Source: Tabrizicola sp. (GTDB lineage: Bacteria; Pseudomonadota; Alphaproteobacteria; Rhodobacterales; Rhodobacteraceae). Taken from it: 64,000 nt of DNA. The DNA lies in NCBI RefSeq assembly GCF_030373185.1, contig NZ_JAUCZH010000001.1:124001-188000 (forward strand), read 5' to 3'. Below, piece by piece: positions 1-64,000 of this stretch (its first letter is position 1; each line of letters starts with the position of its first letter). The notes under the pieces are model-generated. The model was not told where the DNA came from. It did no database searches and saw nothing but the letters and a program-made list of their open reading frames with translations. The translations under genes were made by a program, and so were the position numbers.

Positions 1-1
1 C

Positions 2-31
2 AACATGCTGCGCAAGGTTCTGGGGTGGTAG
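2..31 (+). CDS. 3' tail of an upstream gene (cut by window edge)
   Basis: An open frame enters from the left edge and stops at TAG 29-31, giving nine residues (NMLRKVLGW). It overlaps the start of the next gene by 7 bases, as is common for co-transcribed genes. Too little is present to name it. It could also be chance, since any frame has a fair probability of staying open this briefly. Confidence 0.3.
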   Translation, partial: NMLRKVLGW

Positions 32-780
32 GGGCCGCTTTGGCAAAGACCGGCTGGCAACGCATCCCCTCCCACCCGGCGATCCGCGACTGGGCCGATG
101 CCGCCCGCACCGCGGCCTGTGCAACGCTCGCCTCCAGCACCGACCCATGGCGCTGCGGTGGCACATGGTTTGTCGGCGTCGATGCCCTGCCCAATGGCCC
201 TGATGGCAGCATCGGGGCCACGCCCTTCCCCTGGTCCGCGCTGCCCCTGCACCCCGAACCCCTGCATCCGGCCCAGCTTTCGGTCATCCGCCCCGGCTAT
301 CCGCAACCCTCGCCGGACGAATCCGCCGCCGCCTTCGCCTTCCGCCGCGACCGCGACGCTGCCCATCTTGACGGCCTTCTGCCCATCGGCCCCGAAAAGG
401 CCCGCATGGTAAAGGAGCCCCACGCCTGGATCCTTGGCCTGCCGCTGAACGACACCACCGCCTCCCCCCTCACGGTGTGGGAGGGCAGCCACCACAGCCT
501 GCGCGCCGCCCTGACCGAGGCCCTCGCCCCGCATCCGCCGCACCGCTGGGGCGACATCGACCTGAGCGCCGCCTACCAGACCGCCCGCCGCCAGATCTTC
601 GCCACCTGCCCACGGATCGAACTTGCCGCCCGCCCCGGCGAGGCGACACTTCTGCACCGTCTCACCCTGCACGGCGTCGCCGCATGGAAACCCGGTGACA
701 GCGCCCCAGCCGAAGGCCGGATGATCGCCTACCTGCGCCCGCTTCTGCCGGACGTGGAGACCTGGCTCACCGCGCCCTGA
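25..780 (+). CDS. PhyH-like / 2-oxoglutarate-Fe(II) dioxygenase-fold protein
   Basis: A 251-residue protein starting at GTG, with AAGG seven bases upstream. I infer a phytanoyl-CoA-dioxygenase-like fold from an HLD triplet (H114, D116) that fits the HxD iron motif, a central block ending in WEGSHHSLR near residues 152-160, where this family usually has PGSH, and a distal PGEATLLHRLTLHGV block near 204-218 that supplies a second histidine and sits before an arginine (R232) that could bind 2-oxoglutarate. No signal peptide is seen. The substrate cannot be guessed. The tail of another frame overlaps its start, so it may end an operon beginning outside the window. A terminator-like hairpin follows. 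Confidence 0.6.
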   Translation: MVGAALAKTGWQRIPSHPAIRDWADAARTAACATLASSTDPWRCGGTWFVGVDALPNGPDGSIGATPFPWSALPLHPEPLHPAQLSVIRPGYPQPSPDESAAAFAFRRDRDAAHLDGLLPIGPEKARMVKEPHAWILGLPLNDTTASPLTVWEGSHHSLRAALTEALAPHPPHRWGDIDLSAAYQTARRQIFATCPRIELAARPGEATLLHRLTLHGVAAWKPGDSAPAEGRMIAYLRPLLPDVETWLTAP

Positions 781-802
781 TCTGCTCTTTCTGGAAATAC
801 TC
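779..802 (-). repeat. Dispersed intergenic repeat, copy A
   Basis: Read on the minus strand, this 24-base segment starts GAGTATTT and ends AAAGAGCAGATC. It matches 24846-24869 at 19 of 24 positions, with four of the five differences clustered in the middle. It begins inside the stop codon of the preceding gene and lies next to a GC hairpin, as copy B does. I infer a short repeat dispersed around gene ends in this genome. Confidence 0.5.
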
Positions 803-810
803 TGGGGGTT

Positions 811-827
811 TGGGGGTGAACCCCCCA
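811..827 (+). terminator. Terminator-like hairpin after the PhyH-like gene
   Basis: A perfect inverted repeat, TGGGGG and CCCCCA around a five-base loop, lies 30 bases past the stop codon. No T tract follows, so it may act as an mRNA 3'-end stabiliser or a weak terminator. Confidence 0.45.
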
Positions 828-938
828 TCGCGGAAGACAAGCGGCACCCCGCCAGTTGTCACCCAACCGCGCAGGCGACCTTCAAGGCCTGCGCCTGCAA
901 AGGCGCTCAATTTGAAAAGGTTGGCAGGAAATCCGCGC

Positions 939-1169
939 TCAGCGCTCCAGCCGGGCCATCCGGCCACCGCGCCGCTTGGCAAGCGTTGGCGCGCGTCCGG
1001 GCAACTCGGCCATCACCGCCGCGCGTTCGGCATGGCCAAGCCGGGACCACTGGCTGATCTCGTCGATGGTGCGAAAGCAGCCGACACAGATCCGCGCCTC
1101 GGGATGGACGACGCACAGCTTCACGCAAGGGCTTGCGATCTCGTCGCGCTTCCAGACGTCGTCTTTCAA
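939..1169 (-). CDS. DUF1289 family small cysteine protein
   Basis: A 76-residue protein of the DUF1289 (YdhL-like) family. The diagnostic part is the N-terminal half, SPCVKLC then [12 protein letters not shown] and W-x-R-L, with four cysteines that probably bind a metal or Fe-S cluster. The biochemical role of the family is not established. Its ATG overlaps the TGA of ruvX by 4 bases, so it is the last gene of a ccmI-ruvX-DUF1289 transcript. Confidence 0.85.
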
Positions 1170-1648
1170 TCGTCGATCTCCCGCCCGATATGCGCCAACC
1201 GGTCCAGCGCGCCTTGCAGGATATAGCCTGCCGCCACCTGATCGATCACCTCTTTCCGACGCTTGCGTGACGTATCCGCCTCCAGAAGTGCTCTTTCTGC
1301 CGCAACTGTCGACAAACGCTCATCCCAAAAGCTGATCGGCATGGCGGTCAGCTTTTCCAGATTGCGCGCAAAGGCCTGGGTCGCCTGCACCCTTGGGCCG
1401 GTCGATCCGTCCATGTTCAGGGGCAAGCCCAGTACAATCCCCACCGCCCCCCGCGCCTCCAGCAGCGCCAGCAGTCTTGCGGCATCAAGCGTGAACTTCT
1501 CGCGCCGGATCACCTCGACCGGGGTCGCCACGATGCGCCGCAGGTCCGAGACCGCAACCCCGATGGTCTTGTCCCCAAGGTCAAGTCCGGCAATCGCCCG
1601 GTTTGGGGGCAGGGCGGCGGCAAATTCGGTGATGTCGGGCAGGATCAC
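1166..1648 (-). CDS. ruvX: RuvX/YqgF Holliday junction resolvase-like nuclease
   Basis: A 160-residue RNase H-fold protein of the YqgF family, linked to 16S rRNA 5'-end processing and to Holliday junction resolution. Visible motifs are the [15 protein letters not shown] strand near residues 21-35, containing the first catalytic Asp, the [15 protein letters not shown] block near 71-86, and the FWDERLST segment near 107-114 with the downstream acidic cluster. Length is close to the usual 140-160. The start is GTG and overlaps the ccmI stop as GTGA. Its own TGA overlaps the next ATG, so translation of all three genes is probably coupled. Confidence 0.93.
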
Positions 1649-2910
1649 GGCTTCAGCCCGCTTTCCACGGCGGCAAGCCGCAGAAAGCTCAACTCGGCGG
1701 GGCGCCCGGCAAAGCGCTCTTTCGCCTCGTCGTAGATCGTTTGCGCCTCGTCCAGCCGTTCCAGCACCGCCAGAGACCGGATCAGCCGGTTCCAGTCTTC
1801 GACATCGCCACCCTCGGTCGCCAGCCGGTCGGACAGTTGTGCCACCATGCCCTCGATCATCGCCTGCCGGTCTTCCGGTGCCATCTCGGCGGCGGCAGCC
1901 ACATCCCCGGCCCCAGGCCCTGCACCGGGACTGGGGCGGGGTGTCAGGCCAAGCCCTTCGGGCAGCCGGTAGGAAACGCCTGCCAGCCCCGCCACGGCCT
2001 CGATCCGCTCGCGGATCGACACAACCCAGGGTGCTGCGGGATTGCCGTCTTCCAGAAGCGGGCGCCAGAAGCGGAAAGTCTGGTCGAACCGGCCACCTTG
2101 CAGGAACATCTCGCCCACCAGATAGCGCGCCACCTCGTTGGTGATGTCGAGCGTAAGGGCCGCGCGCAAGGAATCCTCTGCCTCGGGCGAGACATATCCC
2201 TGCGCTTCGGCCACCAGTGCAATCGCCCTGTTGGTATGGTCGGCCGAAGTCATCTGGTCGCCGACCACTTCGGCCAGCCGCCCCATGGTCAGGACCGCAG
2301 CCCGGATCTCTCCCGCGCCGAACCGAGCGGCAAAGTCGTCGCGCAAGCGGTCAGGGTCGGTTTCGTCGGCTAGGGCCGCCCGTAGCCCGGCATCTGCCGC
2401 AGCATCGGGACTGACGCCCAGCCGTGCCAGCTCATCGGCCTGGGTCGGGCGCGTGGCTATTGCGGCATCCAGCCCGGCAAGCCGCGCCTGAAGCGGCATG
2501 TCAGGGTAGCCGGGCGTGCCGATCCGCCAGTAGCCGTAGATCGACCCGGCCAGCACCAACGCCGCAAGGATGCCAACGACAGGCCAGGACAAGCGGACCG
2601 AGGCTACCTGACCGCCCGCCTGCACCGTCCCACCCGCCCGCGCGCGGTCCGCGTCCAGAACCCGCCGGCCCACTTCGTCACGCAGACGGGCCGCTTCGTC
2701 GGCGGTGATGGTTCCACGGGTCAGGTCGCGCTCGATCTCGGCAAGTTGGTCCTTGTAGATCGCCAGATCGGCCGCAGCCGCCAGTTCGACGTCGCGCCCG
2801 CGTCGCAAGGCGGTAACGAAAACGGCCATCACCACAGCCGACAGCGCCAACGCAACCGCCCAGAAACCTGCATTTGCCATCAATCGCTCGATCCCCGCCC
2901 AATCTGCCAT
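1645..2910 (-). CDS. ccmI: Cytochrome c maturation protein CcmI
   Basis: A 421-residue inner-membrane protein that captures apocytochrome c for haem ligation. The N-terminus has a membrane segment (about residues 13-32), then a cytoplasmic helix with the family pattern [29 protein letters not shown] (about 51-79). A second membrane segment lies near 108-130, and a long periplasmic TPR-rich region follows. It lies about 21 kb from ccmABCDG, a split common in this order. ATG at 2880 is an alternative start that would still include the first membrane segment. It is the first gene of the minus-strand run with ruvX. Confidence 0.88.
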
Positions 2911-3210
2911 GACCCCACCCAGTCAGTCACGGCCCCGATGTAGTTGTTTCCCCCCCCTCGCGGAAGGGGCATTCAGCCGCAGTCCCCGCACCCGCCCGCT
3001 GCACGTTCTGCCCATGAACGGCCCCGGATCAACCCTCGAACAGTCCAGCCCTATCCCGAATGACACCTGAGGCAGCAGCAGTCCTCCGACAGGTTGGCAA
3101 ATGTCGCAAATTTCCCGATTGTGCCGCTGCCGTGTGCGGCTATAACCCGCAACCGTTCCAAGAGAAGGTTGCCGGACAACCGGCGCAGGCTTATCCGTGA
3201 AGAGGCCCCG
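2911..3210. other. Divergent intergenic region between ccmI and soxB
   Basis: This 300-base region has no convincing gene. It should hold the promoters of ccmI (leftward) and the sarcosine oxidase operon (rightward). A lower-GC patch with several AAAT/TTTC steps lies at 3095-3120, just before the best -35/-10 pair. Confidence 0.5.
3119..3146 (+). promoter_or_regulatory. Candidate promoter of the sarcosine oxidase operon
   Basis: TTGTGC (3119-3124) and TATAAC (3141-3146) are separated by 16 bases and lie about 65 bases before the soxB start. This is a reasonable sigma-70-type match. No experimental support is implied. Confidence 0.35.
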
Positions 3211-4458
3211 ATGAAGCGCTATTCGGTTTTCGCCATCGCCCGTGAGGCAGTCCGCTACCACATGGGCTGGGAACGCGCCTGGGCCTCGCCCGAGCCGAAG
3301 CCCGCCTATGACGTCATCATCGTCGGTGCGGGTGGGCATGGTCTGGCCACCGCCTATTACCTTGGCAAGAATTTCGGCATCACCAATGTCGCGATCATCG
3401 AAAAGGGCTGGCTTGGCGGTGGCAACACCGGTCGCAACACCACGATCATCCGGTCGAACTACCTGCAAGACCCCTCGGCCGCGATCTATGAAAAGTCGCG
3501 GTCCTTGTATGAAACCCTGTCGCAGGATCTGAACTACAACGTCATGTTCAGCCCCCGCGGTGTGATGATGCTGGCCCAGACCCATCATGAGGTGCGCGGC
3601 TACCTGCGCACCCAGCACGCCAACGCCCTGCAAGGGGTGGCGACCGAATTCATCACCCCCCAGCGGGTGAAGGAACTTTGCCCGATCCTGAACATCGACG
3701 GCCCCCGCTACCCCGTCCTTGGCGCGCTCTGGCAGGCCCGCGGCGGCACCGGGCGGCATGACGCCGTGGCCTGGGGCTACGCGCGCGCCTGTTCTGCGAT
3801 GGGCATGCACATCATCCAGAACTGCGAAGTCAAAGGTGTGCGGTCCGAAAATGGCGCGGTCACCGGCGTTGACACCACCAAGGGTTTCATCGGCACGAAG
3901 AAGCTGGGGATGGTCGTCGCCGGCCACTCCGGCCAGCTTGCCGAAATGGCCGGCTTCCGCCTCCCGATCGAGGCCGTCGCGCTTCAGGCGCTGGTGTCCG
4001 AACCGATCAAGCCCTGCATGGATGTGGTCGTCATGGCCAACACCGTCCACGGCTACATGTCGCAATCCGACAAGGGTGAAATGGTGATCGGCGGCGGCAC
4101 CGACGGCTTCAACAACTACACCCAGCGCGGGTCGTTCCACCACATCGAGGAAACCCTGCGCGCGCTGGTGGAAACCTTCCCGATCATCAGCCGCCTGAAA
4201 ATGCTGCGCCAATGGGGCGGCATCGTCGACATGACCGGCGACCGCTCGCCCCTGATCTCCAAGACCCCGCTTGGCAACTGCTTCATCAACTGCGGCTGGG
4301 GTACCGGCGGCTTCAAGGCGATCCCCGGCTCGGGCTGGGCGATGGCCGAACTGATGGCCAAGGGCGAACCCGGGCCACTGGCCGCCGAATTCAACATGTG
4401 GCGCTTCAAGGAAGGCCGGTTCATCGACGAATCGGTGGCGGCAGGGGTGGCGCATTGA
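3211..4458 (+). CDS. soxB: Sarcosine oxidase subunit beta
   Basis: A 415-residue flavoprotein subunit of heterotetrameric sarcosine oxidase, which oxidises sarcosine to glycine and passes the methyl carbon to tetrahydrofolate with release of H2O2. The FAD-binding motif is VIIVGAGGHGLATAYYL (about residues 36-51). The GRHDAVAW segment (181-188) contains a histidine at the place where characterised beta subunits carry covalent FMN. The C-terminal part holds the conserved GWGTGGFKAIPGSG. The open frame extends 39 codons upstream, but ATG 3211 has an AGAGG site and starts at the family's usual MKRYS. First gene of soxBDAG. Confidence 0.95.
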   Translation: MKRYSVFAIAREAVRYHMGWERAWASPEPKPAYDVIIVGAGGHGLATAYYLGKNFGITNVAIIEKGWLGGGNTGRNTTIIRSNYLQDPSAAIYEKSRSLYETLSQDLNYNVMFSPRGVMMLAQTHHEVRGYLRTQHANALQGVATEFITPQRVKELCPILNIDGPRYPVLGALWQARGGTGRHDAVAWGYARACSAMGMHIIQNCEVKGVRSENGAVTGVDTTKGFIGTKKLGMVVAGHSGQLAEMAGFRLPIEAVALQALVSEPIKPCMDVVVMANTVHGYMSQSDKGEMVIGGGTDGFNNYTQRGSFHHIEETLRALVETFPIISRLKMLRQWGGIVDMTGDRSPLISKTPLGNCFINCGWGTGGFKAIPGSGWAMAELMAKGEPGPLAAEFNMWRFKEGRFIDESVAAGVAH

Positions 4459-4510
4459 TGCCGTCTCCACATCCCGCCCAGTCGGCCACGCAACGCAACG
4501 GAGCAACCTC

Positions 4511-4846
4511 ATGCTGACCCTTGAATGCCCCTATTGCGGCGTGATGGCCGACGAGACCGAACTTTCCCCCGGCTATGAGGCGCATCTGAAGCGCTTCGGC
4601 CCCGGTGCCTCGCCCGAGGAATTCGAAGCCTACATGTTCGCCCGCAAGAACCCCAAGGGCGTGCATTTCGAACGCTGGCGCCACAGCTACGGCTGCGGCA
4701 AGTGGTTCCTTGCCGCCCGCTGCACCGCCACGCTGGAGGTGTTCGGAACCTACCCCGCGCAGGTCTCTGAACCCCCCGCCGACATCATCGCGAAAATTCA
4801 GGCGCGCCGACCCGATTGGCAGCCGGACTGGAAGGCCACGAAATGA
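4511..4846 (+). CDS. soxD: Sarcosine oxidase subunit delta
   Basis: A 111-residue delta subunit. It has the zinc-binding pattern of the family: CPYC near the N-terminus (residues 6-9), then HSYGCGKW with His and Cys near 58-65. The body is the usual short fold with FGTYPAQ near 77-84. It sits 52 bases after soxB and overlaps soxA by 4 bases (ATGA). Confidence 0.95.
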   Translation: MLTLECPYCGVMADETELSPGYEAHLKRFGPGASPEEFEAYMFARKNPKGVHFERWRHSYGCGKWFLAARCTATLEVFGTYPAQVSEPPADIIAKIQARRPDWQPDWKATK

Positions 4847-7800
4847 GCACGCGTCTTGCCAAGGGCGGCCGTCTGATCGACCGGACCGCCGCAGTCGAAA
4901 TTTCCTTCAACGGCAAGCGGATGAAGGGCTATCATGGCGACACGCTGGCTTCGGCCCTTCTGGCCAATGACCAGATGCTTGTCGGGCGCAGCTTCAAGTA
5001 TCACCGCCCGCGCGGCATTGTTGCCTCGGGGCCGGAAGAGCCGAACGCCTTGGTGAACCTTGGGTCAGGCGCGCGGCTGGAGCCGAACCAGCGCACCACC
5101 ATGACCGAGGTTTTCGACGGGTTGGAGGCCAGCAGCCAGAACCATTGGCCGTCGCTCGAATTCGATGTGGGCGTGGTGAACAACTACGTCTCGCGCTTCC
5201 TGCCGGCGGGGTTCTATTACAAGACCTTCATCCATCCGCGCCCGTTCTGGAAACATGTGTTCGAGCCGATCATCCGCCACTCGGCCGGGCTTGGCAAAGC
5301 CCCGACGACAGGTGACGCCGACCGCTACGAACAGGCCTATGCCTTTTGCGATGTGCTGGTTGTCGGCGCGGGTGTCGCGGGGCTTCTGGCTGCGCGTGCG
5401 GCGGCACAGGATGGCGCCCGCGTCATCCTGCTGGAACAGGCGCCGCAGCTTGGCGGCCGCAGCCCGGTGGACGAGACAACGGTGGAAGGCATATCCGTCG
5501 AAGACTGGCTCGCCAAGGCCGAAGCCGATCTTCGCGCGATGGACAATGTGACCATCCGCACCCGGACCACGGGGGCAGGGGTCTATGACCACGGCTATGT
5601 GCTGGCTGATGAGCGCGTTGCAGACCACACCCCCGGCGATGGCCGCCCCAAGCACCGGCTCTGGCGCATCCGGGCAGGCAAGATCATCACCGCGACCGGG
5701 GCGATCGAACGCCCGCTGTCCTTTGCCGGCAATGATCTTCCCGGCGTCATGCTGGCGGGGGCCGTGCGCGACTTTGTAGTGAACCATGCCGTGTCCCCGG
5801 GTGACCGGACCGTCGTCGTGACCAACAACGATTCCGCCTATCAGACCGCACTCGCGCTGAAAGCGGCGGGGCTGGAAGTGCCGGTGATCCTTGACGCCCG
5901 TGACACCGCCGATGGTGCCTTGCCCGAAGCCGCCCGCGCTGCGGGCATCCGTGTGCTGACCGGGCGCGCGATTGCAAAGGTAAAGGGCGGCAAGCGGGTG
6001 ACCGGCGTTGCGGTCTGCGCGCAGGCCGGCGAAGGCGCGGTGCTGGAGGAAGTCAGCTGTGACGCCGTCGCCATGTCGGGCGGCTGGTCGCCCGTCGTCC
6101 ACCTGTGGAGCCATTGTGGCGGCAAGCTTCTGTGGGATGAAACCATCTCGGCCTTCGTTCCCGATCCGGCCCGCCCACCGCTGAACCACGACGGCAGCGC
6201 CATGGTTTCGGTCGTGGGGGCGGCTGCTGGCCTGCTCGATCTTCCCGCCATTCTGGAGGCCGTTGCGTCAACCGGCATCTCTGCGCGCGTAGAGACGAAA
6301 GGAAGACGCAAGGAAGACGTGACAAAGACGGTGAAAACCAGCGTCGAAATCCCGCCGATCTGGGTCATGCCACAAGGCGCACCGATCACGCTGCGGTCAA
6401 AGATGTGGCTGGATTACCAGAACGACGTGAAGGTGTCTGACGTGCAGCTTGCCGCACGGGAAGGCTATCAATCGGTCGAACACACCAAGCGGTATACGAC
6501 GCTTGGCATGGCGACGGATCAGGGAAAGCTCAGCAACATCAACGGACTCGGCGTTCTTGCTGACGCCTTGGGTCAAGAGATTCCCCAAGTCGGCACCACC
6601 ACCTTCCGCCCGCCCTACACGCCTGTCACCCTTGGTGCGCTGGCCGGTGAATCGCGCGGTGAGATCTTCCAGCCGCTTCGGCGCACGCCGATGCATGAAA
6701 GCCATGAGCAATCAGGGGCTTACTTCGAACCCGTCGGCCTCTGGCGTCGCCCCTACTGCTTCCCCCGCGCGGGCGAAACCCACGAACAGGCGGTCCATCG
6801 TGAGGTTCTGAACACCCGGTCCAACCTTGGCCTGCTTGACGCCTCGACCCTTGGCAAGATCATCGTCAAAGGGCCGGATGCGGGCAAGTTCCTCGACATG
6901 ATGTATACCGGCGTGATGAGCACACTACCGGTAGGCAGGTGCCGCTACGGCCTGATGTGCAACGAACAGGGTTTTCTGTCCGATGACGGCGTGGTCGCGC
7001 GGATCGACGAAGACACCTGGTTGTGCCACACAACATCTGGTGGTGCTGACCGTATCCATGCCTGGATGGAGGATTGGCTTCAGTGCGAATGGTGGGATTG
7101 GCAGGTCTACACCGCCAATGTCACCGAACAATACGCACAAGTCGCCGTGGTTGGCCCGAACGCAAGGAAACTGCTGCAAGTCCTTGGTGGGATGGATGTT
7201 TCCAAAGAGGCGCTGCCCTTCATGCAATGGGCCGACGGCACCCTTGGCGGCTTTCCCGTCCGGGCCTACCGGATCAGCTTCTCGGGCGAGCTCAGCTACG
7301 AAATCGCCGTCCCCGCCAGCCACGGCGCGGCCTTCTGGGAAGCGTGCATGGAGGCCGGAAAGGCTTTGGGCGCAATGCCTTACGGGACGGAATGTCTTCA
7401 CATCATGCGTGCCGAGAAGGGCTTTATCATGATCGGGGACGAAACCGACGGCACGGTCATTCCGCAAGACCTTGGTCTTGATTGGGCGATTTCCAAGAAG
7501 AAGGCCGATTTCCTTGGCAAACGCGGTCAGGAACGCAGCTTCCTTGCCAGCCCGGAGCGCTGGAAACTGGTGGGATTTGAAACGCTTGACGGATCTGTCA
7601 TCCCAGATGGCAGCTATATCGTCGCCGAAGGTGTGAACGGCAACGGCCAGCGCAACACCCAAGGGCGGGTCACCTCGACCTACTATTCCCCTACCCTGAA
7701 GCGCGGCATTGCCATGGGCCTTTTGCACCACGGCCCGCAGCGCATGGGCGAGGTGGTGGAGTTCAACACGGTCAGCGGCGGCACGGTCAAAGCGCGGGTG

Positions 7801-7848
7801 CGCGATGCGGTGTTCTATGACAAGGACGGGGAGAAGCAGAATGTCTGA
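4843..7848 (+). CDS. soxA: Sarcosine oxidase subunit alpha
   Basis: A 1001-residue alpha subunit. The N-terminal 100 residues form the ferredoxin-like domain of the family (GRSFKYHRPRGI near 48-59). A NAD-binding Rossmann region follows, with VLVVGAGVAGLLAARAA (about 171-187). The C-terminal 380 residues are a GcvT-type aminomethyltransferase domain that binds tetrahydrofolate and makes 5,10-methylene-THF. Length matches known alpha subunits (about 970-1000). ATG 4843 is preferred over an in-frame start 27 bases upstream because it gives the ATGA overlap with soxD and the family N-terminus. Confidence 0.95.
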   Translation: MSTRLAKGGRLIDRTAAVEISFNGKRMKGYHGDTLASALLANDQMLVGRSFKYHRPRGIVASGPEEPNALVNLGSGARLEPNQRTTMTEVFDGLEASSQNHWPSLEFDVGVVNNYVSRFLPAGFYYKTFIHPRPFWKHVFEPIIRHSAGLGKAPTTGDADRYEQAYAFCDVLVVGAGVAGLLAARAAAQDGARVILLEQAPQLGGRSPVDETTVEGISVEDWLAKAEADLRAMDNVTIRTRTTGAGVYDHGYVLADERVADHTPGDGRPKHRLWRIRAGKIITATGAIERPLSFAGNDLPGVMLAGAVRDFVVNHAVSPGDRTVVVTNNDSAYQTALALKAAGLEVPVILDARDTADGALPEAARAAGIRVLTGRAIAKVKGGKRVTGVAVCAQAGEGAVLEEVSCDAVAMSGGWSPVVHLWSHCGGKLLWDETISAFVPDPARPPLNHDGSAMVSVVGAAAGLLDLPAILEAVASTGISARVETKGRRKEDVTKTVKTSVEIPPIWVMPQGAPITLRSKMWLDYQNDVKVSDVQLAAREGYQSVEHTKRYTTLGMATDQGKLSNINGLGVLADALGQEIPQVGTTTFRPPYTPVTLGALAGESRGEIFQPLRRTPMHESHEQSGAYFEPVGLWRRPYCFPRAGETHEQAVHREVLNTRSNLGLLDASTLGKIIVKGPDAGKFLDMMYTGVMSTLPVGRCRYGLMCNEQGFLSDDGVVARIDEDTWLCHTTSGGADRIHAWMEDWLQCEWWDWQVYTANVTEQYAQVAVVGPNARKLLQVLGGMDVSKEALPFMQWADGTLGGFPVRAYRISFSGELSYEIAVPASHGAAFWEACMEAGKALGAMPYGTECLHIMRAEKGFIMIGDETDGTVIPQDLGLDWAISKKKADFLGKRGQERSFLASPERWKLVGFETLDGSVIPDGSYIVAEGVNGNGQRNTQGRVTSTYYSPTLKRGIAMGLLHHGPQRMGEVVEFNTVSGGTVKARVRDAVFYDKDGEKQNV

Positions 7849-8389
7849 TCCGGTATCCGCACTGGGTGGCGTGGCTTTCAACGGCTTTGCCGAAGTCCGC
7901 GAAATTGGCCCCGTTGGCATGGTAGCTTTGCGCGCCAAGGATTTGAAGGTATTGGACAAGGCCATCAAGGCAGCTGTTGGCACCAAGGTGCCGGCTCAAC
8001 GCCGGATCGAGGTTTCGGGTGACCGTGCCTGTGGCTGGATGAGCCCCGATGAATACCTACTGGTGATGCCTTACGCCGAGGTTCCAACGGCTCTGGCCGC
8101 GCTGGCCAAGGCCTTGGCGGGTGAACACCATCTGGCCGTTGATGTGTCCGACGCGCGGGCGGTGTTCCGCATCGAAGGCGACAAGGCCGCTGATGTCCTG
8201 AGCAAGCTGTCACCCACCGATCTGGACCGTCTTGCCCCGGGCGAGTTGCGGCGCAGCCGCACCGCTCAGGTTCCCGCAGCGTTCTGGCAGCAGGATGGCG
8301 GCTATACTCTGGTGTGCTTCCGGTCGGTTGCTGGCTATGTGATGGGTCTTCTCAGTCATTCGGCGACGCCGGGCAGCGAGCTCGGCTAA
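7841..8389 (+). CDS. soxG: Sarcosine oxidase subunit gamma
   Basis: A 182-residue gamma subunit, related to the folate-binding part of GcvT/YgfZ. Seen features are the early EVREIGPVGMVALR strand and the VFRIEG..AADVLSKLSPTDL segment around residues 110-130, typical of SoxG. It starts inside the 3' end of soxA (8-base overlap) and closes the four-gene operon. The open frame extends further upstream, but that part only reads the 3' end of soxA out of frame. Confidence 0.92.
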   Translation: MSDPVSALGGVAFNGFAEVREIGPVGMVALRAKDLKVLDKAIKAAVGTKVPAQRRIEVSGDRACGWMSPDEYLLVMPYAEVPTALAALAKALAGEHHLAVDVSDARAVFRIEGDKAADVLSKLSPTDLDRLAPGELRRSRTAQVPAAFWQQDGGYTLVCFRSVAGYVMGLLSHSATPGSELG

Positions 8390-8478
8390 AAGCCAATTGC
8401 GGACGGACGGTGGCTTTCCGCGCCCGGCGGCTGCCGCAATCCTCATGGCATATCCTGCCATAAAGCTGGTCTGCGGCC

Positions 8479-8516
8479 GCGGCGGGGTTGACCTTCCCGC
8501 CGCGAGACCTCTTATT
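8479..8516 (+). promoter_or_regulatory. Candidate sodB promoter overlapped by a hairpin
   Basis: TTGACC (8488-8493) and CTTATT (8511-8516) are 17 bases apart, about 40 bases before the sodB start. The -35 box lies in the loop of a perfect 8-bp inverted repeat, GCGGCGGG (8479-8486) with CCCGCCGC (8496-8503). The repeat could be a regulator site or an RNA hairpin ending soxG transcription. No T tract follows it. Confidence 0.35.
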
Positions 8517-8554
8517 CCATGTGATCTCTTCAATACCTTGTTAGGAGCAAGCCA

Positions 8555-9157
8555 ATGGCCTTCACCCTTCCCGATCTTCCCTATGCGCATGACGCACTGG
8601 CCTCTCTGGGCATGTCGAAAGAGACGCTGGAATACCACCACGACCTGCACCACAAGGCCTATGTCGACAATGGCAACAAGCTGATCGCCGGGACCGAGTG
8701 GGAAGCGAAGTCGCTGGAAGACATCGTTCGCGGCACCTATCAGTCCGGCGCCGTGGCGCAGAACGGCATCTTCAACAACGCGAGCCAGCACTGGAACCAC
8801 AACCTTTTCTGGGAGGTGATGGGGCCGGGCGAAGACAAGAAGATGCCGGGCGCGCTCGAAAGTGCGCTGACCGAGGCCTTCGGGTCGGTCGCCAAGTTCA
8901 AGGAAGATTTCGCCGCCGCTGGTGCCGGTCAGTTCGGTTCGGGCTGGGCGTGGCTGGTGAAGGACAAGGACGGCAGCCTGAAGGTCACCAAGACCGAAAA
9001 CGGCGTGAACCCTCTGTGCTTTGGCCAGACCGCGCTTCTGGGCTGCGACGTGTGGGAACACAGCTACTACATCGACTTCCGCAACAAGCGCCCGGCCTAT
9101 CTGACCAACTTCCTGGAAAAGCTGGTCAACTGGGAAGCTGTTGCCGCCAAGCTGTAA
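8555..9157 (+). CDS. sodB: Superoxide dismutase, Fe-type
   Basis: A 200-residue Fe/Mn-family superoxide dismutase that converts superoxide to H2O2 and O2 in the cytoplasm. Visible are the first ligand helix LEYHHDLHHKAYVDN (about 25-39), the NNASQHWNHNLFW segment, whose Gln in that position points to the iron type, and the C-terminal ligand motif DVWEHSYYIDF. AGGAG precedes the ATG by six bases. It follows soxG but with its own promoter-like region. Sarcosine oxidase yields H2O2, so this adjacency may be functional or chance. Confidence 0.95.
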   Translation: MAFTLPDLPYAHDALASLGMSKETLEYHHDLHHKAYVDNGNKLIAGTEWEAKSLEDIVRGTYQSGAVAQNGIFNNASQHWNHNLFWEVMGPGEDKKMPGALESALTEAFGSVAKFKEDFAAAGAGQFGSGWAWLVKDKDGSLKVTKTENGVNPLCFGQTALLGCDVWEHSYYIDFRNKRPAYLTNFLEKLVNWEAVAAKL

Positions 9158-9187
9158 GCCTCGGCCACAGCCACAAAGATAACGGAA

Positions 9188-9219
9188 AAAGGGCCGTCGC
9201 AGGCGATGCGGCGGCCTTT
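9188..9219 (+). terminator. Terminator between sodB and the convergent LOG gene
   Basis: An imperfect hairpin, AAAGGGCCGTCGCA against TGCGGCGGCCTTT, has one bulge and one G-U pair. It is flanked by A and T runs, so it could work in both directions. It lies 30 bases after sodB and directly before the end of the minus-strand gene. Confidence 0.7.
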
Positions 9220-9220
9220 C

Positions 9221-9775
9221 CTATGGGGCCAGCCGTGCCAGAAGGGCGGCCTCCAGCCCCGCCACATCCGGTGCTACAGTGAAATGCCCGCGCAACGAGA
9301 CATCGGCAAACCCTTCGGCGATCACATGGTCGATCAGCGCGAGCAGCGGTTGCCAGTAGCCATCGACATCCAGAAGGAAGATCGGTTTGCCATGCAGCCC
9401 GATCTGCGCCCAGGTCAGCACCTCGAAAAACTCGTCAAGTGACCCGGCCCCCCCCGGCAGCACCACCACTGCGTCCGAGTTCATGAACATCACTTTCTTG
9501 CGTTCATGCATGTCCTCGGTGATCACCAGCGTTGACAGGTCGCGCTTGCCTTTTTCCCGCGCAAGCAGATGCACGGGGATCACGCCCAGTGTCTTGGCCC
9601 CGGCCTGAATCGCCGCCCGCGCCACTTCGCCCATCAGTCCTACATCGCCTGCGCCATAGACCAGCCGCCAGCCATTGCTCGCTATGGTTGCGCCAAGGCT
9701 GCGGGCGGCCTCGGCATGGGCCGTGCGCCGCCCCGAACGCGAGCCACAGAAGACGCAGATGGACGAGTTGGTCAT
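9221..9775 (-). CDS. LOG-family protein (cytokinin riboside 5'-monophosphate phosphoribohydrolase-like)
   Basis: A 184-residue LOG/TIGR00730-family protein of the lysine decarboxylase-like fold, which removes ribose 5'-phosphate from nucleotides. Seen are the N-terminal [10 protein letters not shown], the [10 protein letters not shown] loop, and the signature [15 protein letters not shown], a variant of PGGxGTxxE with Ser for Thr. An in-frame stretch upstream of ATG 9775 reads through the divergent gene and is not included. In bacteria the physiological substrate of most members is unsettled. Confidence 0.88.
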
Positions 9776-9873
9776 GTTTTGCCCCGAAAACGGTTGCTTT
9801 GCGTGCAGATATAAAGATTCCTGTCCACAAGGAAAGCCGCACGGGCGACAACCGCGCGGCAGGGGAGAAGTGG

Positions 9874-11451
9874 ATGTCTGTCTGGAAGAGCTGGAACCCG
9901 GGGACGCGGGTTGTGATCGTCGGATTTGCTGGAATTGTCGCTGCCGGGCTGGGCTATCTGGGCTGGCAGGCGACCCGGCCCGCCGATGTGCCGCCGGTAG
10001 CCGAAACTGCCGTGGTGCCTGCCACTGAAACCGTGGAGCCTGGGGCTGAAGCCGTGGCGCCACCGACTGAAGTTGATGCCGGCAAAGCACCAGCCGATGT
10101 TGCCGAAACCGCGACAACCGAGGATGCGCCAGTCGAAGAAAGCGTTTCTGAGGTCGCCGAGGCAGCGCCGGAGGCGTCTTCTCTGGAATTGCCAAAGATT
10201 GACACCTGGCGTGTGGCACCGGATGGCGAGGCGGTTGTGGCGGGGCTTGCGGTCCCCGCAGCCCGGGTGGAGGTGCTGGTGGACGGAACTGCCGTTGCGT
10301 CCGGCGATGCCAGCCCATCGGGAGAATTCGCGATCCTGTTCACGTTGGCGCCGAATGACCAGCCAAGCTTGCTGTGGCTGGCGATGACGCCGCCCGGTGG
10401 CGAGGTGATCGTCTCGCCCGAAATGGTGGCACTGGCCCCGATCAAGGGGCCGGAACTGGCGCTGGCTGAGCCCTCCGCCGGGGCCATTGCGCCAGAGGAA
10501 GCGGAACCGGCAGCCCCGCCTGCCGCGCTTCTCCTTACCGAGTCTGGCGCGGTCGTCTTGCAGGACGATGCGCCGGTCGATCCGGCGATGATGGGCAATG
10601 TGATGATCGACACAATCGCCTATTCGCCCGAAGGTGCCGTGCAGGTTGGTGGTCGTGGTGCGGCAGGGGCGTCCTTGCGGCTTTATGTCGACAACGCCGA
10701 GAAGGCGACCGCGACGGTGCCACCTGACGGGCGTTGGCTGGCAACGCTGGGCGAAACGCCCCCGGGCATCTACACCCTGCGCGCGGACCAGTTGGACGAT
10801 ACGGGCAAGGTCATCTCTCGGTTCGAGACGCCGTTCAAACGCGAAACGCTGGAGGCGCTGGCGGCGGCCTCGGGGCAAGCACTTCCCACGTCAGAACCAT
10901 CTGCCGAGGCGCAGCCAGAATCTGCGCAGGTATCCGATCCCGCAGCGCAGGTTGCGGACGCTGGGACCGAAACCGCTGGGACCGAAACCGCTGCAACCGA
11001 AGCTGAAGTTGCTGAAGCTGGGGCTGCTGGGGCCGAAGTTGCAGGCGAAGCCATCACATCCGAAACGCCGGTCGAGCCGACAGCAGAAGTCGCCGCCGAA
11101 ATCCCCGATGCAGCGGCAACCGAAACCGCAATCGCAGAAGCGCCCGCAGCTGCCGAGACCGCTGTCGTCGAGACCGCTGCCGCCACAGATGCGCCAGAAC
11201 CAATTGCGGCAGAACCCGCAGCCGGCGAATCGGCCGCTTTGGCTGAAACCTCTCCGACAGTGGCGCGTCCGGTGACGGTGACGGTCCAGCCCGGTTTCAC
11301 GCTTTGGGGGATCGCACAGGAACGCTACGGCGACGGCGTCATGTATATTCAGGTCTTCGAGGCCAATCGCGACAAGATCAGGGATCCTGACCTGATCTAT
11401 CCCGGTCAGGTCTTTTCGGTGCCAGAGGTTGGGGCGTCACCATCGCCTTGA
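9874..11451 (+). CDS. LysM-domain envelope protein with Ala/Glu/Pro-rich linker
   Basis: A 525-residue membrane-anchored protein. An N-terminal membrane segment (about 12-31) is followed by a long acidic Ala/Glu/Pro/Thr-rich stretch, a globular part near 110-330 with Ig-like strand patterns, a second low-complexity stretch (about 340-465) with repeated GTETA and EVAEA units, and a C-terminal LysM domain of about 50 residues ([19 protein letters not shown], then [10 protein letters not shown]). LysM binds peptidoglycan, so the protein probably spans from the inner membrane to the wall. GGGGAG lies seven bases before ATG. Its 3' end overlaps the convergent arsR-type gene by 46 bases. Confidence 0.85.
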
Positions 11452-11786
11452 CTGCCATGCGAATGGCTTCTTCCATGGGCGCAGGCGGCCAGCACTTCGG
11501 GGTGGTCGCGGCAGCAATCGTTCAGCAGGTAGGAGATCGTCCGCCCAAGTCCGGAGGCATCAACGCTGTAGATCACGTTCCTCGCAACCTTGCGTGACCG
11601 CAAGAGACCCGCTTGCTCCAGTGCCGAAAGGTGGAACGACAGGCGCGGTGCGGCAAGGCCAAGGGCTTGCGCAATCTGACCGGCGGGCATACCTGCTTCG
11701 CCTTGGGGCATAAGCAAGCGGATCAGGTCCAGCCGCGTCTCATGCGCCAGGGCCGACAGGGCGGTGAGGACTTTACTTTGTTCCAT
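11406..11786 (-). CDS. ArsR/SmtB-family metal-type repressor
   Basis: A 126-residue winged-helix regulator. The HTH region [22 protein letters not shown] (about 35-55) is typical of ArsR proteins. The tail contains C91, C92 and C102 and a His-rich HGRSHSHG end, which could sense a thiophilic or transition metal. The classical ELCVCDL box is not present, so the inducer cannot be assigned. It is divergent from an ATM1-type exporter and a perfect palindrome lies just upstream, so autoregulation and control of the exporter are likely. Confidence 0.88.
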
Positions 11787-11796
11787 CGTTCAACTA

Positions 11797-11812
11797 TTCA
11801 AGAAGTCTTGAA
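11797..11812. promoter_or_regulatory. Palindromic operator for the ArsR-family repressor
   Basis: TTCAAGA and TCTTGAA form a perfect 7-bp inverted repeat with a two-base centre, 11 bases upstream of the arsR-type start. This resembles ArsR/SmtB operators, which typically carry TTCAA/TTGAA half-sites. One site between two divergent genes could control both. Confidence 0.65.
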
Positions 11813-11876
11813 ATAAACCTAGCCTAATCAAAGCCGATCCGCAACGCCCGGAATGCGGTGGCTTTTCCGGGATGAC

Positions 11877-13724
11877 ATGATGCGCCGATCCACTGCTACT
11901 TCTGCCGATATCCCCGCAAATCCTGCGTCAGGGATATCCACCCTGCGTCGTGTTGCCCCCTACCTGTGGCCCGAAGGGCAACCTTGGGTAAAGCGGCGGG
12001 TGGTGCTGGCGCTTGTCTTTCTGCTTGCGGCCAAGCTGGTGTCGGTGACGACGCCGTGGATCTACAAGCTGGCGGTGGACAGGCTGTCAGGTGTCACTCC
12101 GGATGCGGGGATGATGCTTGGCCTTGGGGCGGCGGGGCTGGTGGTGGCTTACGGTCTGGCGCGACTGGGCGCGGTTGTGTTCGGCGAGTTGCGGGATGCG
12201 GTCTTTGTCCGGGTCGGCCAGCGCGCGATCCGGCGTCTGGCGATCGAGACCTTCACCCATATTCACCGGCTTTCCCTGCGCTATCACATCACGCGCAAGA
12301 CGGGCGGCCTTAGCCGGATCATCGAACGCGGGGTCAAGGGCGTCGACTTCCTGTTGCGCTTCCTGTTGTTTTCCATCGGCCCCCTTATCCTTGAACTGAC
12401 CATGGTCTCGGTCATCTTCGCGCTGGTCTTCGGCTGGGAATATGCCGCCGTCGTCATCGTCACCATCGCGCTTTATGTGGCCTTCACCTTCAAGGTCACC
12501 GAATGGCGGGTGAAGCTCCGGCGCGAGATGAACGATCAGGACACCGACGCCAACCAGAAGGCGATCGACAGTCTGTTGAATTTCGAAACCGTGAAGTATT
12601 TCAACGCCGAACTGCGCGAGGCGGACCGTTATGACGGTGCGATGCGGCAGTATGAAACGGCGGCGGTCAAGACCGGGCTTTCGCTCAGTTTCCTGAACAT
12701 CGGGCAGTCGTTCCTGATCACCTCGGGCCTTGTCATCGTCATGGTGATGAGCGCCCTGGGCGTGCAGGCAGGCACCCTGACCGTGGGCGATTTCGTGATG
12801 GTCAACGCCTACATGATCCAGATCACCATGCCCTTGAACTTCCTTGGCACCGTCTACCGCGAAATCCGGCAGGCGCTGGTCGATATGGGCGAGATGTTCG
12901 GCCTTCTGGGCCAGCCCGCCGAAGTGACCGACGCGCCGGACGCCAAACCCCTTGCCGTGGCCGGGGGCGAGATCAGCTTTGACAACGTGCGCTTCAACTA
13001 TGAGGCCGAGCGCGAGATCCTTAAAGGGATCAGCTTTCGCGTCGGGCCGGGGCAGCGGGTGGCGCTGGTCGGCACCTCCGGGTCTGGCAAATCCACCATC
13101 GGGCGGCTGTTGTTCCGGTTTTACGATGTCACCGAAGGCGCGATCCGAATTGACGGGCAGGATATCCGGGATGTGACGCAAAGCTCGTTGCATCAGGCAA
13201 TCGGGGTGGTGCCGCAGGATACCGTGCTGTTCAACGACACGGTATATTACAACATCGCCTATGGCCGCGCCGGGGCCAGCCGTGAGGAGATCGAGGCAGC
13301 GGCGCGGGCGGCAAAGATCCATGACTTTGTGGCCAGCCTGCCGCAGGGCTATGACACGGTTGTCGGTGAACGCGGCCTGAAACTTTCGGGCGGCGAAAAG
13401 CAGCGGGTGGGCATTGCCCGGACCTTGCTGAAAGATCCTCCAATTCTGGTGCTGGACGAAGCGACAAGCGCGCTGGACACCCAGACGGAACGGTCGATCC
13501 AGGAATCCTTGCGCGACATGGGGCAGGGGCGCAGCGTGATCATGATCGCGCATCGGCTGTCCACCATTGCCGATGCCGACCAGATCATCGTGCTGGAAGA
13601 AGGCCGGATTGTCGAACAGGGCCGGCATGAAGAACTTCTGGCTCGCAAGGGTCGTTATGCCGCCATGTGGGAACGCCAGTCCGCCGAAGAAGAAGAGGCT
13701 GAACCCGCCGGGGAGGCGGCCTGA
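11877..13724 (+). CDS. ATM1/HMT1-type ABC exporter (fused membrane and ATPase domains)
   Basis: A 615-residue half-transporter of the ABCB7/ATM1 class, which exports glutathione-linked sulfur or metal conjugates. Six membrane helices fill about residues 40-320, including the family patterns FNFETVKYFNAE-like (LNFETVKYFNAE seen) and FLGTVYREIRQALVDM. The ATPase domain has Walker A GTSGSGKST, signature LSGGEKQR and Walker B ILVLDEATSALD. ATG codons at 11853, 11877 and 11880 are possible; GGGA fits 11877/11880 best. Divergence from an ArsR-type gene suggests metal-induced expression. Confidence 0.88.
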   Translation: MMRRSTATSADIPANPASGISTLRRVAPYLWPEGQPWVKRRVVLALVFLLAAKLVSVTTPWIYKLAVDRLSGVTPDAGMMLGLGAAGLVVAYGLARLGAVVFGELRDAVFVRVGQRAIRRLAIETFTHIHRLSLRYHITRKTGGLSRIIERGVKGVDFLLRFLLFSIGPLILELTMVSVIFALVFGWEYAAVVIVTIALYVAFTFKVTEWRVKLRREMNDQDTDANQKAIDSLLNFETVKYFNAELREADRYDGAMRQYETAAVKTGLSLSFLNIGQSFLITSGLVIVMVMSALGVQAGTLTVGDFVMVNAYMIQITMPLNFLGTVYREIRQALVDMGEMFGLLGQPAEVTDAPDAKPLAVAGGEISFDNVRFNYEAEREILKGISFRVGPGQRVALVGTSGSGKSTIGRLLFRFYDVTEGAIRIDGQDIRDVTQSSLHQAIGVVPQDTVLFNDTVYYNIAYGRAGASREEIEAAARAAKIHDFVASLPQGYDTVVGERGLKLSGGEKQRVGIARTLLKDPPILVLDEATSALDTQTERSIQESLRDMGQGRSVIMIAHRLSTIADADQIIVLEEGRIVEQGRHEELLARKGRYAAMWERQSAEEEEAEPAGEAA

Positions 13725-13905
13725 CCCGCGCCTGCGCCAAGCCGAATGAAACGGCCCGGATAGCCAAGCTTCGCGAACCCGGTCGAAACGCGCCGGGAAC
13801 TGCGCCTGACGCGGCTCTTGGGCCGGGCAGGGCTTGGCAACCTGCGGCCTTTGCCTGTAAGACAAGGAAAACCGAAGACAGAGGCAAGGCACAGGGGCCA
13901 GAGCG

Positions 13906-14562
13906 TTGAGCAATCCCGACAGTTTCATCGAAGAAGTCACCGAAGAGGTGCGCCGGGATCGGCTTTTTGGCCTGTTTCGCAAATATGGCTGGATCGGCGG
14001 TGTCGTCGTCGTAGCACTGGTCGGTGGTGCTGCCTGGAGCGAATGGTCGAAGTCGCGCGCCGAAGCACGGGCTCAGGGCTTTGGAGACGCGATCATCGAT
14101 GCCCTCGATACCGGGACGCCGGAAGAACGCCGCGCGGCCTTGTCCGCGATCACGGCAGATGGCGAACAGACCGCGCTTTTGCAATTGATCCTTGCATCCG
14201 ACCCCGATGAAGACCGGGCGGCGACCCTGGCGGCGCTTGATAGCGTGGCCGGGGATTCGCGGCTTCCGGTCAGCTACCGCGATCTGGCGGTGCTGCGCCG
14301 CGTGCTGGTTGGCGGCGCAGAAATGCCAATCGCGGACCGGCGCGCTGCGCTTCAGCCTGTCGCGGCAGCCGGGCGTCCCTACCGGACGCTTGCCGAAGAA
14401 CAACTGGCCTACCTTCTGGTCGAGGAAGGCAAGACGGACGAAGCCATCTCCGCGATGATCAGGGTCATTCAGGATCAGGAATCATCGGGCCAGTTGCGCG
14501 CCCGGCTGGGCCAGATGGTCACGGCGCTGGGCGGCTCGCTGTCTGACAGTTCGTCGGGTTGA
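13906..14562 (+). CDS. YfgM/BamB-associated TPR-like membrane protein
   Basis: A 218-residue protein starting at TTG. It has a cytoplasmic N-terminus FIEEVTEEVRRDRLFGLFRKYG, one membrane segment (about 27-43) and a periplasmic helical-repeat region. This is the layout of YfgM, an ancillary factor of the SecYEG translocon that works with periplasmic chaperones. The gene order here (this gene, bamB, der) is the same as in E. coli yfgM-bamB-der, which supports the call. Its TGA overlaps an unused upstream frame of bamB. Confidence 0.75.
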   Translation: MSNPDSFIEEVTEEVRRDRLFGLFRKYGWIGGVVVVALVGGAAWSEWSKSRAEARAQGFGDAIIDALDTGTPEERRAALSAITADGEQTALLQLILASDPDEDRAATLAALDSVAGDSRLPVSYRDLAVLRRVLVGGAEMPIADRRAALQPVAAAGRPYRTLAEEQLAYLLVEEGKTDEAISAMIRVIQDQESSGQLRARLGQMVTALGGSLSDSSSG

Positions 14563-14603
14563 GGCGTGGATATGGCGCAAGGGAAAGGCTTCAGGTGGCA
14601 GGC

Positions 14604-15962
14604 ATGACGATCCGGCGGAATATGGGCAGGGTGGCGGCAGGTGCCGGGCTTGTGGCGCTTCTGGCTGCCTGCGGCCAGCGTGAGGTAATCCTGCAAGGGG
14701 AACGTTTTCCGGTCCGGGTGGCGCTGGAAGACAGCGTTCCGGTCGAAGGGGAACCTGCACCGGTTGCTCCGCCCAAGGCGGAGAATGTCAGCCTGCCGAT
14801 CGTATTGCCTGCCGCGACCTCCTCGGGCGACTGGACCCACCGCGCCGGAAATTCGCGCCATCTGATGCCCCATTCCGCACTGAGCGCTGCCCCGGCCCGC
14901 GTCTGGACGGCAAATATCGGGGCCGGCAGCAGCCGCAAGAACCGGATCTCTGCGGCCCCTGTGGTATCAGGCGGGCGCATCTTCACGCTGGATGCGGGCG
15001 CGACCGTGACGGCCACCTCGACCGGGGGTGGAAGCCTTTGGTCCGTCGACCTTACGGCCGCATTCGATGCGGGCGGAGGTGTGTCGGGCGGTGGTCTCGC
15101 GATTGACGGTGACCGGCTGATCGCCGCAACCGGCTACGGTGAGGTTGTGGCGATGGATGCGGCGTCAGGCGCGGTCCTGTGGCGTCAGCGCCTTGATGCC
15201 CCGGTCTCGGGCGCCCCGGCAACCGATGGCGCGGCGGTCTATGTCAGCGGCAGGGATGGGTCCGCATGGGCAATCAACTCGGCCGATGGCAAGGTGATCT
15301 GGCAGGTTGTCGGAACCCCCGGCACCACTGGCTATGTCGGGTCCGCAGCCCCAAGCATCGGTGACCGCGCGGTGATCTTCCCGACAAATGCGGGTGATCT
15401 GATGGCTGTTCTCAAGATCGGTGGCGGCACGAAGATCTGGCAGTCCTCGATTGCGGGCAAGCGTCTGGGCCGGGCCTACGCCTACGCGGCCGACGTGACC
15501 GGCGATGCCGTGATCGATGGCAAGGTGATCTATGCCGGCACCGCCGCCGGGCGCACGGTGGCCATCTCGGCCTCGTCGGGTGATCCGATATGGTCGGCGG
15601 GCGAGGGCGCGCTTGGTCCGGTGGCCGTGGCGGGCGGATCGATCTTCCTGGTGAACGATCAGGCGGAACTGGTGCGCCTTGATGCCGCCACGGGCGAGGT
15701 GATCTGGTCTGTCGAGATGCCCTATTTCACCAAGGAAAAGGTCAAGCGTCGCAAAGCGATCTTTGCCCATTACGGTCCGGTGCTTGCTGGTGGCCGGGTC
15801 ATGGTAGCCTCGTCTGACGGTCTCTTGCGCGCCTTCGACCCGACCGACGGCAGCCTGACCCATTCGACCGAGGTTCCCGGCGGTGCTGCCGCGCAGCCGG
15901 CGGTCGCGGGCGGGGTGTTGTATGTCGTGGGCGGCAACGGGCAACTTCACGCTTTCCGCTAG
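14604..15962 (+). CDS. bamB: Outer-membrane assembly lipoprotein BamB-like
   Basis: A 452-residue PQQ-like beta-propeller lipoprotein of the BAM complex, which folds outer-membrane proteins. The lipobox LAAC ends at Cys23. At least six propeller blades can be followed by repeats such as VVAMDAASGAVLWRQRL, AWAINSADGKVIWQV and LVRLDAATGEVIWSVEM. ATG 14604 is chosen because it gives a normal lipoprotein signal; an in-frame start 45 bases upstream would lengthen it unusually. Confidence 0.88.
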   Translation: MTIRRNMGRVAAGAGLVALLAACGQREVILQGERFPVRVALEDSVPVEGEPAPVAPPKAENVSLPIVLPAATSSGDWTHRAGNSRHLMPHSALSAAPARVWTANIGAGSSRKNRISAAPVVSGGRIFTLDAGATVTATSTGGGSLWSVDLTAAFDAGGGVSGGGLAIDGDRLIAATGYGEVVAMDAASGAVLWRQRLDAPVSGAPATDGAAVYVSGRDGSAWAINSADGKVIWQVVGTPGTTGYVGSAAPSIGDRAVIFPTNAGDLMAVLKIGGGTKIWQSSIAGKRLGRAYAYAADVTGDAVIDGKVIYAGTAAGRTVAISASSGDPIWSAGEGALGPVAVAGGSIFLVNDQAELVRLDAATGEVIWSVEMPYFTKEKVKRRKAIFAHYGPVLAGGRVMVASSDGLLRAFDPTDGSLTHSTEVPGGAAAQPAVAGGVLYVVGGNGQLHAFR

Positions 15963-16010
15963 GGCCTAACCCGTGTATGGCAACCGCTTCGCCATTGCCG
16001 GACCTGAACC

Positions 16011-17492
16011 ATGAGCTTTACCCTCGCCATCGTGGGCCGCCCCAATGTGGGCAAGTCGACGCTCTTCAACCGCCTTGTCGGGCGCAAGCTGGCGCTGGTC
16101 GATGACCAGCCCGGCGTGACGCGGGATTTGCGCGAAGGCGATGCCAAGCTCTTTGACATGCGCTTTACCGTCATTGACACGGCCGGGCTGGAGGAGGTCA
16201 CCGACGACAGCCTTCAGGGCCGCATGCGCCGTCTGACCGAACGCGCGGTCGAAATGGCCGATGCCTGCCTGTTCGTCATCGACGGCCGGGTCGGCGTCAC
16301 CCCCACGGATGAGGTATTCGCTGATATCCTTCGCAAGAAGAACGCCCGGGTGTTCCTTGCCGTGAACAAGGCCGAAGGCAAGGCGGGCGACGCCGGCGCG
16401 CTGGAGGCCTACAGCCTTGGCCTTGGCGAACCCATCCGCATTTCCGCCGAACATGGCGAAGGGATGGATGACCTTTACCGGGAACTGAAGCCGCTGGAAG
16501 GTGAGTTTGCCGAGCGTGAGGCCGAAAATGCGCCCGAGGTCGACCTCGATCTGTCCGAAGAAGAGGCGGAACTTGATGCCGATGAAACCGCGCATTACCC
16601 GACAGTCAAGAAACCGCTGCAAATCGCGGTGATCGGGCGACCGAATGCGGGCAAGTCCACGCTGATCAACAAGATCCTTGGCTATGATCGCCTTCTGACC
16701 GGCCCGGAAGCCGGGATCACCCGCGACGCGATTTCCGTCCGGGCCGATTGGCAAGGCACGCCGATCCGCATCTTTGACACGGCGGGCATGCGCAAGAAGG
16801 CCCGGATCACGGAAAAGCTGGAAAAGCTGTCGGTGTCGGACGGCATTCGCGCGGTGCGCTTTGCCGAGGTGGTGGTCGTGCTTCTGGACGTGGAAATCCC
16901 GTTCGAGGTGCAGGATCTGCGCATCGCCGACTTTGCCGAGACAGAGGGCCGCGCGGTCGTGGTTGCGGTCAACAAGTGGGATCTTGAGGACGAAAAGCAG
17001 GAAAAGCTGGCCGAACTGAAGGAAATGTTCGACCGGCTGCTGCCGCAGCTTCGTGGCGCGCCGCTGGTTACCGTCAGCGCCAAGACGGGCCGTGGCCTTG
17101 ACCGGTTGCACGACGCGATCAGGAAGGCGCATGACGTCTGGAACTGCCGCATCCCGACCGCAAGGCTGAACACCTGGCTTGGAGCGATGACCGAGGCGCA
17201 CCCGCCGCCAGCCCCCGGCGGCCACCGGATCAAGCTGCGCTACATCTCTCAGGTCAAGACCCGGCCCCCGGGGTTTGTCATCATGTGCTCACGTCCTGAT
17301 GAACTGCCGGAAAGCTACAAGCGCTATCTGGTCAACGGCTTGCGCGACCATTTCGACATGCCCGGCACGCCGATCCGGCTGTTCTTCCGCAGCCAGTCGA
17401 CGAAAAACCCGTTCAAGGACCAGAAGTTCCACACCCCCTCGCGCCTGCGCAAGCATATCGAGGGCAAGGGGCGGGAAAGCCTTAAGCGTTAG
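16011..17492 (+). CDS. der: Ribosome assembly GTPase Der (EngA)
   Basis: A 493-residue double GTPase needed for 50S subunit maturation. Two G domains are visible: GRPNVGKST (about 8-16) with DTAGLE, and GRPNAGKST (about 208-216) with DTAGMRKK and NKWD. The C-terminal KH-like domain contains [11 protein letters not shown] near the end. An acidic linker ([17 protein letters not shown]) separates the G domains. Third gene of the yfgM-bamB-der set. Its last 4 bases overlap the end of the convergent membrane protein gene. Confidence 0.97.
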
Positions 17493-18193
17493 GCCTTGCG
17501 GTTCGCCCAGAGGGTGACAGCCATCACAGCAATGCCCGATCCGGCCAGCACCGCGACCGTCAGATTTGCGCTGGCGTTGGCCGCGATCACCCCGACCAGC
17601 GCCCAGATCACCGTCAGCCCGTAAACCGGCATCAGTGGGCGGCGCATCTGCACGGTCACGGCAATGCCAAGGACCAGTGCCAGCATCGCTGCGGCCGACC
17701 CGGTGTCGCCAAGCCAGCCATAGCCCGCGACCAGCACCCCGGTTGAAACGGCGGCGGCCGCCGAAAGCCAACCCGCGAAGATGGCTGTCGGGCCAGACAG
17801 CACCCAGCGGTCAACGGCAGGGTCGGCGCGCAGGAAGGCCAAGATCGCCCCTGCGGCCATGATCCAGATAGTCACCGTCCCCCAGATGGCACTTTGCCCG
17901 GCAATCCACAGCCAGACCGCCCCCACCCCGACCGCGACCGACAGGGGCAGGCGCACCGCATCCCATGCCGGGTTTTCCGCCCGTTTCCACAGCCCGAAGA
18001 CCGCATGCGAGATCAGCCAAAGGTAGATCACGCTCCAGATCGCGAAGGCATATCCTGCGGGCTGTATCGAGGGCCGCTCGATCCTGACCGGGAACAGGCC
18101 GGGGTCGTAACCGGTGAATGGCGGCGTAATGAACGGGGCGACGCCAAAAGCCAGCGTGACGATCAGCAGGACAAGAGCGTTTGTTTTCATCAT
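17489..18193 (-). CDS. TspO/MBR-like multi-pass membrane protein
   Basis: A 234-residue, Trp-rich membrane protein with about seven hydrophobic helices. The N-terminal half ([21 protein letters not shown] near 39-60) resembles the TspO/MBR fold start, where a similar P-x-x-F-x-I-W-x-x-Y occurs. It is longer than classical TspO (about 160), so it belongs to an extended relative at best. The function is unknown; tetrapyrrole binding would be a guess. Confidence 0.55.
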
Positions 18194-18219
18194 GCTTCTT
18201 TTACGCGCCCCGACGCCGA

Positions 18220-19509
18220 TCAGACCAATTGCCCGTCGGGGGCTACCTGCGTCTTGCCGCCAAGATAGGGGTGCAGTACCGCAGGCAGCGTCACCGACCC
18301 ATCCGCCTGCTGGCCGTTCTCCAGCACGGCAATCAGGCAGCGACCGACGGCAAGGCCGGATCCGTTCAGCGTTGCCACGAATTCAGGCTTTCCCCCCGCA
18401 GGACGATAGCGCGCGTTCATCCGCCGGGCCTGGAACTGGCCGCAGGTGGAAACGCTGGAAATCTCGCGATAGGTGTTCTGGCCCGGCAGCCAGACCTCCA
18501 GATCATGGGTCTTCTGCGCGCCGAATCCCATGTCTCCGGTGCAAAGGACGATGGTCCGGTAGGGCAGGCCCAGCCGCTCCAGCACGGCCTGGGCGCATTT
18601 CGTCATCCGCTCATGTTCGGCCAGCGCGGTTTCCGGGGTGCAGATCGTGACCATCTCCACCTTCTCGAACTGGTGCTGGCGGAGCATGCCGGTGGTGTCC
18701 TTGCCCGCCGACCCCGCTTCGGACCTGAAGCAATGGGTATGCGCGGTCAGGCGGATCGGCAGCGCGGCCTCGTCCAGAATGTCGCCCGCGACCGAGTTGG
18801 TCAGCGTGACCTCGGAGGTAGGGATCAGCCACCAGCCGTTGGTCGTCTGGTAGCTGTCCTCGGCAAATTTCGGCAGTTGGTTGGTGCCGAACATCGCCTC
18901 TTCCTTGACCAGAACCGGGGTCCAGGTCTCGGCCAGCCCGTGTTCGGTGGTGTGCAGATCCAGCATGAACTGCGCCAGCGCCCGGTGGACGCGGGCCATG
19001 GCACCGCGCAAAACGACAAAGCGGCTGCCCGACAGTTTCGCTGCCGTCTGGAAATCAAGCCCACCCTTGGCGGCTGGAATGTCGAAATGTTCCAAAGGTT
19101 TGAAGTCCAGCGCGCGGGGGTTGCCCCAGCGGCGGATTTCGACGTTCTCGGTCTCGTCCTTGCCGACAGGCACTTCGTCAAGCGGCAGGTTCGCGATCCG
19201 CGACAGCGCATCACGCAGGCGGGCATCCTCGGCCCCGGCCTCCTCCGTCAGCCGCGCGCCTTCGGCCTTCTTTTCGGCCACCAGCGCCCGCAGGCGTTCA
19301 AACTCGGCACCGTCGCCGCGCGCCTTTGCCGCGCCCACCTCTTTCGAGGCCGCGTTCTGTGCGGCCGCTGCGGTTTCGGCGGCAAGGATCTTTGCCCTCC
19401 GCGCCTCATCAATGGCCAGAAGTTCCGCCGACAGCGGCGCCAGCCCGCGACGGGAAAGGGCCGCGTCAAAAGCGGCGGGGTTTTCGCGGATGAAGCGGAT
19501 GTCGTGCAT
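18220..19509 (-). CDS. serS: Seryl-tRNA synthetase
   Basis: A 429-residue class II synthetase that charges tRNA-Ser. The N-terminal coiled-coil arm spans about 30-100 (rich in Ala, Glu and Arg). The catalytic core shows motif 2 ([20 protein letters not shown]) and motif 3 ([16 protein letters not shown] near the C-terminus). ATG 19509 gives the family start [10 protein letters not shown]. It is divergent from yajC. Confidence 0.97.
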
Positions 19510-19701
19510 GGCGGGTCTCACTCTGAGGTGTCGGATCGCTCTATGCCCGATATCGCGGCAGGGGGAAAGGTGCAGCCAAGGCGGGAAAGTCGCGCGCCCT
19601 CTGGCAATGCGCCGCGAAAGGCCTTACATCAGCCGACAATCGCCGGGCCTGACCCCGCGAATGTCAACGATCAGCCGGAAAAGTCCGGCCCGCAGGAAAG
19701 G

Positions 19702-20037
19702 ATGCCCATGTTCGTCTCCCCCGCCTTCGCCCAAGCCGCCGGTGCGCCTTCGGCCGGTGCAGCCTTCGCGCAGTTCCTGCCGATCATCCTGATCTTCGTG
19801 ATCTTCTACTTTCTGCTGATCCGTCCGCAGCAGAAGCGGATGAAGGAACATCGCGCCATGCTGGAAGCCCTGCGCCGTGGCGATCAGATCGTGACCGCTG
19901 GCGGGATCGTGGGCAAGGTGTCCAAGGTGCAGGAAGACGGGATGGTCGAAGTCGACATCGCCGACGGCGTGAAGGTCAAGGTGGTCAAAAGCACGATCAC
20001 CTCGGTCTTGAACAAGACCGAACCAGCCGCAAGCTGA
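19702..20037 (+). CDS. yajC: Preprotein translocase subunit YajC
   Basis: A 111-residue single-pass membrane protein of the SecDF-YajC complex. The hydrophobic helix FLPIILIFVIFYFLLIRPQQ (about 25-44) and following QKRMKEH are diagnostic, followed by the GDQIVTAGGIVGKV beta region. A long in-frame extension upstream reads antisense through serS and is spurious. AGGA lies five bases before ATG 19702; ATG 19708 is also possible. First gene of yajC-secD-secF. Confidence 0.95.
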   Translation: MPMFVSPAFAQAAGAPSAGAAFAQFLPIILIFVIFYFLLIRPQQKRMKEHRAMLEALRRGDQIVTAGGIVGKVSKVQEDGMVEVDIADGVKVKVVKSTITSVLNKTEPAAS

Positions 20038-20046
20038 GCCTGACCC

Positions 20047-21714
20047 ATGCAACCCATGCCGCTGTGGAAGCGCGTCCTTGTCCTGATCGTCTGTGTCTGG
20101 GGTATCGTCGCCGCTGTTCCGAACCTGTTCTACGGGCCGGTAGAGCGGCATAATGATGCCCTTGCGGCGATCGAGGCCGCAGGCGGCAATGCCACGCCCG
20201 CCCAAGAGGCAGCCCGCGCGGAATGGCCGGACTTCCTGCCCTCGGCGCTGGTGAACCTTGGGCTTGACCTGCGCGGCGGGGCGCATCTTCTGGCCGAGGT
20301 CCGGGTGGAAGACGTCTACAAGGCGCGGATTGATGCCATGTGGCCGGATGTGCGCGACGCCTTGCGCGACCTGCGCGATCAGGTTGGCGCGGTGCGCCGG
20401 GCGCCGTCGCCAGATGGCGTGCTGCGGGTCACGATCACCAACCCCGAAGGCATGGCCGCCGCGCTGGAGGCCGTGCGCGGTCTTGGCAGCTCGGTGGTTT
20501 CCCTGACCGGGGCGGGGCAAAGCACGATTGACGTGACGGCCGAGGGCAATGACATCGTTGTCCAACTGTCCGAGGCGGAAAAGCAGGCCACCGACGGGCG
20601 CACCTTGCAGCAGTCGCTGGAAATCATCCGCCGCCGGGTGGATGAGGTCGGCACCCGCGAACCCACGATCCAGCGTCAGGGTGAAGACCGCATCCTGATC
20701 CAGGTGCCTGGAATCGGGTCGGCGTCGGAACTGAAGGCCCTGATCGGCACCACCGCGAAGTTGACCTTCAACGCCGTGGTTGGCCGCACCACCGATGCCG
20801 GGGCGAACCCCGGCCCGCGCAACCTTCTGTTGCCGTCGCTCGACCAGCCGGACCTTTACTACATCGTCGAAGAAACGCCCGTCGTTTCCGGCGAGGCGTT
20901 GGTGGATGCCCAACCTTCGTTCGACCAGAACGGCCAGCCAGCCGTGAGCTTCCGGTTTGATACAGCCGGCGCGCGCAAATTCGGTGACTACACCGCCACC
21001 AACATCGGCGCCCCCTTTGCCATCATCCTTGACAACGAGGTGATCTCGGCCCCGGTGATCCAGAGCCATATCCCGGGTGGGTCGGGCATCATCACCGGCA
21101 GCTTCACCGTGGAAGACAGCACCCAACTTGCCGTCCTGCTGCGCGCAGGTGCGCTGCCAGCCGAGATGGAGTTTCTGGAAGAACGCACGGTCGGCCCGGA
21201 ACTCGGGGCTGATTCCATTGCGGCGGGCAAGGTGGCGGCACTGGTCGCGGGGGCCGCGGTGGCGATCTACATGATTGCCGGCTATGGGCTTTTTGGCGTC
21301 TTTGCCAATATCGCGCTTGCCGTGAACATCGCGCTGATCTTTGCTGCCCTGTCCACCATTGGCGGCACGCTGACCCTGCCGGGCATCGCGGGCATCGTGC
21401 TGACCATCGGTATGGCGGTTGACGCCAACGTGCTGGTCTTCGAACGCATCCGCGAGGAATTGCGCCAGAACAAGAACCCCGGCCGGGCGATCGAGCTTGG
21501 CTATGAAAAGGCGATGAGCGCGATCATCGACGCCAACATCACCACATTCATCACCGCGACGGTCCTCTTTACCGTGGGGGCTGGCCCGGTGCGCGGCTTT
21601 GCAATCACGCTTGGGATCGGGATCATCACCTCGGTCTTTACCGCGCTGTTCGTCACGCGGATCATCGTCGAAACCTGGTATCGCTGGCGCAAGCCCGCAA
21701 CCGTCGTGGTCTGA
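20047..21714 (+). CDS. secD: Protein translocase subunit SecD
   Basis: A 555-residue RND-type membrane protein that uses the proton gradient to pull proteins across the inner membrane. It shows the first helix near residues 8-25, LGLDLRGGAHLL (about 72-83) typical of SecD, a large periplasmic domain, and the C-terminal five-helix block with GIVLTIGMAVDANVLVFERIREE. Follows yajC by 9 bases. Confidence 0.97.
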   Translation: MQPMPLWKRVLVLIVCVWGIVAAVPNLFYGPVERHNDALAAIEAAGGNATPAQEAARAEWPDFLPSALVNLGLDLRGGAHLLAEVRVEDVYKARIDAMWPDVRDALRDLRDQVGAVRRAPSPDGVLRVTITNPEGMAAALEAVRGLGSSVVSLTGAGQSTIDVTAEGNDIVVQLSEAEKQATDGRTLQQSLEIIRRRVDEVGTREPTIQRQGEDRILIQVPGIGSASELKALIGTTAKLTFNAVVGRTTDAGANPGPRNLLLPSLDQPDLYYIVEETPVVSGEALVDAQPSFDQNGQPAVSFRFDTAGARKFGDYTATNIGAPFAIILDNEVISAPVIQSHIPGGSGIITGSFTVEDSTQLAVLLRAGALPAEMEFLEERTVGPELGADSIAAGKVAALVAGAAVAIYMIAGYGLFGVFANIALAVNIALIFAALSTIGGTLTLPGIAGIVLTIGMAVDANVLVFERIREELRQNKNPGRAIELGYEKAMSAIIDANITTFITATVLFTVGAGPVRGFAITLGIGIITSVFTALFVTRIIVETWYRWRKPATVVV

Positions 21715-21724
21715 GGGGAACATC

Positions 21725-22696
21725 ATGGCATTCCGTTTTCGCCTTGCGCCCGAAAAGACCAACATCAACTTCTTTCGCTATCAGTGGGTCACCTTCGGCG
21801 GCTCCATGCTGCTGAGCGTCCTTGCCATCGTTGCATGGATCGTCATGGGCCTGAATTTCGGAATCGACTTCCGGGGCGGAACCACGATCCGCACCGAAGC
21901 GGCCGAGCCGGTCAATGTGGCCGCCTACCGCGCGGCCTTGTCCGGGATGGACCTTGGTGATGTCGCGATCACCGAGGTGTTCGACCCCAGCTTCCGCGAC
22001 GATCAATATGTCGCGCAGGTCCGCATCGCGCCGCAAGACGGGCAAGAGGCGGTGACGCCCGAAACGATCCTGCTGGTCGAAGAACAACTTAAGACCGTGG
22101 CCCCGTCGATCACCTTTCCGTCGGTTGAATCGGTCGGCCCGAAAGTCTCGGGCGAGCTGATCTGGAAAGCCATCGCGGCGATGGTGGCGGCATCGCTGGC
22201 GATCATGGTCTATATCTGGCTGCGCTTTGAATGGCAGTTCGCGGTCGGCAGCCTTGTGGCGCTGATCCATGACATCTTCATCACCATCGGTGTCTTCGCG
22301 ATCTTCCAGATCAAGTTTGACCTTGCCATCGTGGCGGCGCTGCTGACGATCCTTGGCTACTCGATCAACGACACCGTGGTCGTCTTTGACCGGTTGCGCG
22401 AAAACCTGTTGAAATACAAGTCGATGCCCTTGCGTGACGTGATGAACCTGTCGGTCAACGAAACCCTCAGCCGGACCCTGATGACCTCTGTCACCACCTT
22501 GGTTGCGCTGGGGGCCATGCTGATCTTTGGCGGTGACGTGATCCGGGGCTTTGCGTTTGCCATCTTCTTCGGCGTGATCCTTGGCACCTATTCTTCAGTC
22601 TTTGTGGCCAAGAACCTTGTGCTGTTCATCGGGCTTGACCGGGGCGACAAGCCGAACAAGTCTGACAAGGGCGAGTTTGCCAACGTAGATGCCTGA
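21725..22696 (+). CDS. secF: Protein translocase subunit SecF
   Basis: A 323-residue partner of SecD. Seen are FGIDFRGGTTI near residues 44-54, the helix bundle with ILGYSINDTVVVFDRLREN, and ETLSRTLMTSVTTL, all typical of SecF. The start 10 bases after secD fits operon spacing. Its end overlaps the next start by 8 bases. Confidence 0.97.
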   Translation: MAFRFRLAPEKTNINFFRYQWVTFGGSMLLSVLAIVAWIVMGLNFGIDFRGGTTIRTEAAEPVNVAAYRAALSGMDLGDVAITEVFDPSFRDDQYVAQVRIAPQDGQEAVTPETILLVEEQLKTVAPSITFPSVESVGPKVSGELIWKAIAAMVAASLAIMVYIWLRFEWQFAVGSLVALIHDIFITIGVFAIFQIKFDLAIVAALLTILGYSINDTVVVFDRLRENLLKYKSMPLRDVMNLSVNETLSRTLMTSVTTLVALGAMLIFGGDVIRGFAFAIFFGVILGTYSSVFVAKNLVLFIGLDRGDKPNKSDKGEFANVDA

Positions 22697-23054
22697 CATG
22701 CGCCTGACCGAAGTCAGCTATGGAACGGCGAAAGCCGTTGAAGGGTACGGCCCGGGGTTTTTCCGTGTGGCCGGACATGTGCTGCGCGGGGCCTGCCTGA
22801 TCACCCCATGGGACGCTGGCCCCTGGGGCGGTTACGACGACACCGCCGCACCGCTTAGCCTTCTGGGCCGGATCGACGTGCTGTTCGTCGGCACCGGGGC
22901 CAGCATCGCGCATGTGCCAAAGGCGTTTCGTCTGGCGCTGGAAGAGCAGGGGATCGGGGTAGAGGTCATGGCCTCCCCTACGGCCTGCCGCACTTACAAC
23001 GTGCTTCTGGGCGAAGGGCGGCGCGTGGCCGTCGCCCTTCTGCCGGTGGAGTAG
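22689..23054 (+). CDS. Mth938-like (NDUFAF3/DUF498) protein
   Basis: A 121-residue protein of the Mth938-like fold, related to the mitochondrial complex I assembly factor NDUFAF3. The core LLGRIDVLFVGTGASIAHVPKAF and the later MASPTACRTYNVLL pattern define the family. It overlaps secF by 8 bases, a linkage widespread in alphaproteobacteria, but its molecular role is unknown. Confidence 0.88.
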   Translation: MPDMRLTEVSYGTAKAVEGYGPGFFRVAGHVLRGACLITPWDAGPWGGYDDTAAPLSLLGRIDVLFVGTGASIAHVPKAFRLALEEQGIGVEVMASPTACRTYNVLLGEGRRVAVALLPVE

Positions 23055-23080
23055 GGCGCAAGAGGTATTGAAAACCTTTG

Positions 23081-23102
23081 CAGATTCCATGGAAGGAATC
23101 TG
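23081..23102. terminator. Hairpin between convergent Mth938 and aldo/keto reductase genes
   Basis: CAGATTCC and GGAATCTG form a perfect 8-bp stem around a six-base loop, in the 53-base gap between two convergent stop codons. A short T run (TTTT) follows on the minus strand only, so it best serves the aldo/keto reductase transcript. Confidence 0.5.
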
Positions 23103-23107
23103 GCCCG

Positions 23108-24094
23108 TTACCAAAGATGCGCGACATGGGGGGCAATGGTCCTTGCATAAACCTCGCGCGCGGCTTCCATCACGTCCTGTGACAAGGGTACCATGTCGGC
23201 GGCAACCGCATTGGCGCGCGCCTGCGCCGGGGACTTCGCGCCCGGAATGACCACGGTCACTGCGTCCTCCATCAAGATCCAGCGCAGGGCGAAAGCCGCC
23301 ATCGTCGCACCTTCCGGCACCAGCAAACGCAACTCCTCGACCGCCGCAAGCGCCACGTCGAAAGGCACGCCCGAGAAGGTCTCCCCCTTGTCGAAAGCTT
23401 CGCCATTGCGATTGAAGCTGCGATGGTCGTCGGCGGCGAATTGGCTGTCTTTGGACATTTTTCCGGTCAGAAGGCCTGACGCAAGCGGCACACGCGCGAT
23501 AATGGCGATGTTATTCGCTTTGGCTTCGGGGAAAAAGACTTCTGCCGGTTTCATTCGGAACAGGTTGTAGATGATCTGCACCGACACCACACCCGGCTGG
23601 CGGATCGCGCTGCGCGCCTCTTCGACTGTCTCGACCGAGACGCCATAATCGGCGATCTTGCCCTTGGCCTTGATCGCCTCAAGGGCTGCGAACACCTCGG
23701 GGTTTGAATAGACCGGGGTCGGCGGGCAGTGCAGTTGCACCAGATCCAGCCTTTCTACCCCCAAATTCAGAAGCGACCGGTCAATGAACCCCTCCAGCGC
23801 GGTGCCGGTGTAGGCTTCTGCCACATGCGGGTCCAGCCGCCGACCTGCCTTGGTGGCAACAAAGGGCCGCTCGCCGGGCCGTTCGGCCAGCACCTCACGG
23901 ATGATCCGTTCGGACCGCCCGTCGCCATAGACATCGGCCGTGTCGATGAAGGTCATGCCGGCATCCAAGGCTGCGTGAAGCGTGGCCTTGGCGTCTTCCA
24001 GACTGACCTCGCCCCAAGTGCCGCCAATGGCCCATGCGCCAAAGCCGAGGCGGGTGGTTGTGCGGCCGGTGCGGCCGAAGGGAATGGTCTGCAT
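23108..24094 (-). CDS. Aldo/keto reductase
   Basis: A 328-residue NADP(H)-dependent oxidoreductase of the AKR TIM-barrel superfamily. It has the cofactor and catalytic patterns FIDTADVYGDGRSE (with catalytic Asp and Tyr), VATKAG with the active-site Lys, and VQLHCPP supplying the His. The C-terminus VIPGAKSPAQARANA is the usual NADP-binding loop. The start at ATG 24094 gives the family N-terminus (IPFGRTG). The substrate is not predictable. Divergent from ccmA. Confidence 0.9.
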   Translation of the reverse strand: MQTIPFGRTGRTTTRLGFGAWAIGGTWGEVSLEDAKATLHAALDAGMTFIDTADVYGDGRSERIIREVLAERPGERPFVATKAGRRLDPHVAEAYTGTALEGFIDRSLLNLGVERLDLVQLHCPPTPVYSNPEVFAALEAIKAKGKIADYGVSVETVEEARSAIRQPGVVSVQIIYNLFRMKPAEVFFPEAKANNIAIIARVPLASGLLTGKMSKDSQFAADDHRSFNRNGEAFDKGETFSGVPFDVALAAVEELRLLVPEGATMAAFALRWILMEDAVTVVIPGAKSPAQARANAVAADMVPLSQDVMEAAREVYARTIAPHVAHLW

Positions 24095-24189
24095 CGGGTC
24101 TCTCCTTTGAACGGGGAAGACATAGGGTCGCTGGCCCCTGAAAGCCATGGCCCTTTTCGCCGGAAGCCGCATCGGATAGGGCTTGTGTG

Positions 24190-24807
24190 ATGGAGATCTG
24201 GGTTGAAAATCTGGCGGTGGCGCGGGGCGGGGTGACCGTCTTGCAGGGGCTTGGCTTTGCCGTCGGGGCGGGTCAGGCGCTGATCCTGCGCGGGCCGAAC
24301 GGGTCTGGCAAGACCACGCTTCTGCGCACCCTTGCCGGATTGCAGCCCGCCGTGGCCGGATCCATTTCCCTGCCGCCTGAAGCCGCCGCTTACGGCGCCC
24401 ATGCCGACGGGCTCAAATCCACCCTCACCGTGCAGGAGAATCTGGCGTTCTGGGCCTCGGTTCACGGGGTGGGGTCGGTGGCAGATGCGATGACCAGAAT
24501 GGACGTGGCCAATCTTGCCCCCCGCCGCGCGGCCGAGCTTTCGGCAGGCCAGAAGCGCCGCCTTGGTCTGGCGCGGCTGTTGGTTACCGGGCGGCCGGTC
24601 TGGCTTTTGGATGAGCCGACCGTCAGCCTTGATACCGCATCGGTGGCCCTGTTTGCCGGGGTGGTGCGGCAGCATCTGGCAGGGGGTGGGCTGGCGGTGA
24701 TCGCCACCCATGTCGATCTGGCCCTGCCTGAGGCTGAGACGCTGGACCTTGCCCCGTTCCGCACCCGGACCATGGCACGCGACGGCTTTGACGAGGCTTT
24801 TGCATGA
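24190..24807 (+). CDS. ccmA: Haem exporter ATP-binding protein CcmA
   Basis: A 205-residue ABC ATPase of the CcmABCD complex, which frees holo-CcmE during cytochrome c maturation. Walker A is GPNGSGKTT (35-43), the signature is LSAGQKRR and Walker [13 protein letters not shown]. It is short, as CcmA proteins are. A GTG three bases upstream is an alternative start. First of ccmA-B-C-D-G. Confidence 0.95.
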
Positions 24808-24845
24808 TGGCGCGCGCGTCGGGATGCCGGGGAAGCCTCCGGCGG

Positions 24846-24869
24846 GAGTATTTGGGAAAAGAGCAGATG
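24846..24869 (+). repeat. Dispersed intergenic repeat, copy B
   Basis: GAGTATTTGGGAAAAGAG followed by CAGATG matches copy A near 779-802 (opposite orientation) at 19 of 24 positions. It lies in the 88-base ccmA-ccmB gap, just after a GC hairpin with GCCGG (24826-24830) and CCGGC (24839-24843). Both copies therefore combine a hairpin with the same short tail. Confidence 0.5.
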
Positions 24870-24895
24870 CAGCGGTGCGTCGTGGTCGGGCGGGC

Positions 24896-25552
24896 ATGAA
24901 GGCGCTTCTTCTACGCGATCTGCGGCTGGCCATGCGGTCGGGGGGGGGCTTCGGGCTGGGGCTTGCGTTCTTCTTCCTGTTGTCGGTCCTTGTGCCGTTG
25001 GGGGTGGGGCCAGAAGGCGGCACGCTGGCGCGCATTGCCCCCGGCATCCTGTGGGTCGGCGCGCTGCTGGCCTGTCTTTTGTCGCTGGACCGGATTTTCG
25101 CGCTGGATTTCGAGGACGGGTCGCTGGACCTTCTGGCCACCGCGCCGATCCCGCTGGAGGCAGTGGTGGCCGTCAAGGCACTGGCGCATTGGCTGGTGAC
25201 CGGCCTGCCTTTGACCCTGCTTGCGCCGGGGCTGGCGGTGTTTCTGAACCTGCCTGCGGGGGGCTATGGCTGGCTGGTGCTAAGCCTGCTTCTTGGCACG
25301 CCGGCGCTGTCGGTCATCGGGGCTTTTGGTGCGGCGCTTGTGGTTGGTCTGCGGCGGGGCGGGTTGCTGCTGAGCCTTCTGGTCTTGCCACTTTATGTGC
25401 CGACGCTGATCTTCGGGGCCGAGGTGGTGCGGCGCGGGGCCGAGGGGATGGCGCTGGCCACCCCGCTTGCCTTGCTGACCGCGATCAGTCTGGGGGCGGC
25501 GGCGCTGTTGCCTTTTGCGGCGGCGGCGGCGCTCCGCGTCAATTTGCGCTAG
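24896..25552 (+). CDS. ccmB: Haem exporter permease CcmB
   Basis: A 218-residue, six-helix permease. The family pattern LDRIFALDFEDGSLDLL (about 64-80) is clear, with PIPLEAVVAVKALAHWL after it. ATG 24896 gives the usual MKALLLRDLRLAMR start; an open frame runs further upstream but has no family match. It is separated from ccmA by a gap holding a repeat, which is less tight than usual. Confidence 0.95.
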   Translation: MKALLLRDLRLAMRSGGGFGLGLAFFFLLSVLVPLGVGPEGGTLARIAPGILWVGALLACLLSLDRIFALDFEDGSLDLLATAPIPLEAVVAVKALAHWLVTGLPLTLLAPGLAVFLNLPAGGYGWLVLSLLLGTPALSVIGAFGAALVVGLRRGGLLLSLLVLPLYVPTLIFGAEVVRRGAEGMALATPLALLTAISLGAAALLPFAAAAALRVNLR

Positions 25553-25607
25553 GGCGTCGCGCGATGGTGAGTTGAGCCTGTGGCGAAGAAACGGTAGGCG
25601 AGGGGCC

Positions 25608-26336
25608 ATGTCGATCTGGGAATATGCCAATCCGAAGCGGTTCATGCAGACCTCGGCCTGGGCTTTGCCTTGGGCGATTGGTCTGACGGTGGTGCTGTTG
25701 CTGGTCGGGTTGGTCTGGGGCTTCTTCTTCACCCCGGATGATTACAAGCAGGGGTCGACGGTCAAGATCATCTACCTGCATGTGCCTGCCGCGATGATGG
25801 CGATCAATGCCTGGGTGATGATGCTCGTGGCCAGCCTGATCTGGATCGTGCGGCGCCACCATGTCAGCGCGCTGGCGGCCAAGGCGGCCGCACCGGTAGG
25901 GCTGACCTTCACGCTGATTGCGCTGGTGACCGGGGCGCTTTGGGGCCAGCCGATGTGGGGGACATGGTGGGCGTGGGATCCGCGGCTGACGGCCTTTCTG
26001 ATCCTGACGCTGTTCTATTTCGGCTATATCGCGCTTTGGGCAGCCGTCGAGAACCCTGATACTGCGGCTGATCTGACCTCGATCCTGTGCCTTGTCGGGT
26101 CGGTCTTTGCGGTCCTGTCGCGCTATGCGGTGAACTTCTGGAATCAGGGGTTGCATCAAGGGGCTTCGCTGTCCTTGGACAAGGAAGAGAACGTGGCGGA
26201 TGTGTTCTGGCTTCCCTTGCTGGTCTGCATTGCCGGGTTTGTCTTCCTTTTCATCACGCTTGTCCTGATGCGGACCCGAACCGAGATCCGCGCGCGGCGG
26301 CTTTCGGCCCTGTTGGCGCGGGAAAGGGTGGCGTGA
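25608..26336 (+). CDS. ccmC: Haem-handling membrane protein CcmC
   Basis: A 242-residue, six-helix protein that loads haem onto CcmE. The Trp-rich haem-handling motif is GTWWAWDPRLT (about 124-134), with the conserved His of IIYLHVPAA (near 61) and of the second periplasmic loop NFWNQGLHQG. AGGGG stands just before ATG 25608. It abuts ccmD. Confidence 0.97.
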   Translation: MSIWEYANPKRFMQTSAWALPWAIGLTVVLLLVGLVWGFFFTPDDYKQGSTVKIIYLHVPAAMMAINAWVMMLVASLIWIVRRHHVSALAAKAAAPVGLTFTLIALVTGALWGQPMWGTWWAWDPRLTAFLILTLFYFGYIALWAAVENPDTAADLTSILCLVGSVFAVLSRYAVNFWNQGLHQGASLSLDKEENVADVFWLPLLVCIAGFVFLFITLVLMRTRTEIRARRLSALLARERVA

Positions 26337-26497
26337 TGATGCCTGATCTTGGGAATTACGCGGTTGCCGTAGTGGGGTCGTACGTCGCCAGCGCGGTCTT
26401 GATCGTGGGACTGGTGGCGCTGTCGTTCTGGCAGCGTGCGCGGGTCAAGCGGGCCTTGGATGAGGTCGAGGCGCGGCAGGGGAAGACAGATGGCTAA
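26336..26497 (+). CDS. ccmD: Haem exporter small subunit CcmD
   Basis: A 53-residue single-helix membrane protein that stabilises the CcmABC complex. It has the short periplasmic start (PDLGNYA), one helix of about 20 residues (VVGSYVASAVLIVGLVALSF) and a charged tail. It shares one base with the ccmC stop and overlaps ccmG by 8 bases. ATG at 26339 is equally possible. Confidence 0.9.
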   Translation: MMPDLGNYAVAVVGSYVASAVLIVGLVALSFWQRARVKRALDEVEARQGKTDG

Positions 26498-27026
26498 GTG
26501 GTTGATGATCTTGCCGCCGATTCTGTTCGCCGGGTTGGCGGGCATGTTCTACGTTGGCATGCAGCGCGACAATCCGGGTGAACTTCGGTCCGTGCTGGTC
26601 GGGCGCACTGCTCCTGTTCTTCCGGCAACGGGCCTTCCGGGCATTCCAGTCCTGACGGACACCGAGCTGCGTACGGGTGAGGTGACGGTCCTGAACTTCT
26701 GGGCGACCTGGTGTCCGCCGTGCCGCGCCGAACATCCGGTGTTGATGGAGATGGCAGAACGTGGCGTCCGCGTCGGAGGTGTCAACATGATGGATGATGA
26801 CGCGAAGGCCGTGGCCTACCTTGCCGCCGAGGGCAATCCCTTCATCGGTGTCGCCACCGACCCGAATGGCCGCAACCGGGTGGAATGGGGCGTGACCGCC
26901 CCACCAGAGACCTTCATCATCGCAGGGGACGGCACGGTTCTGTTCCGTTTTGTCGGGCCACTGGTGGGAACCGATTACCAGAACCGCTTTGTGCCGGAAC
27001 TCGAAAAGGCGCTGGCGGGGCAGTAG
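26490..27026 (+). CDS. ccmG: Thiol:disulfide interchange protein CcmG/DsbE
   Basis: A 178-residue membrane-anchored thioredoxin that reduces apocytochrome c haem-binding cysteines in the periplasm. The anchor is about residues 5-22. The redox motif is WCPPC (74-78) and the later GVTAPPETFII carries the cis-Pro. It ends the ccm operon and is followed by a 278-base region with strong terminators. Confidence 0.96.
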   Translation: MAKWLMILPPILFAGLAGMFYVGMQRDNPGELRSVLVGRTAPVLPATGLPGIPVLTDTELRTGEVTVLNFWATWCPPCRAEHPVLMEMAERGVRVGGVNMMDDDAKAVAYLAAEGNPFIGVATDPNGRNRVEWGVTAPPETFIIAGDGTVLFRFVGPLVGTDYQNRFVPELEKALAGQ

Positions 27027-27049
27027 GGCCAGGACGCAGGGTCGGCTTT

Positions 27050-27196
27050 TCAGGTGAGCATCAAGCCGAGCCCGATTGCGCCAACGACCAGCAGTTCAGC
27101 AAGCGGAAGGCTTCCGGGCATCCGGGAAAGCAGACCGTTCGGGGGGCTTCCGGGCCGGTTTTGCAATGTGGTTGTTCGTGGATTTCGCAAGATCAT
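27050..27196 (-). CDS. Candidate small membrane protein (48 aa)
   Basis: A 48-residue frame starting at ATG 27196, with GAGG six bases before it. The N-terminal half is basic and Pro/Arg/Asn-rich (ILRNPRTTT at the start), and the C-terminus is a 17-residue hydrophobic stretch, LAELLVVGAIGLGLMLT, able to span or insert in the membrane. It lies downstream of acnA on the same strand, beyond two hairpins. I know no family for it. A chance frame cannot be excluded. Confidence 0.4.
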   Translation of the reverse strand: MILRNPRTTTLQNRPGSPPNGLLSRMPGSLPLAELLVVGAIGLGLMLT

Positions 27197-27245
27197 TTCG
27201 CACCTCGGGGTTCAGGTGACTGGACCTTGAACGTCAGAGCCTAAC

Positions 27246-27283
27246 AAAGCCCAAAGGCCCGGCGGTGCCGGGCCTTTGGCTTT
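27246..27283. terminator. Strong bidirectional terminator between ccmG and acnA
   Basis: A 17-bp stem with one bulged C (AAAGCCCAAAGGCCCGGC against GCCGGGCCTTTGGCTTT) around a three-base loop, with flanking A and T runs. It suits the acnA end on the minus strand and rightward read-through. Confidence 0.8.
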
Positions 27284-27300
27284 GGAAACAGTCTGTTTCC
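27284..27300. terminator. Second hairpin beside the acnA stop codon
   Basis: GGAAACAG and CTGTTTCC form a perfect 8-bp stem with one base in the centre, five bases after the acnA stop. Together with 27246-27283 it makes a tandem hairpin pair, which would also protect the acnA mRNA end. Confidence 0.5.
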
Positions 27301-27304
27301 GGAT

Positions 27305-30052
<2,748 letters not shown>

Positions 30053-30090
30053 GCGGTGGCTCCTTGAGGAAACGGCGTCTGTTGTGCGCA

Positions 30091-30108
30091 TTGTATGCAA
30101 TTGTATGC
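30091..30108. promoter_or_regulatory. Tandem direct repeat in the acnA/DUF1223 promoter region
   Basis: TTGTATGC occurs twice, 10 bases apart, about 40 bases upstream of acnA. Each unit with its next two bases (TTGTATGCAA for the first) is a near palindrome, and one helical turn separates them. This looks like a regulator binding pair or overlapping -10 elements for acnA on the minus strand (TACAAT). The regulator is unknown. Confidence 0.4.
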
Positions 30109-30235
30109 CGAAAATCCAGCCCTAGATTGCGACGGTTCGGCAGATATGTCAGGCCTCTCTCAAAACCTTGATTGGCTTGGGCGATATGGCAACCCTATAA
30201 CAGCGGTCGGGGATCATGGGATCAGGATACGCGAC

Positions 30236-30931
30236 ATGCGACATTTCGTCAGCGCCGCTTGCGGTCTTTGGTTGGCCGCTGCAGCCGCGGTCGAGGCCGA
30301 GCCTGTGGTGGTCGTGGAACTCTACACCTCGCAAGGTTGTTCCTCCTGCCCGCCGGCCGATGATTTCGTGGCCATGCTGGCATCAGACCCGCGAATCCTG
30401 CCGTTGGCGTTGCATGTCGACTATTGGGACTACATCGGCTGGGCCGACGTCTTCGCTCAGCCCAAGTTCACCGATCGGCAGCGCGCCTATGCAAAGGCGG
30501 TGGGCAGCCGCACGATCTACACCCCGCAACTGATCATCGGCGGGCAGGACCGGATTGAGGGATTCGCACCTGACAAGACGGCGGATCGGCTGCGCGCCCA
30601 CATGGCGACAAGGCCGGAGGTGCAACTTGTCATCTCACGCGAGGGGGGGCGGATCATCATTCGCGCCGAGGCTGATCTTCCGCTGGATACCCCGGTCCGT
30701 GTGCAGCTTGTGCGCTACAAGCCGAAAGAGACCGTGCTGATCCAACGTGGCGAAAACGCCGGCAAGACGATCACCTACCACAACATTGTCACCTCGTGGG
30801 AGGGGCTTGGCAATTGGGAAGGGCAAGAGCCGCTGGAACTTTCAGCCCCCTACAGTGGTGAAGAACCCGGAGCGGTGATCCTGCAAACCGAAGGGCCTGC
30901 CGCGATACTGGCAGCCGCGCGGGTGAATTGA
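30236..30931 (+). CDS. DUF1223 thioredoxin-like exported protein
   Basis: A 231-residue exported protein with a signal peptide (about 1-22, ending AEAE). The core VVVELYTSQGCSSCPPADDF holds a CxxC pair (C35, C38) in a thioredoxin-like fold, followed by the family pattern LALHVDYWDYIGWADVF. The function of DUF1223 proteins is not established, though a periplasmic redox role is plausible. ATG 30236 gives a clean signal peptide; the open frame starts 141 bases further upstream in the promoter region. Confidence 0.88.
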   Translation: MRHFVSAACGLWLAAAAAVEAEPVVVVELYTSQGCSSCPPADDFVAMLASDPRILPLALHVDYWDYIGWADVFAQPKFTDRQRAYAKAVGSRTIYTPQLIIGGQDRIEGFAPDKTADRLRAHMATRPEVQLVISREGGRIIIRAEADLPLDTPVRVQLVRYKPKETVLIQRGENAGKTITYHNIVTSWEGLGNWEGQEPLELSAPYSGEEPGAVILQTEGPAAILAAARVN

Positions 30932-30965
30932 GCGGGCAACCTGCGCAGGCGCAACACTCGCAAGG

Positions 30966-31865
30966 TCAGGCGTTCCGTGTGGGCTTGCGGCCTGCCCCTT
31001 TCCAGCGCCGGTGAATCCAGAACCATTGGTCAAGATGGCGGCGGACGAGTGCCTCAAGGCTGTCGTTCAAGGCTTGGGTCATCGCCTCGGGCGAGCCGTG
31101 CGGAATTGGCGGCTCCACGATGATGTCAAAGGACAGACCGTCGGCTTTTCGTACCGCATAGGTCGGCACCAGAAGCGCGTCATACTTCAAGGCAAGTTCC
31201 GCCGCCGACAATGCGGTCAGCGCGCCTTGGCCGAAGAAGGTCAGCTCTTCGCCATGGCTCATGTGCTGATCGACCAGAAGCCCCAGCATGCCGCCCGACC
31301 GCAGATGTCGCACCATATCGGCCAACCCCGCCCGGCCGCGGGGGAACAAGGGCTTGCCGATCCCCGAGATGGCTTGAACGTAGTGATCGTTGAAGTGGCG
31401 ATTTGCCATCGGCATGTAAAGCGCGCCAACCCGGTAACCCCGCGCAATCAGGGCGGCGCGGCTCGCGTCGTAATTGCCGAAATGCCCGGTGACCAGAATC
31501 ACCGGACGCCCGGCCTTGTGCGCCTCTTCCAGCGCCGTCACGCCATCACCGGTCAGGGGGTGGCGCTTTGCGTGGGCCACGAATTCAGGCCCAGAGTAGA
31601 TTTCAATGATCGTGCGGCCCACGTTGTCGGGGACGGCAAGGACGATGCGGCGAATCTCTGCCTCGGGCAGGTCAGGCAGGACCAGTGCAAGATTGTCCCG
31701 GATTCGTTGCCGGTAGCCCGCCAGCGGAGCGATGATCCGCGACAGCGCCCAACCGCACAGCGGCACCCGCCACCGGTAAGGCAGCCGCAGCAACAGCCAG
31801 ATCAGCCCGCGAAGGGCGCGATCTTGCAGCCAGTGGCGCAAGTTGAAGGCGGCGGATTTGGCCAT
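30966..31865 (-). CDS. Lysophospholipid/lipid A-type acyltransferase
   Basis: A 299-residue membrane-associated acyltransferase of the LpxL/HtrB-like family. It has an N-terminal hydrophobic anchor (LRGLIWLLLRLPYRW), the catalytic H-x4-D in VTGHFGNYDASR, and downstream LLVDQHMSHGEELTFFG. It may add secondary acyl chains to lipid A or act on ornithine lipid; the sequence alone does not decide. It starts 16 bases after the DMT transporter stop, so both are probably one transcript. Confidence 0.85.
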   Translation of the reverse strand: MAKSAAFNLRHWLQDRALRGLIWLLLRLPYRWRVPLCGWALSRIIAPLAGYRQRIRDNLALVLPDLPEAEIRRIVLAVPDNVGRTIIEIYSGPEFVAHAKRHPLTGDGVTALEEAHKAGRPVILVTGHFGNYDASRAALIARGYRVGALYMPMANRHFNDHYVQAISGIGKPLFPRGRAGLADMVRHLRSGGMLGLLVDQHMSHGEELTFFGQGALTALSAAELALKYDALLVPTYAVRKADGLSFDIIVEPPIPHGSPEAMTQALNDSLEALVRRHLDQWFWIHRRWKGAGRKPTRNA

Positions 31866-31881
31866 GGTCAGACGGGCGGCC

Positions 31882-32769
31882 TCAGGCGTTGCGGGCGGCT
31901 TTGGTTTCGCGTCGCCACACATAAAGGCCCGCCACCACGATCACAAGCGCGCCAATCACCGTCCAGCGGTCAGGCCATTGGTCGTAAAGCACCGCCCCCC
32001 AGAAGGTTGCGAACACAATGCCCAGATAGGCAAAGGGGGCAACGATAGCGGCTTCGGTCATCGAAAAACTGCGGATGATGCAAAGCTGCGCCCCGGTGCC
32101 AAGGCAGCCCACAAGGGCGAAAAGCATGAGGTCGTCGCCAGAGACCGGCACCCAGACAAAAGGCAAGGCAATGGCGGCAACCACCGTCCCGAAGATCGAG
32201 GCATGCAGAAGCGAGGTCCAGACCGGTTCTTTTGGCCCAAGATGGCGGGTCAGAAGCGCGTTGCCGGTATAGCAGACCGCCGCCCCCAGCGGCAGCAGCG
32301 CCCAGGGCGAAAAGACGCCAAGTCCGGGCCGCAGAATGATCAGCGCGCCGATCAGCGCCACCAGAACCCCGGCAATCCGGCGCGGCCCCAGCCGTTCCCC
32401 CAGAAAAAGGGCGGCGCCAAGCGTGATCAGCACCGGGTTGATATCGGTCAGGGCGGTCGCTTCCGCCAGACCGACATGCGGCAGCGACAGAAAGAACAGC
32501 CCTGTTGCGCCAAGCTGGAAGGCGGACCTTGCCAGATGCAGGCCAGGATGCCGGGTGCGCAGCAGGGCCGGTGCGCGCAGGTTCAGCAACAAAAGCACGA
32601 TCACCAGCTGTCCCGCAAAGCGCACCCAGACAACCTGTGGCGCGGGGTAACGCTCGATCAACCCTTTGGCCGTGGCGTCCATTGCCGTGAACAGCAGGAT
32701 CGCAAGGATCATGAGCAGCACGCCACGCGTTACGGTGGCGCCGGGCAAAGGGGCTGGGAGCGCTGACAT
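31882..32769 (-). CDS. EamA/DMT-family transporter
   Basis: A 295-residue protein with ten predicted membrane helices in two EamA repeats (first about 20-145, second about 155-285). The patterns ALTDINPVLITLGAALFLGERL and FAYLGIVFATFWGAVLYDQWP are typical. The substrate is unknown. ATG 32769 is preferred over an in-frame start 36 bases upstream because the latter adds an Arg-rich leader. Upstream of the acyltransferase gene. Confidence 0.88.
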   Translation of the reverse strand: MSALPAPLPGATVTRGVLLMILAILLFTAMDATAKGLIERYPAPQVVWVRFAGQLVIVLLLLNLRAPALLRTRHPGLHLARSAFQLGATGLFFLSLPHVGLAEATALTDINPVLITLGAALFLGERLGPRRIAGVLVALIGALIILRPGLGVFSPWALLPLGAAVCYTGNALLTRHLGPKEPVWTSLLHASIFGTVVAAIALPFVWVPVSGDDLMLFALVGCLGTGAQLCIIRSFSMTEAAIVAPFAYLGIVFATFWGAVLYDQWPDRWTVIGALVIVVAGLYVWRRETKAARNA

Positions 32770-33073
32770 CGGCCGCAAACTAGGCCGCGCCGCCTGCCGC
32801 CGCAAGGGGGGGCGGCGACCCGGACTTCGCCGAAAGGCCCTTCGACCTGCACCACGGAAATCTCTGGATTTCGGGGTGCCAGATCACTTTTCCAGAGCCG
32901 GAAAACGCAGTTCTTGCCAAAATCGAGCGTCGATCACCCCTTGCCAATCTGGCGTCGGGCATCCGGGAACTCACCTTGTGCAGTACTGCCCATTGCACGC
33001 AGTGCGGTCGATTCCCGGCACCTCCGGCCCCTTTGCCAGACCCGCTTCGGACAGGGTGCGCCCATTGTGCGGC
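32770..33073. other. Intergenic region without a recognised gene
   Basis: This 304-base gap lies between the DMT transporter start and the fliG stop, both on the minus strand. I see no credible frame, only a poly-G run near 32806 and imperfect repeats of GTGCAGTACTGC / GCACGCAGTGC type near 32977-33006 that could form hairpins after fliG. The DMT promoter should lie here. Confidence 0.4.
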
Positions 33074-34156
33074 TCAATCGTCCTCAGGCTGGATCAAGGT
33101 AATCTCGGAACTGGCCTCCAAAGAGCGGATGGCGCTGATGATTGCGGTCATTGCCTCTTCGCCATCCTTGTCCTTGATCTTGCCACGGGTCGCCATTTCC
33201 TCTCGCAAACCCTCGGCCAGCCGTTGAGAGATATTGGCCAGCAGGAATTCCGCCGCCTCTTCCAGCCCCGGCTTGCCCTGTGCTGCGGCAAGGGCAGTGA
33301 CAAGCAGCGGCTGTTCGACAAGGCGGGTGATCTTTGGTGCATCCCGGGGGTTCAGGCGAGCCGGGATGTGGATGAAGGTAAAGATCGCGCGGCGCACTTC
33401 GGCGGCGAAATCGGCATCTTCGGCCTCCAGCCCTTGCAGCACGTCTTCGCGGGTCAGCGCGGGCGAGATGTTGAGAATGGCCCCCACCCGTTCCACCGGC
33501 CCGGTGTCAAAGGCGCGGGGGGGCTGGTTGTCAAGTTCGGCCAGCAGCGCCGCGCCGATCCGGCGCACGGTTTCGGGATCGACCTTGCCGGTCATCGACA
33601 CGGCATAGGCCACGCGGCGGGCGCGTTCGCCGGGCAGGCGTCCAAGGATCTCGGCGGCCTTGGCGACAGGCAACTTCGACAGCATGACCGCCCCCACCTC
33701 AACCGCCTCATCGGCAAGGATCGGCAGCAGGCGGTCCACTGGCAGGGCGGTAATCCGTTCCCAAGGGTCAACCTTGGACGATGCCGAAGCCATGCGGCGC
33801 AGCCGTGACGCTGCCGACTGCGATATATGGCCATCCATCATCGACAGCGCGCCTTCGATGCCGCCGGGGAAGGACAGGCCGACTGATTCCAGTTCGGCCA
33901 GAAATTCTGCCACCACCTCATCCAGCGTGGTGCGGTCGATCAGGCGCATCTTGCCCATCTGTTCGGCCAATGCCGCCTGCATGTGCTCGGGAAGCGTGGC
34001 AAGGGGAATGGTAGCGCCTTCGGTCAGCAGATACCGGACGATGACGGCTGCCTTCTGCCTGGAGGTCAACACCGGCCGAAGGCCGACCCCGGAAGGAACC
34101 GCCACAGACCGGCGTTCAGGGGTGATACGGGCAAAGGGGATCAAATCCTGCGGCAT
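33074..34156 (-). CDS. fliG: FliG-family flagellar motor switch protein (stand-alone)
   Basis: A 360-residue FliG-type protein. The middle region has armadillo-like repeats (VGAVMLSKLPVAKAAEILGRLPGERARRVAYAVS, about 165-200), and the C-terminal part EEAAEFLLANISQRLAEGLREEM (about 304-326) matches the torque helix of FliG. The N-terminal residues differ from classical FliG, and an acidic tail ends it. No other flagellar gene is within the window, though Rhodobacterales often carry such isolated FliG-like genes. It may serve the motor or have moved to another role. Confidence 0.8.
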   Translation of the reverse strand: MPQDLIPFARITPERRSVAVPSGVGLRPVLTSRQKAAVIVRYLLTEGATIPLATLPEHMQAALAEQMGKMRLIDRTTLDEVVAEFLAELESVGLSFPGGIEGALSMMDGHISQSAASRLRRMASASSKVDPWERITALPVDRLLPILADEAVEVGAVMLSKLPVAKAAEILGRLPGERARRVAYAVSMTGKVDPETVRRIGAALLAELDNQPPRAFDTGPVERVGAILNISPALTREDVLQGLEAEDADFAAEVRRAIFTFIHIPARLNPRDAPKITRLVEQPLLVTALAAAQGKPGLEEAAEFLLANISQRLAEGLREEMATRGKIKDKDGEEAMTAIISAIRSLEASSEITLIQPEDD

Positions 34157-34242
34157 GCGGGGCTTTCTGTCGATTCCGGTCAGACAGAAGCCTCGCAGCC
34201 GCAGGTTAACACGGGCTTAGCCGCGCCAGTTCAGCACCCGGC

Positions 34243-34410
34243 TTAGCTGGTCGGATTGGCGACGCAGGCGGCCTTTGCTTCATCCCAGGTTGCTCCGGGC
34301 ATGCACGAGGCCGCGGTTTCCGCCTTGATCTTGTCTCCGCTGCACTGGGCAAAGACGATGCCGGGGGCGAGCGTCAGGGCAATCACGGCGATGGTCGTCT
34401 TGATCTTCAT
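34243..34410 (-). CDS. Small secreted cysteine-containing protein (55 aa)
   Basis: A 55-residue protein with a perfect ribosome site (AAGGAGG seven bases before ATG 34410). A signal peptide covers residues 1-21 (cleavage after FA, before QCSG). The mature part has three cysteines and SCMPGATWDEAKAACV, reminiscent of small Rhodobacterales exported proteins found beside purB and sometimes mislabelled as adenylosuccinate lyase. No function is known. It follows another tiny secreted protein by 24 bases. Confidence 0.75.
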   Translation of the reverse strand: MKIKTTIAVIALTLAPGIVFAQCSGDKIKAETAASCMPGATWDEAKAACVANPTS

Positions 34411-34434
34411 GGGTCGTCCTCCTTGGGGTTCAGG

Positions 34435-34542
34435 TCAGCAGGTAAAGGTCGCGTCGGTCTGGATGGTGTGTACATGCGTACCGATCGCCGCAAAGGCGAG
34501 CTGCGGCAGAGCCACAAGGCTGGCAGCAAGGATCATTCGCAT
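34435..34542 (-). CDS. Very small secreted peptide (35 aa)
   Basis: A 35-residue frame with AAAGGG six bases before ATG 34542. Residues 1-18 form a signal peptide (MRMILAASLVALPQLAFA), leaving a 17-residue mature peptide that starts AIGTHVHT and ends in TFTC with a C-terminal cysteine. It lies between purB and the 55-residue secreted protein on the same strand. Its size makes it easy to miss; I recognise no family. Confidence 0.55.
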   Translation of the reverse strand: MRMILAASLVALPQLAFAAIGTHVHTIQTDATFTC

Positions 34543-34599
34543 GAAAAGCCCTTTCGGTAACAATCCGAAAGTAGCACGGCCCGCGCCAGTTCAAGCCGG

Positions 34600-34623
34600 A
34601 AAAATTGCGGCAGGGTGCCGCAA
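34600..34623 (-). terminator. Intrinsic terminator of purB
   Basis: Read on the minus strand, TTGCGGCA and TGCCGCAA form a perfect 8-bp stem with a three-base loop, followed directly by a run of five T. It stands 16 bases after the purB stop. This separates purB from the two small secreted genes downstream, which then need their own promoter. Confidence 0.8.
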
Positions 34624-34639
34624 CCTGATCACGGATGCG

Positions 34640-35944
34640 TCAGTTGCCGAAAACCCGGGCAAAGATCGTGTCGACATGCTTGGTGTGGTAGCCAAGATCG
34701 AACTTTTCCTCGATCTCGGCGGGAGAAAGGGCGGCGGTCACTTCAGGATCGGCCAGAAGCTCGGTCTTGAAATCAGCGCCCTTTTCCCAGACCTTCATCG
34801 CGTTTCGTTGCACCAGCCGGTAGCTGTCTTCGCGGCTGACACCAGCCTGCGTCAGCGCCAGAAGCACGCGCTGCGACATGACCAGTCCTTTGAACTTGTT
34901 CATGTTGTTCAGCATGTTTTCCGGGTAGATCACCAGCTTTTCCACCAGTCCGGCAAGGCGGTGGAGCGCGAAATCCAGCGTGATTGTCGTATCCGGCCCG
35001 ATCATCCGCTCGACGCTGGAATGGCTGATGTCGCGCTCATGCCAAAGCGCCACGTTTTCCAGCGCAGGCACCACGGCCATCCGCACCAGCCGCGCAAGGC
35101 CGGTCAGGTTTTCCGAAAGCACCGGGTTGCGCTTGTGCGGCATGGCGCTGGAGCCCTTTTGCCCCGGGGAAAAGAATTCTTCGGCCTCAAGCACTTCAGT
35201 GCGCTGCATGTGGCGGATCTCGATCGCGACGTTTTCGATGCTGGATGCAATCACGCCAAGCGTCGCAAAGAACATCGCATGCCGGTCGCGGGGGATGACC
35301 TGGGTGCTGATCGGTTCGGGCGTCAGGCCCAGCATCTTGCAGACATGTTCCTCGACCGCAGGGTCGATATTGGCGAAGGTGCCGACCGCGCCTGAAATCG
35401 CGCCAGTCGCAACTTCGGCCCGGGCAGCAACCAGCCGGGCGCGGTTGCGCGCCATCTCGGCGTAGAAGCGGGCGAAGGTCAGGCCCATCGTCGTCGGCTC
35501 GGCATGGATGCCGTGACTGCGCCCAATGCGGACCGTGTCCTTGTGTTCAAAGGCGCGGGTCTTCAGGGCTGCAAGCAGCCGGTCCAGCCCTTGCAGCAAA
35601 AGATCAGCGGCGCGCACCAGCTGGATGTTCAACGTGGTGTCCAGCACATCGGACGAGGTCATGCCCTGATGCACAAAACGCGCGTCATCGGCGCCGATGT
35701 GTTCGGCCAGATGGGTCAGGAAAGCGATGACATCGTGCTTGGTCACCGCCTCGATCTCGTCAATCCGGGCGACGTTGAATTCCACGTCCTTTGCGCGCCA
35801 GACGGCTTCGGCATTGGCTTTGGGGATCACGCCAAGGGCGGCTTGCGCGTCGCAGGCATGGGCCTCGATCTCGAACCAGATCTTGAAGCGGGTTTCGGGG
35901 GACCAGATCGCCACCATGTCGGGACGGGAATAGCGCGGGATCAT
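34640..35944 (-). CDS. purB: Adenylosuccinate lyase
   Basis: A 434-residue fumarase-superfamily enzyme acting twice in purine synthesis, splitting SAICAR and adenylosuccinate. The signature GSSAMPHKRNP (about 260-270) is intact, as are FVHQGMTSSDVLDT (about 91-104) with its Ser-Ser-Asp and GRSHGIHAEPTTMG with the catalytic His. Length is normal. Confidence 0.97.
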   Translation of the reverse strand: MIPRYSRPDMVAIWSPETRFKIWFEIEAHACDAQAALGVIPKANAEAVWRAKDVEFNVARIDEIEAVTKHDVIAFLTHLAEHIGADDARFVHQGMTSSDVLDTTLNIQLVRAADLLLQGLDRLLAALKTRAFEHKDTVRIGRSHGIHAEPTTMGLTFARFYAEMARNRARLVAARAEVATGAISGAVGTFANIDPAVEEHVCKMLGLTPEPISTQVIPRDRHAMFFATLGVIASSIENVAIEIRHMQRTEVLEAEEFFSPGQKGSSAMPHKRNPVLSENLTGLARLVRMAVVPALENVALWHERDISHSSVERMIGPDTTITLDFALHRLAGLVEKLVIYPENMLNNMNKFKGLVMSQRVLLALTQAGVSREDSYRLVQRNAMKVWEKGADFKTELLADPEVTAALSPAEIEEKFDLGYHTKHVDTIFARVFGN

Positions 35945-36235
35945 CGGGGCCTCCGGGCTGACGCAACTTGCGCCCCCTTACGCCGCGCGCGGCGGGGGTG
36001 CAAGGGTGAGGGGCGCATGGGGAGTGAGGAGGAGGGAGGGGGGTGGCACTTTCGCAGGCAGGCAACTTCGGGACGGACGGCCCGCCCGTCCTTTCCGGCC
36101 AAAAGTCGCGCACCGGTCGTGCTGATGCAGGTCCAGCCCGGCCTGCGGCGTGCCGCCCCACCCCCAAGCCCTTGCACCCGCCGGTCCGCCGGCGCAAGGA
36201 GATGGCATGCGTGTTTCCGTGCAAGGGATGTCTAG

Positions 36236-37108
36236 ATGAAGTTGGTCCGCGTCGCCCTTGGTGTTGCGATGGTTTTGACCGTGTTGGCAATTGTCTTGGG
36301 CTATCTTGGCGCCCTGCACCCCGCGGCGGATTCCCTGGCTGTTGGCCGAGGGATCGCGGCGGCGGCGCTGATCGTGCTTGCCGCCCTGGGGCTGGGGGCC
36401 GGTCTGATGCGCTGGATCGCGCTTGGGTCACTTGTTGTGGCGGTGACAGCGGGGGGGCCAGTTGCGCTGGCCTATGTCTGGCAGGGGCCGCCTGGCACCC
36501 TGTCGCTGTACCAAAAGAACATGTTCTTCCGGAACGCCGAGCTTTTGGGTCTTGAGGCCGATATCCGGGCCATGGCACCCGTTGCCCTGACCCTGCAAGA
36601 GGTTTCTCGGCCCAACAAGGCCCTGCTGGAGGCCTTGCGCGACATGCTTCCCCATCAGCTCCACTGCCCGGATCAGGGCCGCGGCTCGGCTGTGGCGACA
36701 TCGCTGGTTCCGGTCCCGGGTGCCGAGGTTTGCGCACCGGGACTGGCGGCGATGCAGGTAATGCGGGATGACAAGACGCTCTGGATCGTGTCGGTGCATC
36801 TTTACTGGCCATGGCCCTATCGTCAGGCCGACCATACTGCCGCCCTTTTGCCAGTGCTGGAAGGTCTGGAAGGCCCGGTCGTGATGGGGGGTGATTTCAA
36901 CATGGTGCGCTGGGCATGGTCCGTGCGCGCGCTCGCCGATGCCGCAAGGGTCAGGCCGGTCGGCGCGACAGCGGGAACCTTTGCAAGATTTTCCCCATGG
37001 CTCTGGCTGCCCATTGACCACGTCTTTGCCCCCCGGGGCGGACGGGTCAGCCCGCGCGGGGCTTTCGGGTCAGATCACCTGGGTCTGGTCGCACAGCTGG
37101 AGCTTTAG
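36236..37108 (+). CDS. Membrane-anchored endonuclease/exonuclease/phosphatase (EEP) domain protein
   Basis: A 290-residue protein with three hydrophobic helices in the first 85 residues, then an EEP domain: LSLYQKNM (about 90-97), the metal Glu in LTLQEVSRP, the His of WIVSVHLYWP, GGDFNMVRW and the final GSDHLGLVAQLEL. This resembles YafD-like proteins. The substrate (nucleic acid, phospholipid or phosphate ester) is not predictable. The 291 bases before it, up to purB, show only GC-rich palindromes and no gene. Confidence 0.8.
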   Translation: MKLVRVALGVAMVLTVLAIVLGYLGALHPAADSLAVGRGIAAAALIVLAALGLGAGLMRWIALGSLVVAVTAGGPVALAYVWQGPPGTLSLYQKNMFFRNAELLGLEADIRAMAPVALTLQEVSRPNKALLEALRDMLPHQLHCPDQGRGSAVATSLVPVPGAEVCAPGLAAMQVMRDDKTLWIVSVHLYWPWPYRQADHTAALLPVLEGLEGPVVMGGDFNMVRWAWSVRALADAARVRPVGATAGTFARFSPWLWLPIDHVFAPRGGRVSPRGAFGSDHLGLVAQLEL

Positions 37109-37129
37109 GCGGGTATCGGGCGCTGCGGC

Positions 37130-38467
37130 TTAGCCCATCAGCCTTGGATCGAACGGATATGTCGTCAGGTTCTCGCAACCCGTTTCGGTGATCAGAACCT
37201 GATCTTCCAGCTTTATCGAGAAATTGCCCCCCTCGGGCGACACAAGCGCCTCGACGCAAAGGACCATCCCTGGTTCAAGTGCCGCGTCAAAAGCGCCCGG
37301 GGTCCAGCCGTCGGGGTAGGTGACATAGGGCCATTCATCGCAAAGCCCGACACCGTGCATCTTGCACGAATATTTCTGCTGCCAGTATTCCGGCGCAAGC
37401 TGGTGGCCACCCTTGACCAGTTCCTCGATCGTGACGCCGGGTTCAAGGCGGGACTGATGGTCGCGGATGTGGTCCAGCGCGTGATGAAAGGCCGAAACCA
37501 TCGCGTTTGAAGGGCGGCTGTCGCCAATCCACCACGTCCGGCTGATGTCGATGCAAAAGCCGTAAGCGCCGATCAGGTCGGTGTCGAAGGCAACGATCTC
37601 CCCGGGCTGGACGATGCGCGGCCCACATTCCTGAAACCACGGGTTCGTGCGCGGACCGGAGGCCAGCAGCCGCGTCTCGATCCATTCGCCGCCGCGCCGG
37701 ATGTTTGCGGCGTGGAGTTCGGCCCAGATCGCGTCCTCGCTGACGTGGCCCTTCGGCACGTTTTCGCGGGTGAATGCCTCCATCTCCGCGATCCCTGCCT
37801 CGCAGGCGTGGTGGGCGCAGCGCATGGCAAGGATTTCATCCGGCGTCTTGATCGCGCGGGTGCGTTCGGTGACTTCCTCGCCTTCCTCGACGGTAAAGCC
37901 TGCCGCCTCCAGCGCGCGCAGGCCGTGGACCATGATCTTGTCCACCGCCAGCCGCCGATTGGAGCCGGCATGTTCGCGCATCACCTCATCCACTTGCGCG
38001 GCAAAGCTGCGGGCGGCTTCGATGCCCCGGTCGCCGGTGGAGTTGTAAAAGAACGTGGCACCGGACCGCAGTTCCTTGACCAGGGGGTTGAAGGTCACAA
38101 GGAAGGGCGCGTTCTTGTATTCCCACATGACCATATGGCCATCGGCGCACAAGAGGCAGGCGCGGAACGGGTTGTGGGTGTTCCAAAGCTGCATGTTGGT
38201 GGTGTCGGTCGCGTAGCGGATGTTCAGCGGGTCGAACATCAGAAGGCCGCCATACTCACGCGCGACCAAGGCCTGCGTCAGTTTCTGCCAGCGATCATGC
38301 CGCATCTGTTGGAGGTTCGGCAAGGCAAGACCCGCCGCCTGCCATTCCTTGAAGGCCAGCTGGGTCGGGCCGATTTCCACCCGGTCATTGTCGTTCGGGG
38401 TGCCGTCGCCAAGGCGGTCTTCGCGGGTCGGGTCGATCTTGCGGCGGTCGCGGTGGTAGGTGGTCAT
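37130..38467 (-). CDS. dddP: DMSP lyase DddP (M24 peptidase fold)
   Basis: A 445-residue enzyme that cleaves dimethylsulfoniopropionate to dimethyl sulfide and acrylate. It belongs to the M24 fold but keeps DddP landmarks: LGDGTPNDNDRVEIGPTQLAF near the N-terminus and GGEWIETRLLASGPRTNPW. By my count D295, D297, D307, H371, E406 and E421 form the two-metal site, and D377 and Y366 are also present; as I recall, these are the numbers reported for Ruegeria DddP. ATG 38467 has GGAG seven bases upstream and gives the family length (about 446); 84 codons of open frame further upstream are excluded. Divergent from a DUF3445 gene. A general X-Pro peptidase is the alternative but fits worse. Confidence 0.9.
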   Translation of the reverse strand: MTTYHRDRRKIDPTREDRLGDGTPNDNDRVEIGPTQLAFKEWQAAGLALPNLQQMRHDRWQKLTQALVAREYGGLLMFDPLNIRYATDTTNMQLWNTHNPFRACLLCADGHMVMWEYKNAPFLVTFNPLVKELRSGATFFYNSTGDRGIEAARSFAAQVDEVMREHAGSNRRLAVDKIMVHGLRALEAAGFTVEEGEEVTERTRAIKTPDEILAMRCAHHACEAGIAEMEAFTRENVPKGHVSEDAIWAELHAANIRRGGEWIETRLLASGPRTNPWFQECGPRIVQPGEIVAFDTDLIGAYGFCIDISRTWWIGDSRPSNAMVSAFHHALDHIRDHQSRLEPGVTIEELVKGGHQLAPEYWQQKYSCKMHGVGLCDEWPYVTYPDGWTPGAFDAALEPGMVLCVEALVSPEGGNFSIKLEDQVLITETGCENLTTYPFDPRLMG

Positions 38468-38600
38468 CAGACGCTCCGGCTTTTGTGCCAGCTTGACGGG
38501 GCGGTGGGGCAAGGCTTCGCCATGGGCGACGGTGATTGTCGCAAACGGGCCGGGTTGCAGCCTTGCGGCGGGCATGGTGAAAGGGGCCATGGTGACCCCG

Positions 38601-39386
38601 ATGCAAGACGCGCCGATCCTGCAAGACCGGCTTCCCTTTCTGCCATGGATGGACCCGCGCACCCGGCGGCTGCCGGGGATATTGCCGGTCGAGGGGCGCG
38701 ACTGGCTGCGCACTGACACGGCCTATGCCCCGCAGATGGCCCTGCGCGACCGGTTGATCGCGGGGCAGGCGGATGTGGTGCATGCACTACTGCCAGAAGC
38801 AAGCCCCGCAGCGGACGAGCTTTACGCCGCCACCCTTGACTGGTTGCGTCAGGCACCGGGCTTTGCCATCGCCACGCAATCTGCGCGCCGGCCCGACGGG
38901 GTGGAGGTGCCGCTTGACCCGGCCCGACCCCTGCTGACGCTGGGGCGGCTGGTGCAAGAGGATCTGTGCCTCATGCAATCGGATGGCGGGGAATACCGGC
39001 TGACCGGGGCAATCCTGTGCTTTCCCGCCAGCTGGAGCCTTGCACAAAAGCTTGGCCGCCCGATGACCGGAATTCACGACCCGGTCGATGTCTATGATGC
39101 CGACATGGGCCGACGGGTGAACCGCCTCTTTGATGCAATCCGCCCCGAACAACCGCTTTGGCGGATGAACTACCTGACCTATGACGATTTTGTGCTGCAC
39201 CAACCCCGGATTGAGGGCGAGAAGCGGCTGCAGCCGACAGACCATGTCTATATCCGGTGCGAGCGTCAGTGCCTGCTGCGGCTGCCTGCCACAAGGGCCG
39301 TGGTCTTCACCATTCATACCTATGTGGTGGATGCCGGAACCGTGACGGCGGCTGAACTTGCCGCGCTGCGCGACGCGGTGCATTGA
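38601..39386 (+). CDS. DUF3445 / HODM alpha-subunit-like haem oxidative N-demethylase family protein
   Basis: A 261-residue protein of the DUF3445 (HODM_asu-like) family, whose characterised member is a haem-dependent oxidative N-demethylase acting on dimethylamine. Typical blocks are LPFLPWMDPRTRRLPGI near the start, LVQEDLCLMQ (about 116-125) and ERQCLLRLPATRAVVFTIHTY (about 227-247). The start is uncertain: ATG 38589 or GTG 38592 sit nearer an AAAGGGG site. It is divergent from dddP and overlaps or abuts the esterase gene, depending on that gene's start. The substrate here is unknown. Confidence 0.8.
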   Translation: MQDAPILQDRLPFLPWMDPRTRRLPGILPVEGRDWLRTDTAYAPQMALRDRLIAGQADVVHALLPEASPAADELYAATLDWLRQAPGFAIATQSARRPDGVEVPLDPARPLLTLGRLVQEDLCLMQSDGGEYRLTGAILCFPASWSLAQKLGRPMTGIHDPVDVYDADMGRRVNRLFDAIRPEQPLWRMNYLTYDDFVLHQPRIEGEKRLQPTDHVYIRCERQCLLRLPATRAVVFTIHTYVVDAGTVTAAELAALRDAVH

Positions 39387-39421
39387 CGGTCGACCAGAAA
39401 CTACACGGCACGGAGTTTGAC

Positions 39422-40297
39422 ATGACGGGGATCATCCGGCGCAGCCTGCTTGGGGCAGGTGTGTTTGCAACCGTGGCGGGGCTTGGCTGGTGGCGCTTGG
39501 GCGGTCGTGGGCCAGTCGATGTGGCCTATGGTCCCGGCGCGCGACAAGTGCTGGATGTGACGCTGCCTGCGGGGGCCGGGCCGTTTCCGGTTCTGGTGAT
39601 GATCCACGGCGGCGCGTTCCTGATGGGTGACAAGACCGACATGGCCATCCCGCCCGAGGTGCTTGCGGCAGGCGTCGCCGTCGTGCGGGTGAATTACCGG
39701 TTGTCCGGCACCGATCTTTGGCCCGCGCAGGCCGAAGATTGTCTGGCCGCGATCGTGCATCTGCAACGCAACGGGGTGGCCCTTGGGCTTGATCCGTCGC
39801 GTGTGGTGCTGCTGGGCCAGTCAGCCGGGGCCTTCCTTGCGGTGTCCACGGGGCTCAGCCTTGTCGAGGTCGGACTGCCGCCGAAAGGAGTGGTCAGCCT
39901 GTTCGGCCCAATGGATTTTTCGACGATGGATGAGGATATGGCGACCCTTGGGCGGGTCGCACCGCTTGGGGCTGTCGATGTGGCCGACAGCGCCGAAAGC
40001 CGGTTGCTGGGCTTTGCCATCGGCAGCGACCGGGCCACCGCGCGGGCCATAGGCCCGGTGGGTCGACTGGAGCGGATCAGCGGGCCGCTGCCGCCGCTGT
40101 TCATCCGGCACGGCGATGCCGACCCAATGGTTGCGGACCTGCAATCAGCCCGGTTGCGCAACGCTTGGCTGGCGACTGACCCCGGTGCCGCCGTCGATTT
40201 CGCGCTGGTTCCCGGGGCGGGCCATGGCGGCGAACCTTTCGAGTCCGGCAAGGTGCTGGCCGATCTGCTGGCCTTCCTGCAACGCACGCTTGGCTGA
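39422..40297 (+). CDS. Alpha/beta hydrolase (HSL-like esterase) with N-terminal signal/anchor
   Basis: A 291-residue serine hydrolase. The N-terminus IIRRSLLGAGVFATVAGLG is a twin-Arg-like signal or membrane anchor. HGGAF (62-66) forms the oxyanion hole, GQSAG (132-136) carries the nucleophile Ser134, and HGDADPMV and GAGHGGEPF supply the acid and His. GGAG lies six bases before ATG 39422. A TTG at 39383, overlapping the upstream stop, is an alternative start. Its TGA directly abuts the reverse stop of the next gene. Confidence 0.82.
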   Translation: MTGIIRRSLLGAGVFATVAGLGWWRLGGRGPVDVAYGPGARQVLDVTLPAGAGPFPVLVMIHGGAFLMGDKTDMAIPPEVLAAGVAVVRVNYRLSGTDLWPAQAEDCLAAIVHLQRNGVALGLDPSRVVLLGQSAGAFLAVSTGLSLVEVGLPPKGVVSLFGPMDFSTMDEDMATLGRVAPLGAVDVADSAESRLLGFAIGSDRATARAIGPVGRLERISGPLPPLFIRHGDADPMVADLQSARLRNAWLATDPGAAVDFALVPGAGHGGEPFESGKVLADLLAFLQRTLG

Positions 40298-41020
40298 TCA
40301 GTCCCCGGCCCCGATCTTGCGCAGGTCTTCGCCCTTGATGTGCTTCCAGCCGGCATGGCCAAGGCCAAAGGGCAACGCGATCAGGATGGCGGCCCAGCCA
40401 AAGAGATAGCCCGATACCTGAATGGCCGTCGTTGCCACCGGTCCGGGCGGGGCAGGCGGCGCGTCAACGGGCGGGCCTGCGGTCGCGCTCTTGCCGTCTT
40501 CCAGATCATCGCGGATCCCGCGCAAGGGGTCATCACCGGGTTGCATCGGTTGAGCCAGAACGACCGGGGCGGGATTGGCGGGGGGTGTGCCTGTCTCTGA
40601 AGCAGCCTGAATGGGTGAGCCACGGTCAGGCGTTTCCACGCCCTCCGGCCAGAGATACGGCTCGATCCGCGTCACCAGCGTATTGCCGCGTTTCACATCA
40701 GGGTCGGCGGTGGCGCTTGCATGGGCAAGGGTCGCCGCGAGGTTCTGCACCCAGGCCGCAACGCGCCGGTGCGACGGCACGAACCGGGCCGCCCGGCCAA
40801 GCCGCGCTTCGGGGATGCGTCCCGACCCTGCTGCGATGTTGACAGCGGCCTGACGCAAACCTCCGGCCATCCACGCCAGAAGCGGGGCCACGGCGCTGCG
40901 CGTCAGATGCAGGCTGGCCCGCCCGAAAGCGCGAAGGTCGAACGGCGGGCGCTGGCCGCCCGAGATCCAGATCTTCGGTTTGCCCTCGTCAGGCTTCCGA
41001 CGGTTGGGGGAATCTTTCAT
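40298..41020 (-). CDS. Uncharacterised membrane-anchored protein
   Basis: A 240-residue protein I do not recognise. The N-terminus is basic, a hydrophobic region lies around 40-65 (LTRSAVAPLLAWMAGGLRQA), a Pro/Ala-rich linker fills 125-195, and the C-terminus has one clear membrane helix (about 200-222, TTAIQVSGYLFGWAAILIAL) before a charged tail. It starts 74 bases past the glnA terminator on the same strand, so it is probably transcribed apart from glnA. Confidence 0.6.
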   Translation of the reverse strand: MKDSPNRRKPDEGKPKIWISGGQRPPFDLRAFGRASLHLTRSAVAPLLAWMAGGLRQAAVNIAAGSGRIPEARLGRAARFVPSHRRVAAWVQNLAATLAHASATADPDVKRGNTLVTRIEPYLWPEGVETPDRGSPIQAASETGTPPANPAPVVLAQPMQPGDDPLRGIRDDLEDGKSATAGPPVDAPPAPPGPVATTAIQVSGYLFGWAAILIALPFGLGHAGWKHIKGEDLRKIGAGD

Positions 41021-41093
41021 CGCCAGTGCCTGTCACTTGATCCAGCTCCAAGGATAGGCATCAGCCCTTGGCCGTTCAATCGCAGGATGTGAA

Positions 41094-41118
41094 AAAGGGC
41101 GCCACGGGGGCGCCCTTT
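41094..41118 (-). terminator. Intrinsic terminator of glnA
   Basis: AAAGGGCGCC and GGCGCCCTTT form a perfect 10-bp stem around a five-base loop, followed on the minus strand by further T. It begins 22 bases past the glnA stop. Confidence 0.85.
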
Positions 41119-41139
41119 CGCATGGTAGTGCCGGATGGA

Positions 41140-42549
41140 TCAGCAGCTGTAATACATCTGATACTCGACCGGGTGCGGTGTGTGTTCGTAGGCGTAAACC
41201 TCTTCCCACTTCAGCGCGATATAGCCTTCCAGCTGGTCCTTGGTGAACACGTCGCCCGCCAAGAGGAAGTCCATGTCCTTTTCCAGTTCCTCCAGCGCCT
41301 CGCGCAGCGAGCCGCAGACGGTCGGGATTTCGGCCAGTTCTTCCGGCGGCAGATCGTAAAGATCCTTGTCCGAAGCCGGACCCGGGTCGATCTTGTTCTT
41401 GATGCCGTCAAGGCCAGCCATCAGAAGGGCCGCGAAAGCCAGATAGGGGTTGGCTGCCGGATCGGGGAAACGAGCCTCGACACGCTTGGCCTTCGGCGAT
41501 TCGGTCCACGGAATACGGACGCAGCCCGACCGGTTGCGGGCCGAATAGGCGCGCAGAACCGGGGCTTCAAAGCCGGGGATCAGGCGCTTGTAGCTGTTGG
41601 TGGACGGGTTGGTCAGCGCGTTCAGCGCTTTGGCGTGCTTCAGGATGCCACCGATGAACCACAGGGCTTCCTGCGAAAGATCAGCATATTTGTCGCCTGC
41701 GAACAAGGGCTTGCCGCCCTTCCAGATCGACATGTTGACATGCATCCCCGACCCGTTGTCGCCCTTCATCGGCTTTGGCATGAAGGTCACGGTCTTGCCG
41801 TAGGCGTGGGCCACGTTGTGGATCACATACTTGTACTTCTGGATGTTGTCGGCCTGTTCGACCAGACCACCGAAGATCATGCCAAGTTCGTGCTGGCAGG
41901 TCGCAACCTCGTGGTGGTGCTTGTCGACCTTGATGCCCATCCGCTTCATCGTGGACAGCATCTCGCCGCGGATGTCCTGGGCTTCGTCCACCGGGTTGAC
42001 CGGGAAATAGCCGCCCTTGTGGCCCGCGCGGTGGCCGTAGTTGCCGCCTTCGGTCACGGTGTCGGTGTTCCAGGCAGCAGCCTCGGCGTCGATCTCATAG
42101 GCCACCTTGCGCGGGGTGACCGAGTAGCGCACGTCGTCGAACAGGAAGAATTCCGCTTCCGGGCCGAAATAGGCGGCGTCGCCAACACCGGAGGACTTGA
42201 GGTAAGCCTCGGCCTTCAGTGCAGTCTGGCGCGGGCAGCGGCTGTAAGCCTCACCGGTGTCGGGCTCCACCACGACGCAATGCACGCACATGGTCTTTTC
42301 GGCGTAGAATGGGTCGATGTAGACCGAAGCCGGATCGGGGATCAGCTTCATGTCGGACTGGTCGATCGATTTCCAGCCCGCGATCGACGAGCCGTCGAAC
42401 ATGAAGCCTTCCTCGAAGAATTCCTCATCCACAAGATCGACAACCAGCGTGACGTGCTGGAGTTTGCCCTTGGGGTCGGTGAAGCGGATGTCGACGTATT
42501 CGACGTCTTCGTCCTTCATCAGTTTCAGAGCTTTCGCTACTGCGCTCAT
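41140..42549 (-). CDS. glnA: Glutamine synthetase type I
   Basis: A 469-residue GSI that makes glutamine from glutamate, ammonia and ATP. It has FDGSSIAGW (about 53-61), [13 protein letters not shown]-like ([16 protein letters not shown] seen) and the adenylylation loop with Tyr in [10 protein letters not shown], so activity is probably controlled by GlnE. ATG 42549 has an AAAGG seven bases before it, better than the ATG directly upstream. glnB lies 94 bases upstream on the same strand, the usual glnBA operon. Confidence 0.97.
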
Positions 42550-42643
42550 CATGCTGCCTTTCGGTTAACGTTTCGCTTTGGGCGGTCAGGCCCGGTGTCA
42601 GGTTCCGCCTAGGAATTTTCGCCAAAAATTCCCGGGTCGCAGG

Positions 42644-42997
<354 letters not shown>

Positions 42998-43154
42998 TTA
43001 CTTTCCGTCTTTGCCCGTCTGATCACTTCCCTGCAGGGGGGACAATGTGAGAGGGTTTGGCATCGCGGCCTTGGCAGGGTAAATTCGGGCGGGCGCTGTA
43101 AATTTGTGCGATGCGGCTAAAAAATAGGCTGAATATAAACGGGGTGCCGAAAGA

Positions 43155-44774
43155 ATGACCGAACTCCTGACCGCAGCGCAGATGCGGGCCATTGAGCAGG
43201 CGGCAATCGCCTCGGGCGAGGTCACGGGCCTGGAGCTGATGGAACGCGCCGGGCGGGGCGTGGTCGAGGCGATCTTCGAGGAATGGCCGGAACTGCGCGC
43301 CACCTCGCACCGGGCAGTGGTCCTCTGCGGCCCTGGCAACAACGGCGGCGACGGGTTTGTCGTCGCGCGGCTGTTGAAAGAGTGGGGCTGGGAGGTGGAG
43401 GTCTTCCTCTACGGCGACCCGGAGCGCCTGCCGCCGGACGCGCGGGCGAACTATGAGCGCTGGGTGGGGATGGGGGAGGTCATACCCTTTGACACCGAGA
43501 AGGGCGCTGAGGATGCTGTGTTCCTCATTGCTCAAGCTGTCGATCAGGTCTTGATTGATGCGCTTTTCGGGATTGGCCTTTCGCGCCCCTTGGAAGGAGC
43601 GATTGCCACACTCTTGCGATCGCTTGACGACAAGCTGGATGAAAGCGTCGGCAGGTACGTCGCTGTGGATACGCCATCTGGTCTTTGCGCCGACTCTGGC
43701 CGTTCACTGGGAAAGTGGCCTCGTCGAGCGGACCTGACCGTAACTTTTCACCGTCCAAAGCCCGGACACATGCTGGCCGACGGCCCATACTTTTGTGGTC
43801 GTGTCGCTGTTTGCGATATCGGTCTTCCGGACATGGCGTCGAAAAGGCAGGAACGGGTCACCGCCATTCAGGGCGCTCATCCCATGCTGAAGAAAGCGCG
43901 GATCTACGCCCACAAATACGCCCATGGCCACGCCCTTATCCTTTCCGGCCCCTCCGGTCGCGGCGGGGCGGCGCGGCTTGCGGCGCGGGGGGCGCTCAGG
44001 ATCGGGGCGGGTGTGGTGACGGTGGGGTGTCCGTTGGACGCCATCCCCGAAAACGCCGCACGGCTGGATGCGGTGATGCTGCGGGGGGTGGCGGATGGGG
44101 CGGCTCTTGCCGGAGTGCTGGAGGATCAGCGGATCAATGCGCTGTGCCTTGGGCCGGGGATGGGGACCGCTGCGCGGGAAGCGGGGTTAGTGGGGGTGGC
44201 GTTGGGTGAACGCCGGTCTGAAGCCCGGCCTACATCCGCTGTAGGCCGGGCTTCAGACCGGCACACCCGACCGAACCTCGTCCTCGACGCCGACGCCTTC
44301 ACGATTCTGTCGCAAACCCCCGACCTCTTCGCCGCCCTGCACGACGGATGCGTCCTCACCCCCCATGCCGGAGAATTCGCCCGCCTCTTCCCCGACATCG
44401 CCGAGAAGCTCGCGGCCCCCGCCACCAAGGGCCCCGCCTATTCCAAGGTCGATGCCACCCGCGAGGCTGCCGCACGGGCGGGCTGCGTGGTCCTTTACAA
44501 AGGCCCCGACACGGTGATCGCCGACCCCACGGGCCGCTGCGCCATCAACTCGGCCCATTATGACCGTGCGGCACCTTGGCTTGCGACCGCCGGGGCCGGG
44601 GATGTGCTGGCCGGGTTCATCACCGGGCTTCTGGCGCGGGGGGGCGGCCCGTTTGATGCGGCCTGCACCGGGGCATGGCTGCATGTGGAGGCTGCGCTGT
44701 CCTTTGGCCCCGGCCTGATCGCCGAGGATCTGGCCGAAGAACTGCCGAAGGTGTTCCGCGCCCTGGGGGTTTAG
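43155..44774 (+). CDS. nnr: Bifunctional NAD(P)H-hydrate repair enzyme Nnr (epimerase and ADP-dependent dehydratase)
   Basis: A 539-residue metabolite-repair enzyme. The N-terminal epimerase domain (about 1-215) has LTAAQMRAIEQAA and GPGNNGGDGFVVARLL. The C-terminal dehydratase domain (about 240-535) has LSGPSGRGGAARLAARGAL, LTPHAGEFARLFP and the ATP/ADP loop ATAGAGDVLAGFITGLLARG. Two oddities occur: a 51-base perfect palindromic element is inserted in frame (44212-44262, residues about 353-370) before the VLDADAF strand, and 43500-43870 has clearly lower G+C than both flanks. Other motifs are intact, so it may still be active. Confidence 0.92.
   Translation: MTELLTAAQMRAIEQAAIASGEVTGLELMERAGRGVVEAIFEEWPELRATSHRAVVLCGPGNNGGDGFVVARLLKEWGWEVEVFLYGDPERLPPDARANYERWVGMGEVIPFDTEKGAEDAVFLIAQAVDQVLIDALFGIGLSRPLEGAIATLLRSLDDKLDESVGRYVAVDTPSGLCADSGRSLGKWPRRADLTVTFHRPKPGHMLADGPYFCGRVAVCDIGLPDMASKRQERVTAIQGAHPMLKKARIYAHKYAHGHALILSGPSGRGGAARLAARGALRIGAGVVTVGCPLDAIPENAARLDAVMLRGVADGAALAGVLEDQRINALCLGPGMGTAAREAGLVGVALGERRSEARPTSAVGRASDRHTRPNLVLDADAFTILSQTPDLFAALHDGCVLTPHAGEFARLFPDIAEKLAAPATKGPAYSKVDATREAAARAGCVVLYKGPDTVIADPTGRCAINSAHYDRAAPWLATAGAGDVLAGFITGLLARGGGPFDAACTGAWLHVEAALSFGPGLIAEDLAEELPKVFRALGV
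44212..44262. repeat. In-frame palindromic (REP-like) element inside nnr
   Basis: Two perfect 22-base arms, 44212-44233 and 44241-44262, flank a seven-base loop (ATCCGCT). The arms begin GCCGGTCTGAAGCCCGG. At 51 bases it is a multiple of three and adds 17 codons with no stop. It resembles REP/BIME units, here inside a coding sequence as in Rickettsia palindromic elements. No second copy is visible in this window. Confidence 0.85.
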
Positions 44775-44781
44775 GGTAGCA

Positions 44782-46233
44782 CTAAACTGCGCCGCGCCCG
44801 ATATAGCCCCGCAAGACTTCTGCCGTGCCTTTCGCCCAAAGGCCATTCAGCGCCTTGGTGAAGGCCGCGACGAACCGCACGTCCTTGTTCAGATCGCCAT
44901 AGATCGGCTTCATCTGCAACCAGACCACGGGGGCGTCCTTGGCGGCCTTCGATTGGGCTTGCAGATAATCCCAGTTCGGGTCGTTCGGCGGGATCGCGGT
45001 GCCGCTGTCGGTCACCCCGTAGCAATACCGGCACCAGAGCGCCGAGACGAGCGCGAGGCCGTCGATCCTGCCCCCCGCCGCCAGCGCGTCGCGCAGGGCG
45101 GGGATGATGAACTTCGGCTGGCGGTTCGATCCGTCGAGGCAAAGGCGGCGCTCGGTGTCGGCGATCTCGGGGTTGGAGAAGCGCGCGACGATCTGCTGGT
45201 AATAGTCGGGGATGTTGGTGTCGGGGACGGGGGGGACGTAGGGGATGATCTCTTCCGTCTCGACCTTGTCAAGGAAGCCCCGGATCAGGGGATGGGCCAT
45301 GGCCTCGTGGACATATTCGATATCCATCAGCCCGCCGGGATAGGCGATGGTCGCGTGGCCGCCGTTCAGGATGCGGATCTTCATCGCCTCATAGGCGTGG
45401 ACGTGGGGGGTGAAGGTGACGCCGACCTTTTCCAGCGGCGGGCGGCCGGTGGGGAAATTGTCTTCCAGCACCCATTGGCGGAAGGGTTCGCAGGTGACAG
45501 GGACCGGATCATTGCCAAGTCCGAAGGCGGCGGCCATCTCGCGTTCGCGGGGGCCGGTGGCGGGGGTGATGCGGTCGACCATGCCATTGGGGAAAGCGAC
45601 ATGCGTCGCGATCCAATCGGCCAGCGCGGGATCCTTGATGCGGGCAAGGCCCACGACAGCGGATTTCGTGACCTCGCCATTGCCGGGCAGGTTGTCGCAG
45701 CTCATCACCGTGAAGGGGGGCGTTCCGTTCGCGCGCCTTGCCTTCAGGGCGGCGATCATCGCGCCAAAGGCGGTGCGGTGGGGATTCGGGGCGTCGGCGG
45801 CGATGTCGGGGGCGTTCGGGTCGAACTTGCCGGTCGCGGGGTCGATGAAATAGCCGCCTTCAGTCACGGTCAGCGAGACGATGCGGATTTCCGGCCGGGT
45901 CATCGCGGCGACGAGGGATGCATTGTCAGCCTCGACCGGCAGAAAGTCGATCATGCTGCCGATGCGGCGGGCGGATTTGCCGGCAGGGTCAAGCTCGATG
46001 ATGGTAGAGAGGCAGTCCTGTGACTTGAGGGCATCGCGCATGCGGGCGTCACCTTCACGGACACCGGCGCCAAGGATGGCCCAGTCGTGACCCTCACCCA
46101 GGGCGAAAAGGTCGTCGAGGTAGACGGCCATATGGGCGCGGTGAAAGTTGCCAAGCCCGATGTGGACGATGCCGGGGGTCAGCTTTGAGCGGTCATAGGC
46201 GGGGAGTTGCGGGGCGGGGAGGTGCGCTTGCAT
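44782..46233 (-). CDS. mtlK: Mannitol 2-dehydrogenase
   Basis: A 483-residue polyol dehydrogenase of the long-chain mannitol dehydrogenase family, oxidising D-mannitol to fructose with NAD. The N-terminal GIVHIGLGNFHRAHMAVYLDD is the cofactor region, and KIRILNGGH (K285, N290, H293 by my count) is the catalytic K-x4-N-x2-H motif. Last gene of the polyol operon, 2 bases after smoS. Its position after smoS matches mtlK of Rhodobacter sphaeroides. Confidence 0.93.
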   Translation of the reverse strand: MQAHLPAPQLPAYDRSKLTPGIVHIGLGNFHRAHMAVYLDDLFALGEGHDWAILGAGVREGDARMRDALKSQDCLSTIIELDPAGKSARRIGSMIDFLPVEADNASLVAAMTRPEIRIVSLTVTEGGYFIDPATGKFDPNAPDIAADAPNPHRTAFGAMIAALKARRANGTPPFTVMSCDNLPGNGEVTKSAVVGLARIKDPALADWIATHVAFPNGMVDRITPATGPREREMAAAFGLGNDPVPVTCEPFRQWVLEDNFPTGRPPLEKVGVTFTPHVHAYEAMKIRILNGGHATIAYPGGLMDIEYVHEAMAHPLIRGFLDKVETEEIIPYVPPVPDTNIPDYYQQIVARFSNPEIADTERRLCLDGSNRQPKFIIPALRDALAAGGRIDGLALVSALWCRYCYGVTDSGTAIPPNDPNWDYLQAQSKAAKDAPVVWLQMKPIYGDLNKDVRFVAAFTKALNGLWAKGTAEVLRGYIGRGAV

Positions 46234-46235
46234 TG

Positions 46236-47003
46236 TCAGGCCATCCAGTTGCCGCCGTCCACGCCAAAGCATTGGGCGACGATGTATTTCGCTTCGGGCG
46301 TGGCAAGGAAGATTGCCATGCCGGTCAGGTCTTGGGCTGTCCCCATGCGGCCGAAGGGGACGGCGGCGCCGACCTCGCGCTTCTTCTGGCCGGGGGCCTT
46401 GCCTTCGTATTTCGCGAAGAAGGCATCCACCCCGTCCCAGTGTTCGCCGTCGACCACACCGGGGGCGATGGCATTGACGTTGATGCCGTGGCGGATCAGG
46501 TCGAGGCCCGCCGACTGGGTGAGCGAGATGACGGCAGCCTTCGTGGCGCAGTAGACGGCGACGAGTCCCTCGCCGCGCCGCCCGGCCTGCGAGGCCATGT
46601 TGATGATCGTCCCGGCACCCCGTGGGATCATGTGACGGGCGGCGGCCTGCATGGCAAAGAGGGTGCCTGCGACGTTGACGGCGAAGAGCCGGTCATGATC
46701 CGCCCGGGTGATTTCGACGATGGGGGCCGCAGAAAACAGGGCTGCGTTGTTGATCAAGATATCAAGCTGGCCCATCCGGCGCACCGTTTCGGCGAAACCG
46801 GCGTCGATGCTGGTCTGATCGGTCACGTCCATCACGATGGGGTGCGCTTTTGGCCCCAGCTTCTGTGCCGCCAGCGACACGGCGGCGGCGTTCACGTCGG
46901 CCAGTGCCACCGTCGCGCCTTCCGCGATATAGGCGCGAGCAAACTCGAACCCGATGCCACGCGCGGCCCCGGTGATCAGGGCGGTCTTGCCTGCAAGTCT
47001 CAT
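46236..47003 (-). CDS. smoS: Sorbitol dehydrogenase (short-chain dehydrogenase SmoS)
   Basis: A 255-residue SDR enzyme oxidising sorbitol to fructose, and probably galactitol and L-iditol. It has TGAARGIG (11-18), NNAALF and the catalytic S138, Y151 and K155 (YCATK). Length and gene place match R. sphaeroides sorbitol dehydrogenase. It overlaps smoK by 4 bases (ATGA). Confidence 0.92.
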
Positions 47004-47992
47004 GCCAGTGCCAACCCGTTTGCGTCAAAGCGGTGGATCTTGCCGGCGGGGTTCAGCTTCACCCGGTCGCCGTGGTGAACGCCCAACTCGCCCGACCCGC
47101 GCACGTTGATGATGCCGATGCCCGGGACATCGACCTTGATGAAGCTGTCGGAGCCGAGATGTTCCGACAGGCCGACCACGCCTTCCCAGGGGCCGTCGCC
47201 GACGGTGATGTGTTCGGGACGCGCGCCAATGGTGTGGGCGCCGTGCTTTGCGGCCTCTGGCCCCTCGATCAGGTTCATCTTCGGGCTGCCGATGAAGCCG
47301 GCGACGAAGACGTTCTTGGGGTTGTGATAAAGGTCTAGCGGAGAGCCCACCTGTTCGATGCGGCCCGCGTTCAGCACCACGATCTTGTCGGCCATGGTCA
47401 TCGCCTCGACCTGGTCGTGGGTCACATAGATCATCGTGGTTTTCAGCGACTGGTGCAGCTCGCTGATTTCCTGCCGCATGCCGACGCGCAAGGCGGCGTC
47501 AAGGTTCGACAGCGGCTCGTCAAAAAGGAACGCGGCAGGTTCGCGCACGATGGCGCGACCGATGGCGACACGCTGGCGCTGGCCGCCGGACAACTGGCCG
47601 GGCTTGCGGTCAAGGTAGTTCGTCAGGTTCAGGACCGAGGCCGCGCGCTGGATGCGCTTTTCAGCCTCTGCCGGGTCCATCCCGGCCATCTTCAGCGGAA
47701 AGCCGATGTTCTTCTTCACCGACATATGCGGGTAAAGCGCATAGCTTTGGAACACCATGGCAAGGCCGCGCTTTGCCGGGGGCAGGGCGGTGGCGTCCTT
47801 GCCGTCGATCGAGATGGTGCCGGAAGTGGTATCCTCCAGCCCCGCGATCAGGCGCAGGAGGGTGGACTTGCCGCAGCCCGAGGGGCCGACGAAGACGACG
47901 AATTCACCGTCCTTGATGTCAAGATCGACACCGGGGATGACGTCCACCTCGCCAAAGGATTTGCGGACCTGGTTGAGTGTGATCTGTCCCAT
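47000..47992 (-). CDS. smoK: Polyol ABC transporter ATP-binding protein
   Basis: A 330-residue ATPase of the MalK/UgpC type. Walker A is GPSGCGKST (about 36-44), the signature [14 protein letters not shown], Walker [14 protein letters not shown], and a C-terminal TOBE-like regulatory domain follows (about 235-330). It drives the SmoEFG importer from the cytoplasmic face. Eight bases follow the smoG gene. Confidence 0.94.
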
Positions 47993-47999
47993 GTTTCCC

Positions 48000-48830
48000 T
48001 CACTTCACCGCGCCGAAGGTCAGGCCGCGGACGAGTTGTTTCTGGCTGAACCAGCCAAGGATAAGGATCGGCATGATGGCCATGGCCGAGGCTGCCGAAA
48101 GTTTCGCGTAGAAAAGTCCCTGCGGTGCCGAGAAGCTGGCGATGAAGGCCGACAGGGGGGCCGCCTTGGTGGTGGTCAGCACGATGGTCCAGAACGCCTC
48201 GTTCCAGGCCAGGATGATGTTCAGCAAGCAGGTTGAGGCGATGCCCGGCAGTGCCATCGGGGTCAGGACGTAGACGATCTCACCCCAGAGCGAGGCCCCG
48301 TCCATACGCGACGCTTCCAGGATCTCGGCGGGGATTTCCTTGAAGTAGGTGTAGAGCATCCAGATGATGATCGGCAGGTTCATCAGCATCAGCGCTATGA
48401 CAAGGCCGATGCGGGTGTCGATCAGGCCGGTCCGCAGGAAGATCAGGTAGATCGGGATCATCACCGCGACGGCGGGCATCATCTTGGTGGACAGCATCCA
48501 CATCAGCAGATCCTTGGTCCGCTTGCCCGGCACGAAGGCCATGGCCCAGGCGGCGGGGATCGCGATGGCAAGACCCAGCAGCGTGGAGCCGACCGAGATG
48601 ACGACCGAGTTCCAGAAGAAGCGCGGGTAGTCGGACCGCGCCCAGACCTCGGCATAGTTGTCCAGCGTCCAGTCGGCGGTGAACAGTTGTGGCGGCGAGG
48701 CGACGGCGGAGACTTCGGTCTTGAAGCTGGTAAGGATCATCCAGAGGACGGGAAAGAAGATGATCAGCGCCACGGTCCAGGCGGACAGGGTCATCATCAT
48801 CTTGCGGCGGGGGCTAAGGCTGCGTGCCAT
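48000..48830 (-). CDS. smoG: Polyol ABC transporter permease (SmoG type)
   Basis: A 276-residue, six-helix permease of the MalG family. The EAA loop reads [29 protein letters not shown] (about 180-208). AAGGAG precedes ATG 48830 by eight bases; an in-frame ATG 36 bases upstream lies inside the smoF gene. Confidence 0.93.
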
Positions 48831-48843
48831 GTCGGGTGCTCCT

Positions 48844-49716
48844 TCAGGCGTCCAGATGCCGGCCAATGCCGCGCATCAGGAAGTAGGCCACGATATTGGC
48901 CAGGATCACCGCGATGATCCCGCCGGCTGCGGCGCGCCCGATGTCCTTGGCCGCGATCGCCTGTTTGAAGATCATGTAGGGCAGCGTGGTAGAGGCCGAA
49001 CCGGGGCCGCCTTGGGTGGTCGTGAAGATCTCGCCGAAGATGCCCAGAAGGAAGATCGTCTGGATCAGGATGACCACGGTGATCGCCCGGGTCATGTGCG
49101 GCAGGATGATGTAGCGGAACCGGCTGACGGCGCTTGCCCCGTCCATCTCGGCGGCCTCAAGCTGTTCGGACGACAGCGATTGCAGCGCGGTCAGAAGGAT
49201 CAGCGTGGCGAAGGGCAGCCATTCCCAGGCGACGATGAAGATCACCGAGGCCATAGGGTAGCTTTCCATGAAAAGGATCGGTTTCATCCCAAGACCCTGC
49301 GCGAAGGACGCGAACATGCCGTTCTGGGGGTGCATGAACAGGTTTTCCCAGATCGAGGCGGCCACGGGCGGCATGACGAAGAACGGCGAGATCACCAGGA
49401 TCCGCAACGGCCCCTGACCCCAGATCGGCTGGTCGATCAGCAGCGCGATCAGGGTTCCGAAGACGATCGTGATGGCCAGAACGCCGCCGACCAAGAGAAG
49501 CGTGTTCGAGATCGCCATCCAGAATTCGGGCGAGTTGATGAACCAGGTATAGTTCCGAAAACCGACCCAGCCGGTCCGCTCGGGCGAGATGAGCCGATAG
49601 AGCCGGAACGAATAGTAGATCGCCATCGCCAGAGGGATCGCCATCCAGACAAGCAGGACGATGACAGAGGGTGCGACCATCAGGCGCGCTGCAAGGCGTG
49701 AGGATTGCGTTGCCAC
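48844..49716 (-). CDS. smoF: Polyol ABC transporter permease (SmoF type)
   Basis: A 290-residue MalF-type permease starting at GTG, with six helices. The EAA loop is EQLEAAEMDGASAVSRFRYIILPHMTRAI (about 185-213). It lies 132 bases after smoE, with a strong hairpin between them. Confidence 0.92.
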   Translation of the reverse strand: MATQSSRLAARLMVAPSVIVLLVWMAIPLAMAIYYSFRLYRLISPERTGWVGFRNYTWFINSPEFWMAISNTLLLVGGVLAITIVFGTLIALLIDQPIWGQGPLRILVISPFFVMPPVAASIWENLFMHPQNGMFASFAQGLGMKPILFMESYPMASVIFIVAWEWLPFATLILLTALQSLSSEQLEAAEMDGASAVSRFRYIILPHMTRAITVVILIQTIFLLGIFGEIFTTTQGGPGSASTTLPYMIFKQAIAAKDIGRAAAGGIIAVILANIVAYFLMRGIGRHLDA

Positions 49717-49814
49717 GGGTGTGTCTCCGCTTCAGGGGTTAAGCTGATCCAGATGGATGGGTTACGACCGGGCAAACCCACCGCATCCTGGAACCTGCGG
49801 GGGGAGAAAGAGGG

Positions 49815-49842
49815 GAACCCGGCCCGATGTCGGGCCGGGTTC
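49815..49842 (-). terminator. Perfect hairpin between smoE and smoF
   Basis: Two 13-base arms (GAACCCGGCCCGA and its complement) leave only two bases in the centre. It stands 7 bases after the smoE stop. Such stems after a binding-protein gene usually protect the mRNA or partly end transcription, giving more binding protein than permease. No real T tract is present. Confidence 0.75.
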
Positions 49843-49848
49843 GTGGTC

Positions 49849-51162
49849 TTACTTGATGTAGCCGGAAGTGGTCATTTCATCCACCGCCAGAGCCTGCGCT
49901 TCGGCAAGGGCGTCATCAACGGATTTCTGACCTGCAAGGGCAGCCGAGAAGATCTCGCCAACGCTGGTCGCCAGACCGGCAAACTCGGGGATCGCGACGA
50001 ACTGCACGCCGACGTAAGGCACCGGCTTGGTGGCCGGATTGGTCGGGTCAGCCGCGTTGATGCTGTCGATCGTCATCTTGGCGAAGGGCAGGGCTGCGTA
50101 TTCCGCGTTGGAATAGAGCGAGGTACGGGTGCCCGGAGGGGCGTTGCGCCAGCCTTCTTTCGACGCGACAAGGGCGATGTAGTCCTTGTTGGTTGCCCAG
50201 TTCACGAAAGCCTTCGAGGCTTCCTTGGCATCCGACGAGGCCGGGATCGCCAGCGACCAGGCCCAAAGCCAGTTCGCACGCTTGCCAAGACCGGCATCGG
50301 GGGCCAGAGCAAAGCCGACCTGATCGGCAAATTCGGACTGGGCCGGATCGGTCAGCGAGCCTGCCGAAACGGTGGCGTCCATGCGCATCGCGCATTTGCC
50401 TTGCAGCGACAGCGTCAGGTTTTCGTTGTAGCCGTTGTTCGAAGCGCCGGGCGGACCGTATTTGGTCAGCAGTTCGACATAGTCGGTCATCACGGCTTTC
50501 CATTCCGGCTGGTCGAACTGGGGAACCCAGTTTTCGTCGAACCAGCGCGCGCCATAGCTGTTGGCCATGGTGGTCAGGAAGGCCATGTTCTCGCCCCAGC
50601 CGGCCTTGCCGCGCAGGCAGATGCCGTAGATGCCTGCGTCGGTGTCGGTCATCGCGGCGGCTGCGGCCTTGATGTCGTCCCATGTCGGCGCGTCAGGGAT
50701 GGTGACCCCCGCTTTTTCGGCGAGATCCTTGCGGTAGTTCACGAAGGACGATTCGCCGTAGAAGGGCGAAGCATAGAGGTTGCCGTCGACCGTCAGACCG
50801 CCGCGGATCGCGGGCAGAAGGTCGTCGATGTCATAGTCGGCCGGCAGGTCATTCAGGCTTTCCAGCCAGCCCTGCTTGGCCCAGATCGGAACCTCGTAGG
50901 TGCCGATGGTGATGACGTCATACTGGCCACCGCCGGTGGCAATGTCCGTCGTCACGTTCTGGCGCAGGACGTTCTCTTCCAGCGTCACCCACTCGACCTT
51001 GATGTCGGGGTGCTTGGCATAGAAGTCATCCATCAGGCCCTGCATGCGGACCATGTCGCCGTTGTTCACGGTGGCGACGGTGATGGTGGTTTCGGCCATC
51101 GCAGCCCCTGCGAGGGTAAGCGAAACCGTCGCGCCAAGAAGCGCGCGTAGCGTCAGTGTCAT
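49849..51162 (-). CDS. smoE: Polyol ABC transporter solute-binding protein
   Basis: A 437-residue periplasmic binding protein of the MalE/family 1 type. The signal peptide is residues 1-23 (ending GAAMA before ETTITV). The early MVRMQGLMDDFYAKHPDIKVEWV pattern is typical. It should bind mannitol and sorbitol, judged from the operon. ATG 51162 is chosen because it yields the signal peptide; the open frame goes 96 bases further into the regulatory region. Confidence 0.93.
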   Translation of the reverse strand: MTLTLRALLGATVSLTLAGAAMAETTITVATVNNGDMVRMQGLMDDFYAKHPDIKVEWVTLEENVLRQNVTTDIATGGGQYDVITIGTYEVPIWAKQGWLESLNDLPADYDIDDLLPAIRGGLTVDGNLYASPFYGESSFVNYRKDLAEKAGVTIPDAPTWDDIKAAAAAMTDTDAGIYGICLRGKAGWGENMAFLTTMANSYGARWFDENWVPQFDQPEWKAVMTDYVELLTKYGPPGASNNGYNENLTLSLQGKCAMRMDATVSAGSLTDPAQSEFADQVGFALAPDAGLGKRANWLWAWSLAIPASSDAKEASKAFVNWATNKDYIALVASKEGWRNAPPGTRTSLYSNAEYAALPFAKMTIDSINAADPTNPATKPVPYVGVQFVAIPEFAGLATSVGEIFSAALAGQKSVDDALAEAQALAVDEMTTSGYIK

Positions 51163-51185
51163 GGTATCCTCCCTGGACAAGCGTA

Positions 51186-51218
51186 TGAGCAAATCATCGC
51201 TAAGTGGGTAAATGCTCA
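51186..51218. promoter_or_regulatory. Candidate operator upstream of smoE
   Basis: TGAGCA (51186-51191) and TGCTCA (51213-51218) form an inverted pair 21 bases apart, in an AT-richer stretch 24 bases before smoE. On the minus strand, ATTTGCTCA and GTGAGCATTT surround them. The adjacent SorC-family regulator is the likely binder. Spacing is wide, so this is tentative. Confidence 0.45.
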
Positions 51219-51267
51219 CATTTTGCCCAGAGTCGTCAAGCCCTGTCTTCCGCCGCAACTGCGAAGG

Positions 51268-52224
51268 TCAGACCAGCGACAGTAGGAGCTTGGCGGTCTC
51301 CTCGTCTGTTACCAAGCCATTGATGATGCGGGATTTTAGCGCGGCTCGGATCGCCGGAGCCTTTGATGCACCCGCAGCAATGCCGATCGCGGGTCGGGCA
51401 AGGCCACGCGCCACACGTACGCCGCCAGTGCGGGTATTGGTGCCGACATCCAGATAATTGCCATCCGAATCGAATACCCAGCCTGCCACTTCACCAGCCG
51501 CACCGGCTGCCTGCATCTCGTCCAACTCGGCCCGGGTGACGAAGCCATCTGCCAGAAGCGGCGCGTCATTCGACATCTGGCCAACGCCGACAAAGACCAC
51601 GTCCGCCGCCGTGGCCAGTTCAACCACGCGGCGCACCGGGGCAAGGGCGTGGAAAGCGTCGTTCTCGGCGGCGGTGGTCGAGATCACCGGCACCGGCATC
51701 GGATAATGCGGGGCGCGAACCTTGTCGGCAATCCGCATGACCACATCAAAGAAAGAGGCAGACCCGTCTGGAGCGATGTTGCCGATCAGCGACACAAGGC
51801 GGTGTTGGGGGGCGGTCACTTCGGCCATGGCATCGACCATGCCACGCATGGCCCGCCCGGTTCCAAGCGCGATCACAAGGGGGTCGGGCATCCGCAGAAA
51901 CCGTTCAATTTCCGCCGCCGCGGCCGGAGCGATGGCGCGCACCGGGTCGGCCCCGGCCCCAAGCCCGGGCGCAACCCGCGCCCTTGTCAGACCAAAGCGG
52001 TCGCGCAGCGCGGCTTCAAGGTCGAGACATGCGCCGATCCGGTGGTTCAGGCGGACATGGATCAGTCCTTCGGCCATCGCCCGCGAAACAAGGCGTTGCG
52101 CACGCTGCCGGCTGACACCCAGTTCGGCGGCGATCTGATCCTGCGTCATCCCGCCGACATAATAAAGCCAGCCCGCCCGGGCGGCATCGTCATGCAAGGT
52201 GGGTTCTGGTTCGTGGCGGCTCAT
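51268..52224 (-). CDS. smoC: SorC/DeoR-family sugar-responsive transcriptional regulator
   Basis: A 318-residue regulator. The N-terminal HTH is AGWLYYVGGMTQDQIAAELGVSRQRAQRLV (about 17-46) and the rest is a sugar-phosphate-type effector domain (VIALGTGRAMRGMVDAM near 115-131). In R. sphaeroides an activator of this type (SmoC) controls the polyol operon. It overlaps the HAD gene by 4 bases and stands 105 bases before smoE. The symbol is by analogy. Confidence 0.85.
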   Translation of the reverse strand: MSRHEPEPTLHDDAARAGWLYYVGGMTQDQIAAELGVSRQRAQRLVSRAMAEGLIHVRLNHRIGACLDLEAALRDRFGLTRARVAPGLGAGADPVRAIAPAAAAEIERFLRMPDPLVIALGTGRAMRGMVDAMAEVTAPQHRLVSLIGNIAPDGSASFFDVVMRIADKVRAPHYPMPVPVISTTAAENDAFHALAPVRRVVELATAADVVFVGVGQMSNDAPLLADGFVTRAELDEMQAAGAAGEVAGWVFDSDGNYLDVGTNTRTGGVRVARGLARPAIGIAAGASKAPAIRAALKSRIINGLVTDEETAKLLLSLV

Positions 52225-52898
52225 TTTGCTCTCCGCAAGGCGGGGGTTGTTTCAAAGAAATCGGCGAAGGTGTCAAATCGTCGCTGTGGTCGGGCATCAT
52301 CCTGGTCGTCACTTGCCGGATGTCTGCCCGCAAAGTGGCTGCCACCGGTAAAGTGCCAGACTTGCATTCCGGCCGCGAGGCCCGCGCGCAGACCGGGGCG
52401 GCTATCTTCGATCACAAGGGTCCGCGCAGGATCGACCCCAAGGCTGGCGGCAGCGAACAGGAAAAGATCCGGGGCCGGCTTGCCGTGTTGAACCTGACTT
52501 GCGGTGAAAAGCCGGTCGCCGACCCGATCATGCAGTCCGGTCAGGGTCAGGGATATCGCGGCCCGGCGCGGAGAGGACGAGGTGGCCACACAGAACGGAA
52601 CCGAAAGCGCGTCCAGCACTTCGGTCACGCCCGGCATCACCCGAAGATCGCGCTCAAAGGCATCCAGCAGGCGCTCGCGATACTGGTCTTCAAAGGCCGG
52701 CGGCAGGTCCAGCCCGAATTCACGGCGGATCTGTGCCATGACGGTCGGGTAGCTGCGACCAAGGAAATGCCGCGACACATAGTCAAGGTCGACATGCACA
52801 CCAAGCCGGGAAAGCTCTGAGATCAGCATGCGGGCGCTGATGATTTCACTGTCGATCAGCACGCCGTCACAATCGAAGATCACCAGATCGAACACCAC
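52221..52898 (-). CDS. HAD-family phosphatase (beta-phosphoglucomutase-like)
   Basis: A 225-residue HAD hydrolase starting at GTG. Motif I is DCDGVLIDSE (about 9-18), motif II is VATSSSP, motif III is HGKPAPDLFLFAA with Lys, and motif IV is VIEDSRPG. The cap is of the small helical type used on sugar or polyol phosphates. It overlaps smoC and thus heads the polyol operon, where it could dephosphorylate a polyol or sugar phosphate. The last 25 residues are low in conserved features. Confidence 0.85.
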   Translation of the reverse strand: MVFDLVIFDCDGVLIDSEIISARMLISELSRLGVHVDLDYVSRHFLGRSYPTVMAQIRREFGLDLPPAFEDQYRERLLDAFERDLRVMPGVTEVLDALSVPFCVATSSSPRRAAISLTLTGLHDRVGDRLFTASQVQHGKPAPDLFLFAAASLGVDPARTLVIEDSRPGLRAGLAAGMQVWHFTGGSHFAGRHPASDDQDDARPQRRFDTFADFFETTPALRRAK

Positions 52899-52962
52899 CA
52901 GCCCCCTTGTTGCAGGGCCGAGGGATCATTCAACCCAGCCTTCTGTCAAGCATTAGCGCCGT

Positions 52963-54096
52963 TCAGGTGAGAAGGGACCAGAGTCCGGCCAAAGCTGCCA
53001 GCACGAATACCGCACCAGCACCGATGACGAAGCCCATGTTGTCGGCAAGGTAGGTTCTTGCCGCCGACTTTTCCGCCCGGTCTCTTGTGGCATCGGGCTT
53101 GGGCGTGTCGGTGTCTGGTTCAGGCGTCAGCCCCTCTTCGCCCAGGCGGATCAGTTCAAGCCATGCGCCCGCACTTGCGATGCGGTCGCGTGGCAAAACG
53201 CGGGTGGCCTTGTCGATGGCTTCCAGAAACCCCAGCGGATAGCCCGGGAACCGCCCGGCCAGCGGCTGATACGGATCGGGCGAGCCTTCTGCGACCTGCG
53301 CCAGCCGTCGCTGGCTTTCAGGTGGGGCCTTGCCCGTGATGACATGGTAAAATGTTGCCCCAAGGGCATAAAGGTCGCTTGACGGGCTTTGCTCCGCCCC
53401 GGTCAGGTAGAATTCCTGCGGAGAATAGCCGTCCTTGACCACCCTGCGCCCGGTCAGCACACGCGTTGCCCGTGCCACCTGTTCGCTGGCGGCGCCAAAA
53501 TCGATCAGCACGGGGTTGCGGTGTTCGTCGATCAGGATGTTGTCGGGCGAGATGTCGCGGTGCAGGATTCCGGCCTGATGGATGAACTCCACCGCGCTGA
53601 GCATCTTTTTCAGCAGGACCACGATTTCATCTGGTGTGAAGGCCTGATCGGTCGATTCAAGAATGTCTTGCAGGTCTTTGCCGTTGACGAAATCGATGGC
53701 CATGTAGGCCGTGTCATTGTCCTCGAAGACCTGATGGACGCCGACGATGTTGGGGTGAACCAGCTTTGCCAGGCTGCGCGCTTCTTCCATGAAGCTTTCC
53801 ACGAAACTGCGCAATTCGCCGGTGTGCTTGCGCGACCGGGCGCGCACGATAGAGCTGCTGCGTCGGCAAAGCGCATTGGGAAAGCATTCCTTGATGACAA
53901 CGGTCCGCTCCAGCGAATCCTTCGCAAGATAGGTGATGCCGAACCCGCCAGAGTTCAGGAAGCCAAGGATGGTATACTGGCCACCCAGCAACTGGGTGCC
54001 TTGTTTCAGATCGTCGGCAAAGACGTCAGGATCGACCTGATAGGGTGAGGCGTCCTGGCGCGGATCAATCTGGGTTGGGCCGGGCATCGTCTTCAT
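52963..54096 (-). CDS. Hanks-type serine/threonine protein kinase with C-terminal membrane anchor
   Basis: A 377-residue eukaryotic-like kinase. The kinase domain (about 40-310) has a Gly-rich loop (LNSGGFG), K69 in VVIKE, HRD with D181 and N186 (HRDISPDN), and D199FG; the APE position reads YSPQE. All catalytic residues are therefore present. A Pro/Asp-rich linker leads to one membrane helix (about 350-374) with almost nothing outside, so it is an inner-membrane kinase without a sensor domain. No partner phosphatase or FHA gene lies beside it. Confidence 0.9.
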   Translation of the reverse strand: MKTMPGPTQIDPRQDASPYQVDPDVFADDLKQGTQLLGGQYTILGFLNSGGFGITYLAKDSLERTVVIKECFPNALCRRSSSIVRARSRKHTGELRSFVESFMEEARSLAKLVHPNIVGVHQVFEDNDTAYMAIDFVNGKDLQDILESTDQAFTPDEIVVLLKKMLSAVEFIHQAGILHRDISPDNILIDEHRNPVLIDFGAASEQVARATRVLTGRRVVKDGYSPQEFYLTGAEQSPSSDLYALGATFYHVITGKAPPESQRRLAQVAEGSPDPYQPLAGRFPGYPLGFLEAIDKATRVLPRDRIASAGAWLELIRLGEEGLTPEPDTDTPKPDATRDRAEKSAARTYLADNMGFVIGAGAVFVLAALAGLWSLLT

Positions 54097-54575
54097 TTCC
54101 AGTCTGCTGCCATCACACGCAATACTTTGGCCGGGTGGTTGGCTGGCCGATTCAGCGTTTGAAAACAGCTGTCATAGACCTGTCACATTCGTCACAGCGT
54201 GAACGGGTGGGGCGGGACATGCAACCAGACTTGTCATTTCGTCCAGTGAAGTTAAGCGGAAATCGTGGTGATTCAGAGGCGTCTCCCCCGGGATATCCAG
54301 CCGACTGCCAGCCTGAGCAATGAACCGCCAGCCTGCCATTCGGCCCACATGATCCAAAGAATGTGGACAATGGACTGATAAGTCAGGAAGAAACTGAAAC
54401 GGGCGGCGTTCGGCAGCAGGCGCGTCTTGCGGCAGTTTCTGCACCTGCACTGTTGCAAGAAAGACAACGGTTGCAGAGGGATGCCTGCCTGCCCCTTCAT
54501 CCTTTGCGGTCCTGCAGCATCAGCAATGCCCGCTCTGCGCGAAGTGGCGGCTTTGGCGTTGATTCGCCGTCCGGT
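54097..54575. other. Intergenic region between the kinase and the CRTAC1-like gene
   Basis: A 479-base region with lower G+C than its surroundings. Frames on both strands exist but lack family resemblance and good ribosome sites. It holds a Pho-box-like repeat near the kinase end. The part next to 54575 may contain the 3' end signals of the CRTAC1-like gene. Confidence 0.4.
54169..54186 (+). promoter_or_regulatory. Pho-box-like direct repeat upstream of the kinase
   Basis: CTGTCAT and CTGTCAC are separated by four bases, the layout of a PhoB box. It lies 73 bases before the kinase start, but with the repeats facing away from that gene. A further GTCACA follows at 54191-54196. Confidence 0.45.
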
Positions 54576-56153
54576 TCAGTCCGGCTGCCACAGGACAGGT
54601 GGTTGATCCGGCCGCAGGATCTGGAAGGTTCCGGCGTCAAGCGCCTGCCAGTCTCCAGCCTTGCCCTCGGGCCAGATGACTCGCAATTCGGCCTGCTCGG
54701 CGTTGCCAAGTCCGAAGTGAAGCCAGCCTGACGATCCGCTGACATGACCGCCACCCGAGGTGATCTCGTGCCGCTCGGTTGCCTCGCTGCGCCGGATCTC
54801 GATCACCGCCCCGATTGCATCGCGGTTGGTGCCGGGCTGATGCAGCCGAAGTTGCAGCCAGTTGCCATCCAGATCACCGGCCGACCGCCAGATCTCGGCC
54901 GTGGTCCAGCGGTTCACAACCACCAGATCAAGCCTGCCGTCCAGATTGAAGTCCACCAGCTGCGCGCCGCGGGCGATGCCGAAACTGCCGACCCCGGCCC
55001 GGTCGCCCGCCTCGACAAAGGTGCCATCGGCACGCTGAAGCAGCAGGTTGTTCGGGTCCATCGCCGCAAAGTCCGGCATGCGCGCCACATTGCCCTTGGC
55101 GACGAACAGGTCCAGCAGGCCATCGTTGTTCACATCGGCAAACTGCGGGTGCCATGCGGTCGAGGGGTTGAGGTCATCGCCGATGTAGGGCCGGTGCGCG
55201 GTCAGGCCAAGGCGGAAGGCGATGTCGGAAAAGACCGGTACGCCGTCGGCGGGGTTGGTCAGCACCTGCAACTTGTTGTCGGCCATGCTGGTCAGGTAGT
55301 AATCGGGAAAGCCGTCACGGTTGATGTCGGCCGAGGCGATGCCCATCCCCCAGATCCGCAGCCGGTTCCAGCCTTCACCCTCGGTGTAAAGCCGGGGGGG
55401 CTGGCCGGGTTCAAGGTGCCAAAGCTGTTCCTGCCCGCCCTTGTAATACTCGCGGTCGTTCGACACCCGCAGCGACGGGTGGCCGGACCGGTTCCAGTCG
55501 GTGAACAGCAGCGACAGTGCGCAGAAAGACGGGGTCAGGGGCAGGGGGGGGGCAAAGCCCATGGCTGCGTTTTTTGGCCCGCGTTGTGGTCTGTGCAGCC
55601 AGTTGTCGGTGCAAGATCCCCACGGAAAAGCGGTCTCGTAGCGGTCAAGGTAGTTGCCGATGGCCAATGTGGGCCAGTCGGCCCCACGTTCCCAGATCGC
55701 GGCAAAGGCGGTGGACCATGCATCGCCGCCGTCAAAGCCCCAGGCGGTGGTCGCATCCTCGAACCGGCAATCGCCAAGGCCGCGATACAGCCGGTTTTCC
55801 CCAAGCCGCAGGACCACAAGGTCCATCACACCGTCGCTGTCGATGTCGAGGGGATAGGCCCCGATCGCCGCATCCAGTGTCAGCTCATCGGTCTTTTCGA
55901 AGACAAGTTGCCCACCTTGGGCGCTGCGGTTGATGTAAAGCGCCGATGGCCCCGCGCCACCTGACACGAAGAGGTCGGGAAACCGGTCGCCCGAGCAATC
56001 AAAGCTCGCGACCCCGCCGCCGACCATATATTCCCAGTCGCCCTCATAGATCGTGTCGATCCCTGAACTTGCCGTCTCGTCTGCGAAAACCGGGACAACA
56101 GGTTCTGCCGCCAGCGGGCCGGCCATGGCCAGAAAGACCAGCGCGCGGATCAT
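54576..56153 (-). CDS. CRTAC1-like exported FG-GAP/VCBS repeat protein with ASPIC/UnbV C-terminus
   Basis: A 525-residue exported protein with a signal peptide of about 17 residues (MIRALVFLAMAGPLAAE). At least five calcium-binding-type FG-GAP repeats appear, for example DSDGVMDLVVLRLGENRLY, DINRDGFPDYYLTS, DVNNDGLLDLFVAKGN and DFNLDGRLDLVVVNR. The C-terminal GTNRDAIGAVIEIR and GGGHVSGSSGWLHFGLG form the ASPIC/UnbV domain. It likely folds as an extracellular or periplasmic beta-propeller. It overlaps the haloperoxidase gene by 4 bases. Confidence 0.88.
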   Translation of the reverse strand: MIRALVFLAMAGPLAAEPVVPVFADETASSGIDTIYEGDWEYMVGGGVASFDCSGDRFPDLFVSGGAGPSALYINRSAQGGQLVFEKTDELTLDAAIGAYPLDIDSDGVMDLVVLRLGENRLYRGLGDCRFEDATTAWGFDGGDAWSTAFAAIWERGADWPTLAIGNYLDRYETAFPWGSCTDNWLHRPQRGPKNAAMGFAPPLPLTPSFCALSLLFTDWNRSGHPSLRVSNDREYYKGGQEQLWHLEPGQPPRLYTEGEGWNRLRIWGMGIASADINRDGFPDYYLTSMADNKLQVLTNPADGVPVFSDIAFRLGLTAHRPYIGDDLNPSTAWHPQFADVNNDGLLDLFVAKGNVARMPDFAAMDPNNLLLQRADGTFVEAGDRAGVGSFGIARGAQLVDFNLDGRLDLVVVNRWTTAEIWRSAGDLDGNWLQLRLHQPGTNRDAIGAVIEIRRSEATERHEITSGGGHVSGSSGWLHFGLGNAEQAELRVIWPEGKAGDWQALDAGTFQILRPDQPPVLWQPD

Positions 56154-57466
56154 GCAATGGTCCGAAGGGCAGCGGCATGGGCGCCGACACATTGCCCCTG
56201 CGCCAGCCCCGCCGCATTGCCAAAGCGAAAGTGGATGCCGCCGTAAAGCCTTGACATTGCAGCCTCTTCCGCCGCGTCCCAGAACGAGGCGAAGCGGCGC
56301 ACCGGCAGGTCATCATCGACATGGGTGGCGTCGTCAAAGGCGAACCCGTCCCCGAATATCGCGGTCAGCACGGTTGCGGCAGCACCCGATTGGGTGCTGT
56401 GGCCCGAGGGATATTCCGGGAAGGGTGGGGTGATCAGCAAAGGCTCCCATACGGGGTCGATCACCCGCCGGATATAGGTGACCGGGCGCAGAAGGTTGAC
56501 CTCGAACTTGGTGGCCCAGCAGGCGATGAAGGCATCGGCCTGCGCCACGCCCAACCTTGCAAGCGCGCCGGCGATGACCTCGACCGGCAACGCGTCTCGG
56601 TCGGCGATGTCCAGAAGGATGCAGATCCAGTGGCCCGGAGGTGTGGGTGACAGCATCGGATCATCCGACCAGAACCGCGCGATCAGCTTGTGTTCATCGG
56701 TCAGGTTGCGGCTGATATCCACCACCTCAAGCGCTGCCGCGTGAAAGGCAGAGCCCGGGGTTTCATCATAGTCTGGCGGCGGGGCAATACCGCAGGCGGT
56801 GGCGGTGGGCATGGCGAAGGGGCGGTTGCCGCCCCAGTCGGGCAAAAGTGGCGCCTGCTGCTGGCGGATCAGGCTGGTTGGCACCCAGTCCTGCGGCCGA
56901 GCGCCTGCGCTGTAGCTGCGGGGAAAACCCATGTTCTCGATCTGCGCGCCGCCGTCATTGGCAGCCCATGCAAGGATATGGGCCGCGACCGCCGCACCAT
57001 GCGCCACGCTTCGCCCGTGCAGGGCCGCCTCCAGCCCATCAGCGACCCTTGCGCCAAGCTGATCGGTCAGCGCCGCATGGGCGCGCTGGCCAGTTGGGCC
57101 GGTGTTGCCGAACAAGACCGCCGTGGCCGCCGACAAGGCATGATGCAGGACCGTGGCCGGATCGGTCAGTCCGGCAGGCGTGGGCGCATGCGCAAGATCG
57201 GTCACCTGACCGGCAAGCGAGATCAGCGCCGGGTTTGCTGCCGCCAGTGCCTCATGTGCGGTGATGCCCAGATAGGCGAAGGCGCGGCTGGCAACGGGCG
57301 GCGAATAGGTGGCAGTGTGGCGGATCAGTTCCAGCACCAGCCGGTGCCAGGTGACCAGAATGTCCCGCGCCAGCGCCTCGCGGCTTGCTGCCTGCGCCGG
57401 CGTCGCCGCGAAGGCCAGCGAAAGGGCAAGAAACTGGCGGCGATCAAGGGAGATGGGCGTGTTCAT
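56150..57466 (-). CDS. Vanadium-dependent haloperoxidase (PAP2 superfamily)
   Basis: A 438-residue exported enzyme. The vanadate site is complete in order and spacing: K320 and R327-P (KFEVNLLRP), PSGH (353-356) and S405-R406 with H412 (SRLYGGIH). The signal has RRQFLALSLAF, suggesting Tat export with cofactor outside. Such enzymes use H2O2 to oxidise halides; some relatives are acid phosphatases, so halide specificity is open. ATG 57466 gives the best signal. It is the first gene of a two-gene operon with the CRTAC1-like protein. Confidence 0.9.
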   Translation of the reverse strand: MNTPISLDRRQFLALSLAFAATPAQAASREALARDILVTWHRLVLELIRHTATYSPPVASRAFAYLGITAHEALAAANPALISLAGQVTDLAHAPTPAGLTDPATVLHHALSAATAVLFGNTGPTGQRAHAALTDQLGARVADGLEAALHGRSVAHGAAVAAHILAWAANDGGAQIENMGFPRSYSAGARPQDWVPTSLIRQQQAPLLPDWGGNRPFAMPTATACGIAPPPDYDETPGSAFHAAALEVVDISRNLTDEHKLIARFWSDDPMLSPTPPGHWICILLDIADRDALPVEVIAGALARLGVAQADAFIACWATKFEVNLLRPVTYIRRVIDPVWEPLLITPPFPEYPSGHSTQSGAAATVLTAIFGDGFAFDDATHVDDDLPVRRFASFWDAAEEAAMSRLYGGIHFRFGNAAGLAQGQCVGAHAAALRTIA

Positions 57467-57524
57467 GCGCAAGGTTATGCCAAGCGCGGGCAGGTCAGGC
57501 AAGCGCCGTCGCGGGCGGTAGAAG

Positions 57525-58910
57525 TCAGCCGCGCCCGGTCAGAAGATTGCCCAGTCTGGCCAGCCGCGACGGCCCCGCGCCGGGCCGCGCCTCAAGCCGG
57601 TCGGCGGCGTTCAACAGGGCATACATGCCCGTCACGCCAAGCCAGCGGAACGGTTCCGGTTCCCATTCCCGAACGCGGCGGTTCACCCAGGGCAGATGCA
57701 CAAGATCGGTGTCGCGCCCAAGGGCAAGGTCGGCCAGCGTCCGCCCGGCAAGGTTCGAGGTGGAAACGCCCACCCCGACATACCCCCCGGCCCAGCCAAG
57801 CCCGGTGGCCGGATCAAGCCCCACGGTCGCGCACCAGTCACGCGGCACACCAAGAACACCGCACCACGCATGGTCGATCCTGGCCGCATGGGCCGCCGGA
57901 AAATGCTGGCGCAGGATCGCGGTCAGGCGGTGGATCGTCTCGGCGTCCGGCGCGCCATTGGTGTCAAGGTTTGAGCCGAACCGATACGGTACACCCCGCG
58001 CGCCAACGGTGATCCGGCCTTCCCTCGTGCGCTGGCAGTAGCAATAGGCATTGGCAAAATCGCCGACAATCTCATGGCCGGACCAGCCGATTTCGGCCCA
58101 GACACTTTCCGGCAGCGGTTCGGTGGCAATCTGGGCGGAGTTCAGCGGCAACCATTCGCGCTTGCGCCCCGGCAGCCCGGCGGTGAAGCCTTCGGTGCAG
58201 CGCAGGATCACCGGCGCACGTACCGTGCCACGATCGGTGCTGACCAGACCCTTTTCGTAACCCGTGACAGTGGTGCCTTCGACCAGCCGCACACCGATCC
58301 TTTCCACAAGCGCCGCCAGCCCGCGCACCAGTTTTGCCGGCTGCACCCGGGCAACATTGGTCACCACCATCGCCCCAAGCGCGCCGGGAATGCGAATGCG
58401 GTCCGCCAGATCGGCCGCCCCCATTTCGAACACCCGGTCCTCTTCGCCCCAGTGGCGGCGATGCGCCACCTCGGCGCGAAGGCGGTCAACCTGCGCGGGC
58501 CTTGTCGCAACCATCAGTTCTTCGGTGCGGCGGATGTCTGCGTCGATCCCTTCGGCTTCGGCTACTCGGATCACCTCATCCACGGTGCCGTTCATCGCTT
58601 CAACCATGGCGCGGACGGCATGTTCGGATGAGGATTGCAGATAGCGCGCCTGGTTCCATGCGAACCCGCCCGTCAGCCAGCCCCCATTGCGCCCCGACGC
58701 GCCGAAACCCGCGAAATCCTTTTCGATCACCAGAACATCAAGCCCGGGATTGGCGCGTTTCAGGTAATAGGCGGCCCATAGACCGGTATAGCCCGCCCCG
58801 ATGATTGCCACGTCTGCCGAGGTATCGCCCGAAAGCGGCGCCCGGCGGTAGGGTAGCCCGATATCGGCATACCAGAAGGAAACCTCGCCAAGCTTCACTT
58901 TCCACCCCAT
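57525..58910 (-). CDS. FAD-dependent amine/amino acid oxidoreductase (DAO family)
   Basis: A 461-residue flavoprotein. The FAD motif VAIIGAGYTGLWAAYYL lies at about 34-50, followed by GFGASGRNGGWLTGG, typical of gamma-glutamylputrescine-oxidase-like members. The C-terminus has GGYVGVGVSTSNLAGRTLADL. The substrate could be an amine or amino acid. ATG 58910 overlaps the upstream gene by 16 bases; GTG 58898 would give a 4-base GTGA overlap and is equally possible. Confidence 0.85.
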   Translation of the reverse strand: MGWKVKLGEVSFWYADIGLPYRRAPLSGDTSADVAIIGAGYTGLWAAYYLKRANPGLDVLVIEKDFAGFGASGRNGGWLTGGFAWNQARYLQSSSEHAVRAMVEAMNGTVDEVIRVAEAEGIDADIRRTEELMVATRPAQVDRLRAEVAHRRHWGEEDRVFEMGAADLADRIRIPGALGAMVVTNVARVQPAKLVRGLAALVERIGVRLVEGTTVTGYEKGLVSTDRGTVRAPVILRCTEGFTAGLPGRKREWLPLNSAQIATEPLPESVWAEIGWSGHEIVGDFANAYCYCQRTREGRITVGARGVPYRFGSNLDTNGAPDAETIHRLTAILRQHFPAAHAARIDHAWCGVLGVPRDWCATVGLDPATGLGWAGGYVGVGVSTSNLAGRTLADLALGRDTDLVHLPWVNRRVREWEPEPFRWLGVTGMYALLNAADRLEARPGAGPSRLARLGNLLTGRG

Positions 58911-59164
58911 CTCCAGCGCCAGTCGCCGTCGGTCTTCTTTCGGGCAATGACGATGAAAGCGATGATCAAAGCCACGTCGAGCACCAGAAACAACAGGATC
59001 CGACCCAGCGACGGCACGTTCCCCGACGCAAGCGGCAACAGCAGAAGCCAACCCACCAGCGCAAGGCTGACCAGGATGACCAGCAGAATGGCTGCCCAGC
59101 CCTTCCAGTTGCGCGGCGCGGCGCCGTAACCATGGGTTTTCGGCTTGAACCAGAACTCCGACAC
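58895..59164 (-). CDS. Small two-helix membrane protein
   Basis: An 89-residue protein with two hydrophobic helices (about 24-45 and 55-74), an N-terminal EFWFKPKTHGYGAAPRNWKGW and a basic Trp-rich end. I do not know a function. Overlap with the FAD oxidoreductase start suggests co-expression. Upstream lies the tRNA gene. Confidence 0.7.
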   Translation of the reverse strand: MSEFWFKPKTHGYGAAPRNWKGWAAILLVILVSLALVGWLLLLPLASGNVPSLGRILLFLVLDVALIIAFIVIARKKTDGDWRWRWGGK

Positions 59165-59214
59165 GGTCGTCTCCTACTCATAGGGTGGGGAGGGATCCCC
59201 TCAGGAGCAAGTCT

Positions 59215-59291
59215 TGGTAGGCCCGGAGGGACTCGAACCCCCAACCAAGGCGTTATGAGCGCCCTGCTCTAACCAATTGAGCTACAGGCCC
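59215..59291 (-). tRNA. tRNA with CAU anticodon, probably tRNA-Ile2
   Basis: A full 77-base cloverleaf with encoded CCA. The acceptor is GGGCCTG paired to the 3' side, the anticodon loop is CTCATAA, and the T arm is GGGGGTTCGAGTCCCTC. The anticodon CAU could be elongator Met or Ile2 (lysidine-modified). C4 and C5 in the acceptor favour recognition by TilS, so Ile2 is my preference. Confidence 0.85.
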
Positions 59292-59301
59292 ATGGCGCTT
59301 G

Positions 59302-59329
59302 TGCCTAGCAGAGATGGCAGGCGGGTCAA
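59302..59329 (-). promoter_or_regulatory. Promoter of the CAU tRNA gene
   Basis: On the minus strand TTGACC (59324-59329) and TAGGCA (59302-59307) are 16 bases apart, ending 10 bases before the tRNA. Position and sequence suit a strong tRNA promoter. Confidence 0.55.
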
Positions 59330-59425
59330 GCCAAAGCATGAAGGAATCATCTTGTGCGCCGCTTTGGCCCTGCTACCGTCAGCGAACTTAAAAGCCAATA
59401 TTTTTGAGGGAGCTAGGCATACGTG

Positions 59426-59650
59426 ATGGCGTTCAAGTCCAAGGTCATGCTTGCCATGACGACGATTTTTTCGGCCGCCTCGGCATTTGCCGGTGATGTG
59501 GTCATGCCGCCGGATCCGCCAGTCGTTGACAGTTCCAGTGGTAATGACTCGGCCCTTCTAGTCTTGCTGGTGATCGGCGCGGTGCTGCTGGCGGTCAACA
59601 GTGGCAAGATGGGCAAGCCGAAGGCTGACCCGGAAACGACCGACGAATAG
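59426..59650 (+). CDS. Small exported/membrane protein (74 aa)
   Basis: A 74-residue protein with an N-terminal signal peptide (about 1-22, cleavage near AFA before GDVV), a Pro-rich mature start, and a C-terminal hydrophobic helix LLVLLVIGAVLLAV before a charged tail. GTG at 59423 is an alternative start. I recognise no function. The stop lies 7 bases before the convergent hydroxylase gene end. Confidence 0.65.
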   Translation: MAFKSKVMLAMTTIFSAASAFAGDVVMPPDPPVVDSSSGNDSALLVLLVIGAVLLAVNSGKMGKPKADPETTDE

Positions 59651-59657
59651 ACCGGAC

Positions 59658-60587
59658 CTATCCGTTGGATCGGCCTTGTCCGGCAAGGCGCAGCATGCGC
59701 CTGACCGGATCCCACAGGATCGGACCAAGCCTCTGTGTCATCAGAGGCTTTTCCGCATCTTCCGCAAGGCCGAAGGTCAGCGTTTCATCGCCCCGCACGA
59801 TGTAAAGCGTGCCAAACATCCAGTCCCAGACCGCAAGCGAATTGCCGAAGTTCTTGCCGTAATGCGCCGGATCGCGGCTGTGATGGATCTGGTGCTGCGC
59901 GGGCGAGATGATCAGACGTTCCAGTACCGGCCCGTAGCTGAGCCAGACATGCGAATGATGCAGGGCCGCAAGGGCTGCATTGGCCAGCACGAAGCAGGCG
60001 TTTATCCCGGCGATCTGGGCCACCGCGGTCTCGGGGCTGAGGGCTCCGACCAGAACGCCCTGAACCACCCCGATGATCGACGATTGCACAAGGGTGGACA
60101 CCACGATGCCAACCGGATGCTGGCGGTAGGTAGTGAAGGGGGTCAGCACCTCGGCGCTGTGGTGGACGGCATGCAGCGGCCAGATCGCCGACCAGCGGTG
60201 ATAGAACCGGTGCATCCAGTAATTGGCGAAATCCGTTGGCACCCACAGAATCAGCGCCAGCATGACCGGCCCAAGGCTGTGCGGTGCAAGGATCGGTGCG
60301 GGCATGACACCCGCGACAAAGGTCGCGATCACCGTGGTCAGGGTCAGCGCACCAAGGATGCCAAAGGCCGCAAACCCGCGTGAAATGGCGAAAAGCTGAA
60401 TGTCGATCAGGTGGGATTGATGCAGGTAGATCTCTTTCGGCACCAGCCAGCGCCAGAACCCGCCGGTCATCCGGCGCCCGCGATAGACCAGCCAGGCGGC
60501 GGCGACGGCCAGCAGCAGATACCCCGGCGCTATCACCAGCGAGGCACCGAAGAACGTCTGATAAAGGTCTTGCAGGATTTCCGACAC
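59658..60587 (-). CDS. Sterol desaturase / fatty acid hydroxylase family di-iron membrane protein
   Basis: A 309-residue membrane enzyme with several helices and the three His clusters of the family: HRFYH (about 123-127), HAVHHS (about 137-142) and HQIHH (about 231-235). These bind a di-iron centre that inserts oxygen into a lipid. The lipid could be a fatty acid, carotenoid or hopanoid. No partner gene is adjacent. It is divergent from purM. Confidence 0.87.
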
Positions 60588-60725
60588 TCACCTGTCCCCG
60601 AATGCCCACGCCCGACGTCTGCCCCAGCAGTAAACTCTGGCGCCGGGCGGTCAAGGCTGCGGTTGCCGCTGCACCCGTCTTGGTGTAGCGACCACGCGAC
60701 ACTCCAGCGGATAAAGGGATGCGGG

Positions 60726-61772
60726 ATGGCCAAGGGACCGAACGGGCTGACCTATGCGGATGCGGGCGTGGATATCGACGCCGGGAACGCGCTTGTGGAC
60801 CGGATCAAGCCTGCTGCCAAGGCGACCAGCCGGCCGGGCGTGATGGGCGGGCTTGGCGGGTTCGGGGCGCTGTTTGACCTGAAGGCGGCGGGCTATGCCG
60901 ACCCGGTTCTGGTGGCCGCGACCGACGGGGTCGGCACCAAGCTGCGGATCGCCATCGACACCGGGCTTGTCGATACGATCGGCATCGATCTGGTGGCGAT
61001 GTGCGTCAACGACCTTGTGTGTCAGGGCGCCGAGCCCTTGTTCTTCCTTGACTATTTCGCCACCGGCAAGCTGGAGCTTGATCAGGCCACCCGCATCATC
61101 ACCGGCATCGCCAAGGGCTGCGCAGACAGTGGCTGCGCGCTGATCGGCGGTGAGACGGCGGAGATGCCGGGCATGTATCACAAGGGCGATTTCGACCTTG
61201 CCGGTTTCGCCGTGGGCGCGATGGAACGCGGCGCGGCGCTTCCGGCGGATGTGGCCGAAGGCGACGTGCTGCTGGGCCTTGCCTCGAACGGGGTCCATTC
61301 CAACGGCTACAGCTTCGTGCGCAAGGTGGTGGAACTGTCGGGCCTTGGCTGGGACGCAGCCTCGCCGTTCTCGGACGGCACGCTGGGCCACGCGCTCTTG
61401 GCCCCGACCCGGCTTTATGTCCGCCAGACGCTGGCGGCGGTGCGGGCGGGCGGGGTTCACGCGCTTGCCCATATCACCGGGGGCGGGCTGACCGAGAACC
61501 CGCCGCGTGTGCTGCCTGACGGGCTTGCCTGCGAGATCGACCTTTCCACATGGACCTTGCCGCCGGTCTTTCGCTGGCTGGCCGAAACCGCGGGGATGGC
61601 CGAGGCAGAGTTGCTCAAGACCTTCAACTGCGGGTTGGGGATGATGCTTGTGGTGGCCGAAGATCGGGCAGATGCGATTGCCGACCTTCTGACCGCTGAA
61701 GGTGAAACTGTGACCCGCATCGGCCGCGTAGTTGCGGGGCAGGGGGTCATCTACAAGGGCCGCCTGCTGTGA
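60726..61772 (+). CDS. purM: Phosphoribosylformylglycinamidine cyclo-ligase
   Basis: A 348-residue AIR synthetase, the fifth step of purine synthesis. It has the ATP-grasp-like PurM fold with [24 protein letters not shown] (about 60-73) and [11 protein letters not shown]. The [13 protein letters not shown] block lies near 256-268. ATG 60726 yields the family length. It overlaps purN as GTGA. Confidence 0.97.
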
Positions 61773-62356
61773 AGCGCGTTGCCATCCTGATTTCCGGGGG
61801 TGGCTCCAACATGCTGGAACTGGTGCGGTCGATGACTGGCGACCATCCGGCGCGGCCTGTGCTGGTGGCATCAAACGATCCGTCTGCAAGCGGTCTGGCA
61901 AAGGCCGCAGCGCTTGGCGTGCCGGTGGTGGCGGTGGATCATCGCCCCTATGGCCGCGACCGCGCGGCATTCGAGGCTGCACTTCAGGCCCATATTGAAG
62001 CAGCGCACCCGGATATCCTTTGTCTTGCCGGGTTCATGCGCGTCCTGACCCCCGGCTTTGTCAGCCATTTCGAAGGGCGGATGCTGAATATCCACCCGTC
62101 ACTTTTGCCCAGATATCCCGGCCTCCATACCCATCAGCGCGCGATTGACGCGGGCGATACCGAGGCAGGCTGCACCGTTCATGAGGTTACCGCCGAACTC
62201 GATGCCGGGCCGATCCTAGGTCAGGCGCGAGTGCCGGTGTTGCCGGACGACACCGCCGAAAGCCTTGCCGCCCGTGTCCTTGTGGCCGAACATAGGCTTT
62301 ACCCCGCCGTCCTGCGCCGTTTTGCAGCGGAAGACCTGACGCCGCTGATCCTTTGA
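61769..62356 (+). CDS. purN: Phosphoribosylglycinamide formyltransferase
   Basis: A 195-residue enzyme that adds the formyl group from 10-formyl-THF to GAR. The start is GTG overlapping purM. Visible are [12 protein letters not shown], the catalytic [20 protein letters not shown] with Asn and His, and the downstream Asp in [10 protein letters not shown]. Length is typical. Confidence 0.97.
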
Positions 62357-62454
62357 CCGGGGCAAGAGGTCGCGCGGGGCTTTCCAAGCGGGGCTTCGGT
62401 GCTTATAGCGGACTCACCCCGGCGGGATGACCCCGCACCCGCGAAAGGACGGCC

Positions 62455-63612
62455 ATGCGCACGATTACCACCACAGAAGACCTCGCTGCCTTCTGCGAGG
62501 CCGCCAAGGGCCAGCCTTACGTCACCATCGACACCGAATTCCTGCGCGAGCGGACCTATTGGTCAAAGCTCTGCCTGATCCAGATGGCGCTGCCGGGGGC
62601 GGATGGCGACGCGGTGCTGGTGGACCCGATCGAGGGGTCGGAAATGTCGCTGGAACCGCTGTATGATCTCTTTCGCCACGAGGCGACGGTGAAGGTCTTT
62701 CACGCCGCGCGGCAGGATCTGGAAATCTTCTTTGTCGAAGGCAACAGCTTTCCCAAGCCCCTGTTTGACACCCAGATCGCCGCGATGGTCTGCGGCTTTG
62801 GCGAACAGGTCGGCTATGAAACGCTGGTCAAGAAGATCGCGAAAGCCAACCTTGACAAGACCAGCCGCTTTACCGACTGGTCGCGTCGCCCGCTTTCGGA
62901 GGCGCAGAAGGATTATGCGCTGGCCGATGTGACCCATCTGCGGGTGATTTATGAATGGCTTGCAGCACAGCTGAAAAAGAACGGCCGCGCGGATTGGGTG
63001 GCCGAGGAACTGGCGATCCTGACCGAACCCGAAACCTATACCGTCCGGCCCGATGAGGCATGGATGCGGATCAAGACGCGCACAACATCGGGCCGGTTTC
63101 TGGCGGTGGTCAAGGCGCTGGCCCGGTTCCGCGAGGCTTACGCGCAGGCGCAAAACGTGCCGCGCAGCCGGGTGATGAAGGACGACGCCCTGCTGGAGCT
63201 TGCCTCCACCCGCCCGACCACGGCCGAAGAACTGGGCCGGTCGCGCCTTTTGCTGCGCGAAGGCCGCAAGCCCGAGATTGCCGACGGCATTCTGGCAGCG
63301 GTCAAGGAAGGGCTGGAGATGCGCCCCGAAGACATGCCCAGGATCGACGTGCAGCGCGAACAGTTGCAGGTCAACCCGGCGCTGGCTGATCTGTTGCGCG
63401 TGCTGTTGAAGGCCAAGTCGGAAAGTCTTGGCGTGGCCCCGCGCCTGATCGCCTCCAGCGCCGATCTGGATCTGATCGCCGCAGGTGAGCGTGAGGTTGC
63501 AGCCCTTGGCGGCTGGCGGCGCGAAGCCTTTGGCGATGACGCCATCCGGCTGTGCAGGGGCGAGATTGCCCTGTCGGCCAAGGGCAACGAAGTGCGCGTG
63601 GTGCAGCTTTAG
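62455..63612 (+). CDS. rnd: Ribonuclease D
   Basis: A 385-residue 3'-5' exoribonuclease for tRNA maturation. The DEDD exonuclease domain has DTEFLRE (about 24-30), VFHAARQDLEIFF, and DYALADVTHLRVIYEWL near 158-174. HRDC-type helices follow (TTSGRFLAVVKALARFREAYA). AAAGGA stands before ATG 62455. It follows purMN, an arrangement common in this group. Confidence 0.95.
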   Translation: MRTITTTEDLAAFCEAAKGQPYVTIDTEFLRERTYWSKLCLIQMALPGADGDAVLVDPIEGSEMSLEPLYDLFRHEATVKVFHAARQDLEIFFVEGNSFPKPLFDTQIAAMVCGFGEQVGYETLVKKIAKANLDKTSRFTDWSRRPLSEAQKDYALADVTHLRVIYEWLAAQLKKNGRADWVAEELAILTEPETYTVRPDEAWMRIKTRTTSGRFLAVVKALARFREAYAQAQNVPRSRVMKDDALLELASTRPTTAEELGRSRLLLREGRKPEIADGILAAVKEGLEMRPEDMPRIDVQREQLQVNPALADLLRVLLKAKSESLGVAPRLIASSADLDLIAAGEREVAALGGWRREAFGDDAIRLCRGEIALSAKGNEVRVVQL

Positions 63613-63644
63613 ACCCGGCGGGCCTTGCCCGGCCCCGCTTGGCC

Positions 63645-64000
63645 CTATCGCCGGGAGACGCGGGCGTTGCCTGAACCTTGCACGACAATTTCGCGCACGC
63701 CGTCCAGCTTGAAGTCGGAAATGTAGATCGCCACCTCGACCTCGCGGGAGCGGGGGGTGTTCACATCGGTCTTGGTGATCGGCGGCAGCAGCCGGAATTC
63801 GTAGACCAGCACGCCATTTTCATTCAGGGGAAGCGCCACCAGTTCGGCCGACCACCAGCCCTGCGTCGGGGTCAGGCCGGTGGCACGCACGATCGCCCCA
63901 CCCGGCATCGGTTCCACCGACATTGTCAGAACCGCTTCGACCAAGGGACGCGGGTCGGTTTGTTCCGAAGGCAGCACGATGGTTTCGCGCGGTTCGGACT
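63645..64000 (-). CDS. Uncharacterised protein, 5' end beyond the window
   Basis: An open frame that reaches the right edge without a required start (residues before the internal GTG read SEPRETIV). The visible 118 residues are a beta-rich domain with LTPTQGWWSAELVALPL and VEVAIYISDFKLDGVREIVVQG. It resembles small lipoproteins conserved in Rhodobacterales, but the signal is outside the window, so this is a guess. Confidence 0.6.
   Translation of the reverse strand, partial: SEPRETIVLPSEQTDPRPLVEAVLTMSVEPMPGGAIVRATGLTPTQGWWSAELVALPLNENGVLVYEFRLLPPITKTDVNTPRSREVEVAIYISDFKLDGVREIVVQGSGNARVSRR

Follow-up and report, generated by a model that had tools for sequence, protein, structure and literature searches.

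We conclude that the 64,000-nucleotide stretch of Tabrizicola sp. DNA analysed here (the window) very probably carries an intact, vertically inherited dddP gene that encodes a DMSP-cleaving lyase. By sequence comparison the protein is an orthologue of DddP, and this identity rests on similarity over the whole length, on the family model and on residue 278. DddP is known to cleave DMSP, which algae produce, to dimethyl sulfide and acrylate. An earlier note on this DNA had proposed the same enzyme; that identification was right, and the enzyme is a known one that is ordinary for the lineage. If the gene is expressed and the protein acts as its studied relatives do, Tabrizicola-type bacteria would be added to the expected sources of dimethyl sulfide, which is a climate-active gas.

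The gene begins with an ATG at 38467, and its coordinates in Table 1 include the stop codon. The open frame extends upstream of this ATG to 38719, and the start at 38467 is supported because the gapless alignment to the solved DddP structure 4rzy begins at residue 2 of both proteins. The plus-strand frame over the same interval is interrupted by an internal stop; the earlier note had named no strand. GC at codon positions 1, 2 and 3 is 64, 45 and 80%, and dN/dS against ten Paracoccaceae-type relatives is 0.08-0.16 (Nei-Gojobori), at dS values of 0.76-1.02 that are partly saturated. Both measures are as expected of a genuine gene that is kept under purifying selection. The gene is present in a single copy in the genome, where the only other match is an M24 protein at 25%.

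Table 1. Features of the dddP region, in window coordinates
Feature	Coordinates	Strand	Basis
dddP, DMSP lyase DddP	37130..38467	minus	445 aa; family score, PDB alignment, residues, tree
HODM, haem-dependent oxidative N-demethylase alpha-like (PF11927)	38502..39386	plus	PF11927 172 bits; conserved neighbourhood
Candidate regulatory inverted repeat TTGCGAC-N7-GTCGC	38526..38544	minus	about 77 bases before dddP; conserved in relatives

Assignment to the DddP family

The NCBIfam equivalog model for DddP (NF043017) gives the protein 849 bits against a cut-off of 600 and is matched over positions 2-443 of 443, and the next NCBIfam model reaches 47 bits. The best model outside DddP, a peptidase model, stands at 46.7 bits where its cut-off is 393, and the Pfam match is to Peptidase_M24 alone. 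Among solved structures we compared the protein with 4rzy, 4rzz, 4s00 and 4s01, which we take to be DddP of Ruegeria lacuscaerulensis. The alignment with 4rzy (716 bits) has no gap over residues 2-445 and includes the whole of the N-terminal part; the chance expectation of the PDB chain match to DddP is E = 2.3e-214. Across four solved DddP sequences, 4b28 among them, the scores run from 663 to 716 bits, and the top M24 chain outside DddP reaches 47. The value of 663 bits belongs to DddP of Roseobacter denitrificans (4b28, over residues 5-445), which is more distant from the window protein than 4rzy, at about 70% identity or lower. The protein of R. lacuscaerulensis strain HKCCC1264 (L064) is 70% identical to it.

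We built a quick tree from 43 sequences: 30 dddP loci out of the 80 fetched, three plasmid copies, four DddP-like proteins, the genome's five other M24 proteins and the window protein. It places the window protein in a 33-row DddP clade with an SH-aLRT of 100, nearest to the Tabrizicola sequences and together with L064. The five other M24 proteins lie outside this clade, split off at SH-aLRT 98, and an Oceanisphaera plasmid protein annotated as DddP (L123, 55% identity) falls just outside it. The outgroup branches are very long, and therefore only the gross split is trusted. An M24 hydrolase from outside the DddP family, of prolidase, creatinase or ectoine-hydrolase type, would share the M24 Pfam domain and the weak matches to prolidases and creatinase that we see, but with 849 bits against 47, the position in the tree and the peptidase histidine positions held by F278 and D377 we regard this as extremely improbable; a prolidase or creatinase identity was rejected on the NCBIfam scores and the tree. 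Family score, 4rzy alignment and clade position all agree with the DddP identity that the earlier note gave to this 445-residue M24-fold protein. The check that it had suggested, an alignment with Ruegeria DddP together with an M24 tree, put the protein in the DddP clade with no grouping among prolidases or creatinases.

Catalytic residues and their diagnostic value

D295, D297, D307, Y366, H371, D377, E406 and E421 are all found in the window protein, at the numbers given in the earlier note. The shared numbering is borne out by the gapless alignment with 4rzy, in which the eight residues have the same numbers, and by the accessible part of PMC4108388, which lists the six metal ligands together with Tyr366 and Asp377 under the same numbers for R. 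denitrificans DddP. The ligands in the window protein are D295, D297, D307, H371, E406 and E421, with Tyr366 and Asp377 above the metal site. Among the solved structures, changes relative to 4rzy are seen in 4s00 and 4s01, with A for Y at 366 and N for D at 377. The eight residues are invariant in all 80 fetched loci, which are the best 80 of at least 594 relatives.

The catalytic set is thus complete, as had been claimed, but it does not by itself single out DddP. Four DddP-like proteins, three from the same genus (L112, L113 and L115) and one from an Antarctic Pseudomonas plasmid (L124), keep all eight residues just as the window protein does, and we therefore read these residues as the mark of a DddP-type metal site and not as proof of membership. 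The four differ from the window DddP in their identity to it of 37-44% and in having M or Y at position 278. The three genus copies, which are the ones scored, reach 360-374 bits and so fall below the DddP cut-off of 600, and L112, L113 and L124 lie outside the DddP clade in the tree. They possibly represent another lyase or a sister function. A residue count over five rows, with L114 (26% identical) as the fifth DddP-like protein, has one row that departs at 297, 307, 366 and 377. The L124 gene (positions 3938-5185) is annotated as an Xaa-Pro peptidase and adjoins a BCCT transporter gene.

Judged from these alignments, F278 is more telling of DddP than the eight-residue set. In the alignment of structure chains, F278 and D377 sit opposite prolidase histidines, so that two peptidase His are replaced by Phe and Asp; the exchange is described as a mark of DddP in the portion of PMC5395565 available. 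F278 is invariant in the DddP sequences compared.

Predicted reaction and substrate

By analogy with its studied relatives, the enzyme would have the M24 (pita-bread) fold and may form a homodimer as they do. The putative two-metal centre made by the six ligands would bind the carboxylate of DMSP, D377 would remove the C-alpha proton and Y366 would help to hold the sulfonium, and a beta-elimination would yield dimethyl sulfide and acrylate. According to excerpts of PMC5395565 and PMC4108388, the carboxylate is held in studied DddP by two metal ions (mainly iron), the alpha proton is abstracted by D377, and the sulfur is kept in place by a conserved Trp and Tyr. The acrylate would be converted to acrylyl-CoA and then cleared by the two AcuI-type reductases of the genome. 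Release of dimethyl sulfide from DMSP by the window protein is predicted on this analogy.

The natural substrate may be broader than DMSP. DddP enzymes also split DMSOP into DMSO and acrylate (PMC10686828, in the part available), and because studied members do so the window DddP probably cleaves DMSOP too. The affinity of studied DddP is weak (14 and 17 mM in the accessible text of PMC5395565), and therefore DMSP may not be the main natural substrate where it is scarce. It is conceivable, although we think it quite unlikely, that this is a freshwater enzyme of the same fold and metal site that mainly serves DMSOP or another sulfonium or methylated compound, with DMSP cleavage as a secondary activity. 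Besides the activity on DMSOP, two observations would agree with such a role. One is a Paracoccus yeei plasmid dddP (L121:6001-7350) whose neighbours are genes of the hydantoinase/oxoprolinase and mandelate racemase types, which is not the usual setting of a DMSP lyase. The other comes from comparing window-type sequences (L003-L043 and the window, 42 rows) with Roseobacter-type sequences (L048-L082, 35 rows; L044-L047 excluded), two types that are defined by identity to the window protein and not by recorded habitat. Three positions separate them at 90% or more on each side: E116 in 41/42 window-type rows against D in 32/35 Roseobacter-type rows, R202 in 41/42 against K in 33/35, and S367, which adjoins Y366, in 42/42 against G in 33/35 and in 4rzy. 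These differences are mild, however, and the eight catalytic residues do not change across the best 80 loci. The excerpt of PMC10686828 also has DddP more efficient on DMSP than on DMSOP, and we keep DMSP cleavage as the preferred reading.

Inheritance and the freshwater setting

The gene had also been called ecologically notable in a genome with freshwater-type features, and this is the weak part of the earlier note. The DddP cut-off is exceeded in 29 of the 32 genomes of the genus, the gene's neighbourhood is shared with marine relatives, DMSP in freshwater is documented (PMC10674015, in the part available), and DMSP-related genes of freshwater Tabrizicola have been described (PMC12381374, in the part available). 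The genus genomes without a DddP above the cut-off are G007 (100% complete), G012 (81%) and G019 (70%). Across the family, the cut-off is exceeded in 162 genomes of a sample of 295, in which almost every genome represents a different genus. The closest relatives, drawn from a scan of genome contigs and taken among the best 80 of at least 594, are Tabrizicola, Rhodobacter and related records, some of them with a pond, a lake or a warm spring in their names.

The gene order glnB-glnA-HODM-dddP-purB-fliG is shared by loci from Tabrizicola to Ruegeria (e.g. L059, L063 and L075), though not by all 80, and in R. lacuscaerulensis L064 glnB, glnA, HODM and purB lie near dddP as they do in the window. 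This conservation is as vertical inheritance would give, and from it, together with the near-universality in the genus, we infer the vertical inheritance of a maintained gene. That a marine dddP was acquired recently through horizontal transfer seems very improbable to us: dddP does occur on plasmids (four records, 60-80% identity) and one Rhizobium record (L044) falls inside the window's branch, but this has to be set against the presence in 29/32 genus genomes, the gene order common to marine relatives, a GC of 63% for dddP compared with 64% for the window, and the separation of the window's 21-row branch from an 11-row branch that includes Ruegeria (98 each). The gene looks like a long-held, common gene of the group rather than a surprising marine import, and it points to dddP as an ancestral and not an exotic member of the family's gene set.

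As to the freshwater setting, the available text of PMC10674015 reports DMSP in ice-covered Lake Baikal at marine-like levels, and that of PMC12381374 mentions that freshwater Tabrizicola and Allotabrizicola in culture have the potential to oxidise DMSP; the term 'dddp' is absent from the latter, in the portion available. Among the matches listed in our literature search there was no paper on dddP in Tabrizicola.

The divergent neighbour and the upstream repeat

Two modest leads come from the region ahead of dddP. The first is the divergent HODM gene, whose start is uncertain (ATG candidates at 38574, 38589 and 38601) and whose protein scores 30 bits against the solved N-demethylase 5lte. It is present in 55 of the 80 fetched dddP loci (the best 80 of at least 594), some of which end at contig ends. 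Among the matches listed for 101 sampled genomes, HODM is divergent within 600 bases of dddP in 86 and within 2.7 kb in 9 more, and it lies elsewhere or on another contig in 6. With presence taken as E <= 1e-100 for dddP and E <= 1e-30 for HODM, 139 genomes have both, 27 dddP alone, 76 HODM alone and 53 neither (Fisher p = 3e-6, uncorrected for kinship); HODM is thus found in 76 of the 129 sampled genomes without dddP. On three plasmids it is not annotated among the genes that flank dddP, within flanks of up to 6 kb and in one case less than 1.1 kb to the record end. It is also absent from G007, G012 and G019, two of which are incomplete genomes, and this fits a joint loss with dddP. Much of the association may reflect inherited position, not function.

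The second lead is the inverted repeat. A repeat scoring at least 11 of 14 is found at -95 to -70 in 35 of 78 loci (spacing of 5-10 allowed), and 20 dinucleotide shuffles average 0.65 loci and never exceed 2 of 78. Ten of the 78 loci were used to spot the repeat and all ten score 12; the remainder gives 25 of 68. In its strict form the repeat stands upstream of dddP in 27 of the 80 loci and occurs at 19 further sites in 935 kb. Many marine dddP genes have the repeat too, and in numerous loci of the Ruegeria/Roseovarius type its spacing is 8-10 where it is otherwise 7, which is odd for a rigid dimer site, and overlapping divergent -35 boxes are a possible explanation for the repeat. The latter explanation is weakened because 8 of the 23 loci without a HODM match in the available stretch (0.4 to 6 kb) still carry the repeat at -95 to -70. 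In the genome there are five exact sites including that of dddP; of the others, two fall within reading frames, a third is flanked on both sides by the 3' end of a frame, and the fourth overlaps the end of one frame about 110 bases ahead of the next. Sites with one mismatch number 49, compared with 31 for a reversed control, and no site from the genome scan adjoins the acuI-type genes. Its conservation suggests that the repeat may regulate dddP. The literature matches listed on regulation contained no paper naming dddP, and the conserved repeat would offer a concrete starting point for such work.

Taken together these leads allow a broader proposal, which we put forward tentatively and consider rather doubtful. 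In this proposal dddP would be no marine specialisation but an ancestral, near-core gene of both freshwater and marine branches of the family, specifically regulated through the repeat about 77 bases upstream and usually divergent from HODM, which may act on a related methylated compound. If so, freshwater turnover of DMSP or DMSOP would be a standing trait of Tabrizicola-type bacteria, and S367 beside the catalytic Tyr366 could be a lineage-specific tuning.

Other DMSP-related genes of the genome

Two AcuI-type acrylyl-CoA reductase genes exceed the TIGR02823 cut-off, and both proteins, at 427 and 413 bits, fall slightly short of the 440 that the stricter equivalog model for AcuI demands. These genes are on contig C2 and dddP is on C1, and a dddP-acuI operon was therefore rejected; in the Roseobacters surveyed in PMC3338564, as far as its available part goes, acuI was never beside dddP. 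One of the two proteins scores 549 bits to solved AcuI, and its gene belongs to a cluster on C2 (L107:6507-13727, minus strand; G000:C2) that also encodes an OpuAC-type ABC importer protein, an acyl-CoA synthetase and a DmdA-like protein of 350 bits, where the DmdA cut-off is 410. A second DmdA-like protein lies at L110:6727-7827. The two best of the 16 GcvT matches in the genome were scanned against the DmdA model and gave 350 and 367 bits, both below the cut-off, and a true DmdA was rejected. The genome search gave no match for a BCCT transporter. A candidate for a second lyase is encoded at L109:7799-8374 on the minus strand (G000:C3), a cupin in which the DMSP_lyase domain (PF16867) is matched at 144 bits. 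Against solved DMSP lyases it reaches 30 bits at best, it has no NCBIfam match, and it is distant from the characterised DddL, DddQ and DddW. The cupin gene adjoins a frame that we take to be gyrB-like.
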